The notes beneath the pieces are model-generated. The model had not been told where the DNA came from. It ran no database searches and worked only from the letters and a program-made list of their open reading frames with translations. Of a stretch of 30,336 bases of DNA, positions 1-30,336 are shown in pieces (positions within the stretch are counted from its first letter, which is position 1; each line of letters begins with the position of its first letter). The DNA comes from a virus, in the IMG/VR virus record IMGVR_UViG_3300036770_001964, positions 1 to 30,336 of that record; one strand, 5' to 3'. The translations under genes and the position numbers were made by a program.

Positions 1-2
1 AC

Positions 3-119
3 AGGTACCCTAACAACTTCGAGTGGTGGCAGGTGGTCGATATTGAGCGCTTTCGCGTTGTGTCGAAAAGCGAGCATGGGCCGTATGGCAGCGATGATTG
101 CTGGCCTGAGTTGGGCTGA
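3..119 (+). CDS. C-terminal fragment of an unknown protein, cut by the window edge
   Basis: Frame 3 is open from the left edge to a TGA at 117-119, giving about 38 residues rich in aromatic and charged residues (it contains FEWWQVVDIERF and ends CWPELG). The next gene begins 19 bases later behind its own GGAG site, as expected for an operon junction. The competing frame-1 reading runs into the next gene without a ribosome site of its own, so it is less likely. No family is recognised. Only the tail is visible, so function is unknown. Confidence 0.55.
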   Translation, partial: RYPNNFEWWQVVDIERFRVVSKSEHGPYGSDDCWPELG

Positions 120-138
120 GAATAGAAAGGAGCTAGCG

Positions 139-507
139 ATGGCTGACGGATTTCGAGGCATTCCAGGGGTGCCGGAGGGGTGGGAGTTGGTTGGCATTGG
201 ATGCGAGGCTCTCGACTGGTCAATTGGATTTTTGGACGGAAGGCGCGTTGCAGTGCAGCTTGCGATGAAGTCCCCAAACTCGCCAAAGATTCGCAAGATC
301 GAGCAGCCGAAGCGGTATCGCCCGTTTGCGAACGGCGAGGAGTTCAAGCCGCATAGGGAGCGGTGGTGGCGGATGAAAAGCGAATCAAAAGACAAATTCC
401 GTCCGCCAGCATATTATTCCGGTAGCATCAACTGGGAACGCGCTTTTGAGTTGCTTGAATTTGACGACGGCTCGCCGTATGGCGTGGAGGTGACAGATGC
501 AGAGTGA
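139..507 (+). CDS. Hypothetical small early phage protein
   Basis: This encodes about 122 residues with no recognised domain, signal peptide or membrane segment. The reading frame is open further upstream, but the ATG at 139 was chosen because AAAGGAG (126-132) sits seven bases before it. The middle is basic and rich in Trp, Arg and Lys; the C-terminus is acidic. The gene overlaps the next one by 11 bases (ATG at 497), so the two are probably translationally coupled. It belongs to the run of small, fast-evolving early genes at the left end. Confidence 0.65.
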   Translation: MADGFRGIPGVPEGWELVGIGCEALDWSIGFLDGRRVAVQLAMKSPNSPKIRKIEQPKRYRPFANGEEFKPHRERWWRMKSESKDKFRPPAYYSGSINWERAFELLEFDDGSPYGVEVTDAE

Positions 508-919
508 CGTTGATGAGATGGCCGCGACGCTGGATGGAAAGTACGGTCCAGATGGCTGGGCCATGTGGCGTGCTGCGATTGGTGGCTGGGTTGTCAAGAT
601 CGAGAGCGACAAGAGTTGGCACAGCCAGCCAACCATTAGCCAAGCATTGCAGTTGGCAATTGACCACACACCGCTGCCGGTGGTGCCGAGGAGGCCAAGC
701 ATTTTTTCGGCTAGCGGTACAATCGTCCAAAGATCTTACGCAGGATTTAGGGTCGGACACAATAAACGCGACTGTGGCGTCTCGCTAAAGACAAAAAAGC
801 TAGCAGAGCAATGGGCCAAGGATCAAGAAAAACAATCTTGGGAAGCCTACGACGATTGGATGGCCAATCACGGCTGGACGCTGGGAAAGCAGGAAGGAGT
901 GGATTTTAGGTATGAGTAG
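497..919 (+). CDS. Hypothetical early phage protein
   Basis: This encodes 140 residues, soluble and Trp-rich, with a Lys/Gln/Glu-rich probable helix near residues 98-115. No family is recognised. GGAGG (487-491) inside the upstream gene provides the ribosome site for the ATG at 497. The stop codon lies three bases before the acceptor stem of the tRNA-like element at 923, so that RNA would have to be cut from, or read within, the same transcript. Confidence 0.65.
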   Translation: MQSDVDEMAATLDGKYGPDGWAMWRAAIGGWVVKIESDKSWHSQPTISQALQLAIDHTPLPVVPRRPSIFSASGTIVQRSYAGFRVGHNKRDCGVSLKTKKLAEQWAKDQEKQSWEAYDDWMANHGWTLGKQEGVDFRYE

Positions 920-922
920 TCT

Positions 923-996
923 TCACCCGTGGTGCTAATCCAGGAAACACAGTCGGCGAAAGTCGAAAGTTGCGGGTTCAACTCCCGTCGGGTGAA
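923..996 (+). ncRNA. tRNA-like RNA lacking an anticodon arm
   Basis: Read by hand, the sequence folds as a tRNA. The 7-bp acceptor stem TCACCCG (923-929) pairs with CGGGTGA (989-995). The linker TG is followed by a 3-bp D stem GTG/CAC (932-934 with 948-950), whose loop contains GG. The T arm is GCGGG-TTCAACT-CCCGT (972-988) with a consensus T loop; A996 is the discriminator and CCA is not encoded. Between the D and T arms lie only 21 bases. They form TCGGC-GAAA-GTCGA (953-966), a 5-bp hairpin with a GNRA tetraloop, not a 7-base anticodon loop. The D arm resembles type II (Leu-like) tRNAs, so the hairpin may be the variable arm left after clean loss of the anticodon arm. Decoding is therefore unlikely; a decoy, processing signal or decayed tRNA are all possible. 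Confidence 0.6.
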
Positions 997-1030
997 TTGG
1001 GTTTGAATGTAACTTTTTGGAGGTGTGGCG

Positions 1031-1390
1031 ATGGAATACGATTTGAACCAATTATTGCCAGATGAAAGATGTCACGTTGACGGCTCAAACAAAAGGATGG
1101 AGCAGTTTACGGACGAGCATGGCATTGTCTGCCTAAACAGCATTCCGATTGATTTTCACGGGGAAAAGGTTTTCCCTGAAATTACAATGCGATTTGACGT
1201 ACAGCTTGGGTACATTCGGCCAATGATCGCAGATGGAACTGCGGACGTTAAACAGATGGCCGTTGCGATCAGAAAAGCAATCAAGAACGCCATCGATCAG
1301 ACAATTGGCCCATGGCCCTCATATCATGTCCAGATTTGGGATCGCTCTGTAATGTTGCACCGTGAGACTATTGAGTACGATTTTTCTTGA
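1031..1390 (+). CDS. Hypothetical early phage protein
   Basis: This encodes about 119 residues with no recognised family. The frame is open from a GTG at 1025, but the ATG at 1031 was chosen because GGAGG (1019-1023) is seven bases upstream of it. The protein is soluble, mixed alpha/beta in appearance, with a Lys/Ala-rich helix-like stretch around residues 75-92. It is the first gene after the tRNA-like element and is followed after seven bases by a small HTH gene, so it is in the same operon. Confidence 0.65.
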   Translation: MEYDLNQLLPDERCHVDGSNKRMEQFTDEHGIVCLNSIPIDFHGEKVFPEITMRFDVQLGYIRPMIADGTADVKQMAVAIRKAIKNAIDQTIGPWPSYHVQIWDRSVMLHRETIEYDFS

Positions 1391-1397
1391 GGCACCC

Positions 1398-1694
1398 ATG
1401 AACAAAGCAAAACTGAAAACATACATTGACACTGCCAAAGCCTACCGGAAAGCGGAAGCCGACATGCAAGCGGCAGCAAGGGAGCTAACGGGCGATCTGT
1501 TCGCGGATCGCTATACTGGCCCCATGATCGCTGATGCTACTGGGTGGTCAAAAACGAGCGTATACAAAGTCGCTAAAGGTCACTGGCTGGCCTCGGCTGA
1601 TTACCTCGAAGCGATGATTGGGCTGGCTACCGGTGAGCCGGTGGTCAAGCAGCGTGTTTCCAGAGCAGCACAACCTGATTTTCACGGAGCCTGA
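1398..1694 (+). CDS. Small helix-turn-helix DNA-binding protein
   Basis: This encodes 98 residues. Residues about 42-62 (PMIADATGWSKTSVYKVAKG) read as a helix-turn-helix: a first helix, a GW turn, then a recognition helix with SKTSVYKV. The N-terminal 30 residues are a charged Ala/Lys-rich helix that could dimerise. The ATG at 1398 is preferred to an upstream in-frame start that would overlap the previous gene. A transcriptional regulator of early genes is inferred; the family cannot be named with confidence. Confidence 0.55.
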   Translation: MNKAKLKTYIDTAKAYRKAEADMQAAARELTGDLFADRYTGPMIADATGWSKTSVYKVAKGHWLASADYLEAMIGLATGEPVVKQRVSRAAQPDFHGA

Positions 1695-1697
1695 GCC

Positions 1698-2195
1698 ATG
1701 ACGAAAAAACAGATCGCAAAAATCACCCTACGCGATGGCGTCTGGCGGATCGATGGGCCTGGCGTGAAGGATGGATTCGTCTGTATGGGCGACCGTGAAG
1801 CGGATCGGGCGGCATGGTTCGCGGAGATGCAATACGGCTACGGCACGCCACACAGTAGGCCTTGGCCCCCTGGTGAATGGTCCTGCGAGAAGGATCGGGC
1901 AATGTACTACTCAGCGAGCGACAGTCTGGATCTATCACCCGAGGCCCAAGCTATCCTGCTTGACCAGCCCGAGCCAACGGATGGCCAGCCGGTTGAAGGT
2001 GGTGCGATCTGCGTTGCCTGCATCTGTGGACTGGCTGCGGTGGTGATCCTGCTGATCGCAATGATAGTCGGTATCGTGCAGTCATTTGCTGCGATGCTTG
2101 ATGACAGCCCAACAGCGGCGACTGGTGCGCTGCTTGCGGCTTGGTGTGGGATAACCGCTTGGTTTGGTGCGTGGTCACTGGATATTGGAGGTTGA
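1698..2195 (+). CDS. Putative membrane protein with two C-terminal transmembrane segments
   Basis: This encodes 165 residues. The first ~100 are soluble and rich in Asp, Arg and Trp. Two strongly hydrophobic stretches follow, about 103-132 (GAICVACICGLAAVVILLIA and on) and 140-160, so the N-terminal domain would be held at the membrane by a hairpin. There is no signal peptide. A phage early membrane protein could act in superinfection exclusion or in anchoring replication, but nothing in the sequence decides this. The last codons, GGA GGT TGA, double as the ribosome site of the next gene. Confidence 0.6.
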   Translation: MTKKQIAKITLRDGVWRIDGPGVKDGFVCMGDREADRAAWFAEMQYGYGTPHSRPWPPGEWSCEKDRAMYYSASDSLDLSPEAQAILLDQPEPTDGQPVEGGAICVACICGLAAVVILLIAMIVGIVQSFAAMLDDSPTAATGALLAAWCGITAWFGAWSLDIGG

Positions 2196-2199
2196 GATG
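2185..2199 (+). promoter_or_regulatory. Ribosome-binding and stop/start cassette, copy 1
   Basis: TTGGAGGTTGAGATG combines the Shine-Dalgarno site, the upstream stop TGA (2193-2195) and the downstream ATG. The identical 15 bases recur at 2420-2434 at the next junction, so both upstream proteins end in Gly-Gly. Confidence 0.6.
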
Positions 2200-2430
2200 A
2201 AGCACTTTTTGGTTAGGGAGTGCATTTCATGCAGAGACAAGTTTATTCCACCTGCATGGAGCAACAACAAAAACGCCTTGCAGGCTGCGTTGTACAGCAC
2301 CCGATGCAAAGCATGTGCTACTGAGCTAGACACTGGAAAGCCTTCCGAAGGAATTCGCGATCCTGAAAAACTCAGGGACAGCGGTGGTGGTTACAGGATC
2401 TTGAAAAGCGTTAGGGGGCTTGGAGGTTGA
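2197..2430 (+). CDS. Small CxxC zinc-binding-type protein
   Basis: This encodes 77 residues. Two CxxC pairs, CISC (residues 9-12) and CKAC (about 37-40), are 25 residues apart, as in small treble-clef or zinc-ribbon proteins, so zinc binding is likely. The C-terminal half is basic and glycine-rich. The ATG at 2197 is preceded by GGAGG (2187-2191), itself part of the previous gene's end. The gene ends with the same GGAGGTTGA arrangement in front of the nuclease gene. Function unknown; nucleic-acid binding would be typical of this shape. Confidence 0.6.
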   Translation: MKHFLVRECISCRDKFIPPAWSNNKNALQAALYSTRCKACATELDTGKPSEGIRDPEKLRDSGGGYRILKSVRGLGG

Positions 2431-2434
2431 GATG
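2420..2434 (+). promoter_or_regulatory. Ribosome-binding and stop/start cassette, copy 2
   Basis: This is an exact second copy of the 15-base cassette at 2185-2199. GGAGG (2422-2426) lies five bases before the ATG at 2432, and the TGA (2428-2430) closes the upstream CxxC gene. It decides the start of the SNase-like gene against an in-frame TTG at 2420. Confidence 0.6.
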
Positions 2435-2830
2435 GATTCGATATTGAAGCAGCGGGAATTGGTGGAGCAACGGCTAAGGCAGCCGGACGATATGGGCGAG
2501 ATGGCGTGGGTGTTTCGCGTCTACTCGCTGATAGCGGTGGACGGTGACACCTTTGACGCTGTTCTCGACCTGGGTTTTGGAGTTTGGAAGACTGAGCGAT
2601 TCCGCCTCCTTCGTTGCAACGCTCCAGAGCGAGGACAACCAGGCTGGGCGGCGGCTAAAGAGGCCTTGATTGATGCGATGAAATGGGAGAAGGGAACCTA
2701 TCTCTGGTCACGCAAGACCAAACGCGACAAGTACGGCAGATACCTTGCCGATGTTTGGTTCAGCCAGCGTGAGAAGTGGCTTTCTGACATCATGCTTGCC
2801 AGTGGGCTGGTGGAGGAGTATTTGCCATGA
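2432..2830 (+). CDS. Staphylococcal-nuclease-like (SNase, OB-fold) nuclease
   Basis: This encodes 132 residues, the length of a single SNase domain. The family landmarks are in order: VDGDTF (36-41) with the calcium-binding Asp residues; FRLLRCNAPE (57-66), matching the RLxxxxAPE motif, where Arg58 and Glu66 correspond to catalytic Arg35 and Glu43 of the S. aureus enzyme; and KYGRYL (100-105), where Arg103 corresponds to Arg87. The active site thus looks complete. There is no signal peptide, so it would act inside the cell, for example on host DNA or RNA. The ATG at 2432 is set by the GGAGG five bases upstream. It overlaps the next gene by four bases (ATGA). Confidence 0.85.
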   Translation: MDSILKQRELVEQRLRQPDDMGEMAWVFRVYSLIAVDGDTFDAVLDLGFGVWKTERFRLLRCNAPERGQPGWAAAKEALIDAMKWEKGTYLWSRKTKRDKYGRYLADVWFSQREKWLSDIMLASGLVEEYLP

Positions 2831-3465
2831 AGTTCCTGGTTGATGTATCAGGAGCTAAAGCGGAGCGGATCAAAAATCATCCGCTAATTGCCGGGCAGCT
2901 GCTGACGCCTTTGACCAGATACACCCGATGGGCTGACTGCTTTGCAATCGACAACGGGGCATTCAGTGGGTTTCCAAAAAAAGAGTTTTCCACATTACTG
3001 GAGAGGGAAAAATCCGCCGTTCAAAAGTGCCAGTTTGTCTGTGTTCCTGATGTCGTCGGAAACGCAAGGCGGACACTGGAAATCTGGAAGCGTCGGAATG
3101 ACTTTGTCCGAGGATGGCCGGCGGCGCTTGTAATACAGGACGGAATGGAGGACTTTGAGATACCTTGGAGCGATCTTGCTGCAGTATTTATCGGCGGCAG
3201 AGACCCATGGAAGGATTCGCAGGCGTCGCAGGACATCGTTAAGGCGGCAAAAGTGCTTGGTGTTCACGTTCACATTGGGAGGTGCAACACATTCAAAAGG
3301 TTCAGGCTGTTTCACGATTTGGGAGCGGATACCTGTGATGGTTCAGGCATAGCCATGTATGACCACATGCTGAAAGATATTGAGGAGAAGCTTAAAAAAG
3401 ATGGAGACGCAATTTTACCGGGATTTGGGCAGGAAACCGAGGATCTATCTTGCTGGACCGATTAA
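2827..3465 (+). CDS. TGT/DpdA-like deazapurine base-exchange protein
   Basis: This encodes 212 residues. Queuine tRNA-ribosyltransferases (TGT), and the DpdA proteins derived from them that insert 7-deazaguanines into DNA, are TIM barrels with an early Asp in a DSGGF-type motif, a GG base-binding loop, and a late nucleophilic Asp in a GxDxxD-type motif. Here IDNGAF (41-46, Asp42), VFIGG (120-124) and GADTCDGSG (166-174, Asp171) stand in that order and spacing. The CxCxxC zinc site of tRNA TGTs is absent and the protein is much shorter than bacterial TGT, which favours a phage DpdA-like role on DNA. No preQ0 synthesis genes are visible, so host precursor would be needed. It overlaps the next gene, a nucleoside deoxyribosyltransferase homologue, by 65 bases. 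The family is fairly sure; the DNA substrate is inferred. Confidence 0.7.
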   Translation: MKFLVDVSGAKAERIKNHPLIAGQLLTPLTRYTRWADCFAIDNGAFSGFPKKEFSTLLEREKSAVQKCQFVCVPDVVGNARRTLEIWKRRNDFVRGWPAALVIQDGMEDFEIPWSDLAAVFIGGRDPWKDSQASQDIVKAAKVLGVHVHIGRCNTFKRFRLFHDLGADTCDGSGIAMYDHMLKDIEEKLKKDGDAILPGFGQETEDLSCWTD

Positions 3466-3823
3466 CGGCAAGAGTGATGAAGAATGCAAGGGGTGGCGAG
3501 AAGAGGCGAAAAAACTGCTCGACGCTGATTTTCTAGATCCAATGGCCAGGGATTATCGCGGCGTAGAGATGATGAACGTTTCTGAAATTGTGGAAGGAGA
3601 CAAGGCAGACATTGAGAGCGTAAATTTCGTGCTATGCAATGCGGCATCTGCTTCATGGGGTACTGCGATGGAGTTGCACTTCGCCCACTCAATCGGCAAA
3701 AAGGTGTTTGCATTCAACGGCGGAAAGATCGCTTCTCCGTGGCTTGTCTACCATTCGCAGTGGGTGGTCGCAACTCTGGAAGAAGCTTGCAAAAGAATCG
3801 CGGAACAGGAGCGAATGCCATGA
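3401..3823 (+). CDS. Nucleoside 2-deoxyribosyltransferase-like protein
   Basis: This encodes about 140 residues. IYLAGP (15-20) is the family's N-terminal nucleotide-binding strand; DxMARDYRG follows strand 2; GDKADIES (66-73) carries the conserved Asp; and GTAMEL (87-92) contains Glu91, the expected nucleophile that forms the deoxyribosyl intermediate. Members move 2-deoxyribose between bases or hydrolyse deoxynucleoside monophosphates. The ATG at 3401 was preferred to a TTG at 3380; both lie within the upstream gene, so the start is not certain. Its overlap with the DpdA-like gene suggests joint action on modified purine deoxynucleotides. It ends in an ATGA overlap with the next gene. Confidence 0.75.
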   Translation: METQFYRDLGRKPRIYLAGPINGKSDEECKGWREEAKKLLDADFLDPMARDYRGVEMMNVSEIVEGDKADIESVNFVLCNAASASWGTAMELHFAHSIGKKVFAFNGGKIASPWLVYHSQWVVATLEEACKRIAEQERMP

Positions 3824-4113
3824 GCGACGATCTGTTGCAACGAGCTCGCCAGTGGGCGGATCGGTTCGGACCATCGAATTATTGGACTGGCACATCGGGC
3901 GAAGCAGCAACGATCATCCATCAATTGCTGGAAGTGATCGAGGCGAAGCAGGCGGAGGTTGATAGCTTGACTGTCAGGCTGTCAGGGCAACGGCTAGAGG
4001 GCACGGTAGAGGAGGTAATGATCTATGGGCACACGGTTGGAAGCAGTGACGCCTGCGGAGTACGATGCTGCAAGAAGAAAATTCATGGGCAGTCACAGCC
4101 TGGAGCGGTTTAG
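3820..4113 (+). CDS. Hypothetical small early protein
   Basis: This encodes 97 residues. The ATG at 3820 overlaps the stop of the deoxyribosyltransferase-like gene (ATGA), a coupled arrangement. Residues 1-60 look helical (LLQRARQWADRF, then a heptad-like IHQLLEVIEAKQAEVDSL). The last ~30 residues overlap the next gene in another frame and are unusually rich in Cys, Gly and Lys, so they may be poorly constrained. No family is recognised. Confidence 0.55.
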   Translation: MSDDLLQRARQWADRFGPSNYWTGTSGEAATIIHQLLEVIEAKQAEVDSLTVRLSGQRLEGTVEEVMIYGHTVGSSDACGVRCCKKKIHGQSQPGAV

Positions 4114-4840
4114 GCGGAGCCCGCTGGAATTTCAGTTAATGGCCAAGGGGATGCTACAGGATAGGGACTCCAGCGCGTACGCTTTTGGGCGTGCGTTTCA
4201 CTGCTGGTTCCTGGAAGGTGAGGCGGCGTTTCATCAGCGGTACGTGGTGTCGGAAGGACCCATTAACGAGAAGACTCTCAAGCCCTATGGTCGCGACACC
4301 AAAGCTTTTCAGGAATGGATGGCTGCTAACGTCATGCCGGGCCAGGAGTTGATAACAGGCGAGGAATTCAGCCGTATACAGCAGATGGCTGAGGCGACGA
4401 AGGAGACAGCGGGAATCGAGATGCTTGACAATGGACAACCAGAGGTGACGATTCGAGGCGACATCTTTGGTGTTGACTGCCAGAGTCGGCTGGACTGGCT
4501 GAACGTCATCGCGGGCTACTTTGTGGACGTTAAAACGGATGCAGAGCTCGACACATTCGTTTATCGCTTCGGTAAGTTCGGCTATGCTCGGCAACTGGCT
4601 TTCTATCGTGAGATGGTTCGGGCGTTGGGCACCGGCCAGGAGTGGTCAGTCTTTGTCTTGGCAATCGAAAAGGAAATGCCGTTCCGCTCGCAGGTGTACC
4701 GGGTGATGGATTCCACCCTGCTTGCAGCGAGGGAAGAAGTGATCCAGGCACTGGATCAATACAAGCAACTTCGCTTGCGTGAAGATGATTTTGAGTGGCC
4801 GATTTCTTTAGTTTATGGGCAGAAAGTGGAGGTGATTTGA
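4025..4840 (+). CDS. PD-(D/E)XK exonuclease, RecE/exonuclease VIII-like
   Basis: This encodes 271 residues. The motif order of phage RecE-type (DUF3799-like) nucleases is visible: SHSLERFRRSPLEF near the start, GRAFH (55-59), RLDWLN with Asp157, FVDVK (166-170) giving the catalytic D-x-K, and QLAFY (190-194), the QxxxY motif. It would resect double-stranded DNA ends to feed a single-strand annealing protein. GGAGG (4011-4015) lies nine bases before the ATG. An internal ATG at 4085 would cut off the conserved EYD region, so 4025 was kept. It overlaps the upstream gene by 89 bases and the downstream Sak4-like gene by one base (TGATG), giving an exonuclease-recombinase pair. Confidence 0.85.
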   Translation: MGTRLEAVTPAEYDAARRKFMGSHSLERFRRSPLEFQLMAKGMLQDRDSSAYAFGRAFHCWFLEGEAAFHQRYVVSEGPINEKTLKPYGRDTKAFQEWMAANVMPGQELITGEEFSRIQQMAEATKETAGIEMLDNGQPEVTIRGDIFGVDCQSRLDWLNVIAGYFVDVKTDAELDTFVYRFGKFGYARQLAFYREMVRALGTGQEWSVFVLAIEKEMPFRSQVYRVMDSTLLAAREEVIQALDQYKQLRLREDDFEWPISLVYGQKVEVI

Positions 4841-5592
4841 TGGAATTGTATTCGACGAGAGTAATCAAGCCGCGACGAACATTTCTATACGGTGTGGGCA
4901 AAATCGGAAAGTCAACGTTTTGCAGCGAGGCTCCAGGTGTAGTGTTCATCCAGACTGAGGACGGCCTTGCTAACATCGATGCAGTCACGTTTGGCCTGTG
5001 TACCGATCCCGAACAGGTGTTCGACCAGATCGGCCAACTGCGAACGCAGGAACACCAGTTCCAAAACTTGGCAATCGATTCGGTTGATTGGTTTGAGAAG
5101 CTTGTCCATGAACGCATCTGCCAGGAGGCTAGCGTCTCCAGCCTAATCGATATGGGGCACGGGCGAGGCTACACGATGGCCCAAGGTTGGTTCAACAGGC
5201 TAACCAGGGAGCTAGACGCACTGATTGCTGAGCGTGGCATGGGTGTGTTTCTGATCGCTCACGCTGAGCCGGTGCGATTCGAGGATCCCGACACCGCAAG
5301 CTATGACCGCTGGCAACCGAAGCTTGCCAACTTGGTCGTCAAACACTTACGGGAATGGTGCGATGAAATCTTCTTTGCTTGCGAAAAAGTCGCGGTCAAG
5401 AAGGAAGAGGGGAAAATGGGGCGAGAGGTCGCAAAGGCTGTCCGTGCAGGCGGACGGATCCTCAGGACCACTCCGAAGCCGTCAGCAATGGCGGGCAACA
5501 GGCTGAAAGGGATCCCGGAAGAGATCCCATTGAGCTATGCGGAATATGCAAAGTATCTACCACAGAACCAGGAGGTGACTAAGAATGGCTGA
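4840..5592 (+). CDS. Sak4-like RecA-fold ATPase (AAA_24), single-strand annealing/recombination
   Basis: This encodes 250 residues. Walker A is GVGKIGKST (18-26), Walker B is NLAID (76-80, Asp80), and FLIAH (137-141) supplies a likely sensor histidine. This is the minimal RecA-core layout of Sak4 proteins, which anneal single strands during phage recombination, usually with an SSB-like partner. The ATG at 4840 overlaps the nuclease stop. Downstream, within its own 3' end, lies GGAGG (5571-5575) for the DUF669-like gene. A frame extension upstream of 4840 is shadow of the nuclease gene. Confidence 0.85.
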   Translation: MELYSTRVIKPRRTFLYGVGKIGKSTFCSEAPGVVFIQTEDGLANIDAVTFGLCTDPEQVFDQIGQLRTQEHQFQNLAIDSVDWFEKLVHERICQEASVSSLIDMGHGRGYTMAQGWFNRLTRELDALIAERGMGVFLIAHAEPVRFEDPDTASYDRWQPKLANLVVKHLREWCDEIFFACEKVAVKKEEGKMGREVAKAVRAGGRILRTTPKPSAMAGNRLKGIPEEIPLSYAEYAKYLPQNQEVTKNG

Positions 5593-6130
5593 ACTAGGAA
5601 TCAATTGGGACGAAGTGCCAGAGGAGCGGAGCTATACACCGATCCCCGACGGTGACTACTTCGTTGAAATCACATCGGCGGAGCGTGATGATAACCAGAT
5701 GGAGGGTACGAGCACGCTTAAACTTGAGTACACCATCATCGACCAAAGCCCGTTCAATGGGCGGACGGTGCGGAGCAATCATTCGCTGTACCATCCGGAT
5801 GAAACGCGGGTTGAGATTGGCATGGCAACGCTTCAAAACGTTTGCCGGGCAATTGGTCTGATGCGACCTACTGACGATCAGCAATTCCTCGGTGGTCAAT
5901 GCTTCGTTCGGCTTATCGCGTCAACCGGCAAGAACGGTAAGACGTACACTAACATCAAAGTCTGGTGGTCGGTTGACTCTCAAGCGCCGCCGCAAAAAGG
6001 CCCTGCAATGAAGGCACCAGCGGCACGGCCAACGGCACCGTCGCCACCACCACAGCAGCGACCAGCGGCACCGCCAAGTGGTCCGCAGGTGTGGCGACCT
6101 GGAGCAGTGCAACCACCAAAGGGATTCTAA
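5585..6130 (+). CDS. DUF669-like protein, probable ssDNA-binding partner of Sak4
   Basis: This encodes 181 residues. The N-terminal ~130 residues (start INWDEVPE, then IPDGDYFVEI, LKLEYTIID, an RLIASTGKNGKTYTNI strand pair) match the DUF669 pattern found beside Sak4-type recombinases. The last ~50 residues are a low-complexity Pro/Ala/Gln tail (PSPPPQQRP region) that ends in PPKGF, similar in style to the disordered tail of SSB proteins. It begins within the ATPase gene. Single-stranded DNA binding is inferred from the family context and the tail. Confidence 0.75.
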   Translation: MAELGINWDEVPEERSYTPIPDGDYFVEITSAERDDNQMEGTSTLKLEYTIIDQSPFNGRTVRSNHSLYHPDETRVEIGMATLQNVCRAIGLMRPTDDQQFLGGQCFVRLIASTGKNGKTYTNIKVWWSVDSQAPPQKGPAMKAPAARPTAPSPPPQQRPAAPPSGPQVWRPGAVQPPKGF

Positions 6131-6142
6131 CGGGAGGCAGTC

Positions 6143-6541
6143 ATGGATGATGAGACGCTAAGATGGCTCGATACTACCGCAGGCTGGTTAGCGTCTCGAT
6201 TCCGAACGCCCAAAGATGAGGTTTACCAGATGCTGACCTATCAGCTTGCGTCTGGTCAGCCTCGAAAGTTCGCCCGGCTTCGCGTAATGCGCGAGCTTGG
6301 GCAGTCGGAGAGAGCCCACCAAGGGCCATCGGTGGAACGTGAGGCGGTTGAGATGGGCCAGTCAGTAGCGGAACTGACAGCGGCAGAGGTGCTAGATGAG
6401 CGATCCTGGCTGATCGTCCAACTTCGGGTGCAACACGGCTACACCGTGAAACAGGTGGCCGATCAGCTTGGGATTTCTCGGCAGCGTGTTGGGCAGATTT
6501 ACACACAAGCGATCGAACGATTAAGGGAGGAACTGGGATGA
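6143..6541 (+). CDS. Sigma-70 region 4-like regulator
   Basis: This encodes 132 residues. Residues 85-131 resemble sigma-factor region 4: a leading helix (DERSWLIVQLRVQ), then TVKQVADQLGISRQRVGQIY (101-120) as the helix-turn-helix, and a closing helix IERLREEL. The first ~60 residues are helical but do not clearly show region 2, so it may be a region-4-only activator, not a full sigma factor. GGGAGG stands before the ATG. In the early operon it could switch on the opposite-strand late genes; that is inference. Confidence 0.7.
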   Translation: MDDETLRWLDTTAGWLASRFRTPKDEVYQMLTYQLASGQPRKFARLRVMRELGQSERAHQGPSVEREAVEMGQSVAELTAAEVLDERSWLIVQLRVQHGYTVKQVADQLGISRQRVGQIYTQAIERLREELG

Positions 6542-6888
6542 ACAGCGAGACACCATCGGATCTATTGGCGACACTTCGGAAGCAGTTTGCGAAGCTTCAT
6601 CTGGAGCTAGCAGCAGGTAGGCAGGAGGCAGCTCAGGCCAGGATAGATGCACTGGATCAGATGATCGAGGTGCTGCAATTCGAGGATGAGCAGAACCGCA
6701 AGTTGATGGGCGTTGATGAGGAGGGAGCGATTGTCTGGCGTTTGCTAGTCGAAGGTGACAGCCTAAAGGCGGGTGATCAAATATGGGATGGGTTCGACCA
6801 GGAGTGGCGAGATATTCCGGAGGAAGAGCACGGAGTAGACGTAGAGGAGCACCGTGTCATTCGCCGTAAAATCTTCATCACTGGGTGA
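6538..6888 (+). CDS. Hypothetical acidic protein with N-terminal coiled coil
   Basis: This encodes 116 residues. Residues 8-55 form a probable amphipathic helix or coiled coil (LLATLRKQFAKLHLELAAGR and onward). The rest is strongly acidic, with a beta-like segment from about residue 63 (AIVWRLLVEGDSLKAGDQIW). The ATG overlaps the stop of the sigma-like gene (ATGA), so the two may be made in similar amounts. No family is recognised. Confidence 0.6.
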   Translation: MNSETPSDLLATLRKQFAKLHLELAAGRQEAAQARIDALDQMIEVLQFEDEQNRKLMGVDEEGAIVWRLLVEGDSLKAGDQIWDGFDQEWRDIPEEEHGVDVEEHRVIRRKIFITG

Positions 6889-6894
6889 TCGATC

Positions 6895-8772
6895 ATGCAG
6901 CCAAGATGGTATCAGACCGAAGCAGTCGAGGCTATCGCTGCGCACTTCGCCACCAGTAACACCAGCCCGGCAATTATCCTGCCGACTGGGGCTGGCAAGT
7001 CGCTTGTCATTGCCATGCTAGCCCAGAGGATGGTCGCTAATGGTGGCCGTGTTGCGGTGTTCCAGCATAGGGCGGAACTGATCACCCAGAACGCAGCAAA
7101 GTTCCAGGCGATCTGCCCTGATGTTCCGGTTGGAATCTGGTCCGCATCGCTGAACCAGAAGAGCGGTAGTCAGCCGGTTGTGTTCGCTGGGATCCAGTCA
7201 GCGGCAAAGGAGGAGAGCCTGCTACACCTCGGCTGGCGGGATCTCATCATCGCAGATGAATGCCACTTGATTCCGCCCGATGGTGATGGTCAGTGGCTTT
7301 CGATGCTGCGTTACTGGCAACGGCTCAATCCTGACATCCGCTTTGCTGGGTTGACTGCATCACCATGGCGGCTAGATAGCGGGTCGATCATTGGTGCGGA
7401 TCGGATGTTGCAAACGGTTGCGTTTTCGGCGCCGATAACACGGCTAATCGAGGAGGGTTATCTGTGCAACCTGATTTCGAAGGATCCCGATAACCACATC
7501 GACACCGCTGGCGTTGGGATGTCTGGCGGTGAGTACATCCTGAAGCAACTAGATGACGCTGCGAGCAAGGACGCTGCAAAGGTCGATCTGGCTTGCCGTG
7601 AACTGGTGGCAAGGACTGCTGGACGCAATTCCGTTCTAGTTTTTTGCTGTGGTCGCAAGCATGCCCGTATGGTGGTTGAGTCGATCGCTAATATGGAACC
7701 CGGTAACGTTGCGTACGTGGACGGCCAGACCAGTAAGAGCGATCGCAAGGAGACGCTGGAAGCGTTTGCGGGCCAGCAATTTAAGTTCCTTGTGAACATC
7801 GATGTTCTCACCACTGGATTCGACGCTCCTTGCATCGACGCCATTGCAATGCTACGCCCGAGCCAATCTAAGGGGCTGGTCTACCAGATGATCGGGCGAG
7901 GTTTGCGGACGCATCACAGCAAGCAGGACTGCCTGGTTCTCGACTTCGCTGGGAACCTAATCACTCATGGCCCGATTGATTCCTTCGCCGATGACTACCG
8001 AACTACTCAGCGTGGCGAAGGTGGCGAGGCACCTAGTAAGGTTTGCCCTGAGTGCAAAGAGATCGTTCACGCAGCAGCGACGCAGTGCACCCAGTGCGAT
8101 CACCAATTCCCAGAAAAGGAGATTAAGCACGACATCCGGCCTGCGGAGGTGCGTGTCTTGTCTGGTGGTGAGGACGCAATGGAGACGGTGGACGTTGAGA
8201 GCGTGAGCTATACAGTTTACGCTCCCGAGCATAAGCCGCGAATGTTGTGGGTCACCTACAAGCTGATCGGCGCGGCGGCGGTGGCTGAGTACGTCTGCTT
8301 AGAGCACCAGCAAGGATCCTGGCAGCAAAAGAAGGCAGCAGCCTGGTGGCGTGAGCGTTCAGACGTCCCGGTACCCGATTCCGTTTGGGCAGCGTACAGG
8401 CTCCACAAGTCTGACGAAAGTGCTATTGCATCGCCTCGGCAGTTGGTACTAAAGTGGACCAAAGGCAAGCGATGGCCGGACATTGTGCAGTACATCGGCA
8501 TCCAAAAGGCGATTATGGATGCGGGCTACCTAGCGGATTTGCAGGATACCATCTACATCGACAGGGACGTATTCCGTGGACTCAAAAAAAAAGAACTGAC
8601 TTGGATAGCTAGTGAAAAGCGTTGGCGAAAAATCTACAAGGGCAGGCAGCTTACATTTTCTGGTGCTGGTGGCGAGGAGGCGAGCTACGAGAGGGCACTG
8701 GAAGAATTCAGGGCGAAGAAGGAAGAGATTGACCACGAGATTTTTTTATCTGGGCAACAAAAAGGAGGTTAG
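6895..8772 (+). CDS. SF2 DEAD/DEAH-type helicase with zinc-binding insert
   Basis: This encodes 625 residues. N-terminal RecA domain: Q-like region RWYQTEAV (4-11), Walker A LPTGAGKS (29-36), DECH box (121-124), motif III GLTASPWR (152-159). C-terminal RecA domain: LVFCCGRKHA (248-257), TTGFDAP (306-312) and motif VI QMIGRGLRT (331-339). A CPEC/CTQC four-cysteine site (384-401) follows, then a ~220-residue region of unknown fold. Phage proteins of this shape unwind DNA at the origin or during recombination. A run of nine A at 8584-8592 (Lys-Lys-Lys) is a possible slippage site. Confidence 0.9.
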   Translation: MQPRWYQTEAVEAIAAHFATSNTSPAIILPTGAGKSLVIAMLAQRMVANGGRVAVFQHRAELITQNAAKFQAICPDVPVGIWSASLNQKSGSQPVVFAGIQSAAKEESLLHLGWRDLIIADECHLIPPDGDGQWLSMLRYWQRLNPDIRFAGLTASPWRLDSGSIIGADRMLQTVAFSAPITRLIEEGYLCNLISKDPDNHIDTAGVGMSGGEYILKQLDDAASKDAAKVDLACRELVARTAGRNSVLVFCCGRKHARMVVESIANMEPGNVAYVDGQTSKSDRKETLEAFAGQQFKFLVNIDVLTTGFDAPCIDAIAMLRPSQSKGLVYQMIGRGLRTHHSKQDCLVLDFAGNLITHGPIDSFADDYRTTQRGEGGEAPSKVCPECKEIVHAAATQCTQCDHQFPEKEIKHDIRPAEVRVLSGGEDAMETVDVESVSYTVYAPEHKPRMLWVTYKLIGAAAVAEYVCLEHQQGSWQQKKAAAWWRERSDVPVPDSVWAAYRLHKSDESAIASPRQLVLKWTKGKRWPDIVQYIGIQKAIMDAGYLADLQDTIYIDRDVFRGLKKKELTWIASEKRWRKIYKGRQLTFSGAGGEEASYERALEEFRAKKEEIDHEIFLSGQQKGG

Positions 8773-8775
8773 ATC

Positions 8776-9330
8776 ATGGGCTGGCAGAGCACTTACACCG
8801 AAGGGGCGGCAAGGGCGGAGAAGCTTAGGAAGTCAAAGAAGCTTGGCGAGGCGAGAAAGTCGATCATCATGGCCACCGAGCAGGCTAGCATGAGCACGCC
8901 ATGCGACATCGGACTGCCGTGGGTGAGCGATGAAGCGGAACGGCTGATACATCAACTCATCGAGGAGGAAGGTGTTAAGGGCATCCGCCTCGTAGAGGAA
9001 CGCTGGTTGGAGTCAATTTTTGCCGAGCGGACGCGGGTGTTATCGCTAATTCGGCAGCATTTCTGTGACCCAGCGGAGTCCATAGAGCAGGGTTTGAATC
9101 GTCGCCTAGGGCTAACCTTGCGACCATCCGGCCAGTACAACAAAAGCAAGGTTTACTGCGATCAACTCAAGCACGCTTATCAGTTGGCCTGGTCGAAGAT
9201 CATGTCCGGTTATGAGCGACCAACGGAAAAGAGCCCGGAGGAGATAAGGAACGAGAGAGACAGAAAGCGGAAGTGCCAGGAACACATGAGAAAGCACCAG
9301 AAGCGGCTGATTAAGGCAGGTGCAGAATGA
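8776..9330 (+). CDS. Hypothetical basic protein between helicase and primase genes
   Basis: This encodes 184 residues. It is highly charged; the N-terminus is a Lys/Arg-rich helix (residues 10-30) and the C-terminus is a long basic helix (about 145-184, ending QKRLIKAGAE). AAAGGAGG (8760-8767) gives one of the strongest ribosome sites in the window, so high expression is plausible. It ends in an ATGA overlap with the primase gene. Its position suggests a replication accessory protein such as a loader, but no motif proves it. Confidence 0.65.
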   Translation: MGWQSTYTEGAARAEKLRKSKKLGEARKSIIMATEQASMSTPCDIGLPWVSDEAERLIHQLIEEEGVKGIRLVEERWLESIFAERTRVLSLIRQHFCDPAESIEQGLNRRLGLTLRPSGQYNKSKVYCDQLKHAYQLAWSKIMSGYERPTEKSPEEIRNERDRKRKCQEHMRKHQKRLIKAGAE

Positions 9331-11465
9331 ACCTTGGCAGCATACCAAAGGAGCTATTGGACCAGCCCAATTGGGTCCGCTGGTGGTACACGCCAGACGG
9401 AAAAAAGATGTTCATTGGCAAGTCGAACGATCGATCTACCTGGCATACAATCGACGATCTAGCTACCTCAGAGGCAGTGGCGTTTGTCATTCCTGAATCT
9501 GGCCAGTATGTAGGCGTCGATTTGGATGACGTCATTGGGCTGGATGGGGTGATGACTGATGAGGCGAGCGAAATTCTGCACCGGTTTATCGGTGTTGCCT
9601 ACGCTGAATTGTCGCCATCTGGTAGCGGTTTCAAGCTGATTACCAGGGGACGCAAGCCGGATTGGGCGAAGTGTGAGCTAAGCACCTGGCTGGAATGCTA
9701 CGATCACAACCGCTTTTGGTGTATGACGGGGAGACCAGTAGATCCATCTGAAGCGGACTGGATGGAAATCGGCGACGGTCAGGAGGCGATTGACTGGCTT
9801 TGCGAGAAGTACCTCAGACCATCCCAACCAGTGAAGCGGCCAAAGCAGATCCAGGTTGTCACAGAAGCTCCTAGCGGGTCGCTAATTGAACGCGCCGAAG
9901 CATACGTAGCAGCATACCCGCCAAGCTTAGAAGGTGGTCGCAACAATGCAGCATTCAAGCTTGCTGGCCATCTGTTCGCGATCGACCACTACGGCGAACG
10001 GCTAACGGTGGACCAGTGTTTCCATCTCGTTTGGCAGTGGAACTGCGGACTGACCAACCCGCTTGACGAAGTCGAAATCCGCTCGGCTGTGGAGTCGAGC
10101 AGTCGTAACGGTACACCGATGGAGACCAAGCCCGCCACAGCAAGGGCTGTCACGGTTGCTAGGGTGCTATCTAGCGACGATGAAATCCAGCCATCGCTAA
10201 ACGATCTGATAGAGGGCGTAAAGGACGCACACGCAGCGGGATGGCCTGCCCGATTGATGAGACCACCTGGTTTTATGGGCGAGGTTGTGGACTTTATCCA
10301 GAAGCAGAACCCTCGGCCATCTGCAATCCTTGCCCTGCCCGCTGCGATCGCGTTACAGGCTACGCTCCTCGGTAACAAGTGGCGGGACAAATCCGGCAAC
10401 CGTGCCAACCTTTACTTGATCGCAGTCGCTCCACCTGGGGCGGGTAAGGCGGCACCAATTCGGGTTGTCCAGGATGTCCTTACCGCGGCAGGGGCGGAGG
10501 AACTGTGGGGCGGCAAGCCGTCAAGTGATTCCGCGATGGCGTCAGACATGAAGGTGAAATCGACAAAGCTTTACGTATGGGATGAGTTCGGAAAGTTCTT
10601 GCAGAAAACCAAAATGACCAGCGGAGGCAGTGCGACACTCAACACCATTCAAGATGCGATGCTGGAGCTGTGGTCAATTAACGGAGGAACGTGGAAGCAG
10701 AAGAGCTATTCTGATTCCAAGCTGAACAAGCAGGTCGATGATCCTTGTATGCTGCTTCATGGATCAACCACGCCAGGAACGCTGTGGGCAGGGTTCGATG
10801 AGTCGAATCTTTTAGATGGATTCTGTGCGCGTCTCCTGATCTTCCAAGAGCACCAGTACGGACCACTTCAGGAGACGGAACAGCAAGCACCGCCAGAATC
10901 GATCATTCAGCAGGCTAGATACTGGGTACAGGTTAAGCATCACGATGGAAACCTGCCAGAGCTAAACGCTGGTTGTCGGGTGATACCCGAAACGGAGAAC
11001 GCTCGGCAATACTTCCGTGAGATGGCGGGATTGATGGAAGACAATTTGCACGATGAAGCGGCAGCAGCACAATGGGCGAGGTCCAGCGAGAAGGCCCGTA
11101 GATTGGCCATCTGCTACGCTTGCAGCAGGGACTACCTAGCACCCGTTATTGACGACGAAGCCGCTCAGTGGGGCTGTGATGTGGTCAGAATTGCCACCCA
11201 GCAGTTCCTGAAGGCGGCTAGGTCAGAGATCACCGGGAGCGACTGGCAGACGGCACGCTGGAAGAAGGTGCTATCCTACATCAAGAGCGAGACGAAGCGA
11301 CGCCAACCGGTTAGCCGGTCGTCTCTGATTCGGAAGTTTCGAATGACTGCGACGGAGATGGAGAAGATCCTCGGTGCGTTGACCGAGGCGAGGGAGATTG
11401 AGGCTGTTGCTGTCGCTGATCCACGGCCAGGCCGCCCTGGGACGTACTACCGGGCGATGGGATGA
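9327..11465 (+). CDS. Primase-polymerase with DUF3987-like ATPase region
   Basis: This encodes 712 residues. The first ~150 look like the catalytic half of phage and plasmid PrimPol proteins of the NrS-1 sort: NWVRWW, GVDLDD (63-68) with the metal-binding acidic residues, SPSGSGFK (96-103) and RFWCMTGR (129-136). A linker and helical region follow (180-270). Residues ~300-560 resemble DUF3987, with a P-loop-like APPGAGKAAP (368-377) and LYVWDE (415-420) as Walker B. The P-loop has Ala where Ser/Thr usually follows the Lys. The C-terminal ~90 residues look like a winged helix. It would make primers and perhaps copy DNA. The last 155 bases overlap a convergent minus-strand gene. Confidence 0.8.
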   Translation: MNLGSIPKELLDQPNWVRWWYTPDGKKMFIGKSNDRSTWHTIDDLATSEAVAFVIPESGQYVGVDLDDVIGLDGVMTDEASEILHRFIGVAYAELSPSGSGFKLITRGRKPDWAKCELSTWLECYDHNRFWCMTGRPVDPSEADWMEIGDGQEAIDWLCEKYLRPSQPVKRPKQIQVVTEAPSGSLIERAEAYVAAYPPSLEGGRNNAAFKLAGHLFAIDHYGERLTVDQCFHLVWQWNCGLTNPLDEVEIRSAVESSSRNGTPMETKPATARAVTVARVLSSDDEIQPSLNDLIEGVKDAHAAGWPARLMRPPGFMGEVVDFIQKQNPRPSAILALPAAIALQATLLGNKWRDKSGNRANLYLIAVAPPGAGKAAPIRVVQDVLTAAGAEELWGGKPSSDSAMASDMKVKSTKLYVWDEFGKFLQKTKMTSGGSATLNTIQDAMLELWSINGGTWKQKSYSDSKLNKQVDDPCMLLHGSTTPGTLWAGFDESNLLDGFCARLLIFQEHQYGPLQETEQQAPPESIIQQARYWVQVKHHDGNLPELNAGCRVIPETENARQYFREMAGLMEDNLHDEAAAAQWARSSEKARRLAICYACSRDYLAPVIDDEAAQWGCDVVRIATQQFLKAARSEITGSDWQTARWKKVLSYIKSETKRRQPVSRSSLIRKFRMTATEMEKILGALTEAREIEAVAVADPRPGRPGTYYRAMG

Positions 11466-11691
11466 GCTCCTCAACGCTCAGGATGGTGGAGCGAAGGATT
11501 GTATAAACGTGGTTGTTTGGGCTCTCCCTTTCGTACTTGCCATCTACCAGCCAGCACCCAAGCGTGATTGTCTTGCGGTGCTTGGCGACCAGTTCACCAA
11601 CCAGGCGGATTTGATAGGCGTCATCTCCCTCGGCATGATCCAAGAACACAACTCGGTAGAGTCGCCCGAGCTCAAATTTCTGGATGGTCAT
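11311..11691 (-). CDS. Hypothetical late/accessory protein, convergent with the primase gene
   Basis: This encodes 126 residues. The first ~78 are well-formed (LYRVVFLDH, a strand-rich core, ending SVEELIP) and could be a small beta-barrel-like domain. The last ~48 are a low-complexity Ser/Pro/Gln/Glu tail encoded entirely inside the primase coding region on the other strand, so the tail may be a by-product of the convergent overlap. The ATG at 11691 lies within the 3' end of the diphosphohydrolase-like gene. No family is recognised. This is the last gene of the minus-strand operon. Confidence 0.6.
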   Translation of the reverse strand: MTIQKFELGRLYRVVFLDHAEGDDAYQIRLVGELVAKHRKTITLGCWLVDGKYERESPNNHVYTILRSTILSVEELIPSPGSTSQGGLAVDQRQQQPQSPSPRSTHRGSSPSPSQSFETSESETTG

Positions 11692-12055
11692 AGGTTGGTG
11701 CCTGTAATCCTGCTTCCACTGCCAGAGTCAAGGCGAACGCAACACGGGTGAGGGCGTTGACTAAGTGAGGTTCGGAGCGATCACCTGCTGACCACTCGAC
11801 CAGATGATTCATTGCGTGCCCGATGTGCTCCTCCAGCGGGATCTTTTTCCAGTTGTGGGGCCCGTACTTGCGCAAGCCGAAGCCGTTGCACTGGGCTAAG
11901 AGCCTGAGCACCACAGGCGGAACTACATCGTACCTTGCCAGCGTGAACGAGTGCTTTCCGCCTTGTGCGTTAGTCTCGGTGTCGCCTTCCTTTAGCTTGG
12001 GAGGTTTGACCCACTCTAGACGCGATTGTTTTTTCGTTGGTTTCTTGGTTGTCAT
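11672..12055 (-). CDS. dATP/dGTP diphosphohydrolase-like protein (DUF5664, MazG-related)
   Basis: This encodes 127 residues. The family pattern is clear: GGKHSF (32-37), a helix ending GLRKYGPHNW (60-69, the hallmark KYGxxNW), then EEHIGHAMNHLVEW (75-88) with acidic and His residues for metal binding, and a closing helix with NALTRVAFAL (100-109). Related phage enzymes remove dGTP or dATP and shape the purine pool, in some phages for modified-base synthesis. The basic, Lys-rich N-terminus (1-20) is extra. ATGA overlap with the methyltransferase gene upstream. Confidence 0.8.
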   Translation of the reverse strand: MTTKKPTKKQSRLEWVKPPKLKEGDTETNAQGGKHSFTLARYDVVPPVVLRLLAQCNGFGLRKYGPHNWKKIPLEEHIGHAMNHLVEWSAGDRSEPHLVNALTRVAFALTLAVEAGLQAPTYDHPEI

Positions 12056-13341
12056 TTCTTTGCAGCCTCAATTCTAGCCTTGGCAATCTCCACGTATTCC
12101 GCCTCCCGTTCGATCCCGATGAACTGGAAGCCCTCCAGCATCGCGGCTTTTGCGGTTGATCCTGATCCGGTGAACGGGTCAAGGATGGTTCCGTTTGGTG
12201 GTGTTATCAGTCGGCAGAGGTAGCGCATTAGGTTGGTAGGCTTGACGGTAGGGTGTCTGTTACCATCGCCCCTATCCCGCTTGCTCGCCTTCGCGCAGTA
12301 AAAAAAGCGGGCGGAATCACTGAGCAGCTCCGTTACCTCCTCGCTGCCGTCGTGGATCAGGTTGGCTGGCCAGCGGCCAGCGTTCAAAGGTTCGACTTTG
12401 TGTCCCGTTCTCCACCCGCTATCTGCATACGGAGCCTGTTCGCTGCGAGTAGTTCCACCATCAGCCCCAACCCTGCACCCATCCACATTGATAGCCCCGG
12501 TGCCATGCTCCAGCACGTTGGCGGCAACGGTGCCAATAAGCGGCTTGCGAGCAACGGTGATCGGTTCCATCGCGGGTTTAAGGGCGGTTCCCCAGCCGGA
12601 CCATTGGCGGGCGGCTTCGGTGGCGGGGGCGGTGATGTTATATTCCTCACCTATATGTTCTTTCCATGGGCGTGGCACAGCTTCCGCAGAAAAGCCAGCA
12701 TTTCCCCGAGTTGCTATCGCCACTACCTCACGATCTGACCACGCCTCGCCAGGCTTTCCCTTGCGTCCGTTCAAACGCCATATTTCGTCGTCAATGCTGT
12801 CGTCGAATTTTAGTAATGCTTTCAATTTTTGCCACTGATCCCAAGTTGCAACACGAGATTTGCTGCCAGGAGTAATTGTAAACAACGCTTGGCCGATGTT
12901 TTTTGTGCCAAAATGCTGCTCAATCTGCACGCGCGTGACGCCAGCCGCTTGGCGCCTGTTTTCTAGCCAACGCACTACGGCGTTGATGGCTTCTGTGTCG
13001 TCTCGCTTCTTATCAATCGCCTTGCTCACATCCAACGATTTCGGAAACCCGGACCCATACACCCACGCAATCATATCGCGGATCTCAAAGCCAGCATCCT
13101 CGATCCTCACCGCCATCCGGTGTTGCGTCCTGGTTCCAGCGAACGCCAGTAGATGACCACCCGGCTTGAGAACGCGCAAGCACTCAGCCCACACATTGAC
13201 CGCAGGAACATCGTAGTCCCAACGCTTCCCCATAAACGCCAAGCCGTATGGCGGATCAGTTACCACCGCATCGACGCTGCTATCCGCAAGCGTTCGCAGG
13301 ACTTCCAGGCAGTCGCCGTGATGGATAACATATTCGCCCAC
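12052..13341 (-). CDS. DNA adenine/cytosine-N4 methyltransferase, beta class
   Basis: This encodes 429 residues. Motif IV DPPYG (29-33) comes near the N-terminus and the AdoMet-binding motif I DPFTGSGST (388-396) near the C-terminus, with HPTVKP just before it; this order defines the beta class of amino-methyltransferases. DPPY favours N6-adenine. Between them lies a long target-recognition region; residues ~105-210 form an extra, HTH-like and basic segment (RVQIEQHFG). The start is a GTG at 13341, one base into the stop of the upstream gene, with GAGGG ahead of it. No restriction enzyme partner is seen, so it is probably an orphan, protecting phage DNA or timing gene expression. Confidence 0.9.
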   Translation of the reverse strand: MGEYVIHHGDCLEVLRTLADSSVDAVVTDPPYGLAFMGKRWDYDVPAVNVWAECLRVLKPGGHLLAFAGTRTQHRMAVRIEDAGFEIRDMIAWVYGSGFPKSLDVSKAIDKKRDDTEAINAVVRWLENRRQAAGVTRVQIEQHFGTKNIGQALFTITPGSKSRVATWDQWQKLKALLKFDDSIDDEIWRLNGRKGKPGEAWSDREVVAIATRGNAGFSAEAVPRPWKEHIGEEYNITAPATEAARQWSGWGTALKPAMEPITVARKPLIGTVAANVLEHGTGAINVDGCRVGADGGTTRSEQAPYADSGWRTGHKVEPLNAGRWPANLIHDGSEEVTELLSDSARFFYCAKASKRDRGDGNRHPTVKPTNLMRYLCRLITPPNGTILDPFTGSGSTAKAAMLEGFQFIGIEREAEYVEIAKARIEAAKK

Positions 13342-14219
13342 TATTTAGCCCTCATTGCTTCGAGATTCAATCTATCCGCACCGCCCTTGGTTCGGCTTAC
13401 GGTTATCCCTAGCCAAGCCGATCCGATATTCTTCGGCCCCATACCACGCTCAACTTCCCACCCTCCAGAGCCATCGCCCCAGGCGTCTTTGTACCCAGGG
13501 CACCTGACGTGCAATTGCTCATCGCGGTACACTTTGCCGTTTTGGCTGATGCGTTGGCGAGGGATACTGAAGATCCAATCGTCGTGGGTGTGACCAGTCA
13601 GCACAACGTTAGCGTCTGGCGTATAGTTGGCAATCCGATTCGTTTGAATCACCCCCTTCGTCACTGGACCACCACCTCCCGAGCCGTGGTAATGATGGAG
13701 CCAGGCGGAGGCGACGTATCGGTCCGGGTTTGCGGATGATTTGACTGACAGCCGAACCCACCCACTGTAGCCCGAGGATAGCGTGACGCCTCCAACTGAT
13801 CGCAGGCCAGCAGTGAGCCGGTCAGTCAAGTCGGTTTCATGGTTCTTCTGAATAGCTGTTTCGTGGTTGCCACGGCCACAGATGGCAAGGATGTTTTTGT
13901 ACGGCTGGTAGAATTCAATAGCAGTAGATACCAGCGAGTCGAGGTAGTTATTCGTTTGATGTTCCGGGCGGATCGATTCCTTAGAGCTGCGTCGATCGTA
14001 CTTCCCCTGCATCGCGCAATACAAGTCTCCGTTGTCCAGCACTGGGCAATTGCTTTCCAGTGCCTCATTTAGGTGCTTCCGCTCTAGATCCTGGTCACAT
14101 TTTGGGTTGTCATGATGAACGTCAGAGCGAAGCAGCATCCACTGCGTATCCTGCCCTACATCCCAAAAGCAAATCTCGAATACGTTAGGCCCGATCTGTT
14201 TTAGCGTCCACTTTTGCAT
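13341..14219 (-). CDS. Calcineurin-like metallophosphoesterase
   Basis: This encodes 292 residues. Metal-binding motifs are in family order: SDVHHD (32-37, giving D-x-H), LDNGD (61-65), GRGNHE (115-120), HHYHGSG (175-181) and LTGHTHDDW (207-215). All expected metal ligands seem present. It may cleave DNA ends, nucleotides or protein phosphates; the substrate cannot be told. GAGG precedes the ATG at 14219, which lies inside the RMF-like gene. Linked by overlap to the methyltransferase gene, it belongs to an accessory block that is not needed for virion structure. Confidence 0.9.
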   Translation of the reverse strand: MQKWTLKQIGPNVFEICFWDVGQDTQWMLLRSDVHHDNPKCDQDLERKHLNEALESNCPVLDNGDLYCAMQGKYDRRSSKESIRPEHQTNNYLDSLVSTAIEFYQPYKNILAICGRGNHETAIQKNHETDLTDRLTAGLRSVGGVTLSSGYSGWVRLSVKSSANPDRYVASAWLHHYHGSGGGGPVTKGVIQTNRIANYTPDANVVLTGHTHDDWIFSIPRQRISQNGKVYRDEQLHVRCPGYKDAWGDGSGGWEVERGMGPKNIGSAWLGITVSRTKGGADRLNLEAMRAK

Positions 14220-14403
14220 GGTCGTTCCTCAAATTGAGTCTAGATCGGATCGCCTCTACACGCTTCTCACCCCATTCATCTAGCCAACCCTGGAACCAAT
14301 AGAGGCGATCAAGCTCGCCCATCTTGTGCGGGTTGCTATCAAACGGGTCACCGTTATTGAACGCCTCCCGGCCTTTCGCGTTCGCTGTTTTCTTCTTGCC
14401 CAT
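14185..14403 (-). CDS. Ribosome modulation factor (RMF)-like small protein
   Basis: This encodes 72 residues. The core GREAFNNGDPFDSNPHK followed by LYWFQGWLDEW (residues ~11-43) recalls the RMF pattern of a Gly-rich turn then W..GW in a helix; RMF dimerises 70S ribosomes in stationary-phase bacteria. The N-terminus is basic. The start was moved to 14403 because AAGAGG lies six bases upstream; the open frame continues to 14460 without a ribosome site. If the assignment holds, the phage could act on host ribosomes. Short similarity only, so the call is tentative. Confidence 0.5.
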   Translation of the reverse strand: MGKKKTANAKGREAFNNGDPFDSNPHKMGELDRLYWFQGWLDEWGEKRVEAIRSRLNLRNDHAKVDAKTDRA

Positions 14404-14872
14404 CGATCGCCTCTTTCGTGAGTCGGCAAGCTTCTTTAATGATTGATCGCCACGGGTCAAACGGATTGAGCCATCGCAATGCCCCGGTCATTGTAGCCCG
14501 AATCGCGGCAAAAATGGTGACACTCCAGTCGAACTGCTCAGCGTTTGCCCTCAGTTCATCGGCCAAGCTATCAATGCTGTCTAGGCACGCCTCCCATCCT
14601 TTGGCGTTCATGTTGGCCTGAACCCTACGACATCCACAGCCGCTGGGAGGATCGATCCCGAAGTGCTTTTTGATGAGGTAGTACACCGCATCACCTGGCC
14701 GATCGAGTCGGTTGCGCTCAATAAATCTTTCGCCCTTTTTTTGGATTGCTACAACCCTCGACGAATCGATCTTCTCAGTGTACTTTGAGCAGCACGCAAA
14801 AACCGTTACCGGCTTACGTGAATGATAGACTTCACCGCACCTTGGACAGGTATACTGGCTTACTCCGTGCAT
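14354..14872 (-). CDS. Zinc-finger-containing hypothetical protein
   Basis: This encodes 172 residues. CPRC (9-12) and the later CC pair (27-28) look like a zinc ribbon. A second block, GDAVYYLIKKHFGIDP then CGCRRVQANMN (about 61-90), has the look of a small helical module with a Cys pair that occurs near phage tail genes. The rest is helical. The gene overlaps the cysteine-rich gene upstream by 13 bases and the RMF-like gene by 50 bases. No catalytic motif; role unknown. Confidence 0.6.
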   Translation of the reverse strand: MHGVSQYTCPRCGEVYHSRKPVTVFACCSKYTEKIDSSRVVAIQKKGERFIERNRLDRPGDAVYYLIKKHFGIDPPSGCGCRRVQANMNAKGWEACLDSIDSLADELRANAEQFDWSVTIFAAIRATMTGALRWLNPFDPWRSIIKEACRLTKEAIDGQEENSERERPGGVQ

Positions 14873-16389
14873 ACAATATCCATATCTGCGCCGGTTGATG
14901 GCAATTTGTAGTCGTCGAGGTTAACTGTTACTGTTGATGCAGTGCCGCCAGAACACAAACCGCTTAATAGGTAGCACGGGCTCGATGGATTAACGTATGG
15001 ACTTCCTGATCCAAGCGTTTCCATGTACGCTTCCATCGAACATCGCCTAATGCACTCGTCAATGTCAATCGTGAACGTCCCGCAATCTTCTGCGCTGTAG
15101 GTATCGTATGCGTGGGCCTCGCAAATATCAGCACAGTCCAACGTCTTGTCGTAAACAATTCCAGATCCGCAAAAAGAAGCACCAGGAGCTACCGGGTTTG
15201 CTGTGTCTCCGTCACACTCGCATGCGTTGGTGTCATTTGGGGATGTGTATCTTTCTGGTTGTGGTGGAAGATCAACATCCCAACACGGAAGTTGGTCCGC
15301 AGTCAAACTAGGAGCCCATACTTGGCCTGTGCTATAGTCGTAATTCCCAACGAACTGGATAAAGCTACATCTAGGAGCGTAACCGACGCTACCGTAGCCC
15401 TCGAATCCTGATGTCCCAGTAAAACCCGGCCTTTCATCGTTGCATGTGAATGTATTTGCTCCCTCGCTGCATGGCGTTATTGTTGGGCAGCAATCGGGGT
15501 TGGAAATGTCTCGGTAGGTATATGTTGAGCAGTGAGATCCTTCTGCATACTTTACCCAATTTGGCGTATCTCTAGCGCAATTAAAAAACTCATAAGCTCT
15601 GAATAAGTCGGCTGTCGGTCCAGGGCTTTGTCCTGCAATTGTTTCAACATAAGCTCCACACGGCTCGTCAAGAGTTATACATAAGTTTTCTCCCTGAATC
15701 ACCACATCAGTGCAAAGAGGGCAGTCTTCAAGTTCAACATTAACCGCTGGGCAATTGTCATTGTAATACCACTCAAAGTCATAAGAAAGCTTTGAGCATA
15801 TCTGCGGAAACAGATCGAGAGCAAGGGTAGCACGAATTCTAACTTGCCCGCCACCCGCATCGCTAAATTGCAAACCAACTACAAGCGACTTCCTTACAAC
15901 TAGGTCAATCTTTAGATTGTAGTTGGTAATGACTGGCAGCGTCATAAAGAACCGAGTGTAGTGACACAGTTCTGTTTCGATTCCTGGATATGTTGAGATG
16001 ATGCTTTCTGCTTCGCTGCATGGCGTGCAGTTTGCTGGAATAGTTGGAAATGGCCCGTCGCCAAACGGCCCTGTAGACTCAAAGCCACCACCCCCAGGAC
16101 CAGACGATGCAGAACAACACCCAGCCGAGTCATCTATTATCTTTTTCCAGTAGTCTCCGACTCTTGGGTCAAACTCTGTGGCGGCTGAGTAATCAAGCAG
16201 TGTCGTTACCTCATTGCCAAGGCACACCCGCTCCAGAATTGAGCACCCTGGAAGCTCAGAAATATACTTCCCAACATTAACAGCAATGGTTTCACCGCTG
16301 TATGTAAAGGTAATTGTCTGAATAAATTTTTCGCATGGTCCGCAATTGCCTTCGCAGCAAGTGCACCCTGCCCCGTGTTTATTAGCCAT
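14860..16389 (-). CDS. Very cysteine-rich structural-type protein
   Basis: This encodes 509 residues with about 37 cysteines (some 7%), spread over the whole length. The N-terminus packs CTCCEGNCGPCE, and later segments carry CC and CxxC pairs. Glycine-rich stretches (GPGGGGFESTG) break up beta-type regions. There is no signal peptide and no enzyme motif. By position, at the end of the tail gene run, it could be a tail tip, fibre or virion decoration protein held by disulfides or metal. Its DNA is visibly more AT-rich than the genes around it, suggesting separate acquisition. The start at 16389 is preferred to one 39 bases earlier because GGAATCAACA stands before it and the gene then overlaps its neighbour by only eight bases. 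Confidence 0.7.
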   Translation of the reverse strand: MANKHGAGCTCCEGNCGPCEKFIQTITFTYSGETIAVNVGKYISELPGCSILERVCLGNEVTTLLDYSAATEFDPRVGDYWKKIIDDSAGCCSASSGPGGGGFESTGPFGDGPFPTIPANCTPCSEAESIISTYPGIETELCHYTRFFMTLPVITNYNLKIDLVVRKSLVVGLQFSDAGGGQVRIRATLALDLFPQICSKLSYDFEWYYNDNCPAVNVELEDCPLCTDVVIQGENLCITLDEPCGAYVETIAGQSPGPTADLFRAYEFFNCARDTPNWVKYAEGSHCSTYTYRDISNPDCCPTITPCSEGANTFTCNDERPGFTGTSGFEGYGSVGYAPRCSFIQFVGNYDYSTGQVWAPSLTADQLPCWDVDLPPQPERYTSPNDTNACECDGDTANPVAPGASFCGSGIVYDKTLDCADICEAHAYDTYSAEDCGTFTIDIDECIRRCSMEAYMETLGSGSPYVNPSSPCYLLSGLCSGGTASTVTVNLDDYKLPSTGADMDIVCTE

Positions 16390-16744
16390 TGTTGATTCCA
16401 AAGACAACTTGCAGGGTACGTGCGGCACCTTCGCTAGATCCGCTCACCAGCTTCAAGTTGGTAGGCGTGGTCGATGGACCACCGATCACACCACGGAACG
16501 CGGCGGCATCCAGTGCAACGTGGCGACTAGTGCCGACCGTCACGCTGTACTCCGTGCCCTCTTTGTAGACTGGCTTGTACGTCGTCCCGCCATCGTCTGA
16601 TACCTCGAACTTCATTGAAGTTCCAGTCAACGCAGAAGGAGTGACAACCGCCAGAGGCACCTTATCCAGTGGCACGGCGACTGCCGCACTGGTCGTTGCT
16701 CCGTTCGCGATCACCACATTCGCCCGCTCGATTTTTGTTGCCAT
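16382..16744 (-). CDS. Small structural-type phage protein
   Basis: This encodes 120 residues, rich in Thr, Val, Ala and Gly with alternating strand-like segments, like small decoration or tail proteins made of one beta-sandwich. DDGGTTYKPVY (about 50-60) is a loop seen in such sandwich domains. No cysteines, in contrast to its downstream neighbour. GAGG precedes the ATG. Assignment to the virion rests on position and composition only. Confidence 0.6.
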   Translation of the reverse strand: MATKIERANVVIANGATTSAAVAVPLDKVPLAVVTPSALTGTSMKFEVSDDGGTTYKPVYKEGTEYSVTVGTSRHVALDAAAFRGVIGGPSTTPTNLKLVSGSSEGAARTLQVVFGINNG

Positions 16745-16746
16745 GT

Positions 16747-17361
16747 TTAGCAGTCCTCAAAGTCAACAAACCAATATCCAGAATACCATTCACGCTTGCA
16801 TTGAACCCACTTATCTGCAGCAATTGAAGCGGATGATAAATTGTATACAGTGTGCGTCGTGGTGGTGCTTGTCAAAGTCGTGCCCACCAGTTTATAGGCT
16901 GTCACTGTACCAGATCCAACAGTGGTCCCGCTCCTAGCTGTGATACCGCCCGAGTTCACCTTGGCAATCATCGCAGCACCTGGGCGAGCGTATACATCGA
17001 CAACAATCAGCGTGCCGTCCTGGGTGCGGGTGGCAAGAAAGAAGTCGTTATCTTTGATAAGCCGATCGCTGAGGTTGAACACCTCGGTAATCACGCTTGT
17101 GCTGTTGGGCGTATGGCCTGAAATGGCGTCGGTGGTCTTGTCCCTGGTAGCTACTCTGGCATCACCAGAGGCTACCACTGGCGTGGCGGCTCCATAGTCA
17201 CCCGCTGCGATGTCCTCCTCAGCCTGCATCAACCAGGTCGCCCCAGTATTGGCAGGTACACTGCGAGCACCAGGCGTGCTGTACGCTCCAACCTGTTCGC
17301 GTACCATCTTCTGAACCGCTTTGGCTAGCTCAGGGCTTAGGACTGCGTATTGCTTCGTCAT
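16747..17361 (-). CDS. Putative tail-region structural protein
   Basis: This encodes 204 residues. The N-terminal ~45 residues are helical (LSPELAKAVQKMVREQV), followed by a beta-rich, Thr/Ser-rich body ending in an aromatic segment (REWYSGYWFVDFEDC). This helix-then-sandwich layout fits a tail-tip or fibre-attachment protein. The ATG at 17361 was chosen over one 12 bases earlier because GGAG lies seven bases before it and it makes an ATGA overlap with the upstream stop. No family is recognised. Confidence 0.6.
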   Translation of the reverse strand: MTKQYAVLSPELAKAVQKMVREQVGAYSTPGARSVPANTGATWLMQAEEDIAAGDYGAATPVVASGDARVATRDKTTDAISGHTPNSTSVITEVFNLSDRLIKDNDFFLATRTQDGTLIVVDVYARPGAAMIAKVNSGGITARSGTTVGSGTVTAYKLVGTTLTSTTTTHTVYNLSSASIAADKWVQCKREWYSGYWFVDFEDC

Positions 17362-18266
17362 GCCCAACTCCATGGACCTAGTTGGAGGTCGTTAAAGTTG
17401 GCTGCTTGGTAGCGATTGAAGCTAGGCGAGATGAACACCGGAGTTGTCAGGCTAGTGTTCTTGCCTCCCGAGCCGTTAAGGTTGCCGGTAGTCTGCTGGA
17501 AAGCATCGTCACCGAATGGAACCTTAGCACCGCTTCCTTTGGTCCCGCCTGACCAGTAATAGGTTCCTTCGTCAAGGAGTTTGATTTTCCAGCCCTCGCC
17601 GTTGTTGGACCAGAACTTGAACTGATATTCCACATTCCAATAGGCTACTTGTTCTTTACGCTCCTGGGTCGCACTGATCGAAGCACAAAGCACCGTGTTA
17701 GCAGCAGCACCCCAGAACGCCTGAGAGTTGACGCGGTTCATGTAATTGGGGATCTGGGTGTAGTCAAAGTACAATTCCGCTCTACTGATCGTCAGAACCT
17801 GAATCGTTTCAGGCGTAGTCAGTGGTGGCAACGACTCACCAGCCGAGTTGTAGAATGGTCGCGTTGGATCCTGAGCATCAAATAGCAGCGGTACCTCGAT
17901 CGTTTCAGCGGACCAGGACCATCTGGGTGTGATGTCCCAAGGTTCCTGGTTCGATTCGTTGGCCTTGATTGTCTGGTTGTCAAAGACACACTCCACTTCC
18001 CAGGTAGCCGGACCAATCTCCGTGCAGGTGCGGGAGATGCAGTACGCGCCGGCTGCAATATCCGACGCGGCACCGATGGCAGGGATCCCGGGGACTAGGA
18101 CGACCTCGTTTTCTCTTGCATCCTCATCGGGACTACCAGCGAGCCCGATGCCATCGGTCATGCGAACAACAAAGACTACCGAGTGCTGTAGGTTAACCCG
18201 CAGCTTGTCGAGGTCGAACGTCTCTTGGCTGTTGATCCCGACACGCTTGCCAATCACTGCACTCAT
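17358..18266 (-). CDS. Putative tail protein downstream of the tape measure
   Basis: This encodes 302 residues, beta-rich, with many aromatic residues (for example YWNVEYQFKFW around residue 210). Genes directly after a tape measure usually encode distal-tail or tail-hub proteins, and the size and strand-rich sequence fit, but no recognisable signature was found. ATGA overlaps tie it to the tape-measure gene on one side and the next tail gene on the other. GGAG precedes the start. Confidence 0.6.
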   Translation of the reverse strand: MSAVIGKRVGINSQETFDLDKLRVNLQHSVVFVVRMTDGIGLAGSPDEDARENEVVLVPGIPAIGAASDIAAGAYCISRTCTEIGPATWEVECVFDNQTIKANESNQEPWDITPRWSWSAETIEVPLLFDAQDPTRPFYNSAGESLPPLTTPETIQVLTISRAELYFDYTQIPNYMNRVNSQAFWGAAANTVLCASISATQERKEQVAYWNVEYQFKFWSNNGEGWKIKLLDEGTYYWSGGTKGSGAKVPFGDDAFQQTTGNLNGSGGKNTSLTTPVFISPSFNRYQAANFNDLQLGPWSWA

Positions 18267-19915
18267 AGTGCGAACTCCACAAAGGCGGCGGCTGGGTTGG
18301 TGAGTGCTTTAGCGATCTTCTGGAGCAATGCTGCTTGCTGTCGCTCAAGGACCAGTTGCTGATTCATCGCGTTTTCGCGGAACTTCTCAAAGGCGGCGGT
18401 CGATGTCGCCTCCAGTGCTTGCGGCTGAGCGAACTGGACGGCTTGCTGGGTAGCGTCTCTCGCTGTAGCACTGACATCCTCAGCACCTTCCCGCACCGCT
18501 TCGGCTCCAGGTGCTGCGGCTTGCATTAGATCGATCCCGCTGAACTGCTCGAAGGTAGCCCGTACTTTGTCGGCTGCTTTGGAAGTACCTTCGGCAGTTA
18601 GGTCCTGAGCCTCGGTAGCGTCTGCCAGGTTTGCGGCCTGGGCTTTAGATTCCGCTTCATATGCTGCCCGCAGCGTGGTCATCTGGTCGCGGAACTGATC
18701 GAGTGCTTTTTGACCGAGGTTGTCAGGGTTGGTCAGTTCATTCAGCGATGTCTCCATCTGATCGCGGTTTTCATCGCGGATTCTTTGCACCGTCGCTTGT
18801 ACTTCCTTCGCGATGTTGTCGATATTCTGGACCACATCAGCACCGAACGTGCGGCGCGTCAGCGGGTTATTGACCAAAACACGGAACAGCCCGAGAAAAA
18901 TATCGGTCGCACTGGCTGCCATGCCGATGATGAATGACAGCCCAGCCCGCAGTCCGTGGAATGCACGGATCGCAATGTCCAGTGGCGTGTTGACGTATGC
19001 CAGAGTTTGACCTAGCAGGTTAAACACCCTGGCTGAGTTGTCAACTCCAGTGGCATTCAGATCGAGGTTAACTAGTAGATCCTTCAGCATATCGATCAAC
19101 ATCGTTGCATACGGCAAAAACGCTGTACCGATTGCAGTAGACACTTCCACCCAGCCAGCCTGCAATGCTTTGAGCTGGTTTGCAAAGGACATGCTGGAGC
19201 GGTCAACGTCGCCTTGTGCTTGAGCTGTTCCGGCCAAGATCACGTTGTACCTGGCCATCGCTTTCTGTGCGTCGTTGGCGGTTTGCGGGTCGAGTCCCTG
19301 CTTCAGCAGTTCCGCTTTCATCGCAGTTTCGTCGACGATTACACCGAAGTCTTTCAATGGCTCAGACTCGCCAACGATCGCTGAACGAAGCGCCCTGAAA
19401 GCGTCAACGTCTGCGGCATTGTGGAAGCTCGCCAGATCGTAGGAGAGCTGCGTTAGATTGCGGCTCATCTCCTCAGCGGCTGCCGGATCTACTCCCATCG
19501 GGATCACCAGCGATTGAGCGTCAGCCATGAAGCCCAACACCTCGGAGCGGCTACGCCCCATTGTCGCGGCGAATTGATCGCCCCAGGCTTGCATTGATCG
19601 AGCATTCTGGCCGAAAACCACGTTGAATTTATTCAGCGTCTCTTCCAGCGTGCTTGCGTTGCGGATGGCATCGGTAATCCCAACAGAGATCCCGAACGCA
19701 GCACCGAGGGCGGTAGCCTGGCCGATGAGCGATCGCATCATACGGCTCAGCATGTTTAGGCTGTTGCCGATCGCACCGAACCCAACCCGCCCGACCATTT
19801 GCACCTGGGCTGAGAACTTCTTGATCTGTGCTTCCATCGACGCGAAGGCACGGCGGAAAGCGGCTTGGCCCTCCACTCCCATCTCAACGTATGCACGGCC
19901 TGCAAACTGTGCCAT
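18263..19915 (-). CDS. Tail tape measure protein
   Basis: This encodes 550 residues. The N-terminal 100 residues are a long helix with hydrophobic Gly/Ala stretches (LGAAFGISVGITDAIRNAST). The central part has the typical tape-measure core (LEETLNKFNVVFGQNARSMQ; then the ALQAGWVEVSTAIG segment), and hydrophobic helices lie around 240-350. The C-terminus is long, helical and Ala/Gln-rich. Tape measures set tail length at roughly 0.15 nm per residue, so this short one predicts a tail of about 80 nm. GAGG precedes the ATG. Confidence 0.85.
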   Translation of the reverse strand: MAQFAGRAYVEMGVEGQAAFRRAFASMEAQIKKFSAQVQMVGRVGFGAIGNSLNMLSRMMRSLIGQATALGAAFGISVGITDAIRNASTLEETLNKFNVVFGQNARSMQAWGDQFAATMGRSRSEVLGFMADAQSLVIPMGVDPAAAEEMSRNLTQLSYDLASFHNAADVDAFRALRSAIVGESEPLKDFGVIVDETAMKAELLKQGLDPQTANDAQKAMARYNVILAGTAQAQGDVDRSSMSFANQLKALQAGWVEVSTAIGTAFLPYATMLIDMLKDLLVNLDLNATGVDNSARVFNLLGQTLAYVNTPLDIAIRAFHGLRAGLSFIIGMAASATDIFLGLFRVLVNNPLTRRTFGADVVQNIDNIAKEVQATVQRIRDENRDQMETSLNELTNPDNLGQKALDQFRDQMTTLRAAYEAESKAQAANLADATEAQDLTAEGTSKAADKVRATFEQFSGIDLMQAAAPGAEAVREGAEDVSATARDATQQAVQFAQPQALEATSTAAFEKFRENAMNQQLVLERQQAALLQKIAKALTNPAAAFVEFAL

Positions 19916-20547
19916 CAGCCGAACCTCGCTTTGTAGTAGTCAACCCAGATTTTGGTCATCTTGCTGCGATGTCTCGCCAGTGCCGGTGCCATCGTTGGTC
20001 GTTTGGGCATTTTGAAGTTCATCGGCTTGCCAGTCTTGCTAGTAATCAACGCTAGATCCTGGTGTGCAATGGTCGTTTTGCCTTTCCGTCGCTTGATGTT
20101 TTCAAGTGTGATCAATGCTGGGATGTAACGCACCTTAGCCGTAAACGTCCCTCCAAACTCGTGAAGCTCAGCACCCCATTTCGATCCTAGCTTTCTGCTC
20201 CATCCAGCAAAGCCAATCTTTACGTCACGCTTGCCGAGATTCACCTCATATACGATCTTGCGGATACCGAAATCACGATCGCCATACCTAGCCATCGGCG
20301 GTTTGCCTGGTGGCCGTGGCTTGCGGCCCTTCTGGTATACCGTTACCGGCTTGCCGTCGATTACCTCGGTTCTAATCTGCTTCTGTGGCTTGACTGGATT
20401 CCCGATAAGCTTCCTGGCGTCCTGCCGAATGATCGCACCGAACCTTTCAAGGGCTCGGCGGTCGATGTCTTGAATTGCCGAGATTCTGCGGTTGGCTTGC
20501 TGAATGATCCGCTGAAAGCCACGAGTCTTTGCTTTCAGCTTTAACAT
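19915..20547 (-). CDS. HK97 gp10-like tail-completion type protein
   Basis: This encodes 210 residues, basic. The start (an N-terminal helix with ALERFGAIIRQDARKLIG at about 32-49), the mid-region AELHEFGGTF and the late PKRPTMAPAL resemble the gp10 family of head-tail joining proteins, which share an 'FxxFGT...RPFLxPAL' layout. Its position between the tail chaperone and the tape measure is not the usual one for gp10, so it might be a different tail protein with that fold. It overlaps the frameshifted chaperone extension by 101 bases. Confidence 0.5.
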   Translation of the reverse strand: MLKLKAKTRGFQRIIQQANRRISAIQDIDRRALERFGAIIRQDARKLIGNPVKPQKQIRTEVIDGKPVTVYQKGRKPRPPGKPPMARYGDRDFGIRKIVYEVNLGKRDVKIGFAGWSRKLGSKWGAELHEFGGTFTAKVRYIPALITLENIKRRKGKTTIAHQDLALITSKTGKPMNFKMPKRPTMAPALARHRSKMTKIWVDYYKARFG

Positions 20548-20821
20548 CGCGTTTATCCTTTGGAACCATCAGTTTCAACATCGAAATGGTCTGCGAGTTG
20601 ATCGCCCACCGCTCCTTGCCATCCTTTTTCGCGACATCGGCAAATAGCTCTGGACGGGCTCCCCTCGCCATCTCCATCAACTGCCAGGCTGTCAATCCTG
20701 CTGGGTCGATTCCAACGATTCCAGCCAATCGATAGAGAGCTTGCCAAACGCTTGTTTGATTCGCTCCGCTTGCACCTCCTGGCCCCGCTTGCTGCTTGAC
20801 CACAGACCGGCCAGCAGTTCC
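20447..20821 (-). CDS. Tail assembly chaperone, -1 frameshift extension (gpGT-like T domain)
   Basis: This frame continues the chaperone after a -1 shift at A AAA AAG (20827-20821), adding 124 residues to the first 100 and giving a fusion of about 224 residues. The frame is open through the shift site. An internal GTG at 20803 has no ribosome site, so independent translation is unlikely. The sequence SVWQALYRLAG followed by LTAWQLMEMARGAR is typical of T-domain proteins that bind the tail tube. The C-terminal ~35 residues lie in the overlap with the next gene and are polar. Confidence 0.75.
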   Translation of the reverse strand, partial: GTAGRSVVKQQAGPGGASGANQTSVWQALYRLAGIVGIDPAGLTAWQLMEMARGARPELFADVAKKDGKERWAINSQTISMLKLMVPKDKRDVKAESKDSWLSADHSASQPQNLGNSRHRPPSP

Positions 20822-21120
20822 TTTTTTGCGGGCGCCAGGCGCGAAAAAAAATCAGACCATTCCTCCATGAAAGCATCTATACCAGCGGCCAAAGCATCAC
20901 CATCCAGCCGATCACCAAATGCCTTGCAATCAATGCCCAATGCCTGAGCCTGATCCATGCAGATAAACCACAGGACATCCATCAATGTCGGGATGTCAGT
21001 TGGCATCTGCTCAGGCGAGTCTAGTAGATCGATCTTTAGATTCTGCTTGATCGCCAGCAGGTTGCCGACCGTCAGCTTGATCTGCCACTGATGGCCGGTG
21101 CTGTCCTTAAACGCTCGCAT
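20692..21120 (-). CDS. Tail assembly chaperone, short form (gpG-like)
   Basis: This encodes 142 residues. Position between tail tube and tape measure, size (lambda gpG is 140 residues) and the helical, acidic composition identify it as the first tail chaperone. Residues 88-106 are encoded by two slippery runs: U UUU UUU at codons for Asp-Phe-Phe and A AAA AAG at Ala98-Lys99-Lys100. GAGG precedes the ATG at 21120. Such proteins coat the tape measure while the tube polymerises and are absent from the finished virion. Confidence 0.8.
   Translation of the reverse strand: MRAFKDSTGHQWQIKLTVGNLLAIKQNLKIDLLDSPEQMPTDIPTLMDVLWFICMDQAQALGIDCKAFGDRLDGDALAAGIDAFMEEWSDFFSRLAPAKKELLAGLWSSSKRGQEVQAERIKQAFGKLSIDWLESLESTQQD
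20781..20827 (-). promoter_or_regulatory. Programmed -1 ribosomal frameshift signal
   Basis: The heptamer A AAA AAG (20827-20821) is in the zero-frame register required for -1 slippage. Four bases later CTGCT (20817-20813) can pair with AGCAG (20796-20792), and GGCC (20812-20809) in that loop can pair with GGCC (20784-20781), an H-type pseudoknot shape. A second heptamer, U UUU UUU (20851-20845), also in register, lies 17 bases upstream and leads into the same frame. Confidence 0.65.
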
Positions 21121-21151
21121 GATGGAACCTCACTAGGATGACTGAACCAGA

Positions 21152-21595
21152 CTAGGTTACAGTATACCAAGCAGGTGCGGCATTGGCGTTCTTGACGGGT
21201 CGCAATGAAACGTCAACCATCAACGCTTCGCCCAGGTTCTCGTTGCGGGTGAAGCTCTTCACCATCATCGTAGCCCGCAATCCCTCGCTGCCACTCGTTG
21301 CGACCAGGCCATCCAGGACCAAAACTTCGACGGCGGTGTTGTTGATGAAAGCACCCTGGAAAGCATCAAAGTCAGCGTCCCCGGTATCCCAGAGCATCCC
21401 GAATTCAACGGTCGCATCTTTCATGCCGTCAACGAATTCCTTCCAGCCACCGCTCGATCGAGTCGTCACGTCGGTCTCGTCCTTCTCAAGGCTCAAGGTT
21501 AGATCCTTGACGTTGCCGATCAGATCCCATGTCGGGCTTGCATAAGTGCCGGTGTTCCGGTAAAGCTTCGCATCTTGGCTAAGTACGTGTGCCAT
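21152..21595 (-). CDS. Major tail (tube) protein
   Basis: This encodes 147 residues. The start MAHVLSQDAKLYRNTGTY, the segment WDLIGNVKDLTLSLEKDE and the SSGGWKEFVDG loop match the TP901-1-type tail-tube family: an N-terminal strand, a 'VKD' strand and a Gly-Trp turn. It is between the tail terminator and tail chaperone genes, as usual. AGGGGA lies upstream of the ATG for strong translation, fitting an abundant protein. Confidence 0.8.
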   Translation of the reverse strand: MAHVLSQDAKLYRNTGTYASPTWDLIGNVKDLTLSLEKDETDVTTRSSGGWKEFVDGMKDATVEFGMLWDTGDADFDAFQGAFINNTAVEVLVLDGLVATSGSEGLRATMMVKSFTRNENLGEALMVDVSLRPVKNANAAPAWYTVT

Positions 21596-22026
21596 TAAAT
21601 TGTCCCCTTATAGCGGATGGAAATGGTTGTCTGAAGGACGCCATCTTCGGCCACCCTATTAGGGTCGAATGGCTCCAGTTGCTCGATCTCATGAACGTAT
21701 AACCCGGCCAGGTTATTGGCCCCTAGGCGGTCCATTAGCTCCTGGCAGAGCGTTAAAAATTGTCCCGTCTTCGTTTCCTGCGCTGCTTCAGTACCGCTGC
21801 AATCTGTGCGAAGGACCACACCAACGGTGTAAATCTTCGTCCACAAATTACTTCGGCTCAGCAGTTCGCGGGATTGCTCGGCACTGTGTACTGTGACATC
21901 CCAGCCAGTGAGCACATCCCGATCATAGATGGGGACTAGCTTCTTAGCGGTCGTCACTGTCTGGCTGTACGTCCCGCTTTGAATGAGCGAAACCACAGCG
22001 TCAACTAGATCCACTGGCAAGGGCAT
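21595..22026 (-). CDS. Tail terminator/minor tail protein
   Basis: This encodes 143 residues. Gene order (head closure, this gene, tail tube) and length fit the tail terminator, a ring that caps the tube (lambda gpU family). An N-terminal helix (PVDLVDAVVSLIQ) and a strand-rich rest that ends LQTTISIRYKGTI agree with that fold, but no exact motif is diagnostic. It overlaps both neighbours by one base. Confidence 0.65.
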   Translation of the reverse strand: MPLPVDLVDAVVSLIQSGTYSQTVTTAKKLVPIYDRDVLTGWDVTVHSAEQSRELLSRSNLWTKIYTVGVVLRTDCSGTEAAQETKTGQFLTLCQELMDRLGANNLAGLYVHEIEQLEPFDPNRVAEDGVLQTTISIRYKGTI

Positions 22027-22385
22027 TAGATTTCCTTTGTGTGGATCCTTAATGTTTGCATCGTCTGATCCTGGTATCGCCAGGCGGCCTCACCACCTAC
22101 CGAAAGAACCTTGTAAACCTTGGCCCCCTCGGTGATTTGATCGCCACGCTGAGGGGTTATCACAACGCCACCGATCTTGAGTTCCGACGCAAGCAAGATG
22201 TAATCTCTGCTCTTGATCTGCTCAATGACTGAACCATCCTGCGTGACATCATGAACCGACCGGCCAGGTACAGCCCTGGAAATCGTCACAGACGATGCAC
22301 CGCGGGTGTAGGTGATCGACACGCCATGAATAGAGCGTGCGGCCTTATGTGCGGCGATGACTGCTGATTCCAGGGCTGTTGGCAT
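22026..22385 (-). CDS. Head closure / head-tail stopper protein
   Basis: This encodes 119 residues. An N-terminal helix (ALESAVIAAHKAAR) is followed by a small beta barrel with GDQITEGAKVYKVLSV (about 80-95), like the GDxIxxxGxxYxV motif of stopper proteins that seal the portal. Position directly after the capsid gene supports this. GAGG precedes the ATG. Confidence 0.7.
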   Translation of the reverse strand: MPTALESAVIAAHKAARSIHGVSITYTRGASSVTISRAVPGRSVHDVTQDGSVIEQIKSRDYILLASELKIGGVVITPQRGDQITEGAKVYKVLSVGGEAAWRYQDQTMQTLRIHTKEI

Positions 22386-22408
22386 TGCGTTACCTCAGTG
22401 GACTAGGA

Positions 22409-23338
22409 TCAGGTCAACAGGGTTTCAGTGCTGCTGATCTGATCCGTCACAACGATCGGTACACCGAACGATTCCGAGGGGAATGGTGCAGGTGCTCCAG
22501 TTGGGTTGGTCGCGGTCCGGCTGGACTGCAACTGACGGTGGCTACGTCGATTCATGACGATGTAGTTGGGACCACGGCTAGCAGGGAACTTCTCAAGAGC
22601 CTGAGCGATCAGGCTGTCGGTCAGTCCCTTGCCGGAGTCGGCGGTCAGGTTGGCGATGCGGACAACGCTGTAGATCGATCCAACCTTGAGACCACACCAA
22701 CCAATGATTGGGTGGTAGTACGCTGGGAATCTACCAGTCACCGAGCCAGCCCGCTCAACAATCTGCCGTTCGCCAATGGAGATAACACCTTGCTGTCCCC
22801 AGAGAACCTGGCAATCAGCGTCACCCGTGCGGACCAGGTAGACCGAGGAACCAGTCGAAGCAGTCGTTCCACCAGCACCGACGACCTGGGCGTCTGCAAG
22901 CTGATTCAGGTTGGACTGGCCGGCAAAGCCAGCAAAGCCACTAGCGTCGTTTCCGGTGCCGTAGAAAATCTGCGATTCAACTTCGGCCATCGCCTGACGC
23001 ATGTGGGCAAGTGCTTCGATCCCCATCATGTGCTCAAGGCCACGCTCATCAGCCAGGGCTGCGGCGATGTCCACGGCGAAGGAAGCATCCAGCACCTTGA
23101 GATCCAGCGTCACGCTGGTGTAGGTGCCCTTCTTATTCTCGATCCCGTCATTGACATCACGGAACCCAACCGCTGGGTTAGCGGTGATCTTGCTGTACTT
23201 AAACGTGTTGCCAAGCACGGTGCGTGCAGCGAGTACGCTCAGGAATGGTGCATCGTCAAGGACGTCGGACACCAGAATGTCCATGTCGGTCTTGTTGAAG
23301 TGAGCTACGTCGGTGGTCGTCAGGTATGCATCAGCCAT
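22409..23338 (-). CDS. Major capsid protein
   Basis: This encodes 309 residues. It follows a protease-scaffold gene and precedes head-tail joining genes. The N-terminal part (TTDVAHFNKTDMDILVSDVL, then APFLSVLAARTVLGNTFKY) and the helix MRQAMAEVESQIFYG (112-126) match the HK97-type coat proteins lacking a long N-terminal delta domain. KFPASRGPNYIVMNRRSHRQL (about 253-273) is the usual P-domain segment. The scaffold role is probably supplied by the upstream gene. GGAG lies upstream of the ATG. Confidence 0.8.
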   Translation of the reverse strand: MADAYLTTTDVAHFNKTDMDILVSDVLDDAPFLSVLAARTVLGNTFKYSKITANPAVGFRDVNDGIENKKGTYTSVTLDLKVLDASFAVDIAAALADERGLEHMMGIEALAHMRQAMAEVESQIFYGTGNDASGFAGFAGQSNLNQLADAQVVGAGGTTASTGSSVYLVRTGDADCQVLWGQQGVISIGERQIVERAGSVTGRFPAYYHPIIGWCGLKVGSIYSVVRIANLTADSGKGLTDSLIAQALEKFPASRGPNYIVMNRRSHRQLQSSRTATNPTGAPAPFPSESFGVPIVVTDQISSTETLLT

Positions 23339-23373
23339 AATTTAGAATCTCCGTTTTGGTTGCGTTGGTAAAA

Positions 23374-24456
23374 TCAGTTGGAGCGAGGAGCGAATGCCCC
23401 AGCCCATCGGATCGCCTTGTCATCAGCACCAGCCTTGGCAAGCTTAGCGCGTCGCTCTGCTGCTTCGATCTGGGCTGCGGTCAGTTCCTTGGCGGCAGGT
23501 GCGGCACTTAGCGGCTGCTCCTCGCCTAGCTTTCCTTCGATCGCTGCAAGCTTTGCCGTCAGGTCATCAACCTGGGATTGCAGCTTCGCATTGGCCTCGC
23601 CAATCTCGCCGTTGACAATCGACAGGCACTCCTGCATCGTCTTTCCTTCGAGGAACCACTTGGCTCCTCGATCACCAAACGCAACCAAGAACGGTTGCGC
23701 AGCCTCAAGGCTCATCGCAGCGGGTGCAGGTGCCACAGGTGCGGCCTGTTCCTGCTGCTGAGTCTCGACAGCGTCCACCGCTGCATCAGCCATAACGTCT
23801 TCTCCGTAGTGAAGCGACAGAAAACCGAGCAGTCTTGCGACCACTTCCCTTTTCGGAACACCCGAAAAATGAGTCTCAATCAGCGAGCTAACAACAGGTG
23901 CCAGGTCTCGCTTGTCGTATAGATCAAAGAGTCCGCCACGGGTTGCGGCTGGCTCATCAACAAAATCAACAGCCCTCAGCCCTTTGATTCTTAAGGGTGC
24001 TTTTTCGCCGGGCTTCAGCGATTCCAAAGCGGCTAGCATTTCATCAGAAAAGTCAGCCACGATCGACAGTCCAAACGTCTCCGAATCCTCTTGGGCGAGC
24101 TCCAGGAGGTACGCCCCCTGCTGCCCCTTAGGACTGTTATCACTCGCAGAGAGCATCGTGAAATCAGCGTAGACAGCGTTGCCCTCGACGCGGAAATTCC
24201 GTGCCCTTGCAACGGTGGTCCCGAGGCCATCGCTCGACATATGCGGGTGGGTCCAGCGTGCTTTGATTCCACGGGTTGCACCGTTGCCGATGTCCGCGAC
24301 CTGCTGGAGCGTGACAGCATCAACGACGATTGGCCGAGAGTCGTTTAGCTCCCCTGCTTCGATCACCTTGGCCCGCTTGATGGTTCGGCCATCAACACCG
24401 CTTGCCGGTGCCTTGGCTGGCTGACTACGAAACATCGTTAGGCGACTGCTGCCCAT
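23374..24456 (-). CDS. Head maturation protease fused to a scaffold domain
   Basis: This encodes 360 residues. The N-terminal ~180 residues look like a prohead protease: WTHPH (68-72) supplies the histidine and GLSIVADF (129-136) the likely catalytic Ser131. DEPAATRGGLFD (about 167-178) closes the domain. Residues ~205-275 are Ala/Pro/Gln-rich, and 280-312 form a coiled coil (NAKLQSQVDDLTAKLAAIEG), followed by an Ala/Lys-rich tail, as in scaffold proteins. One gene thus seems to do both jobs. GGAG lies six bases before the ATG. It overlaps the portal gene by 32 bases. Confidence 0.75.
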   Translation of the reverse strand: MGSSRLTMFRSQPAKAPASGVDGRTIKRAKVIEAGELNDSRPIVVDAVTLQQVADIGNGATRGIKARWTHPHMSSDGLGTTVARARNFRVEGNAVYADFTMLSASDNSPKGQQGAYLLELAQEDSETFGLSIVADFSDEMLAALESLKPGEKAPLRIKGLRAVDFVDEPAATRGGLFDLYDKRDLAPVVSSLIETHFSGVPKREVVARLLGFLSLHYGEDVMADAAVDAVETQQQEQAAPVAPAPAAMSLEAAQPFLVAFGDRGAKWFLEGKTMQECLSIVNGEIGEANAKLQSQVDDLTAKLAAIEGKLGEEQPLSAAPAAKELTAAQIEAAERRAKLAKAGADDKAIRWAGAFAPRSN

Positions 24457-25867
24457 TGTCTTCTCCTTCTGTTTCGGTGGTCTCCTGCGGGACTTCAGGC
24501 TCAGCCATCACGGGCACGCTAACCAGCCCTTCGGTCGATTCGTCGAAACCGTACTGCGTAAGGTAGTCCCGCTCCTCGGCAAGCTTGCGCACAACATCCC
24601 GCCAATCGTCGCCGTACTTCTCCCGACGGATCTCGGAGCGAGTCCGAAGCTTTCCTTCGACAGCCATCAGGTCGCCAGTGATCTCTTGCTCAGGATTCCA
24701 GTAAGGCACGCCCGCTGGGATCCAATCCCAGTAAATCTGGTCGATCTGCTGTACACCCGCTGGCATGGAAAGAATCCCCGCTGCCATCCACTGCTGAATC
24801 TTCCAAACGGTGATGCGGTCCAGCATCTCTTTCAGGTCTTCTCGCTTCGATTTGCAAGCTTGCTGATACTGGATAAGAGCAGCACGACTACCAAAAAAAT
24901 TCGTGTAAGCTTCATCGTAAAAGCTCCAAGGAATATCGAGGCTTTTGAGTGCGGCTTGCAGGCTCAGCGTTAGGAATGCTTGGAACTCCGTTGACGGATG
25001 GCGGGACTCAAGAAACTCTGCCTTATCGCCTGGATCTAGTTCAAGCTTGACGGGACCACGGCCTAGATCCACTTTGTACTCATCACCATATAGCTCGGCA
25101 TCGTCATCAGCCATTTCGCGGGTAATGGCGAGGGCGAAGAGTTGGGTAATCTTCGCTTTTGCCCTGGCGTAATCAGTCACTTCCAGCGAATCCTGGAATG
25201 ATGCGATCGCAGATGTCAAAGGACTGACACCGCGCACCTGGTCGAAGCTATCGAAGTAGGCAAGCTGAATTACGTTGCCCGCGCTGATGTCCCGCTCAAA
25301 GGTGTACTGCCCATCTAGCGAACGTGACCACACAGCAACGCGGTTCATCGATCCACCAGCACCAACTTTGATACCGTGGACCCAGTTGTACATCGGATCG
25401 ACGCGGTTATCAGGTGAGCGAACTCGATCGCCCTCGATCGCTTGAAGCCTGCCATCACGAAGCTTGACTAGGAACACATCACCATCAAGAACCCGACGCA
25501 TCTCAGCCAGACGGACCATACGGCGTAGCGAGTGACGGCCTGCGATGTCGCAGTTGATCGGGCGGTTGTACCAGTTCATTAACGCCTCAAGGCGTTCGTT
25601 AAAAACTGGGTCGTCAGTGTTAGCTTGAAAGGTAAACGTCGAAACGTAGTCCAGGTGCTTGCGGATGGCCCATGCTGCTACGCTGAAGTTTCGATTGAGT
25701 TCCCGAGCACCCTCGATAACCCTTCGTCGCTTTTGGGAATCTAGCAACGCATCGCTAGATTGAATCCGCGTCCCTGGGTCGCGTCTCTGCTGGTTCGGTT
25801 CGGCTGCAATGTACCGCCCAAAACGTGAAAGCCAGTTGGTCGCGGCGTTTCTTGCTTCTTTAATCAT
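24425..25867 (-). CDS. Portal protein, lambda family
   Basis: This encodes 480 residues. Lambda-type portal landmarks are present: an early RNFSVAAWAIRKHLDYV (59-75), LDGDVFLVKLRDGRLQAIEGDRV (127-149), IPWSFYDEAY then NFFGSRAAL (311-332) and the WDWIPAGVPYWNP segment. The protein forms the dodecameric DNA gate. The C-terminal tail is acidic and Glu/Gln-rich. GGGGA precedes the ATG at 25867; the gene begins inside the gpW-like gene's end. Confidence 0.95.
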   Translation of the reverse strand: MIKEARNAATNWLSRFGRYIAAEPNQQRRDPGTRIQSSDALLDSQKRRRVIEGARELNRNFSVAAWAIRKHLDYVSTFTFQANTDDPVFNERLEALMNWYNRPINCDIAGRHSLRRMVRLAEMRRVLDGDVFLVKLRDGRLQAIEGDRVRSPDNRVDPMYNWVHGIKVGAGGSMNRVAVWSRSLDGQYTFERDISAGNVIQLAYFDSFDQVRGVSPLTSAIASFQDSLEVTDYARAKAKITQLFALAITREMADDDAELYGDEYKVDLGRGPVKLELDPGDKAEFLESRHPSTEFQAFLTLSLQAALKSLDIPWSFYDEAYTNFFGSRAALIQYQQACKSKREDLKEMLDRITVWKIQQWMAAGILSMPAGVQQIDQIYWDWIPAGVPYWNPEQEITGDLMAVEGKLRTRSEIRREKYGDDWRDVVRKLAEERDYLTQYGFDESTEGLVSVPVMAEPEVPQETTETEGEDNGQQSPNDVS

Positions 25868-26105
25868 GAGCGTTCCCCAGATTAAAGTTGCTCATTCGCG
25901 ATCTGGTACGGCTGTAGCGGGTGACTTCTTTCCGCCAATACTGGAGTTCCTTCATAGCCTGCGAGCGGTCAAAGTCAACGCTCGTCCCGTCAACGGAGAC
26001 GCTGACGATCCCAGCACCAGAGGCGATCTGGGTCTCTAGAGAATCCACCATCTGCTTGGCGAATTCCAGTTTGCGATTACGCTCAGAGAAATCTGCATTT
26101 GTCAT
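25860..26105 (-). CDS. gpW-like head-tail connector
   Basis: This encodes 81 residues, all-helical at the start (SERNRKLEFAKQMVDSLETQ), then a strand pair with SVSVDGTSVDFDR, then a helix MKELQYWRKEVTRYSR. This is the size and order of lambda gpW-type connector proteins next to a portal gene. No Shine-Dalgarno site is present; the ATG lies in the loop of a 9-bp hairpin (26092-26122). Confidence 0.65.
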   Translation of the reverse strand: MTNADFSERNRKLEFAKQMVDSLETQIASGAGIVSVSVDGTSVDFDRSQAMKELQYWRKEVTRYSRTRSRMSNFNLGNAHD

Positions 26106-26122
26106 ATAAACATAAATGCAGA
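26092..26122 (-). promoter_or_regulatory. Hairpin around the gpW-like start codon
   Basis: TCTGCATTT (26092-26100) and AAATGCAGA (26114-26122) are a perfect 9-bp inverted repeat with a 13-base loop. On the minus-strand RNA the loop holds the start ATG (26105-26103) and a second ATG opening a three-codon ORF that ends in the overlapping TGA. The gene lacks an SD site, so structure may set translation. Confidence 0.5.
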
Positions 26123-26127
26123 ATTCA

Positions 26128-26140
26128 GGCGATTTTCGCC
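26128..26140 (-). other. Short hairpin in the zinc-ribbon/gpW intergenic gap
   Basis: GGCGA (26128-26132) pairs with TCGCC (26136-26140) around a 3-base loop. It lies in the 57-base gap after the zinc-ribbon gene and is not followed by a T tract, so a terminator is not supported. An RNA-stability or processing role is possible. Confidence 0.3.
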
Positions 26141-26162
26141 CAAGTTACCTAACAGATTCTGA

Positions 26163-26378
26163 CTATTTTGGAGAGATTGGCCCAACTTCCCGCAAAATAG
26201 ATGGCTGGTTGCAATGTTTGCAACTCACTCGGAATCGTCGGATCTCCTGATTCAATTCCGGGTAGGTGGCGTGATAGTGGGCTCCCTGCTGCTTTAGTAG
26301 CCCGCCACACTTGCCACAATGCGGGCAGCAAGGGAGTTCGTAGGAGACGGTGGGCGGCTTCTTCTTCGGCTGTGTCAT
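26163..26378 (-). CDS. Small zinc-ribbon protein
   Basis: This encodes 71 residues. CCPHCGKC (17-24) and CKHC (53-56) form a zinc ribbon, with a basic N-terminus and a His-rich stretch (AHYHAT) between. The ATG at 26378 overlaps the terminase stop (ATGA). Its place between large terminase and portal suggests a packaging accessory. A competing frame in the same place lacks this overlap and is rejected. Confidence 0.75.
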   Translation of the reverse strand: MTQPKKKPPTVSYELPCCPHCGKCGGLLKQQGAHYHATYPELNQEIRRFRVSCKHCNQPSILREVGPISPK

Positions 26379-28534
26379 AGGTAGTCAACGCTCCCCCTGT
26401 GTCGCTTCCGTGGTGCTTCCTGCCGTGGCTGGTGGGTGGCTGGTGGCTGATCGCCTGTTGTCACCTGTGGCATCTGTGCTGCTGATCTACGTCGCTTCGG
26501 TCCCGCGTCGCTGGGCAATCTACAGCCCTCCACCGAGGCGGCAACGCAGCACCCTACTAGGCAGTCAAGCCAGTGGTTGTCAGGCCGATCTGCTTTGATC
26601 TTCCATTCATCAACCGTTCTGCCGCGTCCCTCAGTTCTCACTGGGTACTCTGCTCTAAGGTGCTTGGCAATCGTCTCATGCTCGATCCCGCTCGCCTGGT
26701 ACAGCGTCAGGCTGCCAGGCGTACCTGGTTCGGTTGACAACCTGGAATGAAGAAAGCTCTTCCACCAGTTGGCATCGAAAAGAACGTGACGGATCGGGCT
26801 GTCCTTCGCTCGATCTACTCGCCAATGCTGACCTACTGCCCTACCAAGCCTGCGGGTGTGGTTCGCGTTCAGTGGCTCATTTGATGCACCGATCCCCTTG
26901 CCGTGCGATGGGTAGATCGATCCCTTATGAGTTGATCGCTGGCAATGCTGGTAGACGATGTTTCTCGATAGTCCCCAGTTGGCATCGATAAGCATGCGAT
27001 TGATTGCCAGTTCTAACCCGTCCTCAGTCTTCCAGATTCGGCTAAATAGATCCTTTTCGATTGCTGCCAATGCTTTGGCAATCTTGGATTCCAGTGACTC
27101 GCCAGGGAACTGCTTTGTGAAATTGTTCCGCACACCCGACATTCTGAAATTCGTTGTTCGCTGATTCGGCCAGGCTCCGTACTCGATGACAGTCCCTGTC
27201 ATATCGTGACGCCAGGCTGTCACAGCGTAGAAAAGGATCTCCTGCTGGACGTCCACCATTGCGACAAGCTTGCTGGTGTTCGCTGGTGCGATCCCCTTGG
27301 GTGTATGGCCCATCCGCTTAGCAAGTGCAGTCTCGCTCAGGATCGTATCATCCGCCCGAAGTTCCATCGGCTGATTTTGATACTCCGCGAAGAACGCTCC
27401 TTCATCGCGGAAGTAGAGGTTCATCGCGTTTTGAATCGCTGAAATTTCGTCCTCGTTGTACCGATCCGGCCAGGCTGCTCTGGCTCCCTTGTCCATCTCC
27501 TCCTGGTTGTCACGATAGAACTGCGCCGCCTCCTCGGTGTCCGTTCCGTTGCGGAAGCACGCTTCCCGGATCTCCTGGTACCGCTGCCAAAGGTCCATCT
27601 TCTCCGGCATACCGTAGAGCAGTTGAGTCCTCTCGCCGTGCCACTCAGGTGACACCTGACGATCTAAAGACTGATCCGCCATGTCTCCACGCTGGATTAC
27701 AGTGCACGGCATCACACCAGCGATCTTAACCCCAGGACCAGCGAGGCCCAAAATATCTCCGTTGACGATCGCTAGCCGGTCATCGTTCTGCGTGCCACTC
27801 TTAGCAGACTCCCGCGTCTGCGGGTCATCCAGGATCACATAATCAGGGCGGATAACCTCCCCGTCGGGCGTAGTCTCCTGCTGCCCACGAATATCTCCAG
27901 TGATACCACAGACTGATACCAGCGAGCCAGATGACTTGCTACCCTCGATCGTTGGCAGCATCAGGTTATCAGCCAGCCATCTTATCGCGGTGCTCTTGCC
28001 TCGGTATGTCTGCGAGTTGGCACGGGCGGGCTTGCCATCAAGCTTGATGATCGGATAACAGACTTCCGGGAAATCAGCGAGCAACAGCGGATTGAAACGA
28101 AGTTCCGAGCGGATCCCGTTCAAAAGCTTCTGGGCCTTTGGTTCCGTTGCACCAACCAAGCACACCCAGCGGCGATAACCACAGAGCAGAGCCCACGTAG
28201 CGGCGGTGATGGCGATCGTTGTTTTACCCGAACCGCGCGGCATCGCCATTGCAAACAGACCACCGTTTTTAACGGTGGTTTCGATCCGCTCCAGCACTCT
28301 GATATGGTCATCAGACCACCCTAGGTGGAACGCTGCTGGACGGTAAATCTCGCAGTAAGCTTGCAGGCTGTCAGTCGCCTCCTGCCTCCGAACGGGATCG
28401 GCAACAGGCGGAATCTCCCCGATGTCCGCAGCAGCCCGAGCACTCTCCCGAGCACGCTCGCCAGCCTTCTCCCGATGAACGCGGTATTGCTCGGCGAGCT
28501 TAGCTTTGCGGTCATCTTTATTCATCGTCGCCAT
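26375..28534 (-). CDS. Terminase large subunit
   Basis: This encodes 719 residues. The ATPase half has Walker A MPRGSGKT (98-105) and Walker B YVILDDP (232-238). The nuclease half has acidic sites in MVDVQQE (about 428-434), LIDANWG and HWLDCLVG near the C-terminus, as in the GpA/packaging nucleases. A charged, helical N-terminal ~50 residues precede the motor. The C-terminus ends in a basic tail with zinc-free PRQEAPRKRHRGS. It pumps DNA through the portal. The start may be Met1 at 28534 or Met4 at 28525. No small terminase gene is seen next to it. Confidence 0.93.
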   Translation of the reverse strand: MATMNKDDRKAKLAEQYRVHREKAGERARESARAAADIGEIPPVADPVRRQEATDSLQAYCEIYRPAAFHLGWSDDHIRVLERIETTVKNGGLFAMAMPRGSGKTTIAITAATWALLCGYRRWVCLVGATEPKAQKLLNGIRSELRFNPLLLADFPEVCYPIIKLDGKPARANSQTYRGKSTAIRWLADNLMLPTIEGSKSSGSLVSVCGITGDIRGQQETTPDGEVIRPDYVILDDPQTRESAKSGTQNDDRLAIVNGDILGLAGPGVKIAGVMPCTVIQRGDMADQSLDRQVSPEWHGERTQLLYGMPEKMDLWQRYQEIREACFRNGTDTEEAAQFYRDNQEEMDKGARAAWPDRYNEDEISAIQNAMNLYFRDEGAFFAEYQNQPMELRADDTILSETALAKRMGHTPKGIAPANTSKLVAMVDVQQEILFYAVTAWRHDMTGTVIEYGAWPNQRTTNFRMSGVRNNFTKQFPGESLESKIAKALAAIEKDLFSRIWKTEDGLELAINRMLIDANWGLSRNIVYQHCQRSTHKGSIYPSHGKGIGASNEPLNANHTRRLGRAVGQHWRVDRAKDSPIRHVLFDANWWKSFLHSRLSTEPGTPGSLTLYQASGIEHETIAKHLRAEYPVRTEGRGRTVDEWKIKADRPDNHWLDCLVGCCVAASVEGCRLPSDAGPKRRRSAAQMPQVTTGDQPPATHQPRQEAPRKRHRGSVDYL

Positions 28535-29957
28535 AGATTGATCCCAGTTCCACTGGGTCGCCCGTTACGGTATCGGGAAGGTTCACGTACCAAGCTTTGT
28601 TCTCAGCTGCACCGCGATAGACTTTGTAGCGGCAGCCAGGGAACAGGTTAGTGAACTGTGCCACTCCGTTAGCGTCGCTTGTCACGGTTCGCAGCCGGTT
28701 ATCCAGTGCCAGGCCAACTGAACCTTGAGCGAGTCCAACCAATTGCATAGTGATCGATACACCAGCCTCGACCACTCCCAGGTGACTGTAGCAGGTGTAG
28801 TAGCCAGTGATCTGCGTTGCTGGGCTTGGCGTGATACTGATCGCGGTCAGGCTGTAGCTAACGGTCTCATCGTCATCGACCACCAAAGACGCGCCGGCAA
28901 ACGTCGCACCTGGCGAGGTGATAGCTACTGTCCAAGTGCCATCATCAACGTTGAACGTGACTTGGCCTGATGCGTTGGTAGATCCCACGTAAGTTTCAGC
29001 GGCTTTGGTCAATCGAATGCTTGCACCTTCGACGGGTGCAGCGGAGAGCGTCACTGTGACAACCACGGTACGTGCACCGGTTCCGGTACCGCCTCCGCCA
29101 CCACCAGATGGAGCATTCTGCAAAGCGGAGGTAGAGAAGCGAGCATTGGCAGTTCCGTCGTTGATGATCATCGTTGTCAGATCAACCATCTGAGTAAGCC
29201 CACCCACAGCGGTTGCAATCTCAGTCGCGGCAGATGCTGCGAGTGCATTGGAGTCAATCGCACCTGCGGCAAAATGGGTGTTGTCGATAACTGCGGGCTG
29301 TAGTTCGTGGATGTCAGCGGCTACGTGGTTGGAGCCAGTAACCATCACAGTGCGATTGCTATTGGCAGCAATCAAAACGGAATCGAGGTAGCCCGCCCTT
29401 GTCGCGGTCCAATTGCTGGCAAGTGCTGCGTTATCAGTTCCTCGCATGTCGGTGTTAGTGGTCGTGGTATCGACCAGCGTGACACGGGAGATGTGGCCCG
29501 AGCCATTGATTCCAAGCGCGGCAAAATTCGATGGAAACGCCTGCGTCAAGCTGTAACCTGTTTTGTCGTTGTTTGTCGTCACCGTCACGCCATCGGTGAC
29601 GGCCTTGATTGTGGTCCCGCTAAGGTTGACGGTCGATGACGCGTTAGCGATCTTGCTCTGATCGGTGCCAGCGTATCCAAATGAACTGGACGCACTGAAC
29701 ACCGCTTGGGCAGTCGCGGGAATGCAACCAGTCTTGTAGACGTTGATCCGAAGCGAATCGCAATCAGTCTCGCCTTGCGTCGGTGTGTAAGAATGAATGC
29801 CGTTGCTTACTGCCAGCGTGCCACCGCCAGCGGTAAACGATCCGCCATCCTTCGACACTTCAACCGATGCACCAGAAGTCTGTACCGTCCCATCGCTAAT
29901 CTGAACCACTGGCCCAACGGTTATCGGTCTCGGTGTTGCGTTGTTTCGTGCGTACAT
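28518..29957 (-). CDS. Surface/fibre-type protein with Ig or CarboxypepD-like domains
   Basis: This encodes 479 residues. The N-terminal 90 residues are a beta domain seen in phage baseplate or fibre proteins (PITVGPVVQISDGTVQT). The middle (about 165-205) contains the repeat-like TNTDMRGTDNAALASNWTAT. A Gly-rich linker (GGGGGGTGTG) follows, then two beta-sandwich regions: VEGASIRLTKAAETYVGSTN and VTSDANGVAQFTNLFPGCRY, matching the 'GxxxTDxxGxxxF' pattern of carboxypeptidase-regulatory or Ig-like domains. It likely sits on the virion surface and binds host glycans. GGAGGG precedes the ATG; it lies upstream of the terminase in the same operon. Confidence 0.7.
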   Translation of the reverse strand: MYARNNATPRPITVGPVVQISDGTVQTSGASVEVSKDGGSFTAGGGTLAVSNGIHSYTPTQGETDCDSLRINVYKTGCIPATAQAVFSASSSFGYAGTDQSKIANASSTVNLSGTTIKAVTDGVTVTTNNDKTGYSLTQAFPSNFAALGINGSGHISRVTLVDTTTTNTDMRGTDNAALASNWTATRAGYLDSVLIAANSNRTVMVTGSNHVAADIHELQPAVIDNTHFAAGAIDSNALAASAATEIATAVGGLTQMVDLTTMIINDGTANARFSTSALQNAPSGGGGGGTGTGARTVVVTVTLSAAPVEGASIRLTKAAETYVGSTNASGQVTFNVDDGTWTVAITSPGATFAGASLVVDDDETVSYSLTAISITPSPATQITGYYTCYSHLGVVEAGVSITMQLVGLAQGSVGLALDNRLRTVTSDANGVAQFTNLFPGCRYKVYRGAAENKAWYVNLPDTVTGDPVELGSIYGDDE

Positions 29958-30336
29958 TTAGCGGAGCCCTCCACCAATCAAAGTTGGTCGCCGTGACGCC
30001 CATGCTGCGCGGAATGCTGGGCCTGCCGAGAACTTAAAAAAGCCAGTGTCATCGATTGGGAACAAGTCAGCGTTACGCCCTCGCAGGTACAGTCCCATAA
30101 TCTCGCTTTCGGTGTGTGTGACGTTATAGAGCCTGCAATCACTGAGCCTTCCTAAGTAATAGTTGGAAGCCGCTGTTCGGACATAAGCACCGAGCGTAAC
30201 GCGGTTCAATGTCATTGCTCTGGTTGTGGTATCTGCCGTCTCAATATCCAAACGACCGTTGACGTAGATTCGCACCGACGCTGTAGATTGCGAAACGTAA
30301 ACGTGAGTCCATCTGTTGGTGTTGGTTGCAATTGAT
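29958..30336 (-). CDS. C-terminal part of a LamG/concanavalin-like protein, cut by the window edge
   Basis: The frame is open from the right edge (codons from about 30335) to a TAA at 29958-29960, giving about 125 residues. RWTHVYVS (about residues 8-15 of the visible part), RIYVNGRLD and YYLGRLSDCRLYN are the strand pattern of LamG-type sugar-binding jelly-roll domains (the 'WxHVAxT...xLYxDG' hallmark). The C-terminus is short and basic. An adhesion or receptor-binding role on the virion is likely. Its stop abuts the next ATG (TAAATG). Confidence 0.75.
   Translation of the reverse strand, partial: SIATNTNRWTHVYVSQSTASVRIYVNGRLDIETADTTTRAMTLNRVTLGAYVRTAASNYYLGRLSDCRLYNVTHTESEIMGLYLRGRNADLFPIDDTGFFKFSAGPAFRAAWASRRPTLIGGGLR

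Follow-up and report, generated by a model that had tools for sequence, protein, structure and literature searches.

Anticodon-less tRNA-like elements in the early operons of related phages as candidate RNA processing signals

Sequence comparison and folding demonstrate a tRNA-like structure at positions 923 to 996 of a 30,336-base phage record (IMG/VR IMGVR_UViG_3300036770_001964; the window, analyzed at its full length) and a wider family to which it belongs. About ten related or mosaic phage contigs carry some 17 further elements in their early operons, in every case between genes and on the coding strand. We lean toward reading the element as a signal, derived from a tRNA, for RNA processing in an early polycistronic transcript, with cleavage suggested by the retained structure and by analogy with known substrates. 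It is quite possible, although we say so tentatively, that rapidly diversifying anticodon-less tRNAs and natural minihelices punctuate the early operon and that host RNase P and RNase Z cut the message at them, as in mitochondria, for which tRNA punctuation is textbook knowledge.

The initial annotation had described a 7-bp acceptor stem, D and T arms, and a 5-bp hairpin with a GAAA loop, together filling a 111-base gap between genes. All of these parts were recovered (Table 1), the D arm with only 3 bp, and the gap runs from the upstream stop codon (917 to 919) to the downstream ATG at 1031. The predicted minimum-energy fold of 923 to 996 (−25.8 kcal/mol, z = −2.2) contains the acceptor, the hairpin, and the T arm and leaves out the D arm, which is the weak part of the modeled structure. 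Like a tRNA, the element has a 7-bp acceptor and a 5-bp T arm with a TTCRANN loop; the 5-bp anticodon stem with a 7-nt loop is missing, the loop being GAAA (4 nt), and there is no anticodon. A strict descriptor requiring such an acceptor and T arm, applied to both strands, matches the window only at 923 to 996, compared with 0.0 matches per simulated window of the same composition. The view that such an RNA could not decode also stands: ARAGORN called no tRNA gene anywhere in the window, the Rfam tRNA model (RF00005) reaches 15.5 bits at 925 to 993, under its 29-bit cut-off, and a conventional fold with a 7-base anticodon loop, which was looked for, is not predicted. An ordinary tRNA was rejected on these grounds.

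Table 1. Positions and sequences of the window element, its flanks, its class A homologues, and the other element classes
Feature	Position	Strand	Sequence or length	Basis or remark
Upstream gene, 140 aa	497–919	+		Stop ends 3 nt before element
tRNA-like element, class A	923–996	+	TCACCCG-TG-GTG-(loop with GG)-CAC-AG-TCGGC-GAAA-GTCGA-AAGTT-GCGGG-TTCAACT-CCCGT-CGGGTGA-A	Direct reading, fold, descriptor scan, homologues
Acceptor 5′ strand	923–929	+	TCACCCG	7/7 pairs with 989–995
D arm	932–950	+	Stem GTG (932–934)/CAC (948–950); loop GG (943–944)	
Hairpin assigned to anticodon-arm slot	953–966	+	TCGGC (953–957)-GAAA-GTCGA (962–966)	Homologue pairing, Infernal placement
Variable region, 5 nt	967–971	+	AAGTT	Homologues keep AAG(T/C)T
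T arm	972–988	+	GCGGG-TTCAACT-CCCGT	One G-U pair
Acceptor 3′ strand and discriminator-like base	989–996	+	CGGGTGA (989–995), A996	No CCA
Leader for gene at 1031	997–1030	+	Starts TTGG; Shine-Dalgarno GGAGG (1019–1023)	
Downstream gene, 119 aa from ATG 1031	1031–1390	+		
Class A homologue	L010:612–684			
Class A homologue	L013:3768–3841			
Class A homologue	L002 ~4891–4967			
Class A homologue	L015 ~3876–3948			
Class B			RGGTCGG/CCGACCT; total 46, 64, 75, 96, 99, 117, 130 nt	
Class C			GGATCGG/CCGATCC; 117 nt	
Class D			GGGGATG/CATCCCC; 103 nt	Textbook D arm
Class E			CGAGACT/AGGCTCG	6/7 paired
Class F			GTGCCCG/CGGGTGC	GCGA-type tetraloop hairpin CTGGA/TCCAG, CTGAA/TTCAG
Class H			GCCCCTG/CAGGGGT	

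Other candidate identities were rejected as well. The only hit to a known Rfam family at 923 to 997, a weak one to Plastid-ycf2, scores 22 bits against a cut-off of 66, the antisense hit being the reverse complement of the tRNA-like T arm; a tmRNA-like domain lacks its G3-U70 pair in the window element; and a terminator lacks its T run, with 0 terminator-like sites within positions 1 to 1500. Searching named phages with the element region (BLASTN) returned short matches only, several of them to tRNA genes.

Close relatives of the phage were gathered via the downstream gene, the helicase, and Sak4. The initial annotation had tied its reading to covarying homologues in related phages, and these are present, with the hairpin pairing kept through double changes. 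The class A hairpin (TCAGC-CGAG-GCTGA in L010, TCAGC-CTCG-GCTGA in L015, TCGGGC-GATC-GCTCGA in L002) varies in its loop and keeps its stem: all 20 cells are paired in the four distinct sequences, and two of the five pairs have changes on both sides. The D stem is paired in all four and is invariant. One homologue (L010) was called tRNA-??? with a 2-nt “anticodon.”

The order within class A is D arm, position 26, hairpin, AAG(T/C)T, and T arm. We assign the hairpin to the anticodon-arm position, and not to that of the variable arm, because an Infernal alignment of the L010 homologue sets it in the anticodon stem, a class I variable region of 5 nt comes after it, and the D-arm region of class A matches that of tRNA-Gln(UUG). 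The suggestion of a type II variable arm, remaining after precise removal of the anticodon arm, was therefore dropped, since the hairpin follows position 26 and precedes the 5-nt variable region. As judged from these alignments, class A is laid out like a class I tRNA, except that its anticodon loop is down to four bases. When IMG/VR was scanned with a relaxed version of the class A pattern, the matches were ordinary tRNAs, mostly tRNA-Gln(UUG) genes, plus elements already found. The tRNA-Gln(UUG) genes and class A have in common CCCGTGGTGTAAT..GG..AACACA and the placement of the T arm, whereas class A lacks the 7-nt anticodon loop, the anticodon, and the CCA. The ancestor of class A is most likely tRNA-Gln(UUG), and the anticodon loop would have collapsed to GAAA from a form of that kind.

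Across the relatives, the strict descriptor found 10 elements in five related phages, all in the early region and on the coding strand (expected number, 0.00 to 0.04 per sequence). A T-arm scan of nine assembled records (~270 kb) likewise gave matches that lie nearly all in early regions and all on the coding strand, and a wider inventory takes in G021, G022, L068, L069, L072, and L164. The stretch from acceptor to T arm ranges from 14 nt, in a bare minihelix, to 98 nt, and an anticodon arm is never present. The minihelix is the 46-nt class B member at L031:4372–4417, which reads GGGTCGG-CTCATTGGAGTTTA-GCGGG-TTCAAAT-CCCGC-CCGACCT. Four relatives exceed the cut-off of the Rfam tRNA model (39 to 48 bits), with the anticodon region skipped or replaced. 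The family keeps the top half of a tRNA, with the acceptor stacked on the T arm and often a D-arm-like hairpin; the anticodon region is in some members reduced to a tetraloop hairpin, in others exchanged for 30 to 100 nt of different structure, and in others nearly gone.

The pairing within the family is evidence that selection has kept the tRNA top half. Acceptor and T-stem cells are paired in 163 of 168 cases across 14 elements, although the sequences are related and the cells are not independent events. The seven acceptor families match their own partner strands over 7, 7, 7, 7, 7, 7, and 6 pairs, respectively; when strands are swapped between families, the mean falls to 3.6. The 7-nt 5′ acceptor strand of class B stays complementary over replaced linkers of 14 to 98 nt. 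Class F has a GC-to-CG switch in the D stem and a GNRA-type tetraloop hairpin that is 100% paired, and its copy in L164 has wobble-preserving acceptor changes (GTATCCG versus CGGGTGC). When columns were shuffled in each of these two classes (A and F, four sequences each), between 53 and 89 of 500 shuffles reached the observed covariation scores. Because four-sequence shuffles are too weak alone, the argument for selection rests on the across-family comparison and the linker contrast.

A serious rival to the processing signal, which we judge unlikely while giving it appreciable weight, is that the elements are decaying remnants of real ancestral tRNA genes that, having lost their use, are drifting and tolerate insertions and deletions in the anticodon region. 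The resemblance of class A to tRNA-Gln and the ordinary tRNA D arm of class D fit this explanation, as do the L002 class A copy (only 9 of 12 acceptor and T-stem pairs), a chimeric element in L068 (10 of 12), and the T-arm halves without acceptors that are all that precedes several genes. These same copies, together with the altered acceptor of the L015 class A copy, weaken the case for a processing role. Drift, however, should hit the stems as it does the linkers, and the nearly complete pairing of stem cells, the complementarity of the 5′ acceptor strand across linkers of very different length, and the hairpins that stay paired through double changes all argue against it. Moreover, the seven different acceptors would each require a separate recent tRNA, and no intact tRNA was found in the phage group carrying the elements. 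The idea of a tRNA remnant, already raised in the initial annotation, consequently suits the L002 copy, the L068 chimera, and the T-arm halves, which do look like remnants, and is at odds with a family whose stems still pair.

In the chimeric element (L068 9853–9968), the 5′ half (GGATCGG) is of class C and the 3′ half (CGGGTGC) of class F, with 5 of 7 acceptor pairs. It stands upstream of a class F type gene and, from the sequences of its halves, is evidence of recombination within the T arm. The chimera also bears on a second explanation, by which the T-arm/acceptor repeats act mainly as points of homologous or site-specific recombination at which small early genes are swapped, and identical 27-nt T-arm/acceptor copies do precede different small genes. 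We regard this account as improbable, because recombination needs sequence identity and not a complementary 5′ acceptor strand, and the seven acceptors differ. Furthermore, a tyrosine integrase (PF00589) is absent from 13 phage records, and the 25-nt class B T-half is absent from 294 genomes of the Planctomycetota, the presumed host phylum, at ≤2 mismatches. These two absences were also the grounds for rejecting an attachment site in a tRNA 3′ end.

Several regularities were seen around the small early genes of the relatives. Genes for small predicted membrane proteins ending in PPTVE (35 to 54% identical; L002 4669–4884, L002 1731–1922, L013 94–282, L055 12918–13106, L058 11014–11190) are mostly preceded by a class C, F, or H element, with none directly upstream of the L069 copy. 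Imperfect inverted repeats, such as TATAACGCTTGGGTTCATCGAGCCGCC...GGCGGCTTCGATGCAACCCATTGTTC, flank small early genes at L015 ~1640–1760 (G012 27415–27500), L049 1905–2040 and 3490–3590, and L013 ~1450–1560; they resemble integron attC sites or the ends of cassettes, with core sites that are not canonical. The sequence AACAAGCGTTATACAG recurs just before T-arm halves.

From gene order, we infer that the element and its flanking genes share one transcript. The stop codon ends 3 to 8 nt ahead of the acceptor in 10 of 20 cases, and elements often lie 34 to 44 nt before a start codon. That most early genes of the window have no such element counts against the processing reading. Despite their different acceptors, classes A, C, and F have alike leaders from position 74, which start with TTGG (or CTGG) at or beside the element end and reach the start codon after 34 to 39 nt. 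We favor a processing signal because a minimal RNase P substrate is kept, a stop codon often lies closely upstream, and a shared leader follows. RNase P RNA of Escherichia coli cuts synthetic hairpins made of acceptor stem, T stem, and T loop alone, and RNase P acts on phage RNAs and on polycistronic mRNAs (PMC11143913). Similarly, mascRNA, which has a compact loop where a tRNA has its anticodon loop, matures through RNase P and RNase Z, which recognize its elbow (PMC11693755). In the phage, host RNase P would recognize the acceptor/T domain and cut 5′ of the acceptor, at a predicted site between 922 and 923, and RNase Z, or exonucleases, would cut after the discriminator, between 996 and 997. 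The operon would thereby yield separate mRNAs, with the conserved leader at the start of each downstream one, and the tRNA-like piece released would be a side product unable to decode. Among the functions that had been offered for the element, that of a processing punctuation mark fits best, with the cleavage itself an expectation drawn from structure.

No element encodes a CCA, and many bacterial RNase P enzymes prefer a 3′ CCA, which counts against a processing role. However, tRNA genes sampled from three planctomycete metagenome-assembled genomes are mostly without an encoded CCA, and for that reason we do not take the missing CCA as an objection. The host is likely a planctomycete or a related bacterium, as suggested by terminase relatives that come mainly from Planctomycetota and Victivallaceae genomes (most at 41 to 48% identity). 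Among named phages, only an Akkermansia phage has a relative of the major capsid protein, and a search of bacterial genomes with this protein, as a prophage route to the host, gave no match. In two planctomycete assemblies, dense runs of tRNA genes (G027 contig C32 ~16.6–22 kb; G026 contig C115 ~57.7–59.8 kb) resemble tRNA arrays or a phage tRNA cluster.

The phage record itself encodes a Sak4-like annealing protein, a helicase, a PriCT primase, and a terminase; its positions 2827 to 3462 encode a phage protein that matches PHROG 15826 (E = 2e−30) and has no Pfam match. The final 126 bases of another phage contig, of 17 kb (IMGVR_UViG_3300035670_001812; L051/L055), overlap positions 1 to 126 of the window. 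Because this second contig carries a diverged Sak4, helicase, and primase of its own, the overlap is more like the end of an assembly graph at a shared module than like one genome.

The excised RNA might instead act in trans as a stable tRNA mimic that binds PNPase (as YrlA does), EF-Tu, RNase P, or a defense nuclease. The element is structured, tRNA-shaped, probably made early, and present in several copies per genome, and the bacterial Y RNA YrlA, which mimics a tRNA by its D, T, and acceptor arms and likewise lacks a decoding arm, can tether PNPase (PMC8394870). We nevertheless expect little from this explanation: the diversity outside the acceptor/T domain speaks against a single protein partner, the gene-leader position and tight packing suit a cis role better, and the Ro60/TROVE protein (PF05731) is absent from 13 phage records. 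YrlA, moreover, has an Rsr-bound basal stem, whereas the phage element has neither such a stem nor such a protein, and a YrlA-type Y RNA was rejected accordingly. The suggested decoy for anticodon nucleases is also unlikely, since the element has no anticodon to cut.

Processing elements derived from tRNAs are already known, and a processing role for the phage elements would be new in its occurrence in phages and in its unusual structural range; no description of such a phage element family was found in the open-access papers searched. If the processing reading holds, the same punctuation solution evolved in phage operons, which would provide natural examples of a minimal RNase P substrate and explain why tRNA-like sequences of phage genomes are called “undetermined” or are missed. 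With the element, its predicted cut sites, and natural variants graded from 46 to 130 nt available, a direct test is possible.

That non-decoding tRNA mimics can mark cuts is known from plant mitochondrial t-elements and from mascRNA (PMC8003010, PMC11693755). The t-elements, cleavage marks recognized by endonucleases, resemble the phage elements in being tRNA-like non-tRNAs between the genes of polycistronic transcripts (PMC8003010). The phage elements differ in belonging to bacterial DNA phages, in numbering several distinct ones per early operon, and in that their cleavage is predicted; we claim no common descent. The mascRNA and menRNA that form the 3′ ends of the MALAT1 and MEN-beta transcripts share with the window element an acceptor, a T arm, a small D arm, and, in place of the anticodon region, a stem with a compact loop (PMC11693755). 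This likeness is one of architecture and not of homology, as they serve 3′-end formation of human nuclear long noncoding RNAs, whereas the phage elements are intergenic leaders, some of them minihelices or with long inserts. The model RNase P substrates of McClain and Altman (described in PMC11143913) come near the design of the L031 minihelix, with its 7-bp acceptor, 5-bp T arm, and 14-nt linker; the latter is natural, lacks the CCA preferred by E. coli RNase P, and is a candidate substrate. Finally, M3 RNA, C4 antisense RNA, and T4 gene 32 mRNA are phage transcripts cut by host RNase P (PMC11143913), but these are single RNAs, whereas the elements described here form a tRNA-derived family repeated along the operon.
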